NCBI GenBank assembly: GCA_040902225.1
Contig: JBBDXT010000007.1
Coordinates: 320,346 to 384,345 of the forward strand
From: Chloroflexota bacterium
GTDB taxonomy: Bacteria; Chloroflexota; Limnocylindria; QHBO01
Reading direction: 5' to 3'
DNA length: 64,000 nucleotides
Shown here piece after piece: positions 1 to 64,000 of this stretch. Position 1 is the first letter of the stretch; the number at the start of each line of letters is the position of its first letter. The notes beneath the pieces were generated by a model. It was given only the letters and a program-made list of their open reading frames with translations, ran no database searches and was not told where the DNA came from. A program made the translations under genes and the position numbers.

Positions 1-118
1 CTTCTACGCGCCGGGCAACATCGGCGTCGAGGTCGTCTTCGGCTCACTGAGGGAGTGCGTGCGCTCTGCCGTGGAGGGCCGCGTCTGGCGGGATGCTGAT
101 GTGTGGGGCACGGCATGA
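1..118 (+). CDS. Aconitase X catalytic (large) subunit, C-terminal end, partial
   Basis: Only the last 38 codons are present; the gene enters from the left edge, reading from base 2, and stops at TGA 116-118. The visible tail ([15 protein letters not shown], then a Trp-Arg-Asp-Ala-Asp-Val-Trp stretch) resembles the C-terminus of the AcnX large subunit. The next gene, a DUF126/AcnX swivel subunit, starts in the same ATGA, which supports the assignment because the two subunits are normally adjacent and translationally coupled. Known AcnX enzymes are dehydratases acting on cis-3-hydroxyproline or mevalonate 5-phosphate. The substrate cannot be told from this fragment. Confidence 0.6.
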
Positions 119-519
119 AGGGCATGGTCCTGGCCGATGGCGCCGCCCGTGGCCAGGCGCTCGTCCTTGATGAGCCGCTCTCCTTCTGGGGCGGGGTCGA
201 CCCGGCGAGCGGCGCGATCATCGACGTCCGGCATCCGCAGCTCGGCATCTCGCTCAAGGGCCGTGTGCTGGTGATGAGCTCGGTCCGCGGCTCCTCCTCT
301 TCCTCGTCGGTGCTGGCCGAGACCGTCCGAGCCGGCTGCGCTCCTGCCGCAATCCTGCTGGGGGAGCCTGACCTGATCCTGGCGGTCGGTGCGGCGGTCG
401 CCGAGGAGCTCTACGGCATCCGCGTGCCCGTCCTCCAGCTCCAGCTGGCGGACCTGGGAGCCATTCCGGGTGGCGCGGCGGTCTCCATCGGCGAGGGCGG
501 CGAGGTCACGCTCGGCTGA
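115..519 (+). CDS. Aconitase X small (swivel, DUF126) subunit
   Basis: A 134-residue protein starting at ATG 115, whose ATGA overlaps the stop of the upstream large subunit; a GTG at 103 is an alternative start. It has the DUF126 pattern: a Gly-Gly-Val-Asp-Pro motif followed by an Asp-x-x-His-Pro-x-x-Gly segment, then a Gly-Ser-Ser-Ser loop and an Ala-Ala-Ile-Leu strand. In known enzymes this swivel domain closes over the iron-sulfur active site of the large subunit. Two-subunit AcnX enzymes serve either hydroxyproline catabolism or the archaeal-type mevalonate pathway; no neighbouring gene in view decides between them. Length is normal for the family. Confidence 0.8.
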
Positions 520-524
520 CACGC

Positions 525-1051
525 TTGCGGGACCTCGATCTCGAGCCGCCGACCGACATCTCGTTCAGGATCCGTCGGGGGACCCCGACTACATCGAGCC
601 GCTGCTGGCCATGATCTCGACCGGACTCATGAAGTCGCCTGCCTACGCGATCACGCTGCCCGAGCGCTTCACCGACCTTCCTCGCGACTACGCCGAAGAG
701 CTGGCCAACCCCTCCGCGCGCTACTGGTTGGCAGAGGAGGATGGCCGAGCCATCGGCCCCGCGGGACTCGCCCCGTCGGATCCCGGCGTGATGGTCCCCG
801 AGGGTGCGTGGTACCTGGAGGACGCCAAGACGGACCCGGCGGCTCGTGGCCGCGGCGTGGCCCGTGCGCTGCTGGCTGCCGCCTTCGCCGAGGCACGCGC
901 GGCCGGAGCGAACGACTGCGTCGTCGATTGGCGGACCGCCTCGCTGCCGGCCGATCGAACCTGGACTGCGCTCGGCTTCAAGCCGACCGAATTCCGCCTG
1001 CACCGGCACATCGACGAGCGGATCGCCTGGGCCGGCGGCATGCCCGGTTAG
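525..1051 (+). pseudogene. GNAT-family N-acetyltransferase with apparent N-terminal frameshift
   Basis: From about 583 onward the frame ending at TAG 1049-1051 encodes a typical GNAT core: an acetyl-CoA loop (RGRGVARALL) and a C-terminal ALGFKPTEFRL segment. The expected first strand, Phe-Arg-Ile-Arg-Arg-Gly, is found in a different frame beginning at TTG 525. Adding one G to the five-G run at 577-581 would join them as RIRRGDPDYIEPLL. Either a base was lost in the genome, or the assembly is wrong, or translation starts at ATG 611 and gives a 146-residue protein without the first strand and helix. The substrate is unknown. Confidence 0.65.
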
Positions 1052-1090
1052 ACTGGCCGTCACCACCACCCGCCGCGACGAGGCAGACCG

Positions 1091-2371
1091 ATGGATCCCT
1101 GGGCCCCGCTCGAGATTGAAGATCCCGAGATCTACCGCGTGGTTCGCGCCGAGGAGGAGCGGACGCGGTCGAACCTGGAGCTGATCGCGTCGGAGAGCTA
1201 CCCGTCGCTCGCCGTGCTCCAGGCGACCGGCTCGATCCTGACCGGCAAGTACGCGGAAGGATATCCCGGGCGGCGCTACTACGGCGGCTGCGAGGTGGTC
1301 GACCAGGGGGAGGAGCTGGCCCGGGACCGTGCGAAGCAGCTGTTCGGGGCCGAGCACGTCAACGTGCAGCCGCACGCCGGTGCGCAGGCCAACATGGCGG
1401 TCTACCACGCGCTGCTCGAGCGGGGCGACACCGTGCTCGGCCTGGCGCTCGACCAGGGCGGCCACCTGACCCACGGATCCCCGGTGAACTTCAGTGGCCA
1501 GTACTACAACTTCGTCGCCTATCACGTGGACCGCGAGACGCACCTGATCGACATGGATGAGGTGCAGGCGCTGGCGCGGGAGCATCGGCCGAAGATGATC
1601 GTCACCGGCGCGACCGCCTACCCACGCTTCTGGGACTTCGCCGCGTTCCGGGCCATCGCCGACGAGGTCGGCGCCTACCTCATGACCGATATGGCGCATT
1701 TCGCCGGCCTGGTGGCAGCCGACGTGCATCCCAGTCCCGTTCCGCACGCTCACGTGGTCACGACCACCACCCACAAGACGCTGCGTGGGCCGCGCGGCGG
1801 GATGATCCTGTGCCACGAGGAGCTCGCCAAGGCGATCGACAAGGCCGTCTTCCCGGCACTCCAGGGCGGGCCGCTGGAGCACGTGATCGCTGCCAAGGCG
1901 GTCGCCTTCCGACAGGCGATGAGCGCCGAGTTCCGGCGCGACATGGAGCAGACCGTGGCGAACGCGCGCGAGCTGGCCGCCGGCCTGGTCGCCGCGAGTG
2001 CGGCGGTCGTCACCGGCGGGACCGATAACCACCTGATGCTGGTCGACGTGCGACCCCTGGGCGTCACGGGCAAGGAGGCCGACCTGGCGCTCGGCGAGGT
2101 CCGCATCACGGTCAATCGCAACACGATCCCGTACGACCCAAACCCGCCGATGGTGGCGAGCGGGATCCGGGTCGGGACGCCCGCGGTGACGGGCCGCGGC
2201 ATGAAGGAGGCGGAGATGGGCCAGGTGGCCCAGCTGATCGTCGACGGCATCGCCGCTCGCGGCAATCCCGAGGCGCAGGCGGCGATCCGCGATCGCGTGG
2301 CGCAGATCGTCGATCGCTTCCCGGTTCCGGGCCTGCCCCAGACGCTGGTGGCCGGCCACGCAACCGCCTAG
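1091..2371 (+). CDS. glyA: Serine hydroxymethyltransferase
   Basis: This PLP enzyme interconverts serine plus tetrahydrofolate with glycine plus 5,10-methylene-tetrahydrofolate, the main source of one-carbon units. It has 426 residues, the usual bacterial length. The N-terminal ELIASE segment, the [13 protein letters not shown] substrate/folate region and the PLP-lysine motif [16 protein letters not shown] (K229) are all present. ATG 1091 follows a weak GAGGCAG ribosome site. A TAGACT -10-like box at 1049-1054 overlaps the preceding stop codon, so the gene may have its own promoter. It ends 70 bases before the ATP synthase operon. Confidence 0.97.
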
Positions 2372-2402
2372 GAGCCGCGTCGCCGGCTCGATCGGGCTCC
2401 GG

Positions 2403-2408
2403 TATACT
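2403..2408 (+). promoter_or_regulatory. -10 box of the probable ATP synthase operon promoter
   Basis: TATACT lies in the short gap after glyA, with a leader of about 30 bases before ATG 2442. No good -35 hexamer is visible at the expected distance. It is the only clear promoter-like element ahead of the ATP synthase genes. Confidence 0.5.
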
Positions 2409-2441
2409 CGCGCCGTCCGACCGCTCTGAGTCGAACTGAAG

Positions 2442-2684
2442 ATGGCACAGCTGACCCCGACCGGGCTCGTCAAGATCCTGGGCCTGGTGACCCTGATCAT
2501 GGTGATCCCAATCGTGGGAGGCTCGGTAGCCGGCCTCATCCTGGATGGGGTCTTCGGCACCGGGCCGTTGCTGGTCCTCATCGGTCTGGCGGGCGGAAGC
2601 CTGATCGCGGCAATCGGTATCTGGCTCCTCATCCGCGCCGGTGCGCGGCGGGGCTACGGTAGCGGAACCAGCAATGGGGCCTGA
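2442..2684 (+). CDS. Small two-helix membrane protein, AtpZ/AtpI-like, first gene of the ATP synthase operon
   Basis: An 80-residue protein with two hydrophobic helices, about residues 11-35 and 40-65, joined by a Gly-x-x-Leu-Asp-Gly-Val-Phe-Gly-Thr-Gly-Pro turn. This resembles the ATPase gene1/AtpZ family that often opens bacterial F-ATPase operons and is thought to help assemble the c-ring or handle divalent cations. It overlaps the next gene, a second protein of the same general plan, by 11 bases. The family match is by topology and the Leu-Asp...Thr/Gly-Pro turn only, so it is less certain than for the following gene. Confidence 0.65.
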   Translation: MAQLTPTGLVKILGLVTLIMVIPIVGGSVAGLILDGVFGTGPLLVLIGLAGGSLIAAIGIWLLIRAGARRGYGSGTSNGA

Positions 2685-2904
2685 CCAGGGCAAGGGCGAG
2701 CGTCCGCCAAGCGCCAATTGGGCGGTGGCCTTCGACCTTGGCCTGCGGTTGGGGATCTCGGTCATCCTGGGCGTCGGGGGCGGCCTGCTGGTGGACAGCT
2801 GGCTGCGCACCAGTCCGATCTTCACGCTGATCGGGATGGTGCTGGGGATCGGAGCAGCCATGTACACGATCTGGGATGTCGCGCGGCAGAGCATGAGGAG
2901 ATAG
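2674..2904 (+). CDS. AtpZ/AtpI-like F-ATPase gene1 protein
   Basis: A 76-residue protein starting at ATG 2674 (a GTG at 2641 is possible). It has two membrane helices separated by a WLRTSPIFTLIG turn, a close match to the gene1 pattern in which a Leu/Val-Asp is followed by Thr-Ser-Pro-x-Phe-x-x-x-Gly. Such proteins are small accessory factors of the F1Fo ATP synthase, encoded before subunit a. It overlaps the upstream gene and ends 7 bases before atpB. Having two such genes in a row is unusual. Confidence 0.8.
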   Translation: MGPDQGKGERPPSANWAVAFDLGLRLGISVILGVGGGLLVDSWLRTSPIFTLIGMVLGIGAAMYTIWDVARQSMRR

Positions 2905-2911
2905 GCGCGCA

Positions 2912-3748
2912 GTGGTACACGTCGACATCGCAGCCGAGACGCTCTTCGCGATCGGGCCGCTGATCGTCACCAACTCGATGGTCGGGGCGCTCCTCGCATC
3001 GATCCTGCTGCTGCTCGCGGCCCGCTGGTTCACGCGTCGCTCCGGGATCGTGCCCAGCCGCGGACAGAGCGTCATCGAGCTGCCGATCGAGTTCCTGGCC
3101 GGGATCGTGCGTGGCACCGGCGGCAAGCGCTGGCGCCAGTTCGTCCCACTGATCCTCGCCATCTTCCTGTTCGTGCTGACGGCCAACTGGCTGAGCCTGC
3201 TTCCGGGGGTCGGCACCATCGGCCTCTGGGAAGGCGAGGGGGAGCATCGAATCCTCGTCCCGTTCGTGCGCGCGGGGGCCGCCGACCTGAACTTCACGCT
3301 GGGGCTGGCGCTCATCTCCTTCGTCGCGTTCATCATGTTCGGGCTCCGCGCCAACGGCGCGCGCGGCTACCTGAAGGAGCTGCTGATCGCCGAGCCGGCC
3401 TACATGACGCCGCTGCTGACCCCGATCCACCTGATCAGCGAGCTGTCCCGGGTCATCAGCCTCTCGATGCGGCTCTTCGGCAACGTCTTCGCCGGCGAGG
3501 TGCTGCTGGCCACCATGCTGGCGCTCACGACGGCGACCCTCTTCACCCTGCCGCTGGCCTTCGTCGTGCCGGGCGTCTTCATTGGCCTCGAGCTGCTCTT
3601 CGGGCTGGTGCAGGCGCTCGTCTTCGCGCTCCTCTCCATGACCTACATCACGCTGGCGATCGCGGAGCATCGCCAGCACGGCTCAGCCGACGACCATGCG
3701 GGCGAGGCGCCCGAGCAAGGCACCGCGCCGGCACACGGCGCGGCGTAA
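2912..3748 (+). CDS. atpB: ATP synthase Fo subunit a
   Basis: Subunit a (278 residues, GTG start) forms the two proton half-channels against the c-ring. It is highly hydrophobic with five or six helices. The diagnostic helix [14 protein letters not shown] carries the essential arginine (R187), and a [10 protein letters not shown] segment ends an earlier helix. The C-terminus has a short polar tail (His, Asp, Gly, Glu rich) after the last helix. It is followed by a strong ribosome site and atpE, the standard operon order. Confidence 0.97.
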
Positions 3749-3773
3749 GCAACCACAAGGAGGAAGACCACTC

Positions 3774-3995
3774 GTGGACCTACAGCAACTCGCAGCCGGA
3801 CTGGCCATGGGGCTCGGCGGCATCGGGCCCGGAATCGGCCTGGGGATCGGCTTCTCCAAGGCGATGGAGGCGATCGGCCGCAACCCGGAGGCCTCCGGAA
3901 CGATCTTCGTGCCGTACATCCTGGGCCTTGCCCTGACCGAGGCGATCGGCATCTACGCCCTGGTGGTGTCGCTGATCATCCTCTTCGCCAGCTAG
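3774..3995 (+). CDS. atpE: ATP synthase Fo subunit c
   Basis: A 73-residue hairpin of two membrane helices linked by the GRNPE loop. The ion-binding carboxylate is E56 in [12 protein letters not shown]. Helix 1 has PGIGLGIG, without the Gln found in sodium-binding c subunits, and helix 2 lacks the Ser-Thr after the Glu, so proton coupling is inferred. The start chosen is GTG 3774, placed 6 bases after an AAGGAGGAAG ribosome site (3758-3767). A longer reading from 3696 would overlap atpB and add a basic stretch unlike any c subunit. Confidence 0.96.
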
Positions 3996-4008
3996 GACAA
4001 GAGCCGCC

Positions 4009-4524
4009 ATGGCATTCTTTGAGGCATTCGGGGTCGACGTCTTCAAGCTCGCCTTCCAGATCCTCAACTTCCTGCTGATCCTGTACCTGCTCAACCGATT
4101 CCTGTTCAAGCGGGTGCTGGGACTGCTCGACGAGCGGCAGGGGCGAATCAGCAAGGGGCTCGAGGACGCGGAGGCGGCCGCGCGCGACCGCGAGCTGGCG
4201 CGGGCCGAGCGGGAGACTGCGCTCGACGAGGCGCGCAGTGAAGCGCAGACCATGATCGCCCGCGCCACGAAGATCGCCGAGGACTCGAGGAAGGAGATCG
4301 TGGCCGCCGCGCGCGCCGAGGCCGAGAAGGTGGCCGCGCGAGCGACGGAGGAGATCACCGCCGAGAAGCAGCGCGCGATCGCCGAGCTTCGCTCGCAGGT
4401 CGCCGACCTGGCGCTCGAGGCCGCCGGCAGGCTCGTCAAGACCGAGATGAACGCGCCCACCCAGCGGCGCCTGATCGACGAGTTCCTGGCCGAGGTCTCG
4501 CCCAGCGAAAAGGAGCGCAGCTGA
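4009..4524 (+). CDS. atpF: ATP synthase Fo subunit b
   Basis: A 171-residue peripheral-stalk subunit with one N-terminal membrane helix (about residues 10-30), then a long, highly charged Ala/Glu/Arg-rich coiled coil that dimerises and reaches up to the delta subunit. Length and layout are normal. It lies 13 bases after atpE and 3 bases before atpH. Confidence 0.95.
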   Translation: MAFFEAFGVDVFKLAFQILNFLLILYLLNRFLFKRVLGLLDERQGRISKGLEDAEAAARDRELARAERETALDEARSEAQTMIARATKIAEDSRKEIVAAARAEAEKVAARATEEITAEKQRAIAELRSQVADLALEAAGRLVKTEMNAPTQRRLIDEFLAEVSPSEKERS

Positions 4525-4527
4525 CCG

Positions 4528-5067
4528 ATGGCCAGACGGGACACGTCCGCCCGGCGCTACGCGGAGGCGGCCTTCCAGATCGGCCGCGCCGACGGGACGC
4601 TCGACGCCTGGGAGCGCGACATGGCGACCATCGGGGCGACGATGCGCCACCCGGAGCTGCGGAGGCTGCTCCAGCATCCTGCCATCCCGTTCGCGGAGAA
4701 GGAGCGCGTGCTGCGCGCCGTCATGGGGCATGGGGTTGCGACGGAACCGATCAACCTCGTCCTGCTCATGGTCCGGCGCGGCCGTCCCGGGGCGATCGAC
4801 GGCATGATCGCGCGCTTCACGGAGCTCCTGCGCCGAGAGCGCGGCACGGTCCTGGCCGAGGTCCGAACGGCACTGCCGCTGGACGAGGGGCAGCGGGCAG
4901 AGGTCGCGGCACGCCTGCGGGGCCTGACCGGCTCACAGGTGGAGATAAATGAATCGGTCGATCCGGATCTGATCGGCGGCATCGCGGTGCGGATCGGGGA
5001 CCGGCTCTACGACGCAAGCGTGCGCAGCCGCCTGGAGCGGTTGCGAGCTCGGCTGACCGCCGCCTAG
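4528..5067 (+). CDS. atpH: ATP synthase F1 subunit delta
   Basis: A 179-residue protein of the OSCP/delta family, which ties the b-dimer stalk to the top of the alpha/beta hexamer. The N-terminal six-helix domain begins with SARRYAEAAFQIG, typical of the family. The C-terminal half contains the conserved Val-Asp-Pro-Asp-Leu-Ile-Gly-Gly-Ile segment followed by a basic Ser-x-Leu-Glu-Arg-Leu end. It sits between atpF and atpA. Confidence 0.95.
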   Translation: MARRDTSARRYAEAAFQIGRADGTLDAWERDMATIGATMRHPELRRLLQHPAIPFAEKERVLRAVMGHGVATEPINLVLLMVRRGRPGAIDGMIARFTELLRRERGTVLAEVRTALPLDEGQRAEVAARLRGLTGSQVEINESVDPDLIGGIAVRIGDRLYDASVRSRLERLRARLTAA

Positions 5068-5082
5068 CTAGGAAGGAACTCA

Positions 5083-6732
<1,650 letters not shown>

Positions 6733-6735
6733 CCG

Positions 6736-9052
<2,317 letters not shown>

Positions 9053-9053
<1 letters not shown>

Positions 9054-9463
9054 TGCCGCTCAAGCTGGAGATCGTCAGCCCCGAGCGGATGGTCTACGAC
9101 GACGACGTCGACATGGTCATCGTGCCGGGCCGCAACGGTCAGCTCGGCATCCTGCCGCACCACACGCCGCTGATCAGCTCGCTCGGCGTTGGGGAGCTGC
9201 GGATCAAGAAGGGCGGGAGCGAGGAGTCGATGCTCATCAGCGGCGGGTTCGTTGAGGTGCGGCCGGACAAGGTCATCGTGATGGCCGACCTAGCGGAGCA
9301 CTCTGACGAGATCGACGAGGCCAAGGCCATCGAGGCGCGCAAGCGCGCCGAGTCGGAGCTTGAGCAGTCCAAGGACCCGGTCGACATCGCCCGCGTACGT
9401 GCCGCTCTCCAGACCGCCTTGATGCGGGAGCGGATCGCCACCCGCCGGCGCTCGCGGGGCTGA
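9053..9463 (+). CDS. atpC: ATP synthase F1 subunit epsilon
   Basis: A 136-residue rotor subunit. The N-terminal beta-sandwich is recognisable by IVSPERMVYDDDV and the GQLGILPHHTPLIS motif; the C-terminal part is a charged two-helix region that in other bacteria can inhibit ATP hydrolysis. It is the last gene of the ATP synthase set. A GC hairpin (CGGGGC-TGAG-GCCCCG) straddles its stop codon but has no T-tract. Confidence 0.95.
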
Positions 9464-9471
9464 GGCCCCGG

Positions 9472-9795
9472 ATGCAGGCCTGCGACCACTGCGCTGCCCG
9501 GTTCGCTCAGCTGCCGGTGCGGATCGAGATCGTGCGCGAGTCAGGACCGATCGGGTTGCCCGGCGACCAGGCCGCGGCATCCGCCAACTTCAGCAAGGGG
9601 TACGCCTTCTGCTCCAGCGACCACGCATATGGCTGGGCGAGGGAGCGGCGCTACATGCTCTGCAACGCGGCCCCGACCCCGTTCGAGGCGGGCATGCAGC
9701 CCTTCCTGCCCTCGCGCCACATGGGCGGTCGCGTGGGCCTGTGCGACGGCCATCATCTCGGTCCGCACGAGTGGAAGGAGGCGTGGCCCGCCTAG
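9472..9795 (+). CDS. Hypothetical cysteine-containing protein
   Basis: I do not recognise this 107-residue protein. It begins with a Cys-x-x-Cys pair (C4, C7) and has three further cysteines plus several histidines toward the C-terminus (Cys-Asp-Gly-His-His), so metal binding is possible. There is no signal peptide or membrane segment. It lies 8 bases after atpC and 16 bases before murA on the same strand, so it is probably co-transcribed with them. Confidence 0.55.
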   Translation: MQACDHCAARFAQLPVRIEIVRESGPIGLPGDQAAASANFSKGYAFCSSDHAYGWARERRYMLCNAAPTPFEAGMQPFLPSRHMGGRVGLCDGHHLGPHEWKEAWPA

Positions 9796-9811
9796 CGCGG
9801 GTCATCGGCTG

Positions 9812-11083
9812 ATGCAGAAGTTCATCGTGACCGGCGGCGTGCCGCTCCGCGGCGAGGTGCGGATCGCCGGCGCCAAGAACGCGGTCCTCAAGATGATGGC
9901 CGCTGCCGTCCTGACGGACGATCGCTGCGTCCTGCGCAACGTGCCGCGCATCAGCGACGTGCAGATCCTGCGCGGGGCCATGACCGACATCGGCTTCTCG
10001 GTCAGCCCGCTCGAGGGCGACGGCCTGGAGATCACCGCCGCCCATGCCGATTGGCTCTTCGTTCCGCTCGAGGCGGCGAGGAAGATGCGCTCGTCGTTCA
10101 TCCTGCTCGGCCCGCTCCTCACCCGCTTCGGGCGCGTGATCATCAGCAACCCGGGTGGCGACCGGATCGGGAGGCGCCCCGTGGACCTCCATGTCGAGGC
10201 CATGCAGGCCCTGGGAGCCGAGATCGAATACAAGAACGGCTACTACTTCGCCCAGGCGCCGCGCGGGCTGCGAGCCGCGCGCATCGCGTTCCCGTACGTG
10301 ACCGTGATGGGGACCGAGAACGCGATGCTGGCCGCCACCCTGGCCCGCGGCAGCACCGTCATCGAGAACGCCGCCCAGGAGCCGGAGGTCGACGACCTGG
10401 TGGCGATGCTGCAGGCCATGGGGGCGAAGATCGAACGGACTGCTCCACATCGGCTGGAGATCGAAGGGGTGGACCGGCTGCGCGGAGTCGAGCACCGCGT
10501 CCTCGGCGACCGGCTGGAGGCAGGCACCTTCGCCATGGCCGCGGCGGTGACCGGCGGCGAGATCACCGTGCGCGGCGTCGACCCGACACACCTCTCCGCC
10601 TTCACCGATCTGCTGACGGGCATGGGCATTTCGACCGAGACCTTCGAGGAGGATGGCGGCGGGCTGCGCGTGCGCGGAGGCGACGGGATTCAACCGGCCG
10701 ATGTCGAGACTCAGCCGTACCCGGGCTTCCCGACGGATCTCCAGGCCCCGTTGTCCGTGCTCATGACGCAGGCCGATGGCGTCTCGACCATCCACGAGAC
10801 GATCTACGAGGACCGGCTCGACTACACGACCGAGCTGGTCAAGATGGGGGCGGTGATCGAGGTGCTCGACGAGCGCCACGCGCGCATCGCCGGGCCGACC
10901 CCGCTGCACGGTCGCGAGGTGGAGATCGCCGACCTGCGAGCCGGCGCGACGCTCATCCTCGCCGCACTGGCGGCCGCCGAGACCAGCGTGATCTCGGGGG
11001 TCGAGCACGTCGACCGTGGCTACGAGGCGATCGAGTCCAAGCTCGTCGACCTCGGCGCCCAGATCACACGAATTGACGCGTAG
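9812..11083 (+). CDS. murA: UDP-N-acetylglucosamine 1-carboxyvinyltransferase, Cys-to-Asp active-site variant
   Basis: First committed step of peptidoglycan synthesis: transfer of enolpyruvate from PEP to UDP-GlcNAc in the cytoplasm. It has 423 residues from ATG 9812, usual length. The N-terminal GGVPLRGEVRIAGAKNAVLK and the RPVDLH loop are typical. In the loop where most MurA enzymes have Gly-Cys-Ala-Ile-Gly, this protein has Gly-Asp-Arg-Ile-Gly, so the catalytic, fosfomycin-reactive Cys is replaced by D117. The same change is known in mycobacterial and chlamydial MurA, which are naturally insensitive to fosfomycin. Position between the atp operon and mreB resembles the Firmicutes order. Confidence 0.96.
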   Translation: MQKFIVTGGVPLRGEVRIAGAKNAVLKMMAAAVLTDDRCVLRNVPRISDVQILRGAMTDIGFSVSPLEGDGLEITAAHADWLFVPLEAARKMRSSFILLGPLLTRFGRVIISNPGGDRIGRRPVDLHVEAMQALGAEIEYKNGYYFAQAPRGLRAARIAFPYVTVMGTENAMLAATLARGSTVIENAAQEPEVDDLVAMLQAMGAKIERTAPHRLEIEGVDRLRGVEHRVLGDRLEAGTFAMAAAVTGGEITVRGVDPTHLSAFTDLLTGMGISTETFEEDGGGLRVRGGDGIQPADVETQPYPGFPTDLQAPLSVLMTQADGVSTIHETIYEDRLDYTTELVKMGAVIEVLDERHARIAGPTPLHGREVEIADLRAGATLILAALAAAETSVISGVEHVDRGYEAIESKLVDLGAQITRIDA

Positions 11084-11091
11084 GAGGCACC

Positions 11092-11349
11092 GTGTCGGGC
11101 ACCCATCGGTTCACGGCGGAGCTGGAGGCAGGGCGTGGCGGCGGCGCCATGGTCCTCGTGCCGCCGGAGGTCGCGACCGCCCTTGGGGGTCTCAGGCAGA
11201 TGCGCGTCGTCGGGATCGTCAACGGGGTGCCGTACCAGAGCAGCGTGATGCCTTACGGCGGGCGGGGGCTGTCTGTCGCCGAGGCGAAGCGGCCTGAGAC
11301 CCGCGAACGGCGGCTGGCCGCCGCGATGGAGCGCCTCGGGTCACAATGA
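11092..11349 (+). CDS. DUF1905 / YdeI-OmpD-associated family protein, internally shortened
   Basis: An 85-residue protein with a GTG start and an AGGAGG ribosome site that overlaps the murA stop. Residues 1-58 match the DUF1905 beta-barrel (FTAELE, then [12 protein letters not shown], then [15 protein letters not shown]). The last 24 residues ([21 protein letters not shown]) match the far C-terminal helix of the YdeI/OmpD-associated proteins in which DUF1905 is usually found. The 70-80 residues normally between them are absent. No biochemical function is established for the family. Confidence 0.75.
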
Positions 11350-11356
11350 ACGCCGC

Positions 11357-12352
11357 ATGAAGATCGGGATCGACCTCGGAACGGCGAACATCCTCGTCTA
11401 CGTGCAGGGCAAGGGGGTCGTCCTCAACGAGCCGAGCGTGGTCGCCATCAACGACGATGACAACCGGCTGGTGGCGGTCGGCGAAGAGGCGCGCGAGATG
11501 ATCGGGCGCACCCCCGGCAACGTGCGTGCCATCCGCCCCATGCGTGACGGTGTCATCGCCGACTACCTGATCACCGAGGCGATGCTGCGCTACGTGATCA
11601 ACAAGGTCTCCCGCGTCCGCCTCTTCAAGCCCGACGTCATGATCAGCGTCCCGTCCGGGGTCACCAGCGTTGAAAAGCGGGCTGTGCGCGACGCGGCCAT
11701 GAAGGCCGGAGCGCGCGACGCCTACCTGATCGACGAGCCGCTGGCCGCCGCCATCGGCGCCGGCGTTCCGATCTCGGGGCCCTCGGGGAACATGATCGTG
11801 GACATCGGCGGCGGCACGACCGAGATCGCCGTGATCGCGCTGGGGGGCATCGTGGTGGCGGATTCTGTGCGGGTCGGCGGCACCAAGATCGACGAGGCGA
11901 TCGCGAATTACATACGCCGTAAGTACAACCTCATGGTCGGCGAACGGACCGCCGAGGAGGTCAAGATCGGCATCGGCTCAGCCCTGGCGCTTGACGAGCC
12001 GATGCAGATGGAGGTCAAGGGGCGCGACATGATCGCCGGCCTGCCACGCACCATCCCGATCACCTCCGGCGAGGTGACCGAGGCGATCGAGGCGCCGCTG
12101 GCCCAGATCATCACCGCCGTGCGCAACGTGCTGGAGCAGACGCCGCCGGAGCTGTCGAGCGACATCATCGACAAGGGAATGGTGATGACCGGCGGCGGGT
12201 CGCTGCTGCGAAACATCGACGCCCTGCTCACCCAGGTGACGGGTATCCCATGTCACGTGGCCGATAACGCACTGAACTCGGTCGCGGTCGGGACGGGGCT
12301 CGCGCTCGAGCACTTCGACCAGTTCCGCAAGAGCCTGGTACGGGGCTCGTGA
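11357..12352 (+). CDS. mreB: Rod-shape-determining actin homologue MreB
   Basis: A 331-residue actin-fold ATPase that guides lateral cell-wall synthesis at the membrane. The phosphate 1 loop ([14 protein letters not shown]), the phosphate 2 loop ([13 protein letters not shown]) and the adenosine motif ([15 protein letters not shown]) are all clear. Length is typical. mreC and mreD do not follow; instead the stop overlaps a PHP-domain gene by GTGA. Its closeness to murA suggests coordinated control of wall precursor and shape genes. Confidence 0.96.
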
Positions 12353-13119
12353 CCGTCGCCGCGCCGGCCTCGATCGCGGCAGGAGCCGATGTCGAGGCCG
12401 GGCCCATCGCAGCGGCCAGCCGCCGTGCGCTGGCCTTCGCCGATTTCCACATCCACACGCGATACAGCAGGGATTCGCTCCTCACCGAGGATCGCCTTAT
12501 CCGCCTCGCCATGGAGCGCGGCCTGACGCACATCGCCGTCACCAACCACAACAACGTCGAGGGCGCGATCGCCGTCAGGGATCGGGTGCTGGCGCAGGGG
12601 TTCGAGGACCGGCTGCACATCGTGCTCGGGGAGGAGGTCTCAACCGCCGACGGCGAGGTGGTGGGGATCTTTCTGACCAGCACGATCGCGCCGGGCTCGA
12701 CGGCCGAGGAGACGGCCGACGAGATCCACGCGCAGGGTGGATTGGTGTCGATCCCACATCCCTACGACCCCTTCCGCCGGTCGCACATCCGGGAGGCTCC
12801 GCTGCTGCGGCTCGCCGACGCCGGAAAGATCGATGCGATCGAGGTCTTCAACAGCCGCGTCACCCTGGCCCGGCACAACGAGCAGGCTGCGGATCTCGCG
12901 GCTCGCTACGGGATCCCGGGGATCGCCTGCTCGGACGCCCATTCCGGGCTCGAGGTCGCGATGAGCTTCAACGCGCTGCCCGCCTTTGAGACCGCCGACG
13001 AGCTGCGAGTCGCGCTGCGCGAGAACGAATGGCACGGCACTCGCTCTACCAAGCTGATCCACGCCACGACGCGCTGGGCGGTCTGGTCGAAGGCCCTGCG
13101 CAAACGGCTTGGGCGTTGA
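12349..13119 (+). CDS. PHP-domain metal-dependent phosphoesterase
   Basis: A 256-residue protein starting at GTG 12349, coupled to mreB. PHP motifs are in order: [11 protein letters not shown] (motif I), [10 protein letters not shown] (motif II), a Glu in the GEEVSTADG strand, IPHPYDPF (motif III) and ACSDAHS (motif IV). These histidines and acids bind the metal cluster of a phosphoesterase. The first 25 residues are low-complexity and Ala-rich. The substrate is unknown; related stand-alone PHP proteins include polyphosphate-ester and nucleotide phosphatases. Confidence 0.85.
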
Positions 13120-14231
13120 GCGGCGAGGGCCACCAGGCTGGCCAACGCGAGCACGGCCACTCGCTGTACGAGCCGGGCGAATTCCTTGGCGCACCCCCCG
13201 AGGAGGCGATCCCCGAGCGCGAGGTAAGCCTGGCGCGGCGCTTCCTCAACCTGCGGACGATCGGCTCGATCGTCTTCGGCGTGGCGATGCTGGTCCTCCT
13301 CTTCAGGGTGGTCCTGAACATCGACCTCGGGGAGACCTGGAGCCAGATCTCCTCCGCGAACCCGCTCTTCCTGCTGCTGGCGACGCTGGCCTATTACGCG
13401 ACATTCCCGCTGCGAGGGCTCCGCTGGCGCTTCGTCCTCGGTCGCGTGGGGACGCACATCGGGCGGCGGGATGCCACCGAGATCCTGTTTCTCAGCTGGT
13501 TCGTGAACTGCCTCGTGCCGGCGAAGCTGGGCGACCTGTACCGCGCATATCTGCTGAAGGGCAACTACGGCGGCTCCATCTCGCGCACGGTCGGCACGAT
13601 CTTCATCGAGCGGATTGCCGATATCGTGGTCATCTTCACGCTCGCCCTGGCGGCGGGCTTCTGGAGCTTCCGAGGGCGTTCGCGGCCCGAGATCGATGCG
13701 CTCTTCCTGGCCGGCTTCGCAGTGGCGGCGATCCTGGTCGTGCTGGTGATCGGCCTGAACTACTTCGGGGGGCACCTGACGCGCTTCCTCCCGGAGCGCG
13801 TGGCCGACCTCTACCAGCGCTTCCACGAGGGGAGCACCGGTGCCCTCACCGTCCGCAGCGTGCCGGTGATCGGCGCCCTGACCACGGTGATCTGGCTCTT
13901 CGAAGGGCTGCGCCTGTTCTTCGTGATCCGCGCCCTGGAGCTCCCTGACGCGAACCTGGGGATCAGCGCGTCGCTCTTCGTGGCGCTCGCCGGATCACTC
14001 CTGACGGCCATCCCGCTCACCCCTGCCGGTGTCGGCTTCGTGGAGGCCGGGATCGTCGGCCTGCTGACGCTGTACGGCGTGGTCGGCGAGCCCGCGGTGG
14101 CGGTCGCGCTCACGGATCGGGCCATCAGCATCCTGACCGTGATCCTGCTCGGCGGCATCCTGTACGCCTTCTCCGCAAAGGTCCGCCGTGCGCACGCCGG
14201 CAGCTCCGGTGCGGAGGCCGCACGAGCCTGA
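13116..14231 (+). CDS. Lysylphosphatidylglycerol synthase TM region / UPF0104-type membrane protein
   Basis: The start chosen is TTG 13116, overlapping the PHP stop (TTGA); an upstream frame to 13029 exists but would overlap more. The 371-residue protein has a polar N-terminal stretch of about 45 residues and then about eight membrane helices. Family landmarks include RGLRWRFVLG, LSWFVNCLVPAKLGDLYRAYLL, TIFIERIADI and the C-terminal PLTPAGVGFVEAGIVGLL. Members of this flippase-like family lack the soluble synthase domain, and their cargo is usually unknown. Operon context with cell-wall genes suggests a lipid or glycolipid role. Confidence 0.85.
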   Translation: MSGEGHQAGQREHGHSLYEPGEFLGAPPEEAIPEREVSLARRFLNLRTIGSIVFGVAMLVLLFRVVLNIDLGETWSQISSANPLFLLLATLAYYATFPLRGLRWRFVLGRVGTHIGRRDATEILFLSWFVNCLVPAKLGDLYRAYLLKGNYGGSISRTVGTIFIERIADIVVIFTLALAAGFWSFRGRSRPEIDALFLAGFAVAAILVVLVIGLNYFGGHLTRFLPERVADLYQRFHEGSTGALTVRSVPVIGALTTVIWLFEGLRLFFVIRALELPDANLGISASLFVALAGSLLTAIPLTPAGVGFVEAGIVGLLTLYGVVGEPAVAVALTDRAISILTVILLGGILYAFSAKVRRAHAGSSGAEAARA

Positions 14232-14369
14232 CGCCGGAACCGCATGCCGCATGCGGTCGGTACCTTTCTCCCATTGAGAGACTACCCCGCCACTGCGATT
14301 CTGCGGTTGCTCGCACGCACCACTTGGGCGATTCATGTCCGGGTGGGCGACGGCATAGGACGAAGGCGC

Positions 14370-14786
14370 ATGACGCTCCAGACTCCGCGGTCGTTCAACA
14401 GCTGGCTGCGAGGCCAGCTGAAGGAAAAGAAGATGAGCCAGCGCCAGCTGGCCCTGCAGTCGGGGGTCGATCACTCGACCATCTCCCGGCTCATCAAGGG
14501 CGACCGGATGCCGTCGCTGGGCACTGCCACCAAGCTGGCCCGCGGCCTGCGCGAGATCCGGGAGGAGTCCGACGGCCCCGCCTATTTCGCAACGCAGGGC
14601 GCCCGGCAGCTGCAGCCCACGGCGAGGGTCGAGTATGCGCTGCGCGGGGACGATCTCCTCTCGGAGGCCGATGTTCGCGGCCTGATGCAGACCTACATCG
14701 CGCTCCGAGGACGGCGGCTGCGAGACGACACGAACGGTGCAGAGCCCGACCTCGCCAACGGCAACGGGAACGGCTACCGCACCTAG
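14370..14786 (+). CDS. XRE-family helix-turn-helix regulator
   Basis: The start chosen is ATG 14370, after AGGACGAAGG; longer readings to 14244 add an atypical stretch. The 138-residue protein has a Cro/cI-type HTH at about residues 8-62 (SWLRGQLKEKKMSQRQLALQ, then GVDHSTISRLIKGDRMPSLGTA). The C-terminal half has no recognised domain and ends in an Asn/Gly-rich tail. It stands alone, with 138 bases upstream that include a GCATGCCGCATGC direct repeat at about 14242, which could be an autoregulatory site. Target genes are unknown. Confidence 0.85.
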   Translation: MTLQTPRSFNSWLRGQLKEKKMSQRQLALQSGVDHSTISRLIKGDRMPSLGTATKLARGLREIREESDGPAYFATQGARQLQPTARVEYALRGDDLLSEADVRGLMQTYIALRGRRLRDDTNGAEPDLANGNGNGYRT

Positions 14787-15024
14787 GTGTCCTCGGCTGG
14801 GACCTGGCGACAGAGGTGCTACCTCTCGCCTACGGAGAATCCCCCGGCGAAACGGGGGTGAGGGGACCTGGCACATGCGGAATTCGCGCCCAGAGAGAAG
14901 TAGCCGTGGTCGGGGCGGCTGCGCGGCGCGTTCTTCCCCGTCGTTGAGAAATAGCTGCCTGTGGGTCCGGTGCGAGCCCATCACGCCCACCGTCGTCAAC
15001 GAAGCCATTCGGAGCCACATCTAG
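14783..15024. other. Structured intergenic region; possible noncoding RNA or bidirectional terminator
   Basis: No gene is supported in this gap of about 235 bases between converging genes, yet it is rich in potential stems. CTAGGTGT (14783-14790) can pair with ACATCTAG (15017-15024) as a closing stem. Inside are GGCG-AC-AGAGGT-GCT-ACCTCT-CGCC, CCCCCG-GCGAAA-CGGGGG, AGCCG/CGGCT, TCGTTGA/TCAACGA and GTGGG/CCCAC. I could not match it to 6S RNA, SRP RNA, tmRNA, RNase P or a riboswitch by eye. It could simply terminate both neighbours. Confidence 0.4.
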
Positions 15025-16007
15025 CTCCTGCCGGCTCCTCGCGTCGATGCTCGAGAGGTCCTAAAGGCCCGGGCCGGAAGGACCGCGAGCGTGTCCGCAC
15101 CCCCATAGAGCAGCCAGCTGCGGCGCATGTTGACCGCGTCGAAGCCCTCGTCCACACCAGGGGTCTCCATCACCAGGGCCGTTCGCCCGGGCAGGCGCGG
15201 ATCGCGCAGGAAGGCCGCCAGGCCGGCCGCTCCGATCCTCCCCGCCCCGATGTGCTCGTGGCGGTCCCCGCGTGACCCCAGCTGCGATCGCGAGTCGTTC
15301 AGGTGAACCAGCGCCAGCCGATCGAGCCCGATCAGCTGATCGAATCGATCGAGCACCGCGGTGGCACCGCTCGCCGTCGAGATGTCGTACCCGGCGCCCC
15401 ACAGGTGCGCCGTGTCTAGGCAGAAAACCAACTGTCGGCCTTCGCCGGCCGTCACGGCGTCCAGGATGGCGGCCAGCTCCTCGAGCGTGTCCCCAAGGGT
15501 GTCGCCGCCGCCCGCGGAGTTCTCGAGCACGAGCCGTACCCCCGCGGGCGAGCCGGCCAGCACCTCGGAGACACTGGCGGCCAGGCGCGCGACGCCGCGC
15601 CCTCGCCCGTCGCCACGATGGGATCCGATATGCGTGTTCACGAGCGTCGCGCCATAGGCTGGAGCGCGCTGCATCTCGTACTTGAGGCCTTCGACCGACT
15701 GGCGCGCAAAGGGCTGGGCCGATCCGGCCAGGTTGATCAGGTAGCTGGCGTGAATGGCGACCGGAGCGATCCCCTCACGAGCGCAGAAGGCGACGAATGC
15801 GGCGGCATCGGCTGGTGGTTCGGGGCGGCGGCGCCACGCGGTCGGGTTGTCGCTGAAGATCTGGAGGGCGGTCGCCCCGATCTGTCGTGCCCGGCGCGCG
15901 GCCTTCAGCAGGCCGCCGGCGACCCCCAGGTGGATCCCGACGCGCGGTGCTTCGGCCGGCCACGTGAGACGGCGGCGCGGCTGGCGTCGTGCTAGGGTGC
16001 CGGCCAT
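15021..16007 (-). CDS. nfo: Deoxyribonuclease IV (AP endonuclease, Nfo family)
   Basis: Cuts DNA 5' of abasic sites in base-excision repair. The 328-residue reading from ATG 16007 forms a TIM barrel with zinc-ligand motifs of the family: VNTHIGSHRGDG, LVLENSAGGG, FCLDTAHLWGAGYD, LVHLNDS followed by GSRGDRHEHIGAG, and ALVMETPG. The real start is uncertain: ATG 16007 has no ribosome site, and it shares the CCATGG palindrome with the start of the divergent small gene. The first 20 or so residues are Arg-rich and outside the barrel. Confidence 0.92.
   Translation of the reverse strand: MAGTLARRQPRRRLTWPAEAPRVGIHLGVAGGLLKAARRARQIGATALQIFSDNPTAWRRRPEPPADAAAFVAFCAREGIAPVAIHASYLINLAGSAQPFARQSVEGLKYEMQRAPAYGATLVNTHIGSHRGDGRGRGVARLAASVSEVLAGSPAGVRLVLENSAGGGDTLGDTLEELAAILDAVTAGEGRQLVFCLDTAHLWGAGYDISTASGATAVLDRFDQLIGLDRLALVHLNDSRSQLGSRGDRHEHIGAGRIGAAGLAAFLRDPRLPGRTALVMETPGVDEGFDAVNMRRSWLLYGGADTLAVLPARAFRTSRASTRGAGRS
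15993..15998 (+). promoter_or_regulatory. -10 box for a probably leaderless transcript of the 40-residue gene
   Basis: TAGGGT ends 7 bases before ATG 16006, the spacing expected when transcription starts at or next to the start codon. There is no ribosome site and no clear -35 box. Confidence 0.45.
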
Positions 16008-16128
16008 GGAGCCCGAACCCGGGGCGCCGCGACGCCTCGACCTGATGGCGATCGCGCTGCTCGTCTTCTTCGTCTCGGTGATGGCGATCGTCGCCGCGCT
16101 GCTGATCCTGCCCACGCTGACGGGCTGA
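16006..16128 (+). CDS. 40-residue single-span membrane peptide
   Basis: A small protein with a polar, Pro-rich N-terminus of 12 residues and one long hydrophobic helix (about residues 13-36, MAIALLVFFVSVMAIVAALL). No family is recognised. Support comes from the coherent membrane helix and a TANNNT box at leaderless spacing upstream. Its start codon overlaps that of nfo on the other strand. It converges on hpf, with a small CGGGC-TGAC-GCCCG hairpin in between. Confidence 0.5.
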   Translation: MEPEPGAPRRLDLMAIALLVFFVSVMAIVAALLILPTLTG

Positions 16129-16143
16129 CGCCCGCCAAGCCCC

Positions 16144-16731
16144 TCAGCTGGCCCTCCCGGAGCGCTCGACCACCGGATCGATCATGCCGTAGGCGCCGTC
16201 GCCACGGCGGTAGACCACCCCGATGCGATCAGTCTCCGCGTTGAGGAAGACAAAGAAGGCATGGCCAAGCTCGTCCATGCGCAGGATGGCGTCCTCCTCG
16301 AACATCGGCGTCATGTCGTAGCGCTTGATCTCGACCACGCGGGGCACGCCGGATGCCTCTGCATCGGCTTCGCCAGCAGGCGTCTCCGAAGGGTTGGATC
16401 GGCCCTGCAGGCCCTCCTCCGCGCGATCACGGACACTCCGCGGGCGTTCGCGGGCGCGGACCACCTGTCGCTCGAGTCGATCGACCAGGCTGTCGAGTGC
16501 CGCGCTCATGCTCGGGCCGGCGCCGACGGAGCGGATGACCGTCCCGTTGTTGACGAGGCTCACCTCGGCCACGTGGGAGGTTTCCGCGGCACGCGAGGCG
16601 TGGACGAGCAGCTCCACGGTGGCATCGGCGTCCGGGTGCGTGATCCGCTCAAGGCGATGCAGCTTGCGGTCGATCTGGGCGCGCAACTCGTCCGTCAGCT
16701 CGAGGTTGCGCGAGTTCACGGTGGTCCTCAT
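16144..16731 (-). CDS. hpf: Ribosome hibernation promoting factor, long form
   Basis: Binds the small ribosomal subunit and, in the long form, makes inactive 100S dimers in resting cells. It has 195 residues from ATG 16731, preceded by a GGAGGA ribosome site. Residues 1-100 are the S30AE domain (beginning MRTTVNSRNLELTDELRAQI); a Glu/Arg-rich linker follows; residues 135-190 are the dimerisation domain (VEIKRYDMTPMFEEDA, then GVVYRRGDGAYGMIDP). A TACCGT -10-like element lies about 35 bases upstream, so it may have its own promoter in addition to comF read-through. Confidence 0.94.
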   Translation of the reverse strand: MRTTVNSRNLELTDELRAQIDRKLHRLERITHPDADATVELLVHASRAAETSHVAEVSLVNNGTVIRSVGAGPSMSAALDSLVDRLERQVVRARERPRSVRDRAEEGLQGRSNPSETPAGEADAEASGVPRVVEIKRYDMTPMFEEDAILRMDELGHAFFVFLNAETDRIGVVYRRGDGAYGMIDPVVERSGRAS

Positions 16732-16789
16732 CTCGGGTCCTCCGTTCTGATGACCACTACGGTAGCACCAGCGCCACGAGGACTCCGGA

Positions 16790-17440
16790 TCAGACCTCCC
16801 GGGCGACCGCGAAGCCGTAGACCGAGGACGCTCCCGCGTCGCGGAGGACCTGCGCGCAGGACTCCAGGGTCGCCGAGGTCGTGAGGATGTCGTCGACCAG
16901 GATGAGGTGCGGCGGAGTCCGATCCCCATCGCGCAGCGCGAACGCGCCCCGCAGGTTGTGCAGTCGAGCCGCCTTCCCCAGGCCGTGCTGGCGGGCGGTG
17001 GCCCTGCGGCGTTCGAGGATATCGAGCACGGGCAGCCCGGCCTCGGCGCCCAGCGCATCGGCGAGAAGAGCTGCCTGGTTGTAGCCACGCTGGCGCAGGC
17101 GCGCCTCGTGGACCGGCACCGGGACGAGCGGAAGCGGCCCGCAGACCCGCGTCAGGGCCTCCAGGGCGGGCGCTGCGGCCTGTGCCAGCGGAACAGCAAT
17201 GCTGCCACTGCCACCGTACTTGAGCCGCTGCAGGGCCCGTCGCAGAGTTCCGCCATGCACGAATGCCGTTTTCGCCAGCTCGAGCGCGTCGCCAACCAGC
17301 GTCCCGGGATCCGATGCCACGAACCGGTCGTCGGGCGTGGACGCCGCGCGAAACCGCCTCACGCAGTCGTTGCACACGAGGTGGCCGAATCGGCCGCAGC
17401 CCGCGCACGCCGGCGGGAGGAGCAGGTCCAGCAGGCGCAT
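16790..17440 (-). CDS. ComF-family phosphoribosyltransferase-like protein
   Basis: A 216-residue protein with an N-terminal zinc ribbon (C12, C15, C23, C26) and a C-terminal phosphoribosyltransferase fold carrying the PRPP motif LILVDDILTTSAT. In Bacillus and Haemophilus, ComF proteins are needed for uptake of transforming DNA. The comF-hpf gene order is also seen in Bacillus. No other competence gene is in view, so a role in transformation here is only inferred. Confidence 0.9.
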   Translation of the reverse strand: MRLLDLLLPPACAGCGRFGHLVCNDCVRRFRAASTPDDRFVASDPGTLVGDALELAKTAFVHGGTLRRALQRLKYGGSGSIAVPLAQAAAPALEALTRVCGPLPLVPVPVHEARLRQRGYNQAALLADALGAEAGLPVLDILERRRATARQHGLGKAARLHNLRGAFALRDGDRTPPHLILVDDILTTSATLESCAQVLRDAGASSVYGFAVAREV

Positions 17441-17551
17441 TCGGACAGCCTGCCCGGTGGAGCTGTACCGGCCGCTTAGCTGCCGCTTACGTCGAACCGC
17501 AGTCCGGCGTGGCTGGACCGCGGTTGAGCGGAGCGGAAGATGACCGGGGAG

Positions 17552-19042
17552 CTACTCGATCAGGCCGTAGTCGAGCAGCTTCGGGAACATGTCCGCGCTG
17601 TAGCGGAAGTGGAAGCTGGAGTTGCCGTACAGCTCCAGGTCCCAGGTGATGAACTGCAGGGTCAGGTCGACGGTGTCGCCGCCGGACCCACCTGAGTTGC
17701 CACCCATCTGCACCTTGGCAGATGGGGCGTAGACCGTGCCGGCCATGAACACGTTGCCGCCACCGCTCAGCGCCATCACCGGCTGCACGTAGCTGCTGGT
17801 CGGGACCGGCGCGGCCGACTGCCAGATGAGCAGGTGCCGGTATGTCTCGTTGTGGTAGGGGGTTCCATCCGCCAGCACGGTGCTGTCGGCGGCGGGATCG
17901 GGGTTGTAGGAGCGGACCTTGAAGGTGGCCTGAGCGCCGATCGATACACTCTTCATCGCGAAGGCGCCGTTGCCAGTCGTGCCCGTGTTGTAGAGCAGGA
18001 TGCCGCAGTTGGATGCCACGCAATCGGTCGCCCAGGTTGCGTCGGTCGTGTTGCTCTTGCTGGCGGGCAGCGCGTATACCTTCTGGCCAGCGCCAATCTC
18101 GAAGCCGCCACCGTCCATCACGTAGATCCCCGGGTGCAGGTACGCGATTGATTGGTTCTTGAGCTGGATGCCGCCCTTGTAGACGCCGGGCTCCAGGACG
18201 ACGGTCGAGCTGCTCTGGCCCTGGCCGATCACGAGCTTGTTGTTGGACTGGACCTTCAGGGAGCTGATCGGCGGAGCCGCCAGCCAGGCAAGAGGATCGG
18301 CCTTCACCGACTGATGCTCGAGGGGGGCGGGGGTGATGGTCAGGGCCTGCGGCTTGTACTCGCCGACGATCCGAATCGGGACGCCAGCGCCCATCGTCAA
18401 CGAGGCGGAGTTCCCGTTCGTCGAGAAGGCGCCGCCGTTGACGGCGGTGCACGAGGAGTCGATGTAGATCGCGCTGTCGAACTGTACCGTCGGCCCACCC
18501 GAGAGCAGGAATGAGGGGCATCCGCGCTGGTTGTTCGGCCAGGTCAGGTCCGAAGGGTTGAGCATAACCACCGAGTAGTTGTTTTTGATGTTGTCGCCAT
18601 TGACCGCCGAGCTGTCGGTCGCCACCGAGAGTGGCCCGCCGCCGAAGATCGATCCGAAGAAGGTCGGCGAGTCGTCGTCAAGGCGGACCTTGACGCCCTG
18701 GTTGAGCATCAAGGGATCGGCAACACAGGTGACCACCACGTTGCCCTGCGGGTAGTTGGGCAGGTTGGCCGCAACGCTGGCCTTGGCCGCGGTCGTCACC
18801 GCCGCTACCGGTGCGCCCGGAGGCGGGCCGTTGCTGGCGCTGCACTGCTTCGGCGAGAGTCCCTGGATCACATTCGCGCCGGCAAGGGCGGCGGCGTCGG
18901 AGGCGTCCTGCATCTGGCGCCGCAGCACGAGGGCGCGTGCGCCGTCGAAGAGCAGGGCCAGCATCATGATGATGCCGATGAACGCGAAGGCGAAGATGAT
19001 CAGGACCTGGCCGGACTCGTTGGAATGCTTGCGTCGCAACAT
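17552..19042 (-). CDS. TadG-like pilus assembly protein
   Basis: A 496-residue protein with an N-terminal membrane anchor typical of TadE/TadG minor pilins (SGQVLIIFAFAFIGIIMML), followed by DGARALVLRRQMQDASDAAALAGAN, the hallmark of TadG-like proteins. The rest is a long Gly/Ser/Thr/Asn-rich extracytoplasmic domain without a recognised fold. Unlike the two TadE proteins upstream, it lacks the Glu at +5 of a processed pseudopilin. Its start shares a base with the preceding tadE stop. It may sit at the pilus base or tip. Confidence 0.85.
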   Translation of the reverse strand: MLRRKHSNESGQVLIIFAFAFIGIIMMLALLFDGARALVLRRQMQDASDAAALAGANVIQGLSPKQCSASNGPPPGAPVAAVTTAAKASVAANLPNYPQGNVVVTCVADPLMLNQGVKVRLDDDSPTFFGSIFGGGPLSVATDSSAVNGDNIKNNYSVVMLNPSDLTWPNNQRGCPSFLLSGGPTVQFDSAIYIDSSCTAVNGGAFSTNGNSASLTMGAGVPIRIVGEYKPQALTITPAPLEHQSVKADPLAWLAAPPISSLKVQSNNKLVIGQGQSSSTVVLEPGVYKGGIQLKNQSIAYLHPGIYVMDGGGFEIGAGQKVYALPASKSNTTDATWATDCVASNCGILLYNTGTTGNGAFAMKSVSIGAQATFKVRSYNPDPAADSTVLADGTPYHNETYRHLLIWQSAAPVPTSSYVQPVMALSGGGNVFMAGTVYAPSAKVQMGGNSGGSGGDTVDLTLQFITWDLELYGNSSFHFRYSADMFPKLLDYGLIE

Positions 19043-19554
19043 CAGTGATTCACCAACATGGTTGAGGTGGACGAGAGGTCGAATCCGGAGAACCCGACGA
19101 GCGATGGGAGCGAGAGGCCGACCGTCGAGGTGACCGTCACCATCACCTGCGTTCCCCTTGCGTTGTTGGGCACCGGGTTGCTCACCTCATCGACGTCGCC
19201 CGTGCACGAGGTCACGACGCCGTAGCAGACCGAGACGGTGACATTGGCGCTCGTGCCGGCGGCCCACTTGTGGGCGACGTCCTTGATCGACTGCCTCGAG
19301 GGAGAGGGGTACGGGCAGCTGGCGTCGGCGGCCGGTATCTCCGTGCCGGGTGCGGCGGGACCGACCGGGCACGTTGACTTTTCGCCGTGCACGATGGCGT
19401 AGCGGGCCGCCTCGCGGGCCGCGGTGGCGATTGTGTCGTTCACCCAGATCACCCGGCCCAGGTCGAAGATGCCGACCAGCAGCAAGATGAAGACGGGGAA
19501 GATCAGGGCGAACTCGACCATCGCCTGGCCGCGTGGCTTGGAGCGTCTGGTCAT
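19042..19554 (-). CDS. TadE-like pseudopilin
   Basis: A 170-residue minor pilin with a basic N-terminus, then RGQAMVEFALIFPVFILLLVGIF: cleavage after Gly would leave Gln at +1 and Glu at +5, as in TadE pseudopilins. The extracytoplasmic part has four cysteines. It overlaps the upstream tadE paralogue by ATGA and the downstream tadG by one base, so the three are one translational unit. Confidence 0.88.
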   Translation of the reverse strand: MTRRSKPRGQAMVEFALIFPVFILLLVGIFDLGRVIWVNDTIATAAREAARYAIVHGEKSTCPVGPAAPGTEIPAADASCPYPSPSRQSIKDVAHKWAAGTSANVTVSVCYGVVTSCTGDVDEVSNPVPNNARGTQVMVTVTSTVGLSLPSLVGFSGFDLSSTSTMLVNH

Positions 19555-20051
19555 CGGTTGCGCACTACCGCGTAGTGGGCGTCCGCGGTCAGCGTCCAGC
19601 CGTCGTGCGGCATGAGCGGGTAGGGGAAGAGCGTATTGAAGGGCAGCGTCACCTGGACGTGGACGGTGGCGATCGGGTTTGCGGCCGACGCTCCGGTCTG
19701 GGAGGTGCTGACCGTGAAGGACGGGACCGTCGTGACCGGGGAGGTGCAGTTCTTGATGGCGTTGGCGCCGTTGCCCGGGGTGAAGCCAGGAGCGTCCTGG
19801 GATTCCTGGCAGACGACCTCCTTCGCGTCGGCAAGGGCGAGGGCGGCATCGGTGTCCGCGGGGTTGGTGGCAACGTACTCGGCCGCGTTGCGGGCCGCTG
19901 ACTCGATGGTCAGCCAGGCCTGATAGGCGCGCGCCATGTCGGTCGCTCCGCCGGCAAAGGCGATGAGGAACGGCAGGATGAGCGCCATCTCGACGAGGGA
20001 TTGCCCTCGCCGCGAAAGGCCCGAGCGCCGGGTTCGAGATCGATTACGCAC
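19551..20051 (-). CDS. TadE-like pseudopilin, first of the tadE-tadE-tadG block
   Basis: A 166-residue minor pilin starting at GTG 20051. A strongly basic N-terminus leads into RRGQSLVEMALILPFLIAF, with Gly as the cleavage residue and Glu at +5. The exported portion ends in a short hydrophobic Tyr-Pro region. It lies 96 bases after the DUF192 gene; that gap has no convincing promoter, so transcription may continue from the upstream tad genes. Two TadE proteins of similar size suggest a heteromeric minor-pilin complex. Confidence 0.88.
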   Translation of the reverse strand: MRNRSRTRRSGLSRRGQSLVEMALILPFLIAFAGGATDMARAYQAWLTIESAARNAAEYVATNPADTDAALALADAKEVVCQESQDAPGFTPGNGANAIKNCTSPVTTVPSFTVSTSQTGASAANPIATVHVQVTLPFNTLFPYPLMPHDGWTLTADAHYAVVRNR

Positions 20052-20147
20052 GATTGCATCATCCCGACGCGACCTTGCCGGATGCCTTGCATGCCATCGG
20101 CATTCGGCTGCTCGAGGCGTAGTACCTTCGTCCCCGTCAGAACGTCG

Positions 20148-20510
20148 TCAGGCGAGGTCGGTGACCGCCAGCTGGTCGCCCGCCGTGGTGCCGCTGGCCG
20201 CCATCGCGCCGACTGGCAGCTCGATGCAGTCTCGGGCACCCCGAGCCCAGAGCACCACGCGCCAGGGGCGCAGGCCCGTCACGGTGCGGGTGACCGTGGC
20301 GTGCCGGTCGACGAAGGCCACGTCGATCGGGTAGCGCATGAAGAACATGTGGATCGACTGCGTGCGCTCGATCAGCAGCCCCTCGCCGCCCGACAGGCTC
20401 GGCGTGGCCAGGAGCCCCACCGTCCGATCACGGAGCGAGGCGGCGACGCGGCAGCGCTCGGCCACCGATGTGCCCCGGGTCAGGTTGTCGACGCGGACGT
20501 ATCGGCCCAT
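20148..20510 (-). CDS. DUF192 family protein
   Basis: A 120-residue protein matching DUF192: an early Arg-x-x-Gly-Leu-Leu segment, a central FFMRYPIDVAFVD and a C-terminal IELPVGAMAASG. Many members are secreted, but this one has no signal peptide. Its start overlaps the 3' end of the sensor-kinase gene by 31 bases. Function is unknown; small DUF192 genes recur within tad loci of Gram-positive bacteria, so a pilus-related role is possible. Confidence 0.85.
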   Translation of the reverse strand: MGRYVRVDNLTRGTSVAERCRVAASLRDRTVGLLATPSLSGGEGLLIERTQSIHMFFMRYPIDVAFVDRHATVTRTVTGLRPWRVVLWARGARDCIELPVGAMAASGTTAGDQLAVTDLA

Positions 20511-22036
20511 GACTCCATCGGCTCCTGGCTGGCGTCGTCCTCGCCCGTTTCATCCGTCGTTTCTGCCGGGAGGGTGAGGCGAACCGTGGTGCCGACCTTC
20601 GGCTCGCTTTCTATCGAGATCCCTCCGCCCATTGCCACCACCAGCCCTCGCGCCGCATACAGGCCGATCCCGCTCCCGTCCGGGACCAGCCGACGGGCGT
20701 CATCGGAACGGAAGAACTGCTCGAATGCCTTCGCTCGCGTGGTCGGGTCCATCCCGACCCCCTGATCGCGGATCGCGATCTCCGAGATGAGATCCCCGGG
20801 GCCTGCGTGCACGAGCCCAACGTGAACCCGGATGGTGGAGCCGGCGGGGCTGTACTTCACGGCGTTGTCCATCAGGGCCCATAGCACCTGTTCGAGCCGA
20901 TCGGGATCAGCCACGACCAGGTGGGGCGGCCCCTCCTCCTCGACGACCAGCCGATGCTCACCGGCTCGCAGGGCGTCCCAGGTGCGACGGACGACCGGCG
21001 CGACGCGAAAGACCTCCTGCACCGGCGTGAGCGCCCCCACCTCCAGCCGAGAGACGGCAAGCAGCTGGCCGACCATCCGGCGAAGTCGATCCGCCTGCTG
21101 AGCGATCGTCTCCAGGTCGTTGCGCGCGGTATCGTCGACCCCGTCCGATTGCTGAAGCTCCGATGCGACTGCCCGGATGCTGGTCAACGGCGTCTGCAGG
21201 TCGTGGGTGATGCCCCGCAGGAAGTCGGTCTGGACGGCGGCCATCCGATTCAGCTCCTCCGTCTGAACGCGCAAGCGGGTGTACAGCAGGGCATGCTCGA
21301 GGGCGGTGGCGGCGTGCTGGCCGATGAGGCCGAAGAGGTTCAGCTCAGCCGGGGAGGGATCCGGCCGACCCTCCCACGGGGCAAGCAGGATGGCGCGCAA
21401 GTCATCGCCCGCGGCGACATCGACGATGGTGAACGCGCCCCATGGGCCCGCCACGAGCCGGGCGTCGCGCGGAGCTGGGCCACGCCCCTCGGCAGTGGCC
21501 GCCCAGCGATGCACCTCGTCCAGGGTGCCCGGCGGGGACTCGGCGTTCGGCCCGTAGACCCCGGGTTCGAGGTCCCGTGTCTCTGGTACGCGCAGGATGG
21601 CGAGGAGCCAGGTCGGGTCGCCGGTGACCTGCCGCGCGCCGGCGACCATGGCGTGCGCCACCGCCATCGCGTCCTTCGAGATCGGGGCCACCCGGATCAG
21701 GTCGGCCAGATCGGAGATCTGACGGTTGCGATCCTCGAGCGTGGTCGCCAGCCTTCGCTGCGCCGCTGACAGGCCATCGTCGGTGCTCGCCATACCTCTC
21801 TCGGCCAGGGCGGCGATGGAGCGGGCGTCGTTTGCCATCGGGCGGGCAGCCACCACGGCGATCAGCGCGATCCAGAGTATCCCTCCGCCGCCCAGTATCA
21901 GAACCGCGACCACCGCGCCGACACGCTGCATCCAGGTCGGTTCAGCCAGGGTTACGGCACCGAATGCGACCAGCGGCGGCAGTGCCGCGGTCAGCAGCAC
22001 CGCCAGGAGGCGAAGGGACGGGCGCCCGATCCCCAA
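20480..22036 (-). CDS. Membrane sensor histidine kinase, partner of the adjacent OmpR-type regulator
   Basis: The start chosen is TTG 22036, 4 bases after the regulator stop, with GGAG upstream. The 518-residue protein has two N-terminal membrane helices (about residues 8-30 and 37-63), a GAF-like sensory region (about 105-255), a HisKA domain with phospho-acceptor H278 in FLRGITHDLQTPLTS, and a HATPase domain with N-box DNAVKYSPAGS, G1 DQGVGMD and G2 GSGIGLYAARGLV. It resembles KdpD/PhoR-type kinases. Being inside the tad gene run, it may control pilus genes; that is inference. Confidence 0.92.
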   Translation of the reverse strand: MGIGRPSLRLLAVLLTAALPPLVAFGAVTLAEPTWMQRVGAVVAVLILGGGGILWIALIAVVAARPMANDARSIAALAERGMASTDDGLSAAQRRLATTLEDRNRQISDLADLIRVAPISKDAMAVAHAMVAGARQVTGDPTWLLAILRVPETRDLEPGVYGPNAESPPGTLDEVHRWAATAEGRGPAPRDARLVAGPWGAFTIVDVAAGDDLRAILLAPWEGRPDPSPAELNLFGLIGQHAATALEHALLYTRLRVQTEELNRMAAVQTDFLRGITHDLQTPLTSIRAVASELQQSDGVDDTARNDLETIAQQADRLRRMVGQLLAVSRLEVGALTPVQEVFRVAPVVRRTWDALRAGEHRLVVEEEGPPHLVVADPDRLEQVLWALMDNAVKYSPAGSTIRVHVGLVHAGPGDLISEIAIRDQGVGMDPTTRAKAFEQFFRSDDARRLVPDGSGIGLYAARGLVVAMGGGISIESEPKVGTTVRLTLPAETTDETGEDDASQEPMESWADTSASTT

Positions 22037-22040
22037 TCTG

Positions 22041-22760
22041 CTACTCCGCCGCCGCGCGATCCGCCGCGGTGGAGGAGACGAGCCGGTAGCCAACCCCGCG
22101 CTCGGTGACCAGGAATCGCGGGCGATCGGGGTCGGCCTCGACCTTGCGCCGCAATCGGCGGATCGTGACCCACACGTAGGAGGGATCGGCTCCGTCCGAT
22201 TCTGCCCAGACACGGTTGAGGATGGTGTCGGTGGGGACGGTCCGATCCATCTGGGCGATCATCACGTGGAGGAGCCGCACCTCGGTTGGGGTCAGCGGGA
22301 ACGAGCCGCCGGGCCGGGTGACGCGGCGCCCGGTCAGGTCGATCTGGAGGTCGCCGCCATCCAGCACGACCTGGGAATGCCCGGTGGCGGATCGCCTGAG
22401 GACGCGCTGGACGCGCGCGACCAGCTCGTCGGGGTCGAACGGCTTGGTGATGTAGTCCTCGGCATAGTCCTCCAGCGCGCGGACCTTGGCCTCCGACGCA
22501 TCCACCGCGGAGAGGACGATGATCGGCAGGTCCGCGATCCGCTTGACCCGCGCGCACAACTCGAAGCCGTCCATGCCGGGCATCATCAGGTCGACGATCA
22601 GGAGGGACGGCCAGCGCTGCTCGAGCTGCGTCAGGGCCTGGGCGCCCGAAGGCGCGGTCAGCACTTCGTAGCCCTCGCGCGCCATGCGGCGCGCGAGGAC
22701 TGAGAGGAGGGTTGGGTCGTCATCGACCAGCAGGAGGGCCGGCCGGAGCGCCGGCTGCAT
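22041..22760 (-). CDS. OmpR/PhoB-family response regulator
   Basis: A 239-residue regulator from ATG 22760, one base after the tadC stop. The receiver domain has acidic residues D13-D14-D15, phospho-acceptor D57 in LLIVDLMMPGMDG, and a conserved Lys in the KPFD motif. The C-terminal winged helix includes LTPTEVRLLHVM and VWVTIRRLRRKVE. It forms a pair with the kinase directly downstream. Location after tadC suggests that it senses or sets pilus expression. Confidence 0.93.
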   Translation of the reverse strand: MQPALRPALLLVDDDPTLLSVLARRMAREGYEVLTAPSGAQALTQLEQRWPSLLIVDLMMPGMDGFELCARVKRIADLPIIVLSAVDASEAKVRALEDYAEDYITKPFDPDELVARVQRVLRRSATGHSQVVLDGGDLQIDLTGRRVTRPGGSFPLTPTEVRLLHVMIAQMDRTVPTDTILNRVWAESDGADPSYVWVTIRRLRRKVEADPDRPRFLVTERGVGYRLVSSTAADRAAAE

Positions 22761-22761
22761 G

Positions 22762-23679
22762 TCAGATGCCGGGTCCGGAAATGACCGTGATGATTGCCGG
22801 ACCGAGGATGACGATGAAGATCGTCGGGAAGATGCAGCCGACCATCGGGAACAGCATCTTGACCGGTGCCTTGGCCGCCATCTCTTCGGCGCGCTGGCGT
22901 CGCTCAATGCGCAGCTGCTGGGACTGGATCTGCAGGACCTTGGCGATCGGCACGCCGAGCTGCTCGGCCTGCACGATGGCTCCGATGAAGTTGCTGATCG
23001 GCTGCGAGTCGGCGCGGGCCACGACATCGCGCAGCGCGTCGCGTCGGGTGCGGCCCATGCGGATCTCCGCCAGTGCCTGGCGAAACTCGTTCACCAGCGG
23101 CCCCTCCATCTTCTCCACGACCTTGGCGAGTGCCGCGTCGAACCCGAGACCGGCCTCAACCGAGATGGTCAGCAGGTCGAGGGCATCAGGCAGCTGCAGG
23201 ACCATGGCGAAGGACCGCTTGCGGGCACGGCCGCCCAGCCAGAATTCAGGCGCCATGTAGCCGAGCCCCGCGCCGGCGATGCCGAACACGAAGGCCAGCT
23301 GGACCCTGCCGATGAGCAACCCCAGCAGTCCCAGGCCCACGCCAAGAATGATGGTGGCGAGGACCTTGACGCCCATCCAGTCCGCGCCGCGGAGGCCGCC
23401 GGGATATCCCGCCCGCTCCAGCTTGGCGTCGGCGCGGGCGATCAACCCACCCGAGTCGCCACGGCTGGCCATGCGCGACAGGCGCTGGACGATCGGGCGC
23501 AGGACCCGCTCGGCGAGGGGTTGCTGCAGCTCCAGCTCCTCCAGGCTCTTGGGCTGAACGACGAGCTGATCGAGCCGCTGCTGAACGACGTTGCGTGACC
23601 CGCGGCTCGCGAGGCCATAGGTCAGGACGAGCACCGCCATGGCGGCGAGCGCGGCGATGAGGAGAACGGCGGGTGGCAT
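22762..23679 (-). CDS. tadC: Tad pilus inner-membrane platform protein TadC
   Basis: A 305-residue type II secretion F-domain protein. It has an N-terminal membrane helix, two central helices (about residues 100-145), a cytoplasmic domain with LDLLTISVEAGLGFDAAL and the family's NFIGAIVQAEQLGVPIAKVL segment, and a C-terminal membrane helix ending in ISGPGI. TadB and TadC together form the platform on which the TadA ATPase acts. It starts 5 bases after tadB. Confidence 0.93.
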   Translation of the reverse strand: MPPAVLLIAALAAMAVLVLTYGLASRGSRNVVQQRLDQLVVQPKSLEELELQQPLAERVLRPIVQRLSRMASRGDSGGLIARADAKLERAGYPGGLRGADWMGVKVLATIILGVGLGLLGLLIGRVQLAFVFGIAGAGLGYMAPEFWLGGRARKRSFAMVLQLPDALDLLTISVEAGLGFDAALAKVVEKMEGPLVNEFRQALAEIRMGRTRRDALRDVVARADSQPISNFIGAIVQAEQLGVPIAKVLQIQSQQLRIERRQRAEEMAAKAPVKMLFPMVGCIFPTIFIVILGPAIITVISGPGI

Positions 23680-23684
23680 GGCTA

Positions 23685-24680
23685 TCAGACCTTGATGTCG
23701 ACGATGCGGCGGATGAAGAAGTAACCGATCGCCATGCTGATCAGCCCGACGATCAGGAAGATGACCCCGGTTGGCAGGCCGAGCGTCTGGGGTGGATTGC
23801 GGAACAGCGCAGTGATGTAGTTGGGGCTGATCAGCAGCAGGATCCCGGCCAGCCCGACCGGGAGCAGGGTGATGACGTAGCCGCTGTAGCGCTGCATCGA
23901 GGTGAGCACCCTGATCTCACCAACGATCCGGATCCGCTCGCGGATGGTGAAGGCGATCGAGTCAAGGACGGTGGCGAGGTTCCCACCCACCTGGCTCTGG
24001 ATATTGATGGCGGTGACCATCAGCTCCAGGTCCTCCGACTTCACGCGGCGAACCAGGTTGCCGAGCGCCGGCTGCAGGGCCACGCCCAGGCTCATCTCCC
24101 GCACCACCCGCTCGAACTCCTCGGAGATCGGTGGCTGCGCCTCCCGCGTCACCAGCTCCACGCCCTGCAGGAACGACGAGCCGGCGCGGAGCGAGTTGGC
24201 GAGCAGGGTGATGGTATTGGGCAGCTGCTCGCTAAAGGCCCGCAGCCGCTTGCGCTGCCTGAAGCCGATGTACCAGCGGGGGAAATAGGCACCGACCGCG
24301 AACACGGTCGCGAGCGCAACCGGGTGGTGGAGGGTGGGGACGACGAACCCGACCACGTAGGCCACAAACGCGAAGAAGAACGGCGAGGCGATCCATGCGA
24401 TGAGGAACTCCGCCGGGCGCAGCTTGAGGTCGGCGCGGGCGATCTCGGTCGAGAGGCGCGTCGCGAGGTCCTGCCCTTCGATCACTCGGCTCAGTCCGGC
24501 GATCACCTTGGAGTCGCGGTCCCCGTCGTCCGCCTCGGCCGGACCGGCCGAGGCGGCGCGGGCATAGCGCTCGAGGCGAGCGGCCACCCCGCCGGACCCC
24601 CCGCTCATGGCGATGCCGACCGCAGTCACCAGGATGGCGCCTGCGGCGAGACCGGCGATGAGGAACGGCAACATGCCCAT
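23685..24680 (-). CDS. tadB: Tad pilus inner-membrane platform protein TadB
   Basis: The start chosen is ATG 24680, positioned after a strong AGGAGGAG ribosome site; an ATG six bases on is also possible. The 331-residue T2SSF-domain protein has an N-terminal helix, a pair of helices around residues 95-140, the ITLLANSLRAGSSFLQGVE motif, and two C-terminal helices. It is the partner of TadC and sits between tadA and tadC in the usual order. Confidence 0.93.
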   Translation of the reverse strand: MGMLPFLIAGLAAGAILVTAVGIAMSGGSGGVAARLERYARAASAGPAEADDGDRDSKVIAGLSRVIEGQDLATRLSTEIARADLKLRPAEFLIAWIASPFFFAFVAYVVGFVVPTLHHPVALATVFAVGAYFPRWYIGFRQRKRLRAFSEQLPNTITLLANSLRAGSSFLQGVELVTREAQPPISEEFERVVREMSLGVALQPALGNLVRRVKSEDLELMVTAINIQSQVGGNLATVLDSIAFTIRERIRIVGEIRVLTSMQRYSGYVITLLPVGLAGILLLISPNYITALFRNPPQTLGLPTGVIFLIVGLISMAIGYFFIRRIVDIKV

Positions 24681-24696
24681 GGACGCGAGACTCCTC

Positions 24697-26130
24697 CTAG
24701 AACGGCGAGCCGAAGACGTTCGGCGGCAGGTGAATCCCAGCCACTTCGAACTTCTCGACAAACTTGGGACGGATCCCGGTCGGCCGCAGCCGGCCCTCGA
24801 TCTTGCCCTCGACGACTGCGGTCTGCTCGAAGACGAAGATGTCCTGCATGACGATGACGTCTCCCTCCATGCCCTGGACCTCGGTGATGTTCACGATCTT
24901 GCGCGTTCCATCCTTGAGGCGGTTCTGGTGGACGATCAGGTCAACGGCCGATGCGATCTGCTCGCGGATGGCCTTGAGCGGCAGGTCCATGCCTGCCATG
25001 AGGACCATCGTCTCGAGACGCGAGAGCATGTCCCTGGGGGTGTTGGCGTGGCCGGTAGACATCGAGCCATCGTGGCCCGTGTTCATGGCCTGCAGCATGT
25101 CGAGCGCCTCGCCGGAACGGCACTCTCCTACCACGATGCGGTCGGGCCGCATGCGGAGGGCGTTGCGCACCAGCTCGCGGATCGGGATGGCCCCCTTGCC
25201 CTCGATGTTCGATGGGCGAGCCTCGAGCGTGATCACGTGTTCCTGGCGGAGCTGCAGCTCGGCGGCGTCCTCGATGGTGACGATCCGCTCGTCATCGGGG
25301 ATGAACGACGAGAGGATGTTGAGCATCGTGGTCTTGCCCGAGCCGGTGCCTCCGGAGACGAAGACGTTGAGGCGGGCCTTCACACACGCCTCAAGGAACT
25401 CGAACATGTCCGGCGTCGCGGTACCGAAGCGGATCAGATCCTCAACCGTGAAAGGAGTCGCGGCGAACTTCCGGATGGTCAGGACCGGGCCTACCAGGGA
25501 CAGCGGCGGGATGATCGCGTTCACGCGGGAGCCATCGGCAAGGCGAGCATCCACCATCGGGCTCGACTCGTCGATGCGCCGGCCGATCGGCGCGATGATG
25601 CGCTGGATGACCTTCATCACGTGCTCGTCGTTCTGGAAGGTGACGTTGGTCATCTCCAGCCGACCCTCACGCTCGATGTAGACCTGCTGCGGCCCGTTGA
25701 CCATCACCTCTGTGATGGTCTCGTCGCGGAGCAGCGGCTCCAGCGGCCCGAGGCCGAGGATCTCGTCGGTGATCTGCTCGAGCATGCGCACCCGCTCGGC
25801 GCGGGTGAGGGCCAGGCCCTCCTCGTCGGCGACCCTGCCGAACAGCTCCTCGATCTGACGGCGGACTTCGACCTGGTTGCTCAGGTCGAGCTTGGGATCG
25901 AGCTCGTTGATGAGCCGATTCTGGACGCGATACTTCGCCTCCCGGAACGACTCGCGGGCCGGCATGGCTCCAAGGAATGGGCGCGAAGTCGTACCGTCGC
26001 CGGTGCCCGTTGGAGGCGGGGCCGGCTTTCCGCCTGACGACGGAACCGGCGTCGTCTGCGGTGCGGCCGGCACCTGCGGCTCCCCCTCGCCGCCTGGACG
26101 CGCTCGCTCGATCCTCTTCAGCAGTGACAT
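24697..26130 (-). CDS. tadA: Tad pilus assembly ATPase TadA/CpaF
   Basis: A 477-residue hexameric motor that drives Flp pilus extension and probably retraction. A Pro/Gly-rich N-terminal linker (about residues 12-50) precedes the N1 domain; the Walker A motif FVSGGTGSGKTTML has its lysine at K266. The Walker B/His-box region includes RMRPDRIVVGECRSGEALDML, and a TGHDGSMSTGHANTP segment follows, all typical of the CpaF group. It sits 18 bases after tadZ with a GGAAGGA ribosome site. Confidence 0.95.
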   Translation of the reverse strand: MSLLKRIERARPGGEGEPQVPAAPQTTPVPSSGGKPAPPPTGTGDGTTSRPFLGAMPARESFREAKYRVQNRLINELDPKLDLSNQVEVRRQIEELFGRVADEEGLALTRAERVRMLEQITDEILGLGPLEPLLRDETITEVMVNGPQQVYIEREGRLEMTNVTFQNDEHVMKVIQRIIAPIGRRIDESSPMVDARLADGSRVNAIIPPLSLVGPVLTIRKFAATPFTVEDLIRFGTATPDMFEFLEACVKARLNVFVSGGTGSGKTTMLNILSSFIPDDERIVTIEDAAELQLRQEHVITLEARPSNIEGKGAIPIRELVRNALRMRPDRIVVGECRSGEALDMLQAMNTGHDGSMSTGHANTPRDMLSRLETMVLMAGMDLPLKAIREQIASAVDLIVHQNRLKDGTRKIVNITEVQGMEGDVIVMQDIFVFEQTAVVEGKIEGRLRPTGIRPKFVEKFEVAGIHLPPNVFGSPF

Positions 26131-26148
26131 CTGGTCAGTCCTTCCGCG

Positions 26149-27366
26149 CTATCGGCGCGCAAACAGTCCGCGCTTGTTGGTCTGGTCGACGGTGGCGCCG
26201 GCATCGCCGGCAAGGGTTCGTGCGAGCTTTGTGACATCGCGCGAGAGTGGGCTGTCGGGGTGGGATACGACGAACGGAACGCCACGATTCACCGCCAGGA
26301 CGGAGAGGCGGCCGTCCGACACGATCGTCCCGTCGATGGGTCGGCGCACGGAGGCCTCCACGTCGGCAATTCTGATCCCCTGCGCCGCGTCGGCGCGGTT
26401 GATCACCAGCCTGATCTTCGCCCGGGCGTACTCGAGCTGCTCGGCCACTTCCAGGAAGAGCCGGACGTTCTTGATGGTCGTGATCTCAAGTGCGGACAGC
26501 ACCAGGATCGTATCGGCCGCATCCATCACTGCCAGGGAGAGGTCGCTCAGCCCCGACGGGAGGTCGATGACGACGTACTCGTGGCCGATGCGCAGGTGGT
26601 CGATGACGCTGCGCATGTGCTGCGGCGTGACGAGATCGGCGCCCTCGGGGGATGGCGGAGCCAGCAGGACCCGGATGCCGGTCGAGTGGTCGATCACGCA
26701 TGTGTCGACGATGTCGCCGTCCGGGTCGCCGGTCTCGACCGCATCGGCGATCGACTTGTCCTTGGGATTCAGGTTGAGAAGGACGCCGACGTCTCCGAAC
26801 TGGAGGTTGGCATCTACCAGGCAGACCCGGGCTCCCGTTTCACGTTGCAACGCGACGGCGAGGTTGGTGGCGATGGTGGTCCGTCCGGCTCCACCCTTGG
26901 GTGAGAAGACGGCGATCACCTGGTGATCCCCGTCATCGGTCGGGGTGACCAGGGGAGTCACCGCCGGCAATGTGGCCTCGAACTGGCTTCGCCGAGCGAT
27001 CTCCCGCTCGAATACGGTGCGGATGCTGGCGGAGAACTCGTCCCCGCTGAAGGGCTTGACCAGGAACTCGCGGGCGCCCGCGGAGATCGCTCGCTTCAGC
27101 TGCGTGGCCTCGCCGTGGACGCTCATCATGATGATCGGGCAGGTCGGGAGACGCTGCGAGATGATCTCGGCAGCCGCCACGCCATCCATCCCCGGCATGT
27201 TGATGTCCATCACGATCACGTCGGGCCGCAGCTCCATGGCGACCTTGATCGCCTCCTCGCCCGTGCCGGCAGTCCCAGCTACGTCGAGGTCCCGCTCCAG
27301 GCCCAGTAGCCTCGAGAGGTGCTCCCGCGTCTCCGGGATGTCGTCCACGATGAGGACCTTGATCAC
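26149..27366 (-). CDS. tadZ: TadZ/CpaE: receiver domain fused to MinD-like ATPase
   Basis: A 405-residue protein with a GTG start. Residues 1-125 form a receiver domain with a full acidic pocket (D8, D9), phospho-acceptor D54 and K104. Residues 150-400 form a ParA/MinD-type ATPase with deviant Walker motif KGGAGRTT (157-164), where Arg162 stands in place of the usual Walker Lys, and a VIDLPSGLSDLSL Walker B region. TadZ proteins place the pilus machine at the cell pole. Because the receiver looks phosphorylatable, localisation here could respond to a kinase. Confidence 0.93.
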   Translation of the reverse strand: MIKVLIVDDIPETREHLSRLLGLERDLDVAGTAGTGEEAIKVAMELRPDVIVMDINMPGMDGVAAAEIISQRLPTCPIIMMSVHGEATQLKRAISAGAREFLVKPFSGDEFSASIRTVFEREIARRSQFEATLPAVTPLVTPTDDGDHQVIAVFSPKGGAGRTTIATNLAVALQRETGARVCLVDANLQFGDVGVLLNLNPKDKSIADAVETGDPDGDIVDTCVIDHSTGIRVLLAPPSPEGADLVTPQHMRSVIDHLRIGHEYVVIDLPSGLSDLSLAVMDAADTILVLSALEITTIKNVRLFLEVAEQLEYARAKIRLVINRADAAQGIRIADVEASVRRPIDGTIVSDGRLSVLAVNRGVPFVVSHPDSPLSRDVTKLARTLAGDAGATVDQTNKRGLFARR

Positions 27367-27406
27367 GTTGTCTCCCTGGGGTGCTGCGATGGTGTGGCCG
27401 AGGCCC

Positions 27407-28276
27407 TTACGGGGCTGGCGGCAGTTCGACCGAGATGATGTCCGGAATCGGGATCCCGAAGCGCTCGACCAGGATCTTGAAGGTGACGCCGGTCGTGTCC
27501 TCGATCACCGTGTCGTCGATGGCACGCAAGACCGCCGTCAGCGGACCGAGGACGCTCTGGTCGTTCTGCGCGAACTTGATGACTTCGGCGTCCGAATCGG
27601 TGCCGGCGAAGACGATCACCACCGTCTCGATCGTGGCCTCGGCCCTCGTGGTCGAGCCGGGGACCGGGGTGGCGGCCGGGTCGGCGATGGGCTTGATCTT
27701 GGTCGCGCTCACATACAGCACACGCTTGTCCTGCAGCAGCGTCTTCACGGTCGGAGCGCTCTCGAGCCCGGTGATCGGCTCGAAGCGCGGGTTGGCGGGG
27801 TCCGAGTCGGCGGTGGGCTGGAGGACCTGGACCGTTCCCCGGAAGATGATGTCGATGTGGTCGCCCCGCTGGATCAGGAAGTCGAGGCCGGTGACACGCT
27901 CGACCTGGAAGGCAATCGCCTTCTCACCAGCCTCGAGCTGGCAGGTGATGCAGGTCGTCCCGATTGGACCCAGGCCCACGGACTCCTTGCTCACCTGGGA
28001 CCCTGCCTTGATCGGGAAGAGGGCGGGCGAGCCGAGCAGCTGCGAGGGGTCAGCGATGCGGGTCCCGGAGACCGCCCCGGGGTCGACCTCCTTGACCTCG
28101 ACCAGTTCGGGAGTCACCGCGTCGCCGATGGCGATATCCGCCTTTGCGACGAGGACGTCCACCGTGCGCTTCTCGACGACCGCGGGCTTCTGACTCAGGA
28201 GGACGACGATGCCCACGAACGCCAGGACGGCGAGCAGCACGCCGACGAGGATGACCAGGCGGTTTGATCGCTTCAC
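27407..28276 (-). CDS. cpaB: Flp pilus assembly protein CpaB/RcpC
   Basis: A 289-residue protein with GTG start 28276 after an AAGGGAA ribosome site. It has one N-terminal membrane helix (about residues 8-28), then a SAF domain (TVDVLVAKADIAIGDAVTPE) and the RcpC region (about 110-170, with LDFLIQRGDHIDIIF). The C-terminal part carries a second beta-domain. In diderm Tad systems it associates with the secretin; no secretin gene occurs here, so it probably acts at the outer face of a single membrane or in the wall. Confidence 0.9.
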   Translation of the reverse strand: MKRSNRLVILVGVLLAVLAFVGIVVLLSQKPAVVEKRTVDVLVAKADIAIGDAVTPELVEVKEVDPGAVSGTRIADPSQLLGSPALFPIKAGSQVSKESVGLGPIGTTCITCQLEAGEKAIAFQVERVTGLDFLIQRGDHIDIIFRGTVQVLQPTADSDPANPRFEPITGLESAPTVKTLLQDKRVLYVSATKIKPIADPAATPVPGSTTRAEATIETVVIVFAGTDSDAEVIKFAQNDQSVLGPLTAVLRAIDDTVIEDTTGVTFKILVERFGIPIPDIISVELPPAP

Positions 28277-28452
28277 GGTATTTCCCTTCGAGCGAGGATG
28301 ATGACAATCCGGCCGTGCAGTCTGTCCGACGTTGTGACTGCGGTCAACAGTCTACGGGCCAGCGACAACCGGGATCGACCGGACTTATCGGCTATGCAGC
28401 CGTTGGTACCTCAGAGGCGGTCGGCCCCCCGGAGTCGTCCCCTGAACGTGCC

Positions 28453-28478
28453 GAGGCCCCCGGATTCCCGGGGGCCTC
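28453..28478 (-). terminator. Hairpin between flp and cpaB
   Basis: A perfect 11-base-pair inverted repeat, GAGGCCCCCGG-ATTC-CCGGGGGCCTC, lies 30 bases past the flp stop. It has no T-tract, so it is likely an attenuator or RNA-stabilising hairpin that lets flp be made in excess over the machinery genes. Confidence 0.6.
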
Positions 28479-28507
28479 AGACGTGTCTAAGCGATGCCTG
28501 GCGGGGC

Positions 28508-28693
28508 TCAGGTGCCCTGCAGGTTGTCGCCGACGTTCTGGAAAATCTGGCTCACGATCGGGCCCAGGAAGAGCAGGGCGACGATCACGATGATCGCAAT
28601 GAGGGCCAGGAGCAGACCGTACTCGACGAGCGTCTGACCTTCCTCGTCCTCACGGCGGAACCGGTTGAGAAGAGTGCTGATGAACTGAATCAT
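28508..28693 (-). CDS. flp: Flp major pilin
   Basis: A 61-residue type IVb prepilin, the usual Flp size. The start is ATG 28693, after the strongest ribosome site in the window (AAAGGAGGTAAC). The signal peptide of 19 residues ends in Glu-Glu-Gly; predicted cleavage after G19 leaves QTLVEYGLLLALIAIIVIVA with Glu at +5 and Tyr at +6, the Flp signature. The short C-terminus is polar (NVGDNLQGT). It precedes cpaB by 231 bases holding a strong hairpin. No prepilin peptidase gene is in the window. Confidence 0.95.
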   Translation of the reverse strand: MIQFISTLLNRFRREDEEGQTLVEYGLLLALIAIIVIVALLFLGPIVSQIFQNVGDNLQGT

Positions 28694-28831
28694 ATTTCGC
28701 GTTACCTCCTTTCCTTTAAAGATAAGGCTGCCGCAGCGTAGAGGGCCGATGACGGGTACGAACATGACCCGATGGTCCCAATCCAGCCGCAGCCGGATGC
28801 GTACCTTCGCGCAGCCCCAACTGGTTGTCAA
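28694..28831 (-). promoter_or_regulatory. flp upstream region with a -35 element
   Basis: On the minus strand a TTGACA (28831-28826) is followed at 17 bases by a poor -10 (GAAGGT). The leader would be about 100 bases and ends in an A/T-rich stretch and the AAAGGAGG ribosome site. The remaining gap up to 29006 holds two hairpins, listed separately, and no supported gene. Confidence 0.4.
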
Positions 28832-28851
28832 GAGTCGTCGAGGCGAAGGAA

Positions 28852-28888
28852 GCACAAATGCCGCGCTGCTGCGGCGCGGCACTTGTGC
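28852..28888 (-). terminator. Long hairpin upstream of the flp promoter
   Basis: Two 15-base arms (28852-28866 and 28874-28888) match at 14 of 15 positions around a 7-base loop. On the minus strand the hairpin is followed by TTCCTT, so it may terminate the two-component operon that ends at 29007. It sits about 20 bases before the TTGACA and could also be an operator. Confidence 0.55.
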
Positions 28889-28957
28889 CGGAGGAGGAGA
28901 TGAATGTCACCTTCGGATACCCGTCGACGACAGGTCCCCAGACTAGGCGCCCCCGGC

Positions 28958-28980
28958 ACTCCTGCCCATGGCGCAGGAGT
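28958..28980 (-). terminator. Hairpin just after the NarL-type regulator gene
   Basis: ACTCCTGC-CCATGGC-GCAGGAGT forms an 8-base-pair stem 27 bases beyond the stop codon at 29007. No T-tract follows. Together with the larger hairpin at 28852-28888 it separates this operon from flp. Confidence 0.45.
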
Positions 28981-29006
28981 ACCGGATCGGCGATGACTTC
29001 CGGCTT

Positions 29007-29768
29007 TCAGTCCTCCGGGATCTTGATCCAGCCCTGGCGCATGGCGTACACGACGGCCTGCGTCCGGTCATTCACCGACAGCTTGCGGAGGATGCTCGAC
29101 ATGTGGTTCTTGACCGTCTGCTCACTGATGCCCAGCGCATAGGCCACCTGCTTGTTGGTCATCCCCTGGGCAATGTTGTCCAGGATCTCGACCTCGCGTG
29201 GCGAGAGCGGCGCGAAGATCGGCTGGGCGTCGGCCCCGTAGACCGCCAGCTCCCGGAACTCCTTGAGGACCCGGCTGGCCACGGCCGGCTTGCTGAAGAC
29301 CTTGTCGTTGATCAGGTACTCGCCGGCGCGAACGCGTCGGATGATCGCGATCAGGTCCGTCGGGTCGATGTCCTTCAGCACATAGGCGGCGGCGCCGGCC
29401 CTGATCGCCTCGAAGAGCTGGTCCTCGTCCTCGTTCGGCGCCAGGACGATGATCGCCGTATGCGGCAGCTCCCGCTTGACCCGCTGGGTCGTCTCGATCC
29501 CGTTGGGAGTGGGCAGGGTGAGGTCCATCAGGACGACGTCGGGGGTCAGCTCCTGGATGGTGGTGATCGCCTCGCGACCGTTGCCGGCCTCGCCGACGAC
29601 CTCCATGTCGGCCTCGAGCTCGAGGATGTTGCGCACGCCACGACGGAACAGTGTGTGCCCGTCCACGATCACGATGCGCGCCTTCGCCCCGGCGGCTCGT
29701 CGGTCGGCGCCCTTACGACGCTCGGTTTCCTGTTCCACGATCTTCTCCTTGGCAGCCATGGTAGCCAT
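29007..29768 (-). CDS. NarL/LuxR-family response regulator with a degenerate receiver
   Basis: A 253-residue regulator whose start overlaps the kinase stop (TAATG). After a charged N-terminal extension of about 29 residues comes a receiver with D36, phospho-acceptor D82 and K132, but the second pocket acid is Gly (G37 in IVIVDGHTLFR) and the usual Thr/Ser after the fourth strand is Ala (A110 in IIVLAPNED). The C-terminal GerE HTH is intact (LSPREVEILDNIAQGMTNKQ, then SEQTVKNHMSSILRKL). The odd receiver may signal without normal phosphorylation. It lies directly upstream of flp. Confidence 0.9.
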   Translation of the reverse strand: MATMAAKEKIVEQETERRKGADRRAAGAKARIVIVDGHTLFRRGVRNILELEADMEVVGEAGNGREAITTIQELTPDVVLMDLTLPTPNGIETTQRVKRELPHTAIIVLAPNEDEDQLFEAIRAGAAAYVLKDIDPTDLIAIIRRVRAGEYLINDKVFSKPAVASRVLKEFRELAVYGADAQPIFAPLSPREVEILDNIAQGMTNKQVAYALGISEQTVKNHMSSILRKLSVNDRTQAVVYAMRQGWIKIPED

Positions 29769-30802
29769 TAGTGAACCTCCGGTATGCGAAGAAGGATGCG
29801 AGTCCCCTCCCCCTGGCGGGACTCGATTTGGAGTGACGAACCCATCAGCTCGGCGCGCTCGCGCATGAACTGCAGGCCGAAGTTGCGGCTGGCCGAGGCG
29901 AGCCGCATGACGTCGAAGCCCCGACCGTTGTCGACGATCACGAGGTGACCCTCCTCGAGGCTAATGCGGACCGTTGTGGCGGCCGCATGCTTGCGAACGT
30001 TCTGGAGGGCTTCCTGCACGACGCGCAGCATCGGTGCCTTGGCCTCTCCAGGGACCTTGGAGTCGATGCCCGGCACCGACACCTCAACGGCGATCCCGTG
30101 CTTGGCCGCGAACTCGGCCCCTGCAACGGTGATCGCCTGCTTCAATCCGACGTCGACAGATGGAGGCCGGAGGGCGGTGATGAATGAGCGCACCTCATCA
30201 AGCCCCTCGCGCAGCATGGTGCGCAGGAACGCGAGCTCGTCCCGCGCGGTCTCCGGCGAGTCGTCGATCACGCGGTCGAGGTACTCGACCTGGAAGATGG
30301 CGTTGGTCAGGACCTGGCCAGGTCCGTCGTGGACCTCCTCGGCGAGACGCTGACGCTCGCCTTCCTGCGCCTGGATGATCTTCAGCGAGATTGCGGCCGG
30401 CGAGAGATCGGCGTCGGACAGGGTCGGCTCGGAGGCGCGCTCGTCGTCGCTGGCCAGGTAGGTCAGGACGAGCTCCATCTGTCGAGCGGCGATATCGATC
30501 CGCTTCAGGCCCGATTGCAGGCCGGCGAGCTCCCTGCCCAGGGCATCGCGGTCGGCTCGCAGGACTGATGGCGAGGGACCGGTTCCACGGTGGGCCGCCA
30601 CGCGATGGTCGACCCGCGCACGCAGCTGGACCCACTCGTCGAGGCGGCTGCGGTACTGCTCGCGATAGATCTCGGCCACCTCGCGAAGACGCCAGGCATT
30701 GCGCGTGACGCTTTCCGCGGCCTGCGCCCGCAGCTGGTCGAAGCCGCTCGGCAGGACGATGGGGACGCTGGATGGCACTCGACGTCGTGCGGTCCGTGGC
30801 AA
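29768..30802 (-). CDS. Cytoplasmic DegS/NarX-type sensor histidine kinase
   Basis: The start chosen is TTG 30802, 8 bases after GAGGA; GTG 30778 is the main alternative. The 344-residue protein has no membrane helix. An N-terminal coiled coil (about residues 20-130) precedes a HisKA_3 domain with the motif GERQRLAEEVHDGPGQVL, then a HATPase domain with QEALQNVRKHAAA, DNGRGFD and NFGLQFMRERAELMG. This layout matches DegS, a soluble kinase paired with a NarL-type regulator, and the next gene is such a regulator. Confidence 0.88.
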   Translation of the reverse strand: MPRTARRRVPSSVPIVLPSGFDQLRAQAAESVTRNAWRLREVAEIYREQYRSRLDEWVQLRARVDHRVAAHRGTGPSPSVLRADRDALGRELAGLQSGLKRIDIAARQMELVLTYLASDDERASEPTLSDADLSPAAISLKIIQAQEGERQRLAEEVHDGPGQVLTNAIFQVEYLDRVIDDSPETARDELAFLRTMLREGLDEVRSFITALRPPSVDVGLKQAITVAGAEFAAKHGIAVEVSVPGIDSKVPGEAKAPMLRVVQEALQNVRKHAAATTVRISLEEGHLVIVDNGRGFDVMRLASASRNFGLQFMRERAELMGSSLQIESRQGEGTRILLRIPEVH

Positions 30803-30863
30803 GTCGCTGGTCCTCGTTAGTACGGGCCCGGCGCAGTACCCGAGCCAGCGGCCATGCTCCCGG

Positions 30864-32522
30864 TCAAAGGTGCATCGGGTCAACAGTACTTCGGGCGCCG
30901 GAAGTACTACTCCGAGGTGGCCCACCCTCGCGCACGACCCGGAAGACGCGAACCCCAGCCGCGTCGTAGTCAGGGGCGGCAGGCAGGAAGTCCGGGTGGT
31001 TCCCGGCGGAATCGGTGGCCGATGCGCCATCCCACAACCCCAGCGGATCCCGCGTCTCCCCGGGGGGCAGCGTCACCACCACCCATTGCACGTCGTAGGC
31101 GTCGACCACTCGCCCGATGACGGGGAAGGGGTCGAACGGGGGAGCCACGCCGGGATTTCCGCTCAAGGCGTGAAGTGCGGCGGGGTCGTACGCCATCACC
31201 ACTGCCGATTGCGCGCCGCGGTCCACGAGGAAGTCGGCAGCCTGACGGAGGCGCGCATGCGCGTCCAACCACTGACCGATCAGCACCGCCGAGCCGGCCA
31301 GCGAGAGGGCGAATGCGCCCGCCAGCCCGGCGACCGCCAGGAATCGGTGCGTCGCCGGCCGTCGAAGGAAGGGCCAGGCCCGCCCCCCGGCGCTGGCTGC
31401 GGGTGCGAGGTTGGCGACCGCCAGTGCTGCGGCGAATGGGAGCCATGCCAGCGACGAGTGGTAGAAGGCGCCCTTCGGGGCATGGAGGGTGAAGACGGCG
31501 CCCATCGCCAGGAACATCACCGCGAAATAGGCCAGGAGCGGCTGCAGCTCCGTGCGCCGGCGCTCGCGCCACAGCCCGTAGCCGAAGGGCAGGATGAAGA
31601 TCCCACCCAGCAGCACCGCTGTCCGCCCGATCAGTTCGCTCCAGGCCGCCAGCTTCGAGCCGATGATGTTCCCCGCCCCCCAGGCCAGGTACTGCCCGAG
31701 CGACGGATCCTGGGCGATCGAGAACTGCTGGTTATAGCTGGTGATCCACAGCGTGTGCCCGCCGGCCGATGGGAACGGGCTGCCGAAGACGGCCAGGTCC
31801 CTTGCCATCCATGGCGCGAGGATGAGCAGCGCGGCCGCGAAGCTGGCGATCCCCCAGCCAACGCGGGCCGGCCAGGACGACCAGTCGCGTCGCACCGCCC
31901 AGGCCACGGCCGGGGCCACGCCGAGCAACAGGCCGTCGACCCGTGCCAGCGTCGCCAGTCCCACGCAAGCGCCCGCGGCCACGAGCCATGGGCCGGGCCT
32001 TGGAGCGCGAACCGCCCGCATCGAGCTCCAGATCGCGGCTGCCCCGGTCGCTCCGAACACGGCGAAGGCGTCGACCAGCGGGGCCATCACCAGCAGCGGC
32101 CCCGCCGCCAGCACGAGCAGGGCCGCGATCCAGCCGTTGAATCGCGAGCCCCACAGATCCACGGCGATGTAATGGGTGAATGGGACCAGTGCGGCGCCGA
32201 TGAGGACCATCGGCAGCTGGGCGGCGCGCCACGATCCCAGCAGGTCGCCGACGACGGCGATCGATCCAGCCGCCACGATGGACGTGAGCGGCATCCAGTG
32301 CCCGTTGCTGGGGACGGGGAGCATCGGGTCAGCGGGCAGGCGGCCGCCGACCTCGAGGAAGCTCCACAGGACCGGGACGCTGAAGCCACGGCCGGCGGCC
32401 AGCTGCTCCCCGACAAGCTGGTAGTACGCGGGGTCGGTGTACGGCGGGTAGTCGACCACCAGGGCGGCGGCGAGACGGGTGACGAGCGCCAGGGCGAAGA
32501 GAAGGGCCAGGTCCCGGCGCAT
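30864..32522 (-). CDS. GT-C membrane glycosyltransferase (PMT/ArnT-like)
   Basis: A 552-residue protein with about ten membrane helices. The first exported loop contains YTDPAYYQLVGEQLAAGRGF, the acidic-motif loop of GT-C enzymes of the GT39/GT83 type, which use polyprenyl-phosphate sugars on the outer face of the membrane. A soluble C-terminal domain of about 130 residues follows. It shares one base (TGATG) with the preceding membrane gene, so the two are coupled. Donor and acceptor cannot be deduced. Confidence 0.78.
   Translation of the reverse strand: MRRDLALLFALALVTRLAAALVVDYPPYTDPAYYQLVGEQLAAGRGFSVPVLWSFLEVGGRLPADPMLPVPSNGHWMPLTSIVAAGSIAVVGDLLGSWRAAQLPMVLIGAALVPFTHYIAVDLWGSRFNGWIAALLVLAAGPLLVMAPLVDAFAVFGATGAAAIWSSMRAVRAPRPGPWLVAAGACVGLATLARVDGLLLGVAPAVAWAVRRDWSSWPARVGWGIASFAAALLILAPWMARDLAVFGSPFPSAGGHTLWITSYNQQFSIAQDPSLGQYLAWGAGNIIGSKLAAWSELIGRTAVLLGGIFILPFGYGLWRERRRTELQPLLAYFAVMFLAMGAVFTLHAPKGAFYHSSLAWLPFAAALAVANLAPAASAGGRAWPFLRRPATHRFLAVAGLAGAFALSLAGSAVLIGQWLDAHARLRQAADFLVDRGAQSAVVMAYDPAALHALSGNPGVAPPFDPFPVIGRVVDAYDVQWVVVTLPPGETRDPLGLWDGASATDSAGNHPDFLPAAPDYDAAGVRVFRVVREGGPPRSSTSGARSTVDPMHL
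30885..30908. promoter_or_regulatory. 24-base near-perfect palindrome upstream of the DegS-like kinase gene
   Basis: AGTACTTC-GGGCGCCG-GAAGTACT has perfect 8-base arms and an inner GGCGCC palindrome; only one symmetric pair is mismatched. It lies in the last codons of the glycosyltransferase gene, about 85 bases before the kinase start, where an operator could sit. Confidence 0.4.
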
Positions 32523-34051
32523 CAGCGGCGCACCCAGATGGCGGCGGTCTCGTCAAGGTAGACCCGCTCCCAGTTGGCCGACGCATCGAACCAGTCGGCG
32601 AGCGGCGTGTCCGGCGGGTACACGGCGTAGTCGATCCGATAGCGGTAAAATTTGTCCTGCGGATCGCCATGGAGGCCGATGATCGCTACGTACATCTGGA
32701 GCAGATCGTCTCCATACACATCGGCCCGGCCGTCCATGAAGATGAGCTGCTGTGGTCGGTGCTGGCCGATGTAGCCGCCCCATTCGTATCGGTTGAAGAT
32801 GCGCGTGCCCGGCTCGTGTTCATCCATCCACGCGACTGCGCCGGCGGGCAGTCCGCGGGCGATCTCGGCGGCCTGGACGGGTGGGGTGGTCCGCAGCAGC
32901 GCGACGCCGATTCCAAGCACCAATAGGACCGCCGCGATACCCGCATTGACCGCCGCTCGTCTGCCGCTCATGGGACGGGCGAGCCGCGCGAGCACCCCGG
33001 AAGTGCTCCTGCCGACCCTCGACTTGGAGATCACCGGCGAGAGCACGACCGCGACGATCGCCCCTCCGATCGGCCCCACGATGAGAAGGAATCGGATCGC
33101 CTGCCAGGCCATTACCGTCAGCCCCACCAGGATCAGCGCATCCGAGGCCCGGAGCCGATGGTGCGCGAAAGCGAAGGCGGGGATGACCCCAACCACCACG
33201 AATCCAAGCAGCAGCCAGCCAAAGATGCTGCCCAGGTCGGCCGGGAACCACTCCATCACGTACCGATTCAGCGCGGTGATCCCCACCGTGTCGAAGGGGT
33301 ACGTGTAGAGGGCGAGGCCGCTGGGGTTGAGCGCAAGGGCGGCCACGCTCGCCAGGAGCGCCAGCGCCAGGTCGCGTAACTGACCCCAGCCCAGGGGTGG
33401 CTGTCCACCGGGCTCGCGCCGGATCGCGCGGTCCACGACCTCGCCCACGAGCACGGCGCCGCCCAGCAGAAAGAGGAGGATCCAGCCGGCGTGCAGGTTG
33501 GCCCACAGGGCGGCGATGGCCGGCAGGGCGATCAGCCAGCGCCGGGATTGGTCGACCTGGTAGCGCCAGAGGACCCACAGGACGGCCGTTGCCAGAAGCA
33601 GGTCGAGCACCTGCACGCGAACGCCCATGACCGGCCCGGCCAGCAAGAGTCCGACAGATAGCCAGATGATCCGGCTGGCCCAGCCGACCGAGGGCAACCG
33701 AAGTGCGATCGCCCTCCACAGGATCCAGAAGGCGATGACCGCGAACGCACCGAACAGGAACGAAAGCGCGGTCTGCCCCCACTCGCCCATCCCATTGCCA
33801 AATGCCAGCAGGACGTTGGCGAGCCAGTCCTGGCTGGTCCAGTGACGTCCGGCGCCGACGATGCTCCAGGTATCGACATTCGGGATTCGGCCCGTGCTCA
33901 CGACCTGCTCCCCGGCGCGGATGTGCCACCACACATCGCCGTCGATCAATGGCCAGGTGGCGCGAGGAAGGACGGCGGCAGAGAAGAAGCCGACCACCGC
34001 CGCCGACGAAGCGGCAACGCCAGTACGTGTGCCATCCGCCTGAGCGTTCAT
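32522..34051 (-). CDS. Polytopic membrane protein, GT-C-like, WWHIRAG family
   Basis: A 509-residue protein with about ten helices. The first exported loop reads LIDGDVWWHIRAGEQVVSTG, then a Pro-x-x-Asp-x-Trp-Ser and a Trp-x-x-Gln-Asp-Trp-Leu, a loop pattern of uncharacterised GT-C-like proteins. The C-terminus has a conserved Glu-Trp-Gly-Gly-Tyr, then FMDGRADVYG. The gene at 35602-37125 is its paralogue, on the other side of a sulfatase-like gene. A glycosyl-transfer role is inferred only from topology and context. Confidence 0.65.
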   Translation of the reverse strand: MNAQADGTRTGVAASSAAVVGFFSAAVLPRATWPLIDGDVWWHIRAGEQVVSTGRIPNVDTWSIVGAGRHWTSQDWLANVLLAFGNGMGEWGQTALSFLFGAFAVIAFWILWRAIALRLPSVGWASRIIWLSVGLLLAGPVMGVRVQVLDLLLATAVLWVLWRYQVDQSRRWLIALPAIAALWANLHAGWILLFLLGGAVLVGEVVDRAIRREPGGQPPLGWGQLRDLALALLASVAALALNPSGLALYTYPFDTVGITALNRYVMEWFPADLGSIFGWLLLGFVVVGVIPAFAFAHHRLRASDALILVGLTVMAWQAIRFLLIVGPIGGAIVAVVLSPVISKSRVGRSTSGVLARLARPMSGRRAAVNAGIAAVLLVLGIGVALLRTTPPVQAAEIARGLPAGAVAWMDEHEPGTRIFNRYEWGGYIGQHRPQQLIFMDGRADVYGDDLLQMYVAIIGLHGDPQDKFYRYRIDYAVYPPDTPLADWFDASANWERVYLDETAAIWVRR

Positions 34052-34057
34052 CCCGGG

Positions 34058-35500
34058 CTAGGGCTCGGGGCCCGTGTAGGGCGTCAGGGTCAGCGGCTCC
34101 AGTCCAGCTGAGATCCAAGCGCGATACGGATCGCCAGAAGTGAACGGCAGGTCGGTGAGCCGCGCGAGCACGGTCATTGGCGTGACGTCGTCCTCGTACT
34201 GCACCTCGTTGGCGGGCGCCCGCGCCGCGAAGAAGTTACGGAACGCATTCGCCGGTGCCTCTCCGGTCCTGGGACTGCCGTGATCCGACATCAAAATGAT
34301 GAGTGCTCCCGGATCGTCGCCGATGATGCGATCCAGGACTGCGACGACGAGCTCGTTCACGTGGGTGACCTGACCCGGGAATCCCTCCCAGTCGGCGGCC
34401 GACGTTATGCCATAGGGACTGCAGCCCGGGAAGCACGCCGGGGGCTCAGCGGGAGACCCGTCGGCGCGAAAGGCGACCGGAGCATGGGGTGCCAGCAGGT
34501 GGGCGAAGACGAACCGTGGCGTGGCGGAGGTCCGCGCCATCTCGTCACCAAGAAGCTGGAGCGTGCTCTCCAGGCGAGCGCGGTGCTGATCGAAGACGAC
34601 GCCTGGTGCGAGTCTGAATGCCAGCTGACCCGCCAGAGAGCGCTGGATCAGCGATAGCTCGAACGAGGTCCATTCCGGCGGCGTCAGGATCCGATCGGCG
34701 CTGGTCAGGGCGGCACTCTCGAAGGCGGACGGGATCGTGACGATCTCGTAGCCGTCGCGCCGAAACCCGTCGAGAACCGGTGCCCTGCCGAGTGCCAGCA
34801 TCACTCGGCGATACTGCTCGGCTGGGTCTGCGGGGGGCGGCGCGAGCTCGTGGATTTCGTCCACGTACCGGCCGTAGAACATGGACGAGAGGCTGGCCCA
34901 GGTGGCCGTGTAATTCGAGCGGCTGTGCGCCGCCACAAGGAAGCCGCGGGTGGTTAGCGCAGTCACAAAGGCCGAGTTGTCCACGCCGAACTGCTCGACC
35001 AGCGAGTCGGCGCGGGGGTAGCCATCCACCAGCAGCAGCACGATGTCGGGCCGGCCAGTGCCAGTGGCACCCTCAATGGCTCCGTCCGCGGGGTGGTACG
35101 AGGCGATCGCCCAGCCCACGACTGGGATCGCTGCCACCGTCGCGAAGGCCCAGGCGAAGACCCCGAGGTTGCGAGCCACGGTCCTGGCGTTGAGGCCCAG
35201 GGCTGGCTCGCCCCGCCGACGGCGCATGAGCTGGATCGCCAGGAGCCAGATCACGGCCACTACCAGCACTGCCAGCGGGACCCATGCCGCGCCCAGGACG
35301 AGCACGACCGCGGACGCGGCGATCTCGGCCCGGTCTCCATCCCGCAGGACCAGCCCGAGGAGCAGCTGGAGTGCGACTGCCACGGCGACCCCGACGAGCA
35401 GCGGCCGCCACAGGGCCATCATCGGGTTGGGGGTGGCGCTGAACGAGATGAGGACATAGGCGGCAACGAAGGCAGCAGCCGACCATCGCGCGAGAGCCAT
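34058..35500 (-). CDS. Membrane-anchored sulfatase/alkaline phosphatase superfamily protein
   Basis: The start chosen is ATG 35500. The 480-residue protein has four or five N-terminal helices (residues 1-150), then an extracytoplasmic alkaline-phosphatase-fold domain: the metal/nucleophile strand is DIVLLLVDGYPRADSL, followed by FVFAHLLAPHAPVAF and the C-terminal metal site LIILMSDHGSPR. This plan resembles lipoteichoic acid synthases and phosphoethanolamine transferases, which move phosphorylated groups between lipids and glycans. The residue after the metal Asp region is Arg-Ala-Asp-Ser, so the nucleophile assignment is tentative. A paralogue lies at 54338-55618. Confidence 0.78.
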   Translation of the reverse strand: MALARWSAAAFVAAYVLISFSATPNPMMALWRPLLVGVAVAVALQLLLGLVLRDGDRAEIAASAVVLVLGAAWVPLAVLVVAVIWLLAIQLMRRRRGEPALGLNARTVARNLGVFAWAFATVAAIPVVGWAIASYHPADGAIEGATGTGRPDIVLLLVDGYPRADSLVEQFGVDNSAFVTALTTRGFLVAAHSRSNYTATWASLSSMFYGRYVDEIHELAPPPADPAEQYRRVMLALGRAPVLDGFRRDGYEIVTIPSAFESAALTSADRILTPPEWTSFELSLIQRSLAGQLAFRLAPGVVFDQHRARLESTLQLLGDEMARTSATPRFVFAHLLAPHAPVAFRADGSPAEPPACFPGCSPYGITSAADWEGFPGQVTHVNELVVAVLDRIIGDDPGALIILMSDHGSPRTGEAPANAFRNFFAARAPANEVQYEDDVTPMTVLARLTDLPFTSGDPYRAWISAGLEPLTLTPYTGPEP

Positions 35501-35601
35501 GGGTCGGAGTCTACGGCCCGTCAGATTGGCGCTCCGCGAATACGTGCGCGGTACTTCCGTCCCGTTCCGGTGCATCCACGCACCGACTAGACTCGCCGCC
35601 G
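35501..35601. promoter_or_regulatory. Divergent promoter region, both sides with TAGACT at leaderless spacing
   Basis: On the minus strand TAGACT (35513-35508) ends 7 bases before ATG 35500. On the plus strand TAGACT (35588-35593) ends 8 bases before ATG 35602. Neither start has a ribosome site, and neither has a clear -35 box. Both mRNAs are predicted to be leaderless. Confidence 0.6.
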
Positions 35602-37125
35602 ATGACCACCACCCGGCCACCCGACGCCACGCGGGACGACCGCGCGGCGAGCTGGCTTCGCTGGCTGCCCCCGCCGGTCGTGCTGCTCGCGATCGCGCTG
35701 GGCGGGGTCATGTTCGCGATCACCGTCACCAAGGGCGTGCAGGACCCCGACTTCTTCTGGCACATCAGCGCCGGCCAGCTGATCGCGCAGACTGGGCAGG
35801 TCCCCTCGACCGACCCATTCAGCTTCACCTGGCTCGGGAAGCCGTGGACCCCCCACGAGTGGCTCTCCGAGCTGCTCATCTACTGGCTGGTGACCGGCCT
35901 CGGGCGGATCGGCGCTCTGATCGTCTTCGGGCTCTTTCCGGCGGCCATCTTCGCCATCCTCGCCACCGCGCTGCGTCGCGCCTGCGGGGCACGGGTCCTG
36001 GCCATGGCGGTCCCCTTCGCCGTCGGCGCGTTCGTGATGATCGGCTTCGTCACACTGCGTCCGCAGGCCATCAGCTGGCTGCTGCTGGCGGGCTTGATCT
36101 GGTTCCTGCTCGAGGCGAGGCCCGATCGTCCGCGACGCTTCCTCCTCCTGATTCCCCCCTTCGTGGTCTGGGCCAACCTGCACGGGCTGTACGTCATCGG
36201 CCTCGGCGTGGTTGGCCTGTACGCCCTCTTCACCATCACAGGCCAGACGCCGATGTCACCGCGCCGGAACTGGGTGCTCGGGGCGCTGGCGGGGGTCATC
36301 GCCGCGTCCATGGTCACCCCGGCCGGACCGATCGGGATCCTGTACCCGCTCCGCTACATTGAAGGTGGCGACTGGGGCCTGGCCAACATCGCCGAGTGGC
36401 AGTCGCCGAACTTCCACGAGCCGGCGCACATGGGCTTCCTGCTGATGATCGTGCTGCTCGGGCTGAATGGCGGGCGGGCCACCCCCGGCTGGCTGGTTGC
36501 CCTCTCCTGGGTCGGAGTGGCGATGGGTCTGCTGGCGCTGCGCAACGCGCCGATTGCCGCGATCTTCGCCATGCCCACCCTGGTGATGGGACTGGAGGCG
36601 CGGCTGCGCGAGCGTGACGAGCGCCGGAATCGCCAACAGAAGCCGTTGGCGCCCTCGCGGGCGCTCGGCCGTCGAGTTATGGAGCTCATCACCGCGCTTG
36701 TCATTGCGGTCGGGTCGATGCTGGTGCTCATCCCGCGTGACCTGAATGCCGCGATCGACAAGAGCCTTGGCACGCGCTTCCCGGTGGCCGGGGTTGACGC
36801 CCTCGAGCAGCTGGCCCCCGATTCCAATGTGCTGGCCGAGTACGGCTGGGGCGGCTACGTGATCTGGCGGCTGCACGACGACGGCGGTCGCGTCTTCGTC
36901 GATGGCCGCAACGACATGTACTCCCAGCAGGTGCTGGACGATTACTCCGCAATTCGTGCAGCCGATCCGGGCTGGGAGCAGCTGGCCGCGCGCTACGACG
37001 TACAAGCGCTGCTCTTCCCGCCAGAGATCACCCTGACCCGGGGTCCCGCCGCCACCGCGGGCTGGTGCGAGGTTCTCCGCGACGAGTGGCAGGTCCTCTA
37101 CCTGCGCAGCTGCCCGCTCCCCTAG
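35602..37125 (+). CDS. Polytopic membrane protein, GT-C-like, paralogue of the gene at 32522
   Basis: A 507-residue protein with about ten helices. It shares with its paralogue the loop pattern DPDFFWHISAGQLIAQTG, a Pro-Ser-Thr-Asp-Pro-Phe-Ser and a His-Glu-Trp-Leu-Ser-Glu, and near the C-terminus the Tyr-Gly-Trp-Gly-Gly-Tyr followed by VFVDGRNDMYS. Transcription appears leaderless. Its stop codon and that of the converging methyltransferase gene occupy the same CTAG. No biochemical function is known to me for this family. Confidence 0.65.
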   Translation: MTTTRPPDATRDDRAASWLRWLPPPVVLLAIALGGVMFAITVTKGVQDPDFFWHISAGQLIAQTGQVPSTDPFSFTWLGKPWTPHEWLSELLIYWLVTGLGRIGALIVFGLFPAAIFAILATALRRACGARVLAMAVPFAVGAFVMIGFVTLRPQAISWLLLAGLIWFLLEARPDRPRRFLLLIPPFVVWANLHGLYVIGLGVVGLYALFTITGQTPMSPRRNWVLGALAGVIAASMVTPAGPIGILYPLRYIEGGDWGLANIAEWQSPNFHEPAHMGFLLMIVLLGLNGGRATPGWLVALSWVGVAMGLLALRNAPIAAIFAMPTLVMGLEARLRERDERRNRQQKPLAPSRALGRRVMELITALVIAVGSMLVLIPRDLNAAIDKSLGTRFPVAGVDALEQLAPDSNVLAEYGWGGYVIWRLHDDGGRVFVDGRNDMYSQQVLDDYSAIRAADPGWEQLAARYDVQALLFPPEITLTRGPAATAGWCEVLRDEWQVLYLRSCPLP

Positions 37126-38549
37126 CGGTCAGGCCGACGGCGCATCCTGAACAGAATGCGCCCGGAATCCACGATCTGCCTCTCCTCGGCGATCTCGAAG
37201 TCCTGGCCGAACGCGGCGCGGAATCCATCGGGCGAATAGTCGGCGAAGACGTCCTCGCGCGCGGCCAGCAGGCGCTTGACCATCGGGTCGGCCTTCGGGA
37301 TCCACTCCACGATCAGGTGGGGGCCGAGGCGCGCCATCAGGCGGCTGATCATGGGCATGGGCACGTTGCGCCCGATGGCCAGGTGGTGGACCAGCGCAAG
37401 GGCGATCAGCACGTCGGCATTGGCGCGCTCGATCAGGGACGCCCGCTCGCTGTTTTCCCAGCCGACGGCCGGCGAGGGCTCCGCGAGGTCGGCGAGGAGC
37501 GGCATGATCCGTTCGTCGCCGGCGGCTCGCAATGCCAGGTAGTGGCGCTCAACCGCGGCCCAGTCGATATCCAGCGCGAGCACCCAGAATCCCGCATCCG
37601 CCGCGATGGCGCTGTAGCGGCCGGTGTTGGCGCCGAGGTCCCAGGCGCGCCGTCCACCTTCTGCGGCAACCGCCTCGAGCATCTGCCTCACGATCGATTC
37701 CTTGCTCGCGGTGCCGGCCTCCGAGTAGCTGGTCTGGTCGGCGTAATCGGCCCAGACGGTGCCAAGCGCCGGCAAGTGCAGCCCCTCGACGGTGCGACGC
37801 AGATGGTCCAGCAGGGCGAGACGGCGGCCCTCGCTCATGGTGACGGTCCGCGTCCCCGTGGACGGGGCGCCATCGGGGCCGGAATCGCCGGCATGCTGGC
37901 GCTGCGCGCGGGCATGGAGATGGATGTGCGCCGCGAGGCCCGGCGAGAAGTACCGGGTCCTGCCAGGCAGCAGCGCGGACGCGAGGTCCAGCGGGACGCC
38001 ATCGATCCAGGTGCGCAGCAGCTGTCCGAGGCGCCCGTCGCGAAGGGCCATCAGCGCCAGCGGCGCCAGGAAGTTCTCGCAGAACTGGCGATAGGGTTTC
38101 CACGGCTGGTCGGCTGCGGTGCTCTCGAACGAGAGAGTGTCGATCAGGACGGCCTTCCCGTCGTGGAACTGGACGTTGTAGGCGCTCGCGTCGCGCAGCG
38201 TCATGCCGTGCTCGCCGGCCATCGCTTGCGCGCGGAGGGTGAGAAGCGCGGCGTCCTTCAGCTGCGAGAAAGACCACTCGAACGGGTACGAGATGAAGCC
38301 GATCTCGTCGGGTTGGATGACAGCCACCGCCCCGGGCTCTGGCGCCAGGTCGAGCGAGGCAGGCGCATCGGCTACCAGGAGGCCTTCCTTGACGAGGGCG
38401 GCGTGCAGCCCAGAGGACTCGAAGGTGGCCCATTCATCGGCGAAGGAGGCGTTGACCTGGCGGTACAGAACGCCGTCGCGGCGGAAGACGAAGCCGCTGG
38501 GGTCGCGGTAGGAGCCTGGCTCGCGCTCAGCGGCCGGGCGCTCGGTCAC
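37122..38549 (-). CDS. Class I SAM-dependent methyltransferase with N-terminal extension, NoeA-like
   Basis: The start chosen is GTG 38549, which overlaps the stop of the small upstream gene (GTGA). The 475-residue protein has an N-terminal region beginning with SGFVFRRDGVLYRQVN and containing GMTLRDASAYNVQFHDGKAV, a layout seen in proteins related to nodulation protein NoeA. The C-terminal half is a Rossmann methyltransferase with SAM motif AWDLGANTGRYSAIA. The N-terminal LRDASAYNVQF segment resembles a kinase-like catalytic loop. The substrate is probably a surface sugar or lipid, by context. Confidence 0.72.
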   Translation of the reverse strand: MTERPAAEREPGSYRDPSGFVFRRDGVLYRQVNASFADEWATFESSGLHAALVKEGLLVADAPASLDLAPEPGAVAVIQPDEIGFISYPFEWSFSQLKDAALLTLRAQAMAGEHGMTLRDASAYNVQFHDGKAVLIDTLSFESTAADQPWKPYRQFCENFLAPLALMALRDGRLGQLLRTWIDGVPLDLASALLPGRTRYFSPGLAAHIHLHARAQRQHAGDSGPDGAPSTGTRTVTMSEGRRLALLDHLRRTVEGLHLPALGTVWADYADQTSYSEAGTASKESIVRQMLEAVAAEGGRRAWDLGANTGRYSAIAADAGFWVLALDIDWAAVERHYLALRAAGDERIMPLLADLAEPSPAVGWENSERASLIERANADVLIALALVHHLAIGRNVPMPMISRLMARLGPHLIVEWIPKADPMVKRLLAAREDVFADYSPDGFRAAFGQDFEIAEERQIVDSGRILFRMRRRPDR

Positions 38550-38758
38550 TCCGAGTCGGTGCTGACGGTGCCCTTGTCCTCGGGCGTCCTGCTCCCGGTT
38601 GTGGCGGCGGTGCCGTCGGTGGGCTTGTTCCGGAATCGACCGATGGTCGAACGGATCGCGTTGCGGAAGAAGAACGGGATCGACACCAGGCCGGCGATGA
38701 TGGCCTGGATCACCAGGCTCCCGGCGCCGGGGTCGATGTATGCGAAGACCAAGCTCAT
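38546..38758 (-). CDS. Small single-span membrane protein with IDPGAGS motif
   Basis: A 70-residue protein from ATG 38758, with a GAGGAG ribosome site. It opens with a hydrophobic start and FAYIDPGAGSLVIQAIIAGL, leading into a membrane helix ending at Phe-Phe-Phe-Arg, then a polar Thr/Gly-rich tail. Small proteins with this Ile-Asp-Pro-Gly-x-Gly-Ser motif occur beside surface-glycan genes in other bacteria, but I know of no assigned function. It is translationally coupled to the methyltransferase gene that follows. Confidence 0.75.
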   Translation of the reverse strand: MSLVFAYIDPGAGSLVIQAIIAGLVSIPFFFRNAIRSTIGRFRNKPTDGTAATTGSRTPEDKGTVSTDSE

Positions 38759-38887
38759 GACAGCTCCTCAACAGATGGTTAGCGCGGCGCTGCCGCTCGA
38801 GATTTAACGCCCAGTTTACGACGCTCGAGCCTACCACGCCTCACGCCGGATAGTCCCATGACCACCCAGTCCCTGGCTGGCAGAGAG

Positions 38888-38893
38888 TATCGT
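38888..38893 (+). promoter_or_regulatory. -10-like box upstream of the first GT87-like gene
   Basis: TATCGT ends 10 bases before ATG 38904, implying a 5' leader of only a few bases. No -35 box is evident. The rest of the 145-base gap between the divergent genes holds no supported gene. Confidence 0.4.
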
Positions 38894-38903
38894 CGGCGCG
38901 GCC

Positions 38904-39803
38904 ATGCAGAGATCGCACCCGCTGCCGCGCACACTTCCCGGCTGGCTCGCATTCACTGGCGTCGCATTGCTGCTGGCGTTGATGGCCTACGCGCTCTCCA
39001 CCTATGCCGTGTCGCGCGAGTTCGGGTCCGATGTCGCCGCCTACTGGGAGGCGGCAGAGCGAATCCGCGCCGGCGAGCCACTTTATGTGGCCGGCGTGGC
39101 AAACGCGCCTGACCTGTTCCGATATGCCCCGTGGTTCGCCTACGCCTGGGTCCCCCTCACCTTTCTGCCACACGACCTGGTGACCGTGGGATGGGTCGGG
39201 GCAATGCTTCTTGCGGCGATCGCGTCAACGCTTCCCCTCATCCGCCGGGGGCTTGCCGGGACCGCCGCCTTCGCCCTCTTCGCGCCGCTCCAGATACAGG
39301 GCGCCATATTCGGCAATGTGCAGCCGCTGCTGGTGCTGATGCTGCTGTGGGGCGTCGAACGACGCTCCGGCCCGGTGTGGATCGCCGTCGGGGCGTCGCT
39401 GAAGGCAATTCCCCTGCTGCTCGCCCTCGTCTACGCCGGCCGCGGCGAGTGGCTTCGGGCCGGTCTCGCCGTCCTCCTCACGGCCGTCCTCGTGGCTCCT
39501 TCCCTCCTCTTCGACCTGTCGGGCTATTCCACCCAGCCGGGCCCCGGCAACATGAGCCTCATCTCTGTCGCGAGCTCCCTGTTCGTGGCCGTCGCCGTGG
39601 TGGCAGCGTGCCTGACGTTTCTCGGAGCACGGACCCGATTCCGATGGGTGCTCGGCGCGCTCGCCATGATCGCTGCCCTTCCGCGCTTCCTGACGTACGA
39701 GGTCAGCTTCCTGTTGGTGGGTGCTGCGAGGCGGCCGCCCCTACCGAGCCGGGCTGATCGCGAGACCGCCCCGCTGGCCGAGCCACCAGGCCAATCCGTA
39801 TAG
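38904..39803 (+). CDS. GT87/DUF2029-like membrane glycosyltransferase (1)
   Basis: A 299-residue protein with about eight helices. The first loop contains SDVAAYWEAAERIRAGEPLY, followed by YAPWFAYAWVPLTFLP; the middle has a QPLLVLMLLWG helix and a GASLKAIPLLLALVY segment typical of DUF2029 proteins. Known GT87 members are polyprenyl-phosphate-mannose-dependent mannosyltransferases; this protein is shorter than those. The last 63 bases overlap the converging spermidine-synthase-like gene. Similar proteins are encoded at 41802 and 43443. Confidence 0.75.
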   Translation: MQRSHPLPRTLPGWLAFTGVALLLALMAYALSTYAVSREFGSDVAAYWEAAERIRAGEPLYVAGVANAPDLFRYAPWFAYAWVPLTFLPHDLVTVGWVGAMLLAAIASTLPLIRRGLAGTAAFALFAPLQIQGAIFGNVQPLLVLMLLWGVERRSGPVWIAVGASLKAIPLLLALVYAGRGEWLRAGLAVLLTAVLVAPSLLFDLSGYSTQPGPGNMSLISVASSLFVAVAVVAACLTFLGARTRFRWVLGALAMIAALPRFLTYEVSFLLVGAARRPPLPSRADRETAPLAEPPGQSV

Positions 39804-41750
39804 TGCGGCCACGACCAGCAGCAGGGCCTGGTAGCCAGTGACCAGGGCCACGTATTCGATCAGCCCTCCCGCCATCGCGCCCAGCAGGTTGGCTCCGAAG
39901 GCGCCGGTTGTGTCGCCGACATCCCGGAACCGTCCCGCGAAGACGAGGTTTGCCAGAAAGATCGGCAGGAAAGCCACCGATGCCGCTACCAGCAGGCGGG
40001 GCCAGAAGTCCAGGTGCAGCAGCGCGGGCGCGGGCAGCAGCCACGCGATGAGCAGTGCTGCGAGCAGCGCAACGTAGAGCACGCCAGGCCGCAGGATCCG
40101 CACCCGCCGCGTTGCCTCGATCGCCGCCAGCACGGAGACCAGCACCCCGCCGAAGACCAGCGCATTGACGAACCAGGTCGTCCCGAAGAGGAGCGCAAAC
40201 TGGACGACGCTCTTGGTCTCCAGCAGCAGGAAGGCCGCCCCCATGGCCGCGAGGTCGAGGTAACCGCGCATCGGACGCAGCGACCCAGCGGCCGCTCGCA
40301 CCAGCCCGACCGAGGCCAGCAGAATCAGGCCGATGGTGATCAGGTAGAACGCCGGCAGACCCGCTTGCCGGAGGTACGGGAAGGGGTGATCGTCTGTGGC
40401 AGGTTCAGGTACCTGCCCCGAGGCCGCCCACGCCGTGGTGCAGGCAAGGTCGGCAGGGTCGAGCGTGACGGTCAGCGCCGCCAGCTGGCCAGCGCCCACA
40501 TCGTCGATGCACGGATTGACGGCGAAGACACTCGCCAGCGTCCCGGCATAGCGATCGACCAGCCAGCGCTCGCGGTAGAAGTTGTACATGCTGAACGCGC
40601 CGCCTGGCGCGATGTGCTCCCGCGCCGCGCTGATCGCCTCGCGCGTGAAGAGGTAGCTCTCGAGCCGGATGGACGACTGCCCGGACACGAGGGTCAGGGA
40701 GTCGGGGAGCGCGAAGATGATCAGGTCGTAGCGAGTATCGGTTTGCTCCAGGAAGGCGCGACCGTCGTTGACGTGCCTGTCCACCCGGGGATCGGCGTAC
40801 GGCCGGTCGGGATGCAGGTCGCGACCCAGCTGGAGCAGCCGGGGGTCGATCTCCACCGCATCGATGTGCTGAGCGCCCATTGCCAGCGCGGTCGCCACGT
40901 CGTTTCCATTTCCGGCCCCGATGATCAGGACGTTTCGCAACCTATTGCCGGCGACATGCTCGTAAGGGAGGAAGTAGATCGGCTCCACGGCTTCGCGATC
41001 CGTGGTCGCGATGATCGCCTGGTGGGGCACGCCGTTGGCACTGATGGTGTAGTGGTAGGGCCCGTCCGGCTCCTCCACAACCTCGATCTTGTAGTAGGGC
41101 GACCAGCTCCACTCGGGCACGATCGACTCGCGACCGAGCATGAAGACCAGGCCGACGAGCGCGACCGCTCGGGCGGCGTTCAGGGTCCAGCGCGGGCTGC
41201 CGGGGAGCAGCACGGCGAACAGCATGGCCACGACCAGCGCCCAGGCCAGCGGTGGCGCCCAGGCGAAGCTGAGCACTGAAAAGGCCGCGATGCCGCAGAT
41301 GCTGCCGGCTATGTCGAGCCGATACGCCTCGAGCGCCTCGAACTCGACAAAGGTGCGTGCCACGCCCTCCGCGATCATGGCCATCACCACCGCCACCGCC
41401 CCAAAGATGAGCGGGAGCGTCAGCCAGATCGGCAGCCCGGTCGGCTGGAACGCTCCGAAGTAGATCAGGTCGCTTCCCGACCGATCGATCTCGACCGGGA
41501 AGATCAGCACAAAGCCGATGAAGAGGGCAAGTGCGATTGGCGCGTAGTTGAAGAGGTCGATGCGCGCCCGCGCCCGCAGGAAGCCGATCCCGATCCCCAG
41601 GAAGCTGCCCAGTAGCACGAAGTTGCTGAAGTAGGCGAGGTAGAGGACGTTCGAGCCGGTCCAGCGGATCAGCGCCAACTCGACGAAGAGCATCAGGAAG
41701 CTGAGTAGGACCAGCCGGAGCCGCGGTGGGAGGTTGGGGGGCTGGGGCAT
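39741..41750 (-). CDS. Membrane-embedded spermidine-synthase-like protein
   Basis: The start chosen is ATG 41750. The 669-residue protein has five or six N-terminal helices (about residues 5-215), a central Rossmann domain of the spermidine synthase family (VLIIGAGNGNDVATALAMG, VEIDPRLLQLGR, YDLIIFALPDSL) and five or six C-terminal helices. The AdoMet-type site is present. At the spermidine-synthase catalytic position the sequence is Leu-Pro-Asp, so Asp is kept. Such membrane fusions are common but uncharacterised; polyamine or aminopropyl transfer to a surface molecule is possible. Confidence 0.75.
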   Translation of the reverse strand: MPQPPNLPPRLRLVLLSFLMLFVELALIRWTGSNVLYLAYFSNFVLLGSFLGIGIGFLRARARIDLFNYAPIALALFIGFVLIFPVEIDRSGSDLIYFGAFQPTGLPIWLTLPLIFGAVAVVMAMIAEGVARTFVEFEALEAYRLDIAGSICGIAAFSVLSFAWAPPLAWALVVAMLFAVLLPGSPRWTLNAARAVALVGLVFMLGRESIVPEWSWSPYYKIEVVEEPDGPYHYTISANGVPHQAIIATTDREAVEPIYFLPYEHVAGNRLRNVLIIGAGNGNDVATALAMGAQHIDAVEIDPRLLQLGRDLHPDRPYADPRVDRHVNDGRAFLEQTDTRYDLIIFALPDSLTLVSGQSSIRLESYLFTREAISAAREHIAPGGAFSMYNFYRERWLVDRYAGTLASVFAVNPCIDDVGAGQLAALTVTLDPADLACTTAWAASGQVPEPATDDHPFPYLRQAGLPAFYLITIGLILLASVGLVRAAAGSLRPMRGYLDLAAMGAAFLLLETKSVVQFALLFGTTWFVNALVFGGVLVSVLAAIEATRRVRILRPGVLYVALLAALLIAWLLPAPALLHLDFWPRLLVAASVAFLPIFLANLVFAGRFRDVGDTTGAFGANLLGAMAGGLIEYVALVTGYQALLLVVAALYGLAWWLGQRGGLAISPAR

Positions 41751-41801
41751 GGCTGCGATCTTGCCAGCGCCGCGGTCGTCCCGGGAGGCCACAATCGTGT
41801 T

Positions 41802-42689
41802 ATGGCCGCCCAGCTTGCTCGCCGCCTGCCGCGCAACCTGGTTATGGCCCTGCTCCTGGGCTACCTCGGTTACACGCTTGCATCGTGGTTTCTGGTCTGG
41901 AACCCGGCCGATGGTGGCGCCTATTACGCCGCCGCCTTTCGCCTCGTTCAGGGCCAGCCTCTGTACCCACCTGTCAACCCGGAGGCGCACGAGGTCTTCC
42001 GCTACGCGCCGTGGTTCGCGGTTGCCTGGATCCCGCTGACCCTTCTCCCGCGTGAGGTGGCGCTGCACGCCTGGTCCCTGGCGATGCTGGGCTGCGCTGT
42101 CGTAGCGGTGTGGCCGCTCCTCCGACGACCCACATGGGCACGCGTGGCGCTGGCGGCTCTCGTCGGACAGACCCTCGCCGAGACGGCGATGTTCGGGAAC
42201 GCCCACCCCCTTGTCGTGGCGCTGCTCGTCTGGACGGCCGGGCGCCGGTCGTTCCCCGCATGGGTCGGGGTGGCGGCGTCACTCAAGCTGGTGCCCCTCG
42301 CCTTCGCCCTGGTATGGGCAGGACGTCGCGAATGGGCGAAGGCGGCCATCGCCGTAGGTGTAGCCGCGCTCCTCTTCGCACCCATGCTCCTCTTCGACTT
42401 GAGCAGCTACCCGACCGATCCAGGGACCGGCCTGCTCTCGCTCTACGCCGTCTCACCGCCACTGTGGGCCGCGGTCGCACTTGCCTCGCTGGCAGCAACA
42501 CTCTGGCTGGCGGCGCGCGGCTCTCCCTACGCCTGGGTGGCGGCCGCCGTCCTGATGTTCCTTGGCCCGCCCCGGGTGGTCACCTCGTACCTGGGATTCC
42601 TCCTGGTGGCGGTGCAGCTGATCGATCGCGAGGTTGAACGAGCTCGAGGCCGAGCATCTGCACCCAGTACGGCAGAAGGTATGGGCTGA
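41802..42689 (+). CDS. GT87/DUF2029-like membrane glycosyltransferase (2)
   Basis: A 295-residue protein with about eight helices, paralogous to the genes at 38904 and 43443: NPADGGAYYAAAFRLVQGQPLY in the first loop, RYAPWFAVAWIPLTLLP, and GVAASLKLVPLAFALVW. A GGGAGG stretch about 14 bases upstream may act as the ribosome site. The 3' end overlaps the oppositely oriented gene at 42580 by 110 bases, one of the largest convergent overlaps in the window. Confidence 0.75.
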   Translation: MAAQLARRLPRNLVMALLLGYLGYTLASWFLVWNPADGGAYYAAAFRLVQGQPLYPPVNPEAHEVFRYAPWFAVAWIPLTLLPREVALHAWSLAMLGCAVVAVWPLLRRPTWARVALAALVGQTLAETAMFGNAHPLVVALLVWTAGRRSFPAWVGVAASLKLVPLAFALVWAGRREWAKAAIAVGVAALLFAPMLLFDLSSYPTDPGTGLLSLYAVSPPLWAAVALASLAATLWLAARGSPYAWVAAAVLMFLGPPRVVTSYLGFLLVAVQLIDREVERARGRASAPSTAEGMG

Positions 42690-43446
42690 TCGCCATGCTC
42701 GCCCAGCCAATGCGCCCGCGGATGATCAGCCACGCCGACAAGGGAAGTCCGACGATGAGCCACGCTGCCCCAATGAACCGCGACGGCGACAGATTGAAGT
42801 CGTTGGCGATTTCGTCTGCCCCCGATCGGAACAACGAGCCGATCCACTCCGGCAGGTAGCCCGTCGGGAGGGCTGTGAGCAACCCGACCGCCGCGATCGC
42901 GATGAACGGCAGCCGCCAGGCGGGTCGCTGCCAGAGAATCCACACCAGGAGCGGCAGCATGATCGGTCGGGGGACCAGGACGCACAAGGCGAGGTAGGCA
43001 GCAGTGGCCACGCCATTGCCGCGGTATGCCCAGGCAGCTGCGAGGAGGACGAACACCATCAGGTTGCCCGTGTTCACATCGAACCAGAATGGATAGGAAA
43101 CGAGCAGGAGCAATGCCAGTCGCCGCGATGGCAGGACGGCGAGCGCAAGGAAATGAGCCACGCGCCACGCGGGGAGGCCGACCCACGTCAGCAGCCCAAG
43201 GATGGGAGCGAACTGCGGCGCGTACCGGTAGAAGTACGGGTGATCCCATTCGTAGAGGGTTCCGAGTGGGAAGCGGCGGGCCGCCTCGACGTAGATGTCC
43301 CAATCGAAGGCGCGCTCGTGGTCGATGACGATCGTGGCCAGCCCGATCACGTTCGCCGCAAGAGCAAGGATGATCGCTGCATAGATGGCCGCGTGGCGGA
43401 GCAGGATGACGGCGCGTTCGCGCGTCACGCGCTTCACGCGCGTCAC
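42580..43446 (-). CDS. DUF2029-like polytopic membrane protein, divergent member
   Basis: The start chosen is GTG 43446, coupled to the preceding gene by GTGA; further in-frame GTG codons at 43437 and 43428 lie in a GTGACGCGC repeat. The 288-residue protein has about eight helices, with ERAFDWDIYVEAARRFPLG and YRYAPQFAPILGLLTW in the first loop. It resembles the neighbouring GT87-like proteins in plan but is clearly diverged (DVNTGNLMVFVLLAAAW in the middle). Its function is presumably sugar transfer from a lipid-linked donor. Confidence 0.68.
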   Translation of the reverse strand: MTRVKRVTRERAVILLRHAAIYAAIILALAANVIGLATIVIDHERAFDWDIYVEAARRFPLGTLYEWDHPYFYRYAPQFAPILGLLTWVGLPAWRVAHFLALAVLPSRRLALLLLVSYPFWFDVNTGNLMVFVLLAAAWAYRGNGVATAAYLALCVLVPRPIMLPLLVWILWQRPAWRLPFIAIAAVGLLTALPTGYLPEWIGSLFRSGADEIANDFNLSPSRFIGAAWLIVGLPLSAWLIIRGRIGWASMAISPYLLPYWVQMLGLELVQPRDRSAAPPPGGIPGTR

Positions 43447-44255
43447 GGGCGGCGGGGGCGCGCCGGCGCGCCGACGATCAGGTATGTGACGTCGTAGACG
43501 AAGAGGCGTGGCAGGGCCAGCACCACGCTCACGGCCGCTGCCAGCCAGCCGAATCGACCCGCAGCCAGCCGCAGGGTCACCCCGATCGCTGCCCCGACCA
43601 CGACAGCCCAAAGGATTGGCACGGCGATGAGTGACGCGGCCTGGCCCGCCTCAGTCGCATAGCCGCGCAAGTCGTAGAGGAGAGCCGGTGCCCACAACAG
43701 GGCGGCGACTGCGACCGCCGCGGCGAACCGTCCCCATTGACCGCGCCCCAGGTATACGAGTGCGAACAGGATGGGGAAGATCTTCAGCGAGGCCGCGACT
43801 CCTACCCAGGCCGGGCCGCTGCGGCGCCCCACCGTCCAGGCAAGCGCCGCGATCAGGAGGGGGTGAATGTTGCCGACGGCGCTGATTCCCACCAAGATCG
43901 GGCCGAAGAAAGCGACCGCCACCCAGGCCCGCGCTCGAGCCAGCGGCACGAGAGCAAGGCCACTGGCCGCGAGCAGCAGCGCGGACCATGCCGCACCCGC
44001 GACCTGCATGGGCAGGTAGGTAGCCGGGATCGCCAGCCAGGCGAACCATGGGGCGTATCGGTACACCTCGGAGGCATCGACGTTCGTCAGCAGTGGGTAC
44101 AGCGGCTCGCCGGCCCGAAGGCGCAGTGCTGCGTTCCAGTAGGCACCAGCGTCCGACAGGGTCCAGTGGGTGGCGGCCTGGAGGAGGTTGAAGATGCCGA
44201 TGCCGATGATGACGGCGAGTGCGAGGGTTCGAGCCAACCGCGTCAGTTGCGGCAA
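43443..44255 (-). CDS. GT87/DUF2029-like membrane glycosyltransferase (3)
   Basis: A 270-residue protein with about eight helices, closely similar in motif order to the two plus-strand members: SDAGAYWNAALRLRAGEPLY, YRYAPWFAWLAIPATYLP, GVAASLKIFPILFALVY and an LPRLFVYDVTYLIVG C-terminus. The start overlaps the upstream ligase gene by 13 bases. It is the shortest of the set and ends directly in a basic Pro-Arg tail. Confidence 0.75.
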   Translation of the reverse strand: MPQLTRLARTLALAVIIGIGIFNLLQAATHWTLSDAGAYWNAALRLRAGEPLYPLLTNVDASEVYRYAPWFAWLAIPATYLPMQVAGAAWSALLLAASGLALVPLARARAWVAVAFFGPILVGISAVGNIHPLLIAALAWTVGRRSGPAWVGVAASLKIFPILFALVYLGRGQWGRFAAAVAVAALLWAPALLYDLRGYATEAGQAASLIAVPILWAVVVGAAIGVTLRLAAGRFGWLAAAVSVVLALPRLFVYDVTYLIVGAPARPRRP

Positions 44256-46549
44256 GATGCGATCCGCTCAGTCATTCCAGCCGCCAACGCGGCCGTGGCT
44301 GGATGCCTGATCCACTCGGCCAACCCGCCCCATCTTGAAGGCACCACCAGTCCGCCAAGGTGGTCAATCGGCCTACGGCGGTAGGCGTACTGATCGTTGA
44401 AGGCACCGCTGTAGACATCAAACGAGTAGATCTTGTCGGCGATGACCGGCCCGAGTTGTGGCATACGAATCATTGCGATTTCGGCAATCACGCCTACCAC
44501 ACGCTCGCCGGCGAGGGCTTCGCCAACCACGCGGGCACGCCAGTACTCTGCAAAGGTACCTTGACTGTGCTCGAGCGATCGGAGGGAATCCAGTCCTGCC
44601 TGTTGTGAATCGCACCTGAGGACCTGAAGCAGTGCTGCTGCGCTTGGGCCGAGAGGTCCGGCCTGGATGACAGCTTGATGAGTCGACTCCGTATTCTCGG
44701 CGAGACCAACCAACCAGGCAGGATCAAGGCGGCCCTTGAGCCACGGAGCCTTTCCGTCCTGCCACAGTGCGACCGCCTTATCAAAGAGGTCCGCCACAGG
44801 TTGCTCGGGGTGCGCGAAAGATTGCCAACTCGGATCAGCGGTGATCCAGGGACCATGCAGAATGGTCAGTGCCAGCGCATCGGTCGCAGATGCCGAATCT
44901 CCGGCTCGGCTGGCTGCTCGCGCGAGCACGATCAGATTTCTCGGATCCGACGCATCACGCTGAACCGCCGATCGAGCCGCAGCCAGGGCTCGGGCCGGAT
45001 CGCCCTCGGCCAGCCAGGCCTCGGCCAGCGACCGGAACGCAATGTCATCCGCCGGATTCTGGGCCGTGGCGGCCGTGAGGTCGGGAACTGCAGCGCCGGG
45101 CAGACCCGCAAGAATCGCCATGGTCCCGCGCTCCCTCACGTAGAGTGCCATCCCTGGATCGAGGGTCGCAGCCATATCAAGCATCCGGCGCGCCTCTGTA
45201 TACGAGCCTTCGCGCGCAGCGCGGGAGCCGGCGTCGTAGGCGAATGCGGCAAGAACCATTGCGGCCTGCACCAAGGCGAGGACGCCCGTGGCCGCAATGA
45301 TTGCGGGCGTCACCCATCTGGAGCGGACAGGACGCGCGCTCTCAGCGACCTCTCCGAGCTTCGCAGGAGCCCCGATCGATGTCCATATGACGAGGGGCGC
45401 CAGGAGGAATCCGTACTCGAATGGGTTGGTGCCGACGCTTACGACCAGCGCATAGACAAGCACCCACGTTGCGGCGGCGGACGGAGGACTGTTGCGCCGC
45501 CACATCCGGCCTACGCTTGCGAGGACGGCTCCGGCCGCCACCACGCCAAGGAGCCCGACCTCCGCGATCAACTGCACGGCTGCGTTGTCTGGATGTCGGC
45601 TGACGAATGTGTAGCTGTCAAAGTAGTCGGTAAGCCGGAGCAGGAAGGGGAACGAGCCAGGGCCGATCCCCTGGATGGGGTGCTCCCGCCACAGGGTTAG
45701 AGCCGACGACCACTGACCGGTCCGCGCGTCGATTGAGCGAACAGCGGTCAGCCGCTTCACGACCTCATCAGCGAACCCGGTCATGATCGCCGCGATCACG
45801 ATGACGCTGGCGGCGGCGATCGCCGCGACCACGATGCCGCGACGCGACCGAAGAACCAAGACGAGGGGTCGCAGCATTGTGACTCCCGTCGCAACGGCCA
45901 CCGCCAGCCACACACTGCGGGAACCATCCATCACGACCGCCGCGCCAATGCCCACCAGAACGGTCGTCAGCAGAATGCGGAGAAGTCCGCTACCCCGCTG
46001 AAGCCAGATTGCTGGCGCCAGCATGACGAGGAGGCTGGTCAGGTCATGCCGGTGTACCCAGGGGCCCGATGGCAAGGCAAGGTCGAGTGGCGGGAGGGCT
46101 CGCCATCCGGTGAGAGAGAGCCAGTGAAGCCAGATCTGGCCCCAGAGCGAGATCACCACGACGCTCAGCACGATGCCGAGTGCGGCCATTACGAACAGGG
46201 CGTATGCGCGCATCTCCTCATTGGCGAGAACGCGACGACCAACACCCAGCGCTGACGCCCAGGCGAAGGCCAAAACGCCGGCGTCGAAGGCCTGCCGCGG
46301 GAACATTGACAGGGCGCAGGAGATCGAGAAGGCGACGAGGGCTCCCGTCGTCGCGAGGTCAACCAGGTCTGCCTGGCGTCGCACCGCCGCGATCCAGGCC
46401 ACGACAAGCACGGCACCAACAACCGCTCCCATGAGTCGAATGGCTGGGACGAGCTCGCTCGCGCCCGTCCCCAGGACCACGACCACCGCCACGAAGCAAC
46501 CGGCAAGCAGAGACTTGACCAGTCGGCTGGGGGGATAGAGTGATTGCAT
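44243..46549 (-). CDS. O-antigen ligase/Wzy-like membrane protein with TPR-like C-terminus (1)
   Basis: The start chosen is ATG 46549. The 768-residue protein has about ten helices in residues 1-450. The Wzy_C domain includes GSRSVWLAVAVATGV and PIQGIGPGSFPFLLRL, followed by the SRHPDNAAVQLIAEVGLLG loop that is diagnostic of O-antigen ligases and polymerases. The C-terminal 320 residues are Ala-rich helical repeats (PDLTAATAQNPADDIAFRSL, then AEGDPARALAAARSAV) of TPR type. It lies 8 bases after a paralogue of the same design. Likely role: polymerising or ligating a lipid-linked glycan at the outer membrane face. Confidence 0.8.
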   Translation of the reverse strand: MQSLYPPSRLVKSLLAGCFVAVVVVLGTGASELVPAIRLMGAVVGAVLVVAWIAAVRRQADLVDLATTGALVAFSISCALSMFPRQAFDAGVLAFAWASALGVGRRVLANEEMRAYALFVMAALGIVLSVVVISLWGQIWLHWLSLTGWRALPPLDLALPSGPWVHRHDLTSLLVMLAPAIWLQRGSGLLRILLTTVLVGIGAAVVMDGSRSVWLAVAVATGVTMLRPLVLVLRSRRGIVVAAIAAASVIVIAAIMTGFADEVVKRLTAVRSIDARTGQWSSALTLWREHPIQGIGPGSFPFLLRLTDYFDSYTFVSRHPDNAAVQLIAEVGLLGVVAAGAVLASVGRMWRRNSPPSAAATWVLVYALVVSVGTNPFEYGFLLAPLVIWTSIGAPAKLGEVAESARPVRSRWVTPAIIAATGVLALVQAAMVLAAFAYDAGSRAAREGSYTEARRMLDMAATLDPGMALYVRERGTMAILAGLPGAAVPDLTAATAQNPADDIAFRSLAEAWLAEGDPARALAAARSAVQRDASDPRNLIVLARAASRAGDSASATDALALTILHGPWITADPSWQSFAHPEQPVADLFDKAVALWQDGKAPWLKGRLDPAWLVGLAENTESTHQAVIQAGPLGPSAAALLQVLRCDSQQAGLDSLRSLEHSQGTFAEYWRARVVGEALAGERVVGVIAEIAMIRMPQLGPVIADKIYSFDVYSGAFNDQYAYRRRPIDHLGGLVVPSRWGGLAEWIRHPATAALAAGMTERIASCRN

Positions 46550-46557
46550 CGGCTGCG

Positions 46558-48819
46558 CTACCGCGGGTCTCTGCAATTGGCGAGGCCCGATTCCGGCGCG
46601 CCACGCTTCGCCGCTTGGCGTGGATCCTGCAGCCACGCCGCGAGGCCCTCCGCCCGAGTTGGCAGGAGTGGCTCCAGCTCAGGCGGAGCCAGCGGAAGCG
46701 TCTTGTACAGTCCGACGTCCTCATTGAAGTCGGCGAATACCGTGCCCGGGCCGGGATCCGTTCGTGCGGGGAGCGCCAGCTCATTTCTGCGGAGGACGGC
46801 AATTTCGACGGCTGACCGATAGGCATCCGTGTCGCCAACGAGGCTGCTAAGCATCAGCCTGGCAGCCAGCCATGCGCGGTCGTCCAACGCGTTATCGGCA
46901 TCGGCGAGCAGGGTTGTTGCTCGAGGGAGGTCACACCGCACGACAGCGTCTACCGCTGCCAGCGCAAGGGGCAGCCCCGCGAGGGGGTCCGCGGCGGTCA
47001 TCGCTCTCAACCATGTCGCCTCCCAGTTCCCCTGTAGATCACCCGCCTCGGCACCCCATGCGGCGGCCGCCTGGCGCATCTCTGAGATGGATACATGCCC
47101 GAAGACCTCTGCCCAAGAGGGCGCTGCTGCCGCCCACGGCGACCACGTAAGCGCGTCGGCCAATGCCTCGGGGCCAAGCTCATCGTCACCGGCCTGCATC
47201 GCGACCCACGCAAGCAGCATGTTGTTCGGCAGATGCGCTGGGCGAAGCTGTACTGCACCTTGTGCCAGCTGGGTCGCCTCACCAAGGCGCCCGTCGTTCA
47301 CGGCGAGGACCGCGAGCGCACGCAGGGTGGTGGCATCGCCGACATTCAACTTATGAGCCTTCTCAAGGTAGTCTCTGGCCTCGCGAACATCCCCTGCCTC
47401 GGCGGCGCGGACTCCTCGCTCGCGCCAATACAACGCCATTGACGGGTCGAGGGCGACCGCCATACCGAGTGCATGCCGGGCGCCGCTGAGGTCACCCACC
47501 GCAACCCGGAGGCGCGCCTCGTCGAAGGCACTTCTCGCGAGGAGGGAGGATGCGACGGCAACCACGATTACCGCCCCCACGACGGTCGACAGAATACGTG
47601 GCCAGGTGGACCGCTGAAGGGCAGGCGATTCAAGTGCGAGGCGCTGGCGCGGGGCCGAGAGGGCAGCCCAGGCAATCCCAATCACGAATAGCACCGGAAA
47701 GCTGCTGGGGAGGTCCGTGAGGCTCATGAGCCCGACGATGGCCAGGCCGGCGAGGGCATATGGCGAACGCAGAGGATGCCGGCGGATACCAATCACAAGG
47801 CCGGTGCCCCCGACGATCAGGGCCGTGAGCCCGATGAGCCCGGACTCGAGCAGAACCTGCACGATCATGTTCTGAGCGTCGGTCCCCGGATCCGGAAACG
47901 TCGGCACGGCTTGGCTGAAGCGGAATACGGCCGGGAACGAACCAGGACCCCAGCCAGTCAGCGGACGCTCGAGCCATATCGCCACCGCGCTCGACCAGGT
48001 CTCCGTCCGTATGGCCACGGTGAACGTGTTCAGCAATCGGGTTGCCACGTTGGCCAACGTCCCCGTCAGCGACAGCACCGCCATGATGGCGGTGACCACG
48101 GCCCCGGCCCAGAGCACGGTGACGGGCCGTGGCCGCACCTTGAGCACGACGGCCGCGATGGCAACGGCGGAAAGGGCGACCCAGGCCGTTCGTGCACCCG
48201 ACATGGCCACCACGCCGAGTGCGCCGAGCGAGGCTGCGGCCGCGATCGATCGCGCTCCCTGCCGTGCTTGAAGCTGGAGAGCAGCTGGAAGCAGCAGTGC
48301 GAGCACCATGGCCGCGAAGTGAAAGTGCCAGTAGTGACCGGGTGGCAGCGGAAGGTCCAATGGGGGAGCTGCGCCCGTCCCTCGCCACCAGGCCACCCAG
48401 TAGGGAATCCAAAGGGAGAGGAACCCCATTGCAAGGACCAGTCCGCACAGACCGAGCACTGTGATCATCACGCGTTCCGCTCGCATGGAGGCAAGTTCGC
48501 CGCGCGCGATTCCAAAGGCAGCCACAGCGGCCACCAGGCTGGTGGCTGCGTCGAAGGACATTCGAGGGAATGCTGATGTGATGCAGGTGAGGAGGAAGGC
48601 GAGGAGGGCGATGAGGAGGAAGCGATCTGTCAGGTCGTTGTTCCGTGGCAGCTCGATGACCCAGAGCCCAATGAGCGCCGCGGCGATGGCGGCGTTGATC
48701 CCCGCCAATGCCGTGACGTACGTCCCAAGGGTGGTGCCGCCGACGAGAACGAAGTAGAGGAGTGCCGCGGCGAGCACCATTTGGCGGACGGTGAGCGCGG
48801 GCGCACGACTCTCGTTCAC
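46558..48819 (-). CDS. O-antigen ligase/Wzy-like membrane protein with TPR-like C-terminus (2)
   Basis: A 753-residue protein starting at GTG 48819. It has the same plan as its downstream paralogue: about ten helices, a Wzy_C region (SGARTAWVALSAVAIA, PLTGWGPGSFPAVFRF, AQNMIVQVLLESGLIG), then TPR-like repeats (DLSGARHALGMAVALDPSMA, AGDVREARDYLEKAHKLNVG). The catalytic-loop His of the first copy is replaced by Asp-Ala-Gln-Asn here, so specificity or activity may differ. Transcription is probably leaderless from TACCGT. Confidence 0.8.
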   Translation of the reverse strand: MNESRAPALTVRQMVLAAALLYFVLVGGTTLGTYVTALAGINAAIAAALIGLWVIELPRNNDLTDRFLLIALLAFLLTCITSAFPRMSFDAATSLVAAVAAFGIARGELASMRAERVMITVLGLCGLVLAMGFLSLWIPYWVAWWRGTGAAPPLDLPLPPGHYWHFHFAAMVLALLLPAALQLQARQGARSIAAAASLGALGVVAMSGARTAWVALSAVAIAAVVLKVRPRPVTVLWAGAVVTAIMAVLSLTGTLANVATRLLNTFTVAIRTETWSSAVAIWLERPLTGWGPGSFPAVFRFSQAVPTFPDPGTDAQNMIVQVLLESGLIGLTALIVGGTGLVIGIRRHPLRSPYALAGLAIVGLMSLTDLPSSFPVLFVIGIAWAALSAPRQRLALESPALQRSTWPRILSTVVGAVIVVAVASSLLARSAFDEARLRVAVGDLSGARHALGMAVALDPSMALYWRERGVRAAEAGDVREARDYLEKAHKLNVGDATTLRALAVLAVNDGRLGEATQLAQGAVQLRPAHLPNNMLLAWVAMQAGDDELGPEALADALTWSPWAAAAPSWAEVFGHVSISEMRQAAAAWGAEAGDLQGNWEATWLRAMTAADPLAGLPLALAAVDAVVRCDLPRATTLLADADNALDDRAWLAARLMLSSLVGDTDAYRSAVEIAVLRRNELALPARTDPGPGTVFADFNEDVGLYKTLPLAPPELEPLLPTRAEGLAAWLQDPRQAAKRGAPESGLANCRDPR

Positions 48820-48826
48820 CCGGCGA

Positions 48827-48832
48827 ACGGTA
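48827..48832 (-). promoter_or_regulatory. -10 box at leaderless spacing for the second ligase gene
   Basis: TACCGT on the minus strand ends 7 bases before GTG 48819. No ribosome site precedes the start codon. A -35 element is not obvious. Confidence 0.5.
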
Positions 48833-48898
48833 CTCTTTTACCTATCGACAGCCGCGCTGCCTCTGCCATCATCCGGACCGAATGAGCCAGCATCAGAT

Positions 48899-50320
48899 AT
48901 GACTTCGCGTCACCTCATGGCGCTCCGGCTCCTGCTCGGCCTGGCCGACGGGGTCCTCGCGTTCCTGGTCTTTCTGACCGTCTCTGCGGTACGGTTCCAG
49001 GAGGGTGACCCGACGGCCAAGTGGTCGGTGGGCGTCGAGGTACCGATTGCGGCCACGCTCTTCTCCATCACCTGGGTTGTTGTGCTCTGGTCGATGGGGC
49101 TGTATCGCCTCCGTGCTCGATGGAGCCTCAGGGCCGAGGCGCGCGATATCGCCCGGGCCACGGTGCTGGCGGTTGCCCTGACGTTGTCCACCCTCTTCAT
49201 CTTCCACCAGGATGACGTGAGCCGTGTCTTCCTCGCCATCCTCTTCATCGTGCAGCCCGCCCTGACCCTCGCTGGACGAGCGCTCCTTCGGTCCTGGTTC
49301 AGCACCCTTCGGCGCCGGGGCCTCAACACGACCTACATGCTCATTGCGGGCACAGGGAAGCTCGCGCAGAGCTTCGCGGACAGTGTTGAGTCCCGACCGG
49401 CCCTCGGGATCCGCGTGATCGGTCACCTGACCGTCCCCACTCAAACGCGAAGGCCGATTGACGAGCACCAGGTCTCGCGCCCGATCCTCGGTTCCATCGA
49501 CGACATGGGTGCCGTCTTCCGGAAGGGGATCATCGACGAGGTCGCTGTCTGCCTTCCGCCATCCTCGCAGTCGTACCTGGAGCCGATCATCGCCATGGCA
49601 GCCGATGAGGGAAAGACCGTCCGAGTACCCAGTGACCCTGACCAGGAGGTGCTGGCGTTCGCGGTGCAGGAGGAATTCGAAGGCTTCGTAGTGCGGTCAG
49701 TGGTGCACGACACCCGTCGGGAGCTTGAGCTGGCGATCAAGCGCGTCCTCGACTTCGCGGGTGCCGCCGCGGCACTGGTGGTGCTCAGCCCACTCCTCAT
49801 CGTCACGGCGGTCGTCATCAGGCTCAAGGAAGGGCCGCCGGTCCTCTTTCGTCAGACCCGCGTGGGGCTCCACGGCCGGACGTTCACCATCTACAAGTTC
49901 CGGACGATGGTGCCGAACGCTGAGGAGAGATACGAGGAGGTCGCTGACAAGAGCGACACACGCGGGGCCGCCTTCAAGATGCACCACGATCCGCGCGTCA
50001 CCGGGCTCGGACGCTTCCTGCGCAGGTCCAGCATCGATGAGCTACCGCAGCTCCTCAACGTCCTCAGCGGCGACATGAGCCTCGTCGGCCCGCGTCCTGC
50101 CCCTCCTCGAGAAGTCGACCAGTACGACATCTGGCACCGGCGCCGCCTGTCGATGCGGCCCGGCATGACGGGGCTCTGGCAGGTGAATGCTGCCCTCGAC
50201 GAACACTTCGACAAGCGTGCTGAGCTTGACCTGCGCTACATCGATCAGTGGTCCCTTCTCCTGGACCTGGGGATCCTGGCTCGCACGGTGCCGGCAATCC
50301 TGACTCGGCAGGGCCACTAG
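48899..50320 (+). CDS. Polyprenyl-phosphate sugar-phosphate transferase (WcaJ/EpsE-like)
   Basis: A 473-residue enzyme (start ATG 48899; ATG 48917 also possible) that loads the first sugar phosphate on a polyprenyl phosphate, starting glycan-unit assembly. It has four N-terminal helices, a CoA-binding-like Rossmann middle (MLIAGTGKLAQSFADSV), one further helix and the C-terminal catalytic domain with PPVLFRQTRVGLHGRTFTIY, KFRTM, the Asp-Pro-Arg-Val-Thr segment and SLVGPRPAPPREV. This is the only initiating transferase seen in the window and anchors the interpretation of the whole region as a surface-polysaccharide locus. Confidence 0.93.
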   Translation: MTSRHLMALRLLLGLADGVLAFLVFLTVSAVRFQEGDPTAKWSVGVEVPIAATLFSITWVVVLWSMGLYRLRARWSLRAEARDIARATVLAVALTLSTLFIFHQDDVSRVFLAILFIVQPALTLAGRALLRSWFSTLRRRGLNTTYMLIAGTGKLAQSFADSVESRPALGIRVIGHLTVPTQTRRPIDEHQVSRPILGSIDDMGAVFRKGIIDEVAVCLPPSSQSYLEPIIAMAADEGKTVRVPSDPDQEVLAFAVQEEFEGFVVRSVVHDTRRELELAIKRVLDFAGAAAALVVLSPLLIVTAVVIRLKEGPPVLFRQTRVGLHGRTFTIYKFRTMVPNAEERYEEVADKSDTRGAAFKMHHDPRVTGLGRFLRRSSIDELPQLLNVLSGDMSLVGPRPAPPREVDQYDIWHRRRLSMRPGMTGLWQVNAALDEHFDKRAELDLRYIDQWSLLLDLGILARTVPAILTRQGH

Positions 50321-50399
50321 GCTGTCAGCAGAACGACGGTCAATCGCCAGGCGGATCGTCCGAGCCCTACCGCGGCCGGTCGCGGACGTCCTGCGGGGC

Positions 50400-51131
50400 G
50401 TGGTTCATCGGGTGCGGGGGCCGGCGTTTGATGAGGTGGCGATCGTCCACATGGTGCTGCGCGACGAAGGTCCGGGCACCCTTGTGGACGTCGGTGCTCA
50501 CTTTGGCAGTTCGCTGAGACGATTCGCCGATGATGGTTGGCGAGTCATCGCCATCGAGCCAGACCCGCAGAATCGCGCCGTTCTGGTCGAGCGCATGCAG
50601 GGCCGAGGAAATGTGGTCATTGACGGTCGAGCCATCGCTGAACGAGACGGCGAGGTTCTCGCCCTCTACACGAGCGACGTTTCGACCGGCATCTCGGCCC
50701 TGGCGCCCTTCCATCCGAGCCACCGGGCGACCAGCGAAGTCGAGACGGTCCGGCTCGACACGCTTCTTGCGTCGGAGGACCACGTCACGGTCCTGAAGAC
50801 CGACCTCGAGGGCTACGATCTGCGTGCGTTGCGAACCTTCCCGTGGGACCGGCTTCACCCACGCGCGGTCGTCTGCGAGTTCGAGGATCGGAAGACCGTC
50901 CCCCTCGGGTACACCTACCACGACCTCGGCTCATACCTCGTTCAGGAGGGGTACTCGGTTTTCGTATCCGAGTGGTTCCCGGTCGTCGAGTACGGCCGGC
51001 GGCATCGTTGGCGGTCGCTGCGGCCCTATCCCAGCGAGCTGGAGGATCGGGCAGCGTGGGGCAACTTTATCGCGGTCGACGAGGATCTCCGCCAGGTTGT
51101 CAGCGGAGTCGCGAGGCGGCACGAACGATGA
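50400..51131 (+). CDS. FkbM-family methyltransferase
   Basis: A 243-residue SAM methyltransferase with GTLVDVGAHFGSSLRRFA (SAM site), VIAIEPDPQNRAVL and the family's VLKTDLEGYDLRALRTF. FkbM-type enzymes methylate sugar or polyketide hydroxyls. The GTG at 50400 is the first standard start, but protein-like sequence in the same frame (RIVRALPRPVADVLRGV) continues upstream to CTG 50322, so the true start may be earlier. The stop overlaps the next methyltransferase gene by ATGA. Confidence 0.85.
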   Translation: MVHRVRGPAFDEVAIVHMVLRDEGPGTLVDVGAHFGSSLRRFADDGWRVIAIEPDPQNRAVLVERMQGRGNVVIDGRAIAERDGEVLALYTSDVSTGISALAPFHPSHRATSEVETVRLDTLLASEDHVTVLKTDLEGYDLRALRTFPWDRLHPRAVVCEFEDRKTVPLGYTYHDLGSYLVQEGYSVFVSEWFPVVEYGRRHRWRSLRPYPSELEDRAAWGNFIAVDEDLRQVVSGVARRHER

Positions 51132-52156
51132 TGCCGGCCTGCCCACCAGCGATGCCGCTCACGCCGATCCAGACCGAGGATCGCAGCCATCTGCTGGCCA
51201 AGCTAGCCGCTGGCGAGTATCGCCTCGAACGCCTCGATCGCTGTCTCTGCGACTCAGCCGATTCGGTCTCGATCGCCGACCATGATCGCTTCGGCATTCC
51301 GGTTGGGGTCGTGCTGTGCCAAGCTTGCGGGCTCGCCAGGACCACCCCCCGGCTGGCGACCGCCAACCTCGCGTCCTTCTACCAGACGGACTACCACGGG
51401 CTCCATCTGAGCGTACGACGACCCGACCCGGACCAGATCCTGTTCCGCCGTCGGCCGGAGGCGGCGATCCACCCCTTCCTGGCCGACCTGCTGCCACCTG
51501 GTCCCCTGAGCGTGGCCGACGTCGGAGCCGGAACTGGCCGAGACCTGCGTGCCTTTGCAGAGGCCGTCGGCGGTCCGATCCATGTCGTCGGGTGCGACTT
51601 CTCCGAGGCCTTCGCGGCTGCGGGCAGAGCGGCTGGCACTGACATCCGCCATGGCGGACCCGAGACGCTGATTGAATTCGCGCCCTACGACGCCGTGATC
51701 CTGAGCCACGTCGTTGAGCACTTTCCGAATCCGACCACCGACCTGGCAGCAATCAGGTCGCTCGGGCATGACGGGACCCTGTTCTACGTCGAGGTGCCTG
51801 GCTTGCTGAGCATTGACCGCAAGCCTGAATACGCCTATCGGCTCGATCGCTATCTGACACTGGCCCACACCTTTCATTTCACGCTCGACACACTGGCTGC
51901 GACGATGAAGCGGGCCGGATTCAGGCTAGTGCGTGGCGACGAGGAGGTGCGCGCGGCGTTTATCCCGGCGCCGGTGACCTCGCCGCCCAACGATTCTGAG
52001 ATGGCAACGCGTATCCTGACCAGCCTGCGACGTCTGGATTCATGGCCGATGCGGCTGCGGCGGGTGAAGCCGGCGCTGCGGCAGCGTCTGGTGGTGGCAG
52101 CCCGTGCCATTCTGCCGGTTTCGTGGATCAAGGCCCTCAGACACCGTAGCCGATGA
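51128..52156 (+). CDS. SAM-dependent methyltransferase with N-terminal Cys motif
   Basis: A 342-residue protein starting at ATG 51128 (ATGA overlap; ATG 51131 equally possible). The N-terminus has a Cys-x-Cys (in RCLCDSAD) and a Cys-x-x-Cys-Gly (in LCQACGLAR), a likely zinc site as in sugar C-methyltransferases of the methyltransferase 13 group. The SAM site is VADVGAGTGRDLRAF; the LSHVVEHFPNP motif follows. Context suggests methylation of a nucleotide sugar or glycan. Confidence 0.82.
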   Translation: MMPACPPAMPLTPIQTEDRSHLLAKLAAGEYRLERLDRCLCDSADSVSIADHDRFGIPVGVVLCQACGLARTTPRLATANLASFYQTDYHGLHLSVRRPDPDQILFRRRPEAAIHPFLADLLPPGPLSVADVGAGTGRDLRAFAEAVGGPIHVVGCDFSEAFAAAGRAAGTDIRHGGPETLIEFAPYDAVILSHVVEHFPNPTTDLAAIRSLGHDGTLFYVEVPGLLSIDRKPEYAYRLDRYLTLAHTFHFTLDTLAATMKRAGFRLVRGDEEVRAAFIPAPVTSPPNDSEMATRILTSLRRLDSWPMRLRRVKPALRQRLVVAARAILPVSWIKALRHRSR

Positions 52157-52171
52157 GCACCAGGCATTCGT

Positions 52172-53011
52172 TCACGACTTGGCCGCCGTCGTCATGGATT
52201 CGAAATCCACTTTCGGAAAGACCGTGAGGTTCCCGCGCACGGTCGCGTCCACGATGGATCGGCCGTCGGCGATGAAGCGATCATTCGCCAGGGAGTAGGC
52301 GCGCTCCGACATCTCCAGGTCGGGGAGTTGCCACTTGACCCCGGCGCCAAAGTAATTCGGGTCGAAGTGGTTCGGGTCCGCGCCCTGAGAGGTGACGAGT
52401 TCATTGGGCGGGCCTACGCTCGAGAACCGGTGGTCGACGCCGACGAGGACCACTTCCCGGAAGCCCAGGTGATAGGCGACCTGCATCGCCGCATAGGTAA
52501 CCGTTGCCCCTTCCCACGCTCCCTTGCCAAGATCCCGCGAGAACGTGAGGCTGGGCGCGCGGCGGACGAAAACGACATCCGCGCCACGGGGAACGTGCCT
52601 GCGTGATCTCCAGCTCACGAAGGTGGTCGATCCGAAGCCAAACAGCTCTGCGCCGAACTGCTCGACCACGTATCGGTTGACGGCGACAAGGAACGTCGTT
52701 GGCTCCCCGATTCGATCGAAGAGTAGGTATCCGCGATTGAGGGCGAACGTGCGCTCCCCGCGGAGGCGAGACAGGTCGGTTTCGCTCAGGCTTGGCCCAT
52801 TCCCGATGATGAAACACCGCTCTCCGGCGTAGCGGCCCGCCATCTCCTTCAACCGGCGACGAGATTCGCGGCCGCGAGCGTCCAGCCGATAGGTCGTTGC
52901 CTCCGCAGCAGGGAGGATGCGATCACGGTATGCGCTGGCCAGGCGCATCGAGAGGCGTTCGCCCACGACCCTTCTGACGGCAGCCAGGCCTTTTCGTTCG
53001 AGCTGCGTCAT
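52172..53011 (-). CDS. DUF115/MptE-like or CST-type glycosyltransferase-like protein
   Basis: A 279-residue protein without membrane helices. The nucleotide-binding strand reads CFIIGNGPSLSETDLSRLRG, and a second region VVLVGVDHRFSSVGPPNE is typical of DUF115-like proteins found in capsule and flagellin-glycosylation loci; the same Gly-Asn-Gly-Pro-Ser-Leu motif starts bacterial sialyltransferases of the CST type. Specificity is not deducible. Its start overlaps the preceding GT4 gene by ATGA. Confidence 0.7.
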   Translation of the reverse strand: MTQLERKGLAAVRRVVGERLSMRLASAYRDRILPAAEATTYRLDARGRESRRRLKEMAGRYAGERCFIIGNGPSLSETDLSRLRGERTFALNRGYLLFDRIGEPTTFLVAVNRYVVEQFGAELFGFGSTTFVSWRSRRHVPRGADVVFVRRAPSLTFSRDLGKGAWEGATVTYAAMQVAYHLGFREVVLVGVDHRFSSVGPPNELVTSQGADPNHFDPNYFGAGVKWQLPDLEMSERAYSLANDRFIADGRSIVDATVRGNLTVFPKVDFESMTTAAKS

Positions 53012-54306
53012 CCGTCGTTTGCTCCACCCGCACGTCGTTTCAGCGCCGAGGCGATGACATCCTCGAATCGGTCGGCAATTGGCGCGATTGCGAAATGGGA
53101 ATCGGCGTAGCCGCGTGCAGCCTCCCCGGCCGATCGGAGCCGGTCGCGGTCGGCGAGCATGGCCCTCGCCGCGGCAGCCAGACCTGCAGCATCGCCCGGA
53201 TCCACAACGGTTCCGGCCCCTGCCTGGTCGATCGCCTGAGCCGCAGGGTTCTCGCTCGGGATCGCGGCCAGGATCGGTCGACCGGCAGCGAGATAGGTCA
53301 GGATCTTGGACGGCACGGAGAAGGCCGACGCGTCCCGCTCCAGCACGGCCAGCAGGACGTCGGCGCTCGCCAGCATGTCAGCGACCTGATCGTACGGCTG
53401 AAACGGCAGGATGCGAAGATTCTGGACGCCGCCACCATGGGCACGGAGCCAGTCCGCCCCAGCCCCCTCGGAGGCAACCACGACCGTGGCCCCAGGAACG
53501 CTCCTCGCCAGCTCGAGGAGCAGATTGGGATTGTGCTTCAGGGCTAATGTGCCGGCGTACAGCAACGTCGGACGGTCGTCGAGAGCATGCGCACGCGACC
53601 ACGGGTTCGACTTTGAAGCGGGCGGAGCGTCGTCGATTGGCGCCCAGTTCTGGATCACTTCGACCTTCTCCATCGGCACGCCTGCCTCATTGATCGCTTC
53701 GAGGTAGGTCGATGAGATCGCCACAACGCCATCGGCCTCGTGCAGCAGTCGTCGCTCAATGCGGCCGAACCAGCTGCCGATCAGCGTGCCGAGCATCCGG
53801 ATGCGCCGGCCGGTGATGTGCCTGATGGCCAGTGAATGCAGATCCTGGAGCCAGACGACGGAGGATGCGCGGATCGACCGAGCCGTGGATACGGCGGCCG
53901 TCTGGACATAGAGCGGGGCGTTGGCCGAAAGGACAATGTCTGGGCGAAACGCTTCGATCCGATCGGCCAGGCGACGCCCGTAGCGTCGCTCCTGGGTCAG
54001 CCGCCGCCATCCCCCGGGCCTCAGCGGCTCGTTCAGAGTCACGGGCGCAATCGAGAGGCTGGGCGGATCGTCGGCGCGTCGCTTCATCGGTCCCTTCGGC
54101 CTGCGGAACCCGTCGGCGTAGAGGTGGAGCACCTCGTGCCCTCGCCTGGCGAGCTCCCGGGATAGCTGGACGATGAACGGGTAGCCGCCGTAGTCGTGGA
54201 CCAGGATCCGCCCTGCCCAGCCTGGTGCTTCGTGGTCCGGGATCACCGCGGCAGTGTACGAGCCACCGTGATCCCACCCATCCACCAGGCGGTTTACCAG
54301 AGCCAT
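53008..54306 (-). CDS. GT4-family glycosyltransferase
   Basis: The start chosen is ATG 54306. The 432-residue GT-B protein has an N-terminal acceptor domain (ILVHDYGGYPFIVQLSRELA) and a C-terminal donor domain (LLYAGTLALKHNPNLLLELA, then VPSKILTYLAAGRPILA, where the usual Glu-x7-Glu is partly altered). It is cytoplasmic and presumably uses a nucleotide sugar to extend the lipid-linked glycan. It is flanked by a sulfatase-like gene and the DUF115 gene in one operon. Confidence 0.86.
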   Translation of the reverse strand: MALVNRLVDGWDHGGSYTAAVIPDHEAPGWAGRILVHDYGGYPFIVQLSRELARRGHEVLHLYADGFRRPKGPMKRRADDPPSLSIAPVTLNEPLRPGGWRRLTQERRYGRRLADRIEAFRPDIVLSANAPLYVQTAAVSTARSIRASSVVWLQDLHSLAIRHITGRRIRMLGTLIGSWFGRIERRLLHEADGVVAISSTYLEAINEAGVPMEKVEVIQNWAPIDDAPPASKSNPWSRAHALDDRPTLLYAGTLALKHNPNLLLELARSVPGATVVVASEGAGADWLRAHGGGVQNLRILPFQPYDQVADMLASADVLLAVLERDASAFSVPSKILTYLAAGRPILAAIPSENPAAQAIDQAGAGTVVDPGDAAGLAAAARAMLADRDRLRSAGEAARGYADSHFAIAPIADRFEDVIASALKRRAGGANDG

Positions 54307-54337
54307 TCCACCGACGGTCGCCGCTCGTTGTCTCTGA

Positions 54338-55618
54338 CTACCGAAGGAGCGCCGGCAACACCTCGAGCGTCGTGACATCATCGGGGAATGACTCTCCACG
54401 CGAAGCGAATAGCGTGCGCAGCCATCCGTCAGAGTCGGCCCTGTCGCGCCGTAGTCCGTGATCGCTGAACACGATCAGGGTTGCTTCGGGATCGACTTCG
54501 ATGATGCGATCCAATGCCTCGATCACCCGGCCGTTGATGAAGCGCAGCTGACCAATCAGCCGATCAGCCAGAGTAGGGTTGGGCGGCCCCACGTGATTCT
54601 GGCACTCGTACCCGCACGATTTGGCAGGGCCGCCATCGGCTGCAAACAGGTAGGGGGCGTGGGGGCTGTAGATGTGCGCGAATACAAAGCGGGGAGACGC
54701 CCCCGCAGAGGCTTCGAGATAGTCGAAGGCGTCGAGGATCGTCGCACGGCGCATTGCGTCCAACGGAAGGATGAAGCGCAGAAGGCCCTTGTCGACCAGG
54801 TGAGCCTCAAACACCGAGAGCCACGGGCTTTCCAGGACATGGTCGGCCGTGCGCCAGTCCACCGCAGGTGCGGGCGAAACGATGGAGTAGGTCGTGTACC
54901 CGGCTGCGCGGTACCCCGCCAACGCGGGCGCGGCGTTCAGCAATTGCCAGAGGCGCCGATGCTGGGCGTTGCTCCCATCCCACTCCTCCGCCAGGAGCTC
55001 CTCGAGCGGACGCATCTGCATCATCGACGGCACGGTCTGGATGGTGGCGATGTTGGTCGACTGGCTGTGCTCAGCCACTTCGAAGCCGCGATCCTCCAGC
55101 GCGTCGAGGAATGGGCGATTGTCGAAGTCGAAATAGTCCATGAGTGAGTCGGCTCGCGGGTAGCCATCGAGCAGGATGAGGTACACGTTCGGCCCCGATG
55201 CGACCGCAATTGGCTCCTCTGGGGGAAGGTCAGCAGGCAGGCTCACTACCAATGCGGTCGCCGTCGCGAGGCCGAACCAGGCACCCACGAACACGTTCAG
55301 CGGACCAGTCAGGGGTGGCGTAACGTCCCATCCCTGACGTCGCATCACCGAGCGCCATGTGAGGAACAACCACCCTGCGGCCAGGACGACGTACACCACT
55401 GGGACGGCGATCACTCCGATCAGGCTCAGCGCTACAAAGAATGAGGCGAGGTGCCAGCGCCGGGTTGCGCCACCAATCAGCGCGAACGCGACGGCGGCGA
55501 CCAGGGTGAAGACCCCGAGCGGCCGGTAGAGCTGATCGGGTGAGACGTGGGTTCCCCCGTAGGCCGCCAGTACCAGCGTCGGTGCCAGCAGCACCCCGTA
55601 GAACGGGCGCGTCACCAT
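54338..55618 (-). CDS. Membrane-anchored sulfatase/alkaline phosphatase superfamily protein, short C-terminus
   Basis: The start chosen is ATG 55618 after GGGGGAG; a GTG at 55645 is possible. The 426-residue paralogue of the gene at 34058 has four N-terminal helices, then NVYLILLDGYPRADSL, FVFAHIYSPHAPYLF and TLIVFSDHGLRRD. It ends at DDVTTLEVLPALLR, whereas the paralogue continues for about 35 more residues past the same point, so its C-terminus is short. Other frames downstream do not restore the missing part in an obvious way. Confidence 0.75.
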   Translation of the reverse strand: MVTRPFYGVLLAPTLVLAAYGGTHVSPDQLYRPLGVFTLVAAVAFALIGGATRRWHLASFFVALSLIGVIAVPVVYVVLAAGWLFLTWRSVMRRQGWDVTPPLTGPLNVFVGAWFGLATATALVVSLPADLPPEEPIAVASGPNVYLILLDGYPRADSLMDYFDFDNRPFLDALEDRGFEVAEHSQSTNIATIQTVPSMMQMRPLEELLAEEWDGSNAQHRRLWQLLNAAPALAGYRAAGYTTYSIVSPAPAVDWRTADHVLESPWLSVFEAHLVDKGLLRFILPLDAMRRATILDAFDYLEASAGASPRFVFAHIYSPHAPYLFAADGGPAKSCGYECQNHVGPPNPTLADRLIGQLRFINGRVIEALDRIIEVDPEATLIVFSDHGLRRDRADSDGWLRTLFASRGESFPDDVTTLEVLPALLR

Positions 55619-55649
55619 GCTCCCCCAATCGATGCCGAGCGGCACAGTC

Positions 55650-55805
55650 CTATGGGAGGTTCAGATCCGGCTGGATGACCTCGATCTGCGGCTGTTGCAT
55701 CGGTCCGCCGAGGGGGTAGTCGAGGACCGGGATCTGGGCGCCGACCAGCTTCATCCCGCCGCCGATCAGCAGCAGGACCACGAAGAAGAAGAACAGCAGC
55801 TTCAT
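55650..55805 (-). CDS. 51-residue membrane-anchored peptide
   Basis: A small protein with a strongly hydrophobic N-terminal helix (KLLFFFFVVLLLIGGGMKLV) and a Pro/Gln-rich tail. No family is recognised. A TACTCT box ends 7 bases before ATG 55805, the leaderless spacing seen at several genes here. It is transcribed toward the sulfatase-like gene 32 bases downstream. Confidence 0.55.
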   Translation of the reverse strand: MKLLFFFFVVLLLIGGGMKLVGAQIPVLDYPLGGPMQQPQIEVIQPDLNLP

Positions 55806-55812
55806 CGGCGCA

Positions 55813-55818
55813 AGAGTA
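55813..55818 (-). promoter_or_regulatory. -10 box at leaderless spacing for the 51-residue gene
   Basis: TACTCT on the minus strand ends 7 bases before ATG 55805. This promoter may also serve the sulfatase, GT4 and DUF115 genes that follow on the same strand. Confidence 0.5.
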
Positions 55819-55842
55819 GCCGACGTATGCAAGCCTAGCGCC

Positions 55843-56787
55843 ATGGTGGAGACCCGCGGCCGAGCTGATGGCCTTCTGATCATCGCTGTCGTGGTGGTCG
55901 GGGTGGCGTTGCTGGTCACCGCGCGCCTGGGGCCCCGGCCGGGGTTCGCCGGGCCGACCGACAGCGCCGCTGCCAGCCCGAGCACGACGCCGGCGAACAT
56001 CCCGAGCGGCGCGCCGCACGAGGTCCTGCTGGCCGTTGGTGACATCGCCTATTGCGACTCGTCCGCGGACGACCAGGTCGGCGAGCTGGCAGCGCGGCTG
56101 GAGGGGACGATCGCGCTGCTGGGGGACATCGCTTATCCGCGGGGCTCATCTGACGACTTCGCAAGGTGCTTCGACCCGACCTGGGGGCCGCTGCGCGATC
56201 GCCTGCGACCGGCGCCGGGCAATCACGAGTACGAGACCAAGCGCGCGTCGGGGTACTTCTCGTACTTCGGAGCCGGCGCCGGCGACCCCACCGAGGGGTG
56301 GTACTCGTACGACCTGGGCGGTTGGCACCTCGTTGCCCTGAACTCGGTGTGCGACGCGATCGGCGGCTGCGGCAACGGATCACGCCAGCTGGCCTGGCTG
56401 GTCGCGGACCTGGAGGCGCATCCCGTCGCCTGCACTCTGGCCTACTGGCACCACCCCCGTTACTCCTCCGGACGCCACGGGGACGACGACATGACCGATG
56501 CCCTGTGGGACGCCCTGGCCGGGGCGAACGCGGATCTCGTCCTGTTCGGGCATGACCACGACTACGAGCGCACGGCACCGATCGATGGGATGCGGTCCTT
56601 CGTGGTCGGGACCGGGGGTCGCAGCCTGTACGCGTGGCCCGGTGCGCCCGGTCCGCACACGGAGGTGCGCGCCAACGACACCTACGGCCTGCTGGAGCTG
56701 ACCCTGGCTGCGGCCGATTACTCCTGGCGCTTCATTTCCGCTGGAGGTGGCTCATTCACCGACGCGGGCAGCGGGACCTGTCGTTGA
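55843..56787 (+). CDS. Exported or membrane-anchored calcineurin-like metallophosphoesterase
   Basis: A 314-residue protein with an N-terminal membrane helix (about residues 10-30), then a low-complexity Ala/Ser/Thr/Pro linker and a catalytic domain similar to purple acid phosphatases: VGDIAYCDS, LLGDIAYPRG, PGNHEYE, YWHHPRYSSG and LFGHDHDYERT supply the metal ligands in order. It likely acts on phosphoesters outside the cell. No ribosome site is evident. It stands alone before the leaderless GT4 gene. Confidence 0.88.
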   Translation: MVETRGRADGLLIIAVVVVGVALLVTARLGPRPGFAGPTDSAAASPSTTPANIPSGAPHEVLLAVGDIAYCDSSADDQVGELAARLEGTIALLGDIAYPRGSSDDFARCFDPTWGPLRDRLRPAPGNHEYETKRASGYFSYFGAGAGDPTEGWYSYDLGGWHLVALNSVCDAIGGCGNGSRQLAWLVADLEAHPVACTLAYWHHPRYSSGRHGDDDMTDALWDALAGANADLVLFGHDHDYERTAPIDGMRSFVVGTGGRSLYAWPGAPGPHTEVRANDTYGLLELTLAAADYSWRFISAGGGSFTDAGSGTCR

Positions 56788-56792
56788 GTGCT

Positions 56793-56821
56793 TTGACGAG
56801 CAAAGCGGCCCCGCCTAGCAT
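56793..56821 (+). promoter_or_regulatory. Leaderless promoter of the second GT4 gene
   Basis: TTGACG (56793-56798), a 17-base spacer, TAGCAT (56816-56821), then 6 bases to the GTG start at 56828. Both hexamers and both distances fit a housekeeping sigma promoter with transcription starting at the start codon. Confidence 0.7.
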
Positions 56822-56827
56822 CCGGCG

Positions 56828-58111
56828 GTGACTCCCCTTCGTTCCCCGGCCCCCGACCACGAGGGCGCCATCGCCTCGGCGCCGTACCGCCGCCATCGGC
56901 GCATCCATCGGTCTGGCAGCCACCCCCGCCCGCGCGTGCTGCCGCTGCTGGCGACCGGCGGCACCGGCGGGGCGCAGGAGAGCTACACCGGTCTGCTGCT
57001 CCGCCTCGACCGCTCTGCCTACGAGGTGCGAGCCCTCTCGCTGTCGAGCGGATCGGCCGTGCAGCGCCTGCGTCGGCTGGGCCTGGAGGTGGAGGTTATA
57101 GACGAAGCCGATGACGAGGCAGCCGTCCGTGAGCTGACGGCCTACCTGGTCCGTAACGAGATCGACCTCCTGCACGCGCACATGTACCGCGCCGAGGTCG
57201 TCGGGGCGCGGGCGGCGCTCGCCGCCGGCACCGCCGTGGTGATGGCCACGGTGCACTCGTCGCGCGTCCGCTCCCGGGAGGACGTGGCCACGGTTGCCGT
57301 GCTGACACCGGTGATGGACCGATTGATCGTGCCCTCCGCCTCCATCCTGGAGAAGGTACGCGCCGAGGGCCGCGGCGGCGCCTCGTTCACGGTCGTCCCC
57401 AACGGGGTCGATCTGGCCCGCTTCGACCTTCCCGTCACGGCCTGCGCGCTGCGCCGCGAGTTCGGCATCCCAGGAGGCGCGCCAGTGCTCGGCGTCGTCG
57501 CGCGCCTCGAGCCGGAGAAGGGGCACCGATACCTGGTCGAGGCCATGCCGGCCATCCTGCTCGGCGCGCCGGAGACCTGGCTGGTGATCGTTGGCGAGGG
57601 CTCTCAGGAGGGGGAGCTGCGGGCGCTCGCCGGCTCATTGCCGCGCCCGGTGGCCGAGCGGATCGTCTTCACCGGGCGGCGCGAGGACGTCGCAGCCGTC
57701 ACCGGCGAGATCGACGTGGCGGTGCTCCCCTCTCTGCGCGAGGCACAGGGGATCTCGATCCTCGAGGCCATGGCCCGCCGCAAGCCGGTGGTGGCGTCCG
57801 CGGTGGGCGGCATCCCCGAGGTCCTGACCAACGGGCTCGACGGCCTCCTCGTCCCACCGGCCAATCCTGCGGCGCTGGCCGAGGCCTGCATCCGCCTCGC
57901 CTGCTCGCCCGAGCTGCGAGCCCGAATGGGCGAGGCCGGCCGCGCCACGGTCGAGGCCCGCTTCAGCCTGGATGCCATGGTCCGCCAGATCGAGGCCATC
58001 TACGACGAGGAGCTGGTCCGCGCCGGCGCACTCCCGCCGGAACGAGCGCCCGTCCCCGCTGCGAGTGGCCAACCCAGGGCCCGCGCCGCCCTCGAGGTCC
58101 CGCCTCTCTAG
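56828..58111 (+). CDS. GT4-family glycosyltransferase
   Basis: A 427-residue GT-B enzyme with a GTG start. A basic N-terminal extension of about 35 residues precedes VLPLLATGGTGGAQESYTGL. The donor domain has VVARLEPEKGHRYLVEAMP, a VVPNGVDLARF loop, and the Glu-x7-Glu motif in REAQGISILEAMARRKPVVA. It belongs to the large group of cytoplasmic enzymes that build glycolipids or surface glycans. The C-terminal 30 residues are Pro/Ala/Arg-rich. It is monocistronic. Confidence 0.9.
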   Translation: MTPLRSPAPDHEGAIASAPYRRHRRIHRSGSHPRPRVLPLLATGGTGGAQESYTGLLLRLDRSAYEVRALSLSSGSAVQRLRRLGLEVEVIDEADDEAAVRELTAYLVRNEIDLLHAHMYRAEVVGARAALAAGTAVVMATVHSSRVRSREDVATVAVLTPVMDRLIVPSASILEKVRAEGRGGASFTVVPNGVDLARFDLPVTACALRREFGIPGGAPVLGVVARLEPEKGHRYLVEAMPAILLGAPETWLVIVGEGSQEGELRALAGSLPRPVAERIVFTGRREDVAAVTGEIDVAVLPSLREAQGISILEAMARRKPVVASAVGGIPEVLTNGLDGLLVPPANPAALAEACIRLACSPELRARMGEAGRATVEARFSLDAMVRQIEAIYDEELVRAGALPPERAPVPAASGQPRARAALEVPPL

Positions 58112-58121
58112 CGGTCTCGCC

Positions 58122-58251
58122 TACCAACCCCATTGGTACAACTGCGCCGATGGGCCCCTCCGGGTGCGATCTCACCAGCTCCGTTGGTACCGCGACCCCT
58201 CACGAGCCTTGCGAGGGCAGCTGGGGCACCGATGTACCAACCACACTGGTA
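58122..58251. repeat. Three 17-base TACCAA-N5-TTGGTA dyads between converging genes
   Basis: Copies: TACCAA-CCCCA-TTGGTA (58122-58138, perfect), CACCAG-CTCCG-TTGGTA (58173-58189) and TACCAA-CCACA-CTGGTA (58235-58251). All keep a 5-base centre. Starts are 51 and 62 bases apart. They fill the 157-base gap between the 3' ends of the GT4 gene and the isoaspartate methyltransferase gene, where no promoter would be expected. Confidence 0.75.
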
Positions 58252-58268
58252 AACGGCGCTGCTTGCAG

Positions 58269-58988
58269 CTACTCCCCGAAGCCGTGCTCCCCGATGAGCG
58301 GCACGAAGACCACGGGATCCCGGCGCGAGCGGCTCAGCTCCTCGCCCCGTCGCTCCACCACGGTCAGCTCCTGGTGTACCCGCGTCCCGACCGGCATCAC
58401 CAGCTTGCCGCCGTCGGGCGCCAGCTGGTCGAGCAGCGGCTGCGGGACCGATGGACCGGCGGCGGTCACGATCACCGCGTCGTACGGCGCTCCCGCCGAC
58501 CAGCCGTGGGTGCCGTCGCCAACGACCAGCCGCACGCCCTCGTACCCCGCGTCCGCCAGCCGTCGCCCCGCCGATTCGGAGAGCTCCTGGTGCCGCTCCA
58601 CGCTCACGACCTCCGCGCCCAGCTCGGCGAGGATCGCGGCCTGGTAGCCGCTTCCGGTCCCGATCTCCAGCACCCGCGCGCCGGGCCAGCCGCGTGCCGG
58701 CCCGGCCGCGTCGGTCATCAAAGCCACGACGTACGGCTGGGAGATCGTCTGTCCGGCGGGGAGTGGCAGGGCCTCATCGGCATACGGGTTGCCCACCTCC
58801 ACGAACACGTGGCGAGGTACGGTGGCGAAGGCGCGCAGCAGCTCCGGATCCCTGAGGCCGCGGGATGCGATCTGCTCATGCACCATGCGCCGGCGCGCCG
58901 CTTCGAGCTCCTCGGGGCGGGCTTCGACGCCGGCGCGCGACGCGAATACCCCTCGGCCGTTGCGTGAACGGAGGCGGAGCCAGTTCAT
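58269..58988 (-). CDS. pcm: Protein-L-isoaspartate O-methyltransferase
   Basis: Methylates L-isoaspartyl residues of damaged proteins so they can revert. It has 239 residues from ATG 58988 (TTG at 59000 possible). The family pattern is complete: MVHEQIASRGLRDPELLRAF, FVEVGNPYADEALPLPAGQTIS, SAM site VLEIGTGSGYQAAIL, and GDGTHGW. No good ribosome site precedes either start. It converges on the GT4 gene across the TACCAA repeats. Confidence 0.94.
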   Translation of the reverse strand: MNWLRLRSRNGRGVFASRAGVEARPEELEAARRRMVHEQIASRGLRDPELLRAFATVPRHVFVEVGNPYADEALPLPAGQTISQPYVVALMTDAAGPARGWPGARVLEIGTGSGYQAAILAELGAEVVSVERHQELSESAGRRLADAGYEGVRLVVGDGTHGWSAGAPYDAVIVTAAGPSVPQPLLDQLAPDGGKLVMPVGTRVHQELTVVERRGEELSRSRRDPVVFVPLIGEHGFGE

Positions 58989-59057
58989 CGGTTCAGGCAA
59001 GAAACTCGACAGCCGCGTCTCGTCGACGCGGCTGCACGGGTTCGCGGCGGCGGCGGC

Positions 59058-59318
59058 TTACGCCTGGGCCGGGGTCGCAGCCCTGTTCCGGGTGCGCCCG
59101 TTGCCGGTCTTTGCGCTCGTGGGCTCGTCGTCGTCCAGCTGAGCAGCGCCGGAGTCGAAGGCGCCGAGCGTGGCGGCGTCGAGCAGGTCGTTGAGGAGCC
59201 GATCGGCCCGCTCGCGGACCAGGCGCCTTGTCTCCAGGCCGGAGCGAGGAGCGAGCAGCACCCCGACCGCCAGCCCCATGAAGAAGAAGCGGATCGCGAT
59301 GCGTACGCGGCTGAACAT
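59058..59318 (-). CDS. YtxH-like single-span protein
   Basis: An 86-residue protein from ATG 59318 after a GAGGAC ribosome site. One hydrophobic segment (about residues 8-24) runs into GVLLAPRSGLETRRLVRERA, the YtxH-like signature, and then a charged helix and a disordered Arg/Ala-rich tail. YtxH proteins are general-stress proteins of unknown mechanism. A TATCCT box lies about 45 bases upstream. Confidence 0.7.
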   Translation of the reverse strand: MFSRVRIAIRFFFMGLAVGVLLAPRSGLETRRLVRERADRLLNDLLDAATLGAFDSGAAQLDDDEPTSAKTGNGRTRNRAATPAQA

Positions 59319-59385
59319 GGACACAAGTCCTCGTGAGGGTCGAATTCGAGGGGCCAAGGATATCACCGATGCATGACAAGCCCGC

Positions 59386-60741
59386 TCAGGCCAGCAGACG
59401 GGCAAGGATCGCCACTCCGTACCCGGCCAGCAGGAGCAGGCCGACGTACACGTGGAGCTTGATATTTGTCGCCATGATGGGCATCAGCGCGTACGGTTGG
59501 GAATAGAACTGGCTGAGGCCCGTGTAGACGCGCCAGACGAGGGGCGCCGCGAGCAGCGCCAGCAACGTTGCCACTGGCAACAAACCGATCGCGACGCCAC
59601 CCACAATGACCGCAAACGCCAGGACAGCTGAGGCGAGGTAGATCCCCGTCACGACGCCCGGCGCGAGGCGCACCGGAAGCGTCCGCTTGCCGGCGGCCGC
59701 ATCGCCGACCCGATCCGGGATCTCGTTCACGTACAGGATCAGCGCCACCAGGATCGCCACCGGCACGGATGCGATGGCCGCCTCCCAGCTCAGGGAACCG
59801 GTCTGCACGACATACGCGCCCAGCAGCATGATCGGCCCGAAGCCGATCGCCACCGCGATTTCACCGAGCCCCCGGTAGACGAGCTTGAGCGGCGGAGCCG
59901 TGTAGGCGAGTCCCAGGGCGATGCCCGCCAGCCCGATCCCCAACAGGGTCGCCGAATCGGTCGCCCAGACCAGCACAAGGCCGATCGCGGCAGCCCCGCC
60001 GAAAAGCACGGCCGCCAGGGTGATGAGCTGTCGAAGCGTCAGCAGGTCGTAGATCAGGACTCGCGACCCGCCGCTGAAGGGGGTGGGGTTCACGTTCGCC
60101 TCATCGGCGCCGGAGAGGGTGTCGAAGATGTCATTGCTGACGTTGATGGCCAGGTGTGCCAGCGCCGCTCCGACGACGGTGAGGAGCGCGAGCCACGCGT
60201 TGAACGCGCCACCGCGGGCGGCCACGGCAATCCCCAGCAGGACTGGCACGGCGGTGGCCGATAGAAACGGAAGCCGCGTGGTGCGCAGGAAGAGCCAGCC
60301 CAGGGAGAGCCGCGGCCGGATGGTCCGCCCCTTCTCCTCGGAAAGCTGGGCCAGGTAGCGGCGAGACTGAGGCACGGAGCGCTCGGAGTATTCAAAGAAG
60401 GGGATCTCGCTCTCGTCCCAGCCCCAGGCGCGGGTCGGGGTGAACGTGACCGACCCATCCTGACCGCGGCTGGCCGAGCCCCACAGCTGCACGTAGCGCC
60501 GCTCGTCGTAGCCTTGGCCCGGCGTGGGGCGAATATGGCTGCCGAGGACGTTGATCGGGCGATCGACCGGGATGGCGGCCTCGTCACCGGCAGTTGCCCG
60601 CAGCACGACCACGCCACGCCGCGTGTCAACCGAAAAGTCGGTGGCGACGCTCATCGGAAAGCCAGCGAGATCCACCCAGCTGACCACCACGAAGGGGTAC
60701 CCGGCCAGCTTCTCCAGGTGGCCCGCCTCGACCGGAGGCAT
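59386..60741 (-). CDS. Fusion of a flavin-split-barrel-like domain with a UbiA prenyltransferase
   Basis: A 451-residue protein. Residues 1-145 resemble the pyridoxamine-oxidase-like split barrel (PFVVVSWVDLAGFPMSVATD and YVQLWGSASRGQDGSVTF). Residues 150-450 form a UbiA-type membrane prenyltransferase with about eight helices, the first Asp-rich motif in NVSNDIFDTLSGADEAN and the second in NEIPDRVGDAAAGKRTLPVRL; the pattern is closest to MenA. Such enzymes attach polyprenyl chains to aromatic acceptors for quinone synthesis. Its start overlaps a separate split-barrel gene by one base. The fusion is unusual, and the substrate is unknown. Confidence 0.82.
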   Translation of the reverse strand: MPPVEAGHLEKLAGYPFVVVSWVDLAGFPMSVATDFSVDTRRGVVVLRATAGDEAAIPVDRPINVLGSHIRPTPGQGYDERRYVQLWGSASRGQDGSVTFTPTRAWGWDESEIPFFEYSERSVPQSRRYLAQLSEEKGRTIRPRLSLGWLFLRTTRLPFLSATAVPVLLGIAVAARGGAFNAWLALLTVVGAALAHLAINVSNDIFDTLSGADEANVNPTPFSGGSRVLIYDLLTLRQLITLAAVLFGGAAAIGLVLVWATDSATLLGIGLAGIALGLAYTAPPLKLVYRGLGEIAVAIGFGPIMLLGAYVVQTGSLSWEAAIASVPVAILVALILYVNEIPDRVGDAAAGKRTLPVRLAPGVVTGIYLASAVLAFAVIVGGVAIGLLPVATLLALLAAPLVWRVYTGLSQFYSQPYALMPIMATNIKLHVYVGLLLLAGYGVAILARLLA

Positions 60742-61229
60742 CAGGCGACCTCGTGCCGGGGCGCGTTGGTCACCGCCGGCGGGTGGCTCGTGTCACCGCC
60801 GGGCCAGAACAGGCACTGCTCCGGCGTGATCTCAATCACTGCGCGTTCGAAGAAGAGGGGCAACGCGACCCTCATCCTCAGGAACGAGTCGATCACCGGC
60901 TCCTTCTTCCGCCACAGGTCAAGAATCAACCGTTCCCACTGGCTGTGCGGGTCGTCCTCGATGATGCGGGCAATCCCCTTGATGGTGGCGCGGTCGGTCA
61001 GGCCTCGCATGGCGACCGGATCGGTGAGCGAGACGGAGACATGCGGGTCCCGCTTGATGTGCTCCAGCTTGCGGCTGAACAGGGTGCTGGAGTGCATCAG
61101 AATCCGTTCGCCGTCATAGAGGGGGATCAATGGGTGCGTGATTGGCTGACCGCGGGGGCCGATGACGGTGAGCTCGCCCACGAGGGCCTCGCCGAGCAGT
61201 CGCTCGACCGGCTGGGGCAACCATCCCAT
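60741..61229 (-). CDS. Pyridoxamine 5'-phosphate oxidase-like flavin/F420-binding protein
   Basis: A 162-residue split-barrel protein. ATG 61229 is preceded at 9 bases by GAAGGAGG; ATG 61250, which overlaps the upstream stop by ATGA, is the alternative. Motifs include GELTVIGPRGQPITHPLIPLY and LEHIKRDPHVSVSLTDP, typical of this family, whose members reduce substrates with FMN or F420. It is coupled (TGATG) to the split-barrel/UbiA fusion gene, so the two likely act in one pathway. Confidence 0.85.
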   Translation of the reverse strand: MGWLPQPVERLLGEALVGELTVIGPRGQPITHPLIPLYDGERILMHSSTLFSRKLEHIKRDPHVSVSLTDPVAMRGLTDRATIKGIARIIEDDPHSQWERLILDLWRKKEPVIDSFLRMRVALPLFFERAVIEITPEQCLFWPGGDTSHPPAVTNAPRHEVA

Positions 61230-61246
61230 TGAGCGGCCTCCTTCGC

Positions 61247-64000
61247 TCATTCTGTGTGCAGCGCCCCGGCGCGTTCCAAGTGGGGCGAGGCACCCAGGGA
61301 CCGATAGGTGGCGATGGCCTCCTGCAGCAGCCGTTTCCTGTCGGCCTCGTCGCTCACCAGAGCCAGCGCTTCCTGCGTGCGGGCCGCCTCGAAGACATGC
61401 GGGAAACCCTGGAACGCGGCAAGGGCGCGAGAGAGCGATGCATGGGCGCCAGCCGTGTCGCCGCCCGCGGCAAGCGCCTGGCCCATCGCGCGTTCGGCGA
61501 CTGCGTTCAGCAGCGGATCCGCATGGCGGATCGGCGCGATCCTGTCCATCAGGGCTGGAAGCTCGTTCCACGCGCCTCGCTCGACCAGCGCGGCGATCAT
61601 CGCCCGAGCCGCGTCGTGCCAGCGCCAGCCAAGCGCCCGATTCAACACGTCGCCTGCCAGAGCCTCCCCCTCCTCCCGCGCGCCGGCCGTCACCAGCGCT
61701 TCGGCGAGCTGTCCCTCGACCGGCCCGGGACGGTCCTCCCATGCCTTCGAATGACGCGCGGCATCGAGGGCGCGCTGAGGGTCGCCACGATGCGCAACCA
61801 CCATTGCTCCGAGGCTCGGGCCGGACTGTACCGCGATGCAGCGCACGCCGGCACCAAGCTCGGGGTTGGTCAGGTGCTCGGCCAGAAGGGTCTCGACCCG
61901 GTCCCAGTCGCCGAGCCAGTACGAGGTCAGCATCAGGCTGTAGGTGCCGTGACCCTGGTCGTGTGCCGAGAGACGCCGGCCCAGCTCGTAGGCCTGGGTG
62001 GATAGCTGCTCGGCGCGCGCGGGATCTCCGGTCAGCCATAGCAGCTTCATCGAGAGGCTGTGGTACCACTGCGCTCGCGCGGCCGGCCGCTCGATCTTCT
62101 CCAGCATCGGCAGCGAGGGTTCCAGGGCGGCCAGCGCCCCTTCCGGATCGTCCTCCATCATGTACAGGTCGCTGAGGGTGTCTGCGACCACCGTCATCAG
62201 GTTTGGATCGCCCAGCCGCTCGGCGATGCGCTCCGCCTCGTGCGCAGCATCCAGCCGCGGCTGCATCGGCCCAGAGACCTCTTCCACCAGCCGCCGCCGG
62301 TTCAGGATCATTGCGGCATCGGCAGCCAGGAGCCAGGCGCGCTCACGCTCATCCGTCGCCGCCTCCAGGCCCTCGCGGATGAGTCCCTGGATGACGTCGA
62401 AGTCCGGCTCCTTGACGAATGCCCCGCCGCGGTGTGCGGCCATGCCTGCCGCGTGACGGGCGAGAGCGGCTACGCGGCTCCGATCCGCCGGGTCCTTTCG
62501 CGCGATCTCGAGCGCGGACATGGATGCGACGAGCATCGCGTCGCCGTGGAATGCCGTTTCATGATCCCGCGCGATTTGCTCGAGCGCATCGAGACGCTCC
62601 GTGTCGCTGGTGGCCAGCTCCAGTGCCTGCTCGTGCAGCTCCACGGCGCGCTCGACTGCGAACCGATGCCGGGCCGCGCGGCCGGCCGCAAGGAGCGCTG
62701 CCAGCGCGTGCCGGCGTACAACCTCTCGCCCATCCGCATCGTCCATCCAAGCCAGGTCGGCCCCGTCGCCACGGATCGCCGCCCAGTAGTGAGAGGCGAT
62801 CAGCTCGGCGAACTCATCGGTGCGGTCGCTGACCAGCTCGGCGATCCACTCGGCGACGGCAGCGTGGGCTCGGGCGCGCCTGGCCTTGGGCAGGGTGCCG
62901 TATGCGACGTCACGGGTCAGCGCGTGCTTGAACAGGTACTCGGTCTGCCCGGCGAGGGTAGTGGTGGGTCGAACCAGGATCAGCCCCTTTCGTTCGAGCC
63001 CCCCCAGTGACGACTCGAGGTCCGTGCCTCCGACCGCGCCCTCCAGCGCGGCTGCCCAGAAGATGCGGCCCACGACGGCAGCCTCCTGCAGCACTCGTCG
63101 CTCCTCCGGCTGAAGCGCGTCGATCCGGGCGCCCAGCAGCGCCTGCACGCTGTCCGGGATCTTCACTTCACCGATGGTCTGGGTCGCGCGCCACCGCTCG
63201 CCGTCCCGTTCCAGAGCTCCCTCGTCGATCAGCCGCTGCAGGATCTCCTCCACGAAGAACGGATTGCCATCGGCCTTGGCGACGATCTCGGCTTGGAGCC
63301 CATCAGGCAGCTCCGCCACCGCCAGCAGGCGGTCGACGAGGTCGTTGCTCTGGTTGTCGGTCAGCGGGCGAAGCGAGATCGCAACCGCGTCCTGGCCGCC
63401 GGGTCCGAACCCCGGATGCTGGTCGGCGAACTCCGGTCGCGCGGTGGCCACGATCAGGAGCGGCCCTTCGGTACGCCGCGCGATCTGGGCCAGCATCTCG
63501 ACCGCCGGCTCGCCCGCCCAGTGCAGGTCTTCGATGACCCAGATCGCCGGGCCGGCGGCGGCATAGGCGGTCGCGAAGCGCGGCCAGGCACGCGCCAGGT
63601 CCTCCGCGCTCGCCGGGCCGGCGGCCGCCTCGGGCGTTTCGTCGAGTCGAATTCCCACCGTCGTGGCCAATGCCGCGGTCGTCATCTGTGCATCCTCGGG
63701 TGCGAGCCCCAGCGGCTCCAGGATCTCGGCCACCCCGCTCCGCAGCCGGTCCTTCACGACCTCGCTCGTCTCGTCGAGACCGATCTCGCAGGCGCCGCGC
63801 AGGATCTCGCCCAGCGCCCAGTAGGTGATGCCGTGCCCGGCGGAGAGGCATCGGCCGCGCAGGACCCGAATCCCGGAGTCGGAACCCTGCGCCGAGGCGA
63901 CGAACTCATTGGTGAGGCGGCTCTTCCCGATGCCGGCCAGTCCGTAGATCACGACCAGGCGAGGCTTTCCGCTCTCGATCGTCTCGTCCAGCAGGCCGGT
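61247..64000 (-). CDS. Large AAA-type ATPase with TPR repeats, N-terminus beyond the window
   Basis: The frame is open to the right edge; 917 codons are visible. The Walker A motif GLAGIGKSRL sits 22-31 codons from the edge and the Walker B region is IWVIEDLHWAG. Next come a STAND/AAA helical region (LISHYW-like), a winged-helix-like segment, and about 500 residues of Ala-rich TPR-like helices up to the stop. This layout matches proteins with an N-terminal adenylate cyclase or LuxR-type HTH domain, but that part is not visible. Function is probably signalling or transcriptional control. Confidence 0.85.
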   Translation of the reverse strand, partial: TGLLDETIESGKPRLVVIYGLAGIGKSRLTNEFVASAQGSDSGIRVLRGRCLSAGHGITYWALGEILRGACEIGLDETSEVVKDRLRSGVAEILEPLGLAPEDAQMTTAALATTVGIRLDETPEAAAGPASAEDLARAWPRFATAYAAAGPAIWVIEDLHWAGEPAVEMLAQIARRTEGPLLIVATARPEFADQHPGFGPGGQDAVAISLRPLTDNQSNDLVDRLLAVAELPDGLQAEIVAKADGNPFFVEEILQRLIDEGALERDGERWRATQTIGEVKIPDSVQALLGARIDALQPEERRVLQEAAVVGRIFWAAALEGAVGGTDLESSLGGLERKGLILVRPTTTLAGQTEYLFKHALTRDVAYGTLPKARRARAHAAVAEWIAELVSDRTDEFAELIASHYWAAIRGDGADLAWMDDADGREVVRRHALAALLAAGRAARHRFAVERAVELHEQALELATSDTERLDALEQIARDHETAFHGDAMLVASMSALEIARKDPADRSRVAALARHAAGMAAHRGGAFVKEPDFDVIQGLIREGLEAATDERERAWLLAADAAMILNRRRLVEEVSGPMQPRLDAAHEAERIAERLGDPNLMTVVADTLSDLYMMEDDPEGALAALEPSLPMLEKIERPAARAQWYHSLSMKLLWLTGDPARAEQLSTQAYELGRRLSAHDQGHGTYSLMLTSYWLGDWDRVETLLAEHLTNPELGAGVRCIAVQSGPSLGAMVVAHRGDPQRALDAARHSKAWEDRPGPVEGQLAEALVTAGAREEGEALAGDVLNRALGWRWHDAARAMIAALVERGAWNELPALMDRIAPIRHADPLLNAVAERAMGQALAAGGDTAGAHASLSRALAAFQGFPHVFEAARTQEALALVSDEADRKRLLQEAIATYRSLGASPHLERAGALHTE

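Follow-up and report, generated by a model that had tools for sequence, protein, structure and literature searches.

The gene pair and its split-barrel partner

Two genes lie one behind the other in the window, the 64,000-nucleotide stretch of Chloroflexota DNA that was analysed here; both genes and all features described below are on the minus strand. The upstream gene, B (60741..61229), codes for a PNPOx/FDOR-type split-barrel protein of 162 aa, as judged by Pfam, AlphaFold2, Foldseek and VIA. The downstream gene, A (59386..60741), codes for a protein of 451 aa in which a predicted N-terminal split barrel is joined to a UbiA prenyltransferase; for A the same four methods were supplemented by an alignment of 49 sequences (A1). 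Read directly from the sequence were a ribosome-binding site, AAGGAGG (61237..61243), with a spacing of 7 nt to the ATG of B, and a TGATG junction (60739..60743) at which the stop codon of B and the start codon of A share one base. The first-pass annotation had described a barrel gene beside a barrel-UbiA fusion, and both genes are indeed present at this position.

Pfam assigns B to PNPOx_N (35.9 bits against a cut-off of 28.1, E 1.1e-8) and to Pyridox_ox_2 (28.4 bits, cut-off 27). The AlphaFold2 model of B (pLDDT 89.5) matched 2i02 (3.9e-10), 1rfe (5.1e-9) and 3f7e (1.3e-8) in Foldseek, and VIA aligned it with 3f7e (Z 14.0, rmsd 3.1, 128 aligned), with the F420-bound 4qvb (Z 13.8, rmsd 3.2, 135 aligned) and with 5jab (Z 13.8, rmsd 2.4, 122 aligned). 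With a PNPOx_N score over the cut-off and a split-barrel fold, B is a member of the PNPOx/FDOR split barrels, and sequence and model make it a probable flavin- or F420-dependent oxidoreductase. Residues 47-54 (61068..61091) form a phosphate-binding-type motif, SS.L.S.K, in an alignment of 47 sequences in which S47, L50 and K54 are invariant. We take this motif to be the equivalent of the FMN-phosphate site of PNPOx. The fold is that of the FDOR/PNPOx proteins Rv1155, Rv2991, MSMEG_3380, MSMEG_6526 and Rv2074, but B differs from them by three helices at residues 94-127 that carry family-conserved residues, and its scores stay under the cut-offs of the NCBIfam F420 subfamilies (Rv1155_F420 44.4 vs 79.05, Rv3369 35.3 vs 125.3, Rv2061 21.9 vs 84.9).

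Domain organization of A

The UbiA domain of A (residues 149-451, 59389..60297) was assigned by PF01040 (5e-30) and by a VIA match to UBIAD1. The Pfam score of 105 bits over residues 165-409, against a cut-off of 34.2, makes A a member of the UbiA superfamily. In both aspartate motifs, N200..N203-D204..D207 (60121..60144) and N339-E340..D343...D347 (59701..59727), all eight named residues are invariant in 49/49 sequences. A linker of residues 111-148 (60298..60411) leads from the barrel to the first membrane helix; according to the alignment E120 is invariant and P114 almost so, and W108-D109-E110 stand just ahead of the linker.

The barrel domain (residues 1-110, 60412..60741) was delimited by the strands of the AlphaFold2 model and by split-barrel matches in Foldseek. 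The model, built with 49 sequences (pLDDT 90.3), has one helix and seven strands across residues 6-109, with the strands at 18-23, 29-34, 36-39, 44-47, 62-73, 77-92 and 98-109. When the whole model was submitted to Foldseek, ranks 1-13 were UbiA structures and rank 14 was 5jv4, a split barrel with bound F420 (E 2.4e-3, probability 1.00), with NimA, Rv2074, 6eci and 3fkh among the further matches. The Foldseek output gave no aligned range, and we place the split-barrel matches on the N-terminus because the remainder of A is helical. The barrel makes up a quarter of the modelled chain and was modelled within the whole of A, not alone. On this basis the N-terminus is predicted with moderate confidence to be a split barrel, which agrees with the fold that the first-pass annotation had suggested. 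The VIA-align list for A covers residues 143-451 only, filled by the UbiA domain, and therefore carries no information on the barrel.

The barrel is not recognisable from its sequence, as Pfam, PDB-sequence and profile-profile searches gave nothing usable. Pfam found no significant match in the N-terminus, and the barrel stays under the Pfam PNPOx cut-off, with 2/49 members matching PNPOx_N weakly (best E 0.0033). A PDB sequence search returned 9 weak matches with no split barrel among them, and a profile-profile comparison with B reached a probability of 17%. The 49-sequence alignment contains a conserved, family-specific stretch, HI.P.P..G...RR (residues 69-82, 60496..60537), that is kept in bacteria and archaea; G77 and R81 are invariant, and H69 and I70 occur in at least 90% of the sequences. 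The S-x-K phosphate motif kept by B is absent from those columns of the A barrel that are conserved in at least 80%, so the barrel may bind no cofactor of its own. In this it is unlike the FDOR/PNPOx reductases, whose fold it shares more loosely than B does. A cofactor site formed jointly by the A barrel and B is possible.

Spread of the fusion and its neighbourhood

The complete barrel-UbiA fusion was found in 48/51 loci from Chloroflexota and Nitrososphaeria-type archaea, where the identity of the relatives of A goes down to 39-44%. Dropped from the alignments were two loci truncated at the 5' end (L050, L052) and one without a barrel (L054). The fusion is also present in a one-contig genome of 3.3 Mb (G205), and the B-A pair is carried by Ca. 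T. tengchongensis (Thermoflexus; L036). Its occurrence on 48 contigs refutes a confinement to one assembly and confirms the expectation that the same fusion exists in other genomes. Gene B lies directly upstream of A in 46/51 loci in two domains of life, a conservation that rules out a chance pairing; it adjoins A in 46 of the 48 full fusions, and the remaining two sit at contig ends. The gap between B and A, calculated with start codons of the relatives picked by script, lies between -8 and +32 bp in 38 of the 46 loci that have B; the other 8 show wider gaps of 131-320 bp.

Neighbour clustering left only A and B in most loci, and an extended operon shared by every clade was rejected. Other neighbours vary by clade, and no upstream ring-building gene was found near B-A. 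The widest other cluster, with neighbour names read from the sequences instead of family searches and gene calls made by script, is a mixed group of ABC-ATPase-like genes (cluster 2, 25 loci). Both domains of life also have, several kilobases off, another UbiA-like gene (cluster 3, 14 loci), and on either side at 4-8 kb PheS/PheT-like genes (clusters 14 and 15, 8 loci).

Relation to MenA and UBIAD1

The closest solved structure to A is UBIAD1, the menaquinone-4 synthase (8djk_B: Z 27.6, rmsd 3.0, 271 aligned), of which the aligned chain has no barrel and the identity is about 22-24%. UBIAD1 is eukaryotic and uses reduced menadione as acceptor. The best NCBIfam matches of A are MenA models, whose cut-offs A does not reach (NF004751 143.5 vs 264; TIGR00751 84 vs 102.15). 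Four MenA proteins of the same class, all encoded near MenD, exceed both (294-321 and 211-235, respectively). In the UbiA tree, which is unrooted and includes one very long row (L108), the A fusions and the MenD-associated MenA proteins fall into separate clades with supports of 99/99 and 100/100. Thus A shares with MenA the UbiA fold and both aspartate motifs, but differs by its additional N-terminal barrel, its partner B, its separate clade and the lack of MenD in the genome. MqnP, the prenyltransferase of the futalosine route, belongs to the UbiA family like A, but MqnA/D scored over the cut-off in 0/47 genomes, including all 28 distinct barrel-UbiA genomes. We therefore rejected a plain MenA or MqnP. 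The source genome has three UbiA genes, of which only the fusion is MenA-like; a separate CtaB-type gene is present.

Quinone genes in the carriers

Known quinone pathways were represented by MenD and MqnA/D only, with MenB added in the source genome. MenD scored over the cut-off in 0/28 distinct barrel-UbiA genomes, and a single match of MqnA/D below the cut-off was seen (G309, E 7.1e-4). NuoH of complex I was found in 27/28 of these genomes by PF00146, a family that also takes in related hydrogenase subunits; in a genome without the fusion (G128) the NuoH match is weaker (97 bits). In a phylum sample of 301 genomes MenD occurs in 109 and a strong fusion in 14, with an overlap of 0 (Fisher 0.0027, shared ancestry ignored). 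Within one genus, g7, both states occur in different genomes, MenD only (G037, G176) and fusion only (G243, G292). Three weak partial matches of A3 (G081, G198, G293; 37-60 profile positions) were left out of the counts, two of them (G198, G293) from genomes with MenD, and G304 was dropped as a duplicate of G243 with the same coordinates.

CofD failed as a discriminator of the fusion genomes. PF01933 mixes two proteins and matches 47/47 genomes, those with MenD included, so the fusion genomes are not singled out by these near-universal genes. The true CofD of the source genome is L056 (TIGR01819 311.8, cut-off 257.45), and F420 is therefore probably available; L055 looks like YvcK by size and sequence. 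Judged from the score split in the source genome, the lower-scoring CofD-like class appears to be missing in two genomes with the fusion (G096, G302) and in two without (G112, G152).

A second fusion of a reductase with UbiA

A luciferase-like (LLM) oxidoreductase fused to UbiA was found in 9 of 11 same-class genomes that have neither MenD, MqnA/D nor the barrel fusion. It occupies one frame in 11 genomes and is split by a contig edge in G104. Among 12 further long-frame UbiA candidates, 10 are LLM-UbiA and one is a barrel fusion (L116, G307); in L124 (G028) no LLM domain was seen and the A-derived UbiA model gave no match. The LLM domain (PF00296, 5.9e-41), which forms the N-terminus of this fusion, is of the type of Mer and other LLM F420-dependent oxidoreductases, but scores below the Mer cut-off (PRK02271, 131.4 bits vs 276) and those of the other matched F420 models, and is joined in frame to UbiA. 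Both F420H2-dependent reductase superfamilies described in Actinobacteria thus appear joined to a MenA-like UbiA.

A UbiA fused to either redox domain (barrel or LLM) occurs in 32/34 genomes without MenD and in 0/5 genomes with MenD (Fisher 3.6e-5, shared ancestry ignored), the MenD genomes all being from one family (f2) and their lack of LLM-UbiA being read from frame lengths and fetched loci, not from a whole-genome LLM search. These 39 genomes are the UbiA-searched part of the 47; one of the six with MenD (G120) and one of the 12 with neither (G160) were left out. Three genomes (G243, G292, G305) carry both fusions together, which a simple replacement does not need, and neither fusion is present in G008 and G144, which also lack MenD; both observations speak against the quinone reading proposed below.

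No other split-barrel fold fused to a membrane prenyltransferase was found in the searches of this analysis. In the CC-licensed literature we found no paper joining UbiA with pyridoxamine 5'-phosphate oxidase or a split barrel, and among the matches listed none with both luciferase-like and UbiA. For the quinone genes of Caldarchaeum, Chloroflexi, Aigarchaeota and Thaumarchaeota, no title or abstract start in that literature names either fusion.

Discussion

We propose that B-A is a reductase-coupled membrane prenyltransferase unit for a respiratory quinone that is made by a route other than Men or futalosine, and give this reading a probability of roughly 45%. Together the two proteins would sit at the membrane as a single unit and add the lipid tail to the quinone. 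By a pairing of barrel with barrel, B may dock on the degenerate barrel of A, over the opening of the UbiA domain on the cytosolic side. There it would hold the ring acceptor, a quinone or a precursor that is likewise poor in electrons, in the reduced, electron-rich state, with F420 or flavin as the putative cofactor, and the UbiA domain would then couple the reduced ring to a polyprenyl diphosphate. The same job could be done in related genomes by the F420-type LLM reductase, whose UbiA partner domain belongs to a separate lineage.

As complex I is present while the tested quinone markers are absent, the fusion may belong to an undiscovered quinone route, and the exclusion of MenD points to the quinone ring. 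The quinone pathway put forward by the first-pass annotation is thus supported indirectly, by these two observations, by the likeness of the UbiA domain to MenA and UBIAD1 and by LLM-UbiA; its other proposal, a prenylated cofactor, was backed by none of the tests made. According to PMC5449967, the reduction of menadione by an FDOR-A took place mainly at the alkene and not to the quinol, which we count against a reading with the quinone ring as target.

The A barrel could instead be regulatory or structural, that is a haem, flavin or redox sensor or a scaffold for B, with prenylation not coupled to electron transfer. The split-barrel GluTR-binding protein docks in this way on glutamyl-tRNA reductase, and the structural matches include this protein as well as split barrels that bind haem. 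The missing S-x-K motif fits as well, but B keeps the motif and adjoins A in 46/48 full fusions, and another MenA-like UbiA is joined to LLM, an oxidoreductase fold unrelated to the split barrel, so that we regard a regulatory or structural barrel as unlikely. Quite unlikely, too, is a reductase that acts on the isoprenoid tail or another prenylated lipid by F420H2- or flavin-dependent saturation of the prenyl chain during or after transfer. It would link reduction and prenylation equally well, and other UbiA enzymes make ether lipids and haem O. However, the UbiA domain of A resembles MenA and UBIAD1, a separate CtaB-type gene is present in the source genome and the MenD exclusion points to the ring. 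FDOR families have been suggested as fatty acid saturases in PMC8498797, which is in favour of the tail.

A divergent MenA acting on DHNA or a related naphthoate, scavenged from neighbours or made by unrecognised divergent genes, seems distinctly improbable. The top NCBIfam models are MenA, and partner organisms may be needed by those Chloroflexota that are known from MAGs. Against this, A is below every listed MenA cut-off while the four same-class proteins near MenD pass, it stands in a clade of its own, and scavenging leaves the two reductase fusions unexplained. Finally, nearly all matching records are metagenome-assembled genomes, which would favour an assembly artefact, but a fusion that is an artefact or has no functional consequence is refuted by its conservation on 48 contigs, in distant archaea and in the one-contig genome G205, and has hardly any probability left.

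Beyond the reductase-coupled unit itself we suggest, tentatively and with more doubt than belief, a new quinone route common to Nitrososphaeria-type archaea and Chloroflexota. In this route the attachment of the tail would be coupled to F420H2-dependent ring reduction, and split-barrel FDOR and TIM-barrel LLM reductases would each have become fused, with the same role, to a MenA-like UbiA lineage of their own. According to a survey of 26,264 bacterial genomes from 2026 (PMC13386864), most lineages that lack quinone pathways belong to the Bacillota and Chloroflexota; its section 5 holds that further quinones may await discovery, and the survey cites work on a new quinone pathway. If true, our proposal would fill part of this gap for respiring Chloroflexota without known quinone genes. 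With a conserved gene pair and a parallel fusion in genomes bearing complex I, the open quinone question becomes testable on named genes.

Gene organization and occurrence

Both genes lie on the minus strand. B (60741-61229; 162 aa), a split-barrel gene, is located 5' of A (59386-60741; 451 aa), which encodes a split barrel joined to a UbiA prenyltransferase, and the B stop codon overlaps the A start codon by one base (TGATG). A clear ribosome-binding site precedes B. This confirms the first-pass annotation, which had reported a barrel gene next to a barrel/UbiA fusion here. An AAA_16 ATPase gene (61247-64000, minus strand; weak TPR match below the Pfam cut-off) ends 17 bp upstream of the B start and runs off the window; among the genes called in the retrieved loci, a homologue at the equivalent place was seen in L004 only.

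A single scan with A across the genome collection returned 51 loci, among which near relatives are over-represented because short peptides from A were used as queries. The whole fusion is encoded in 48 of them; in L050 and L052 it is truncated where the contig stops, and L054 (Altiarchaeales) carries a UbiA without barrel. Bacterial carriers are Chloroflexota, including Dehalococcoidia and Thermoflexus. Archaeal carriers, labelled Aigarchaeota, Caldarchaeum, Calditenuaceae, Nitrososphaeria, Thermoproteota and Geothermarchaeota, account for 13 of the 49 rows of the A alignment (window included). B is found upstream of A in 46 of the 51 loci, with a gap of −8 to +32 bp in 38 and of 131-320 bp in the other eight; for the two full fusions without B (L019, L028), the contig ends 58 and 409 bases from their start. 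If the barrel profile is applied to a phylum sample of 301 genomes, 17 matches are obtained, 14 strong (E ≤ 1.4e-31) and three weak and partial, and the fusion occurs in five of the seven own-family genomes listed. In the archaeal locus L046, ETF alpha- and beta-like genes (7644-9364; names from sequence) are placed divergently upstream of B; the clusters of these genes also include L040, L043 and L045, and L040, L045 and L047.

Fold and conserved residues

B is a PNPOx-type protein above the Pfam cut-off. Its predicted structure (pLDDT 89.5) strongly matches FMN- and F420-binding split barrels (Foldseek E to 3.9e-10). The VIA comparison, in which many top rows are tied and haem-binding barrels also occur, gave Z 14.0 for MSMEG_3380 (rmsd 3.1, 128 residues) and Z 13.8 for F420-bound Rv1155 and Rv2074. 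S47, L50 and K54 are kept in 47 of 47 aligned rows, with S48 and S52 nearly invariant; these residues correspond to the FMN-phosphate site of PNPOx.

The UbiA domain of A covers residues 165-409 (Pfam), and the N-terminus showed no recognisable family in any sequence search made. The model of A (pLDDT 90.3, pTM 0.79) places one helix and seven strands ahead of the membrane part. Foldseek ranks 1-13 are UbiA structures and split barrels follow from rank 14 on, led by F420-bound MSMEG_6526 (E 2.4e-3, prob 1.00). The predicted fold and these matches bear out the first-pass reading of the N-terminus as a split barrel. The S47/K54-type phosphate motif of B is absent among the conserved alignment columns of the A barrel, which has its own stretch (H69-I70..P72...G77...R81), together with W108-D109-E110 and E120, kept in bacteria and archaea alike. 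A putative cofactor could possibly be shared at the B-A interface. The UbiA aspartate motifs (N200..ND204..D207 and N339E..D343...D347) are kept in 49 of 49 rows, and this invariance makes a working prenyltransferase likely.

Relation to MenA and to quinone pathways

The best NCBIfam models for A are MenA, all below cut-off (143.5 versus 264; 84 versus 102.15), whereas four proteins encoded a few kb from MenD in the same class exceed both MenA cut-offs (294-321 and 211-235). When 46 UbiA domains were placed in a tree, the barrel fusions grouped in a single clade (21 rows, support 99/99) and the five MenA proteins encoded near MenD in a separate one (100/100). Closest to the barrel clade among the remaining rows (92/90), on a long branch, is the Altiarchaeales UbiA (L054:8825-9730; 301 aa, neither barrel nor B neighbour), possibly an unfused relative.

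The own genome, 99.4% complete, has three UbiA genes. A model built from the UbiA domain of A matches neither of the other two, so that the fusion is the sole MenA-like gene found there. One, of 309 aa, has PRK12884 (48.5 bits) as its sole NCBIfam match at E ≤ 1e-10. The other is a CtaB-type 606-aa frame (L001:502-2322; G000:C4:33597 region); since its N-terminus reads as CtaA-like, one CtaA-CtaB protein may carry out haem A synthesis.

Pathway markers were MenD and MqnA/D, plus MenB in the own genome only. There, MenD and MqnA/D had no match and MenB had sub-cut-off matches only, as expected of other crotonases. The comparison set comprised 47 genome handles: 29 carried the fusion (28 distinct, G304 duplicating G243), and the other 18, from the same class, did not. 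MqnA/D exceeded the cut-off in none of the 47; MenD did so in 0 of 28 fusion genomes versus 6 of 18 others. NuoH, the complex I marker, was found in 27 of 28 and 17 of 18, respectively, with a weak match in G128. In the phylum sample MenD occurs in 109 of 301 genomes and in none of the 14 with a strong fusion match (Fisher 0.0027, genomes counted as independent despite kinship); two of the three weak barrel matches lie in MenD genomes. Within one genus (g7), G037 and G176 have MenD without the fusion, and G243 and G292 the fusion without MenD.

A second redox-UbiA fusion

In G243, a 723-aa frame (L112:2057-4225; G243:C56) combines a luciferase-like (LLM) oxidoreductase as N-terminal half with one of the UbiA proteins as C-terminal half; the best NCBIfam model for the LLM part is the F420 enzyme Mer, below cut-off. 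The fusion is intact in 11 genomes (G243, G064, G152, G112, G292, G192, G088, G305, G200, G080, G128; loci L112-L115 and L117-L123) and is interrupted by a contig edge in G104 (split across L125/L126). These genomes are without MenD and nearly all belong to the same class. LLM-UbiA forms its own clade in the UbiA tree (93/79), and no B homologue was found in the stretches retrieved around it.

UbiA genes were searched in 39 genomes. Among the 34 without MenD, 23 carry the barrel fusion (three also LLM-UbiA), nine LLM-UbiA alone and two neither; the five with MenD showed neither fusion (Fisher 3.6e-5, genomes counted as independent despite kinship). The two exceptions, G008 and G144, have complex I, no MenD and no MqnA/D above cut-off. 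They carry another UbiA clade (L099, G008:C5:105500-112500; L127, G144:C19:90500-95000; with L098, L103, L128, L129), of which L098, L099 and L103 score highest with the NCBIfam model PRK05951, below its cut-off.

Cofactor and possible mechanism

In Actinobacteria, F420H2-dependent reductases stem from two superfamilies, LLM and split-barrel FDOR (PMC5449967), and a review describes further F420-dependent families elsewhere (PMC8498797). The strongest hint at F420 as the coupled cofactor is that both folds occur fused to MenA-like UbiA where the genome lacks MenD. A true CofD (2-phospho-L-lactate transferase; L056:1297-3543) adjoins an LLM-type oxidoreductase, as named from sequence, so the own genome probably makes F420. 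CofD-like genes are common in fusion and non-fusion genomes alike.

UbiA enzymes alkylate electron-rich rings. A reductase at the cytosolic face of UbiA could hold a quinone-type acceptor reduced at the moment of prenylation; alternatively, it would perform a ring reduction required before or after prenylation. In reductions with F420H2, FDOR enzymes are reported to be faster on quinones than on the other compounds tested; in the only quinone reaction whose product was examined closely, however, that of menadione with an FDOR-A, it was the alkene that was reduced (PMC5449967). The first-pass proposal that reduction and prenylation are linked is supported in part: gene architecture, conservation, motifs and distribution stand as observed, and substrate, cofactor, barrel pairing and product of B-A we infer.

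UbiA enzymes, split barrels and LLM enzymes each belong to a kind already known; in the open papers searched we found no description of either fusion, and the parts consulted of PMC5671600 and PMC5797428 contain nothing on it. For Thermoflexus hugenholtzii, genes for NADH:quinone oxidoreductase, succinate dehydrogenase and cytochrome c oxidase are reported, with menaquinone mentioned, in the sections seen, in a figure legend only (PMC8129789). According to a 2026 survey, most lineages without quinone pathways belong to Bacillota and Chloroflexota, and other quinones possibly await discovery (PMC13386864). The fusions provide named, testable genes for this documented gap.
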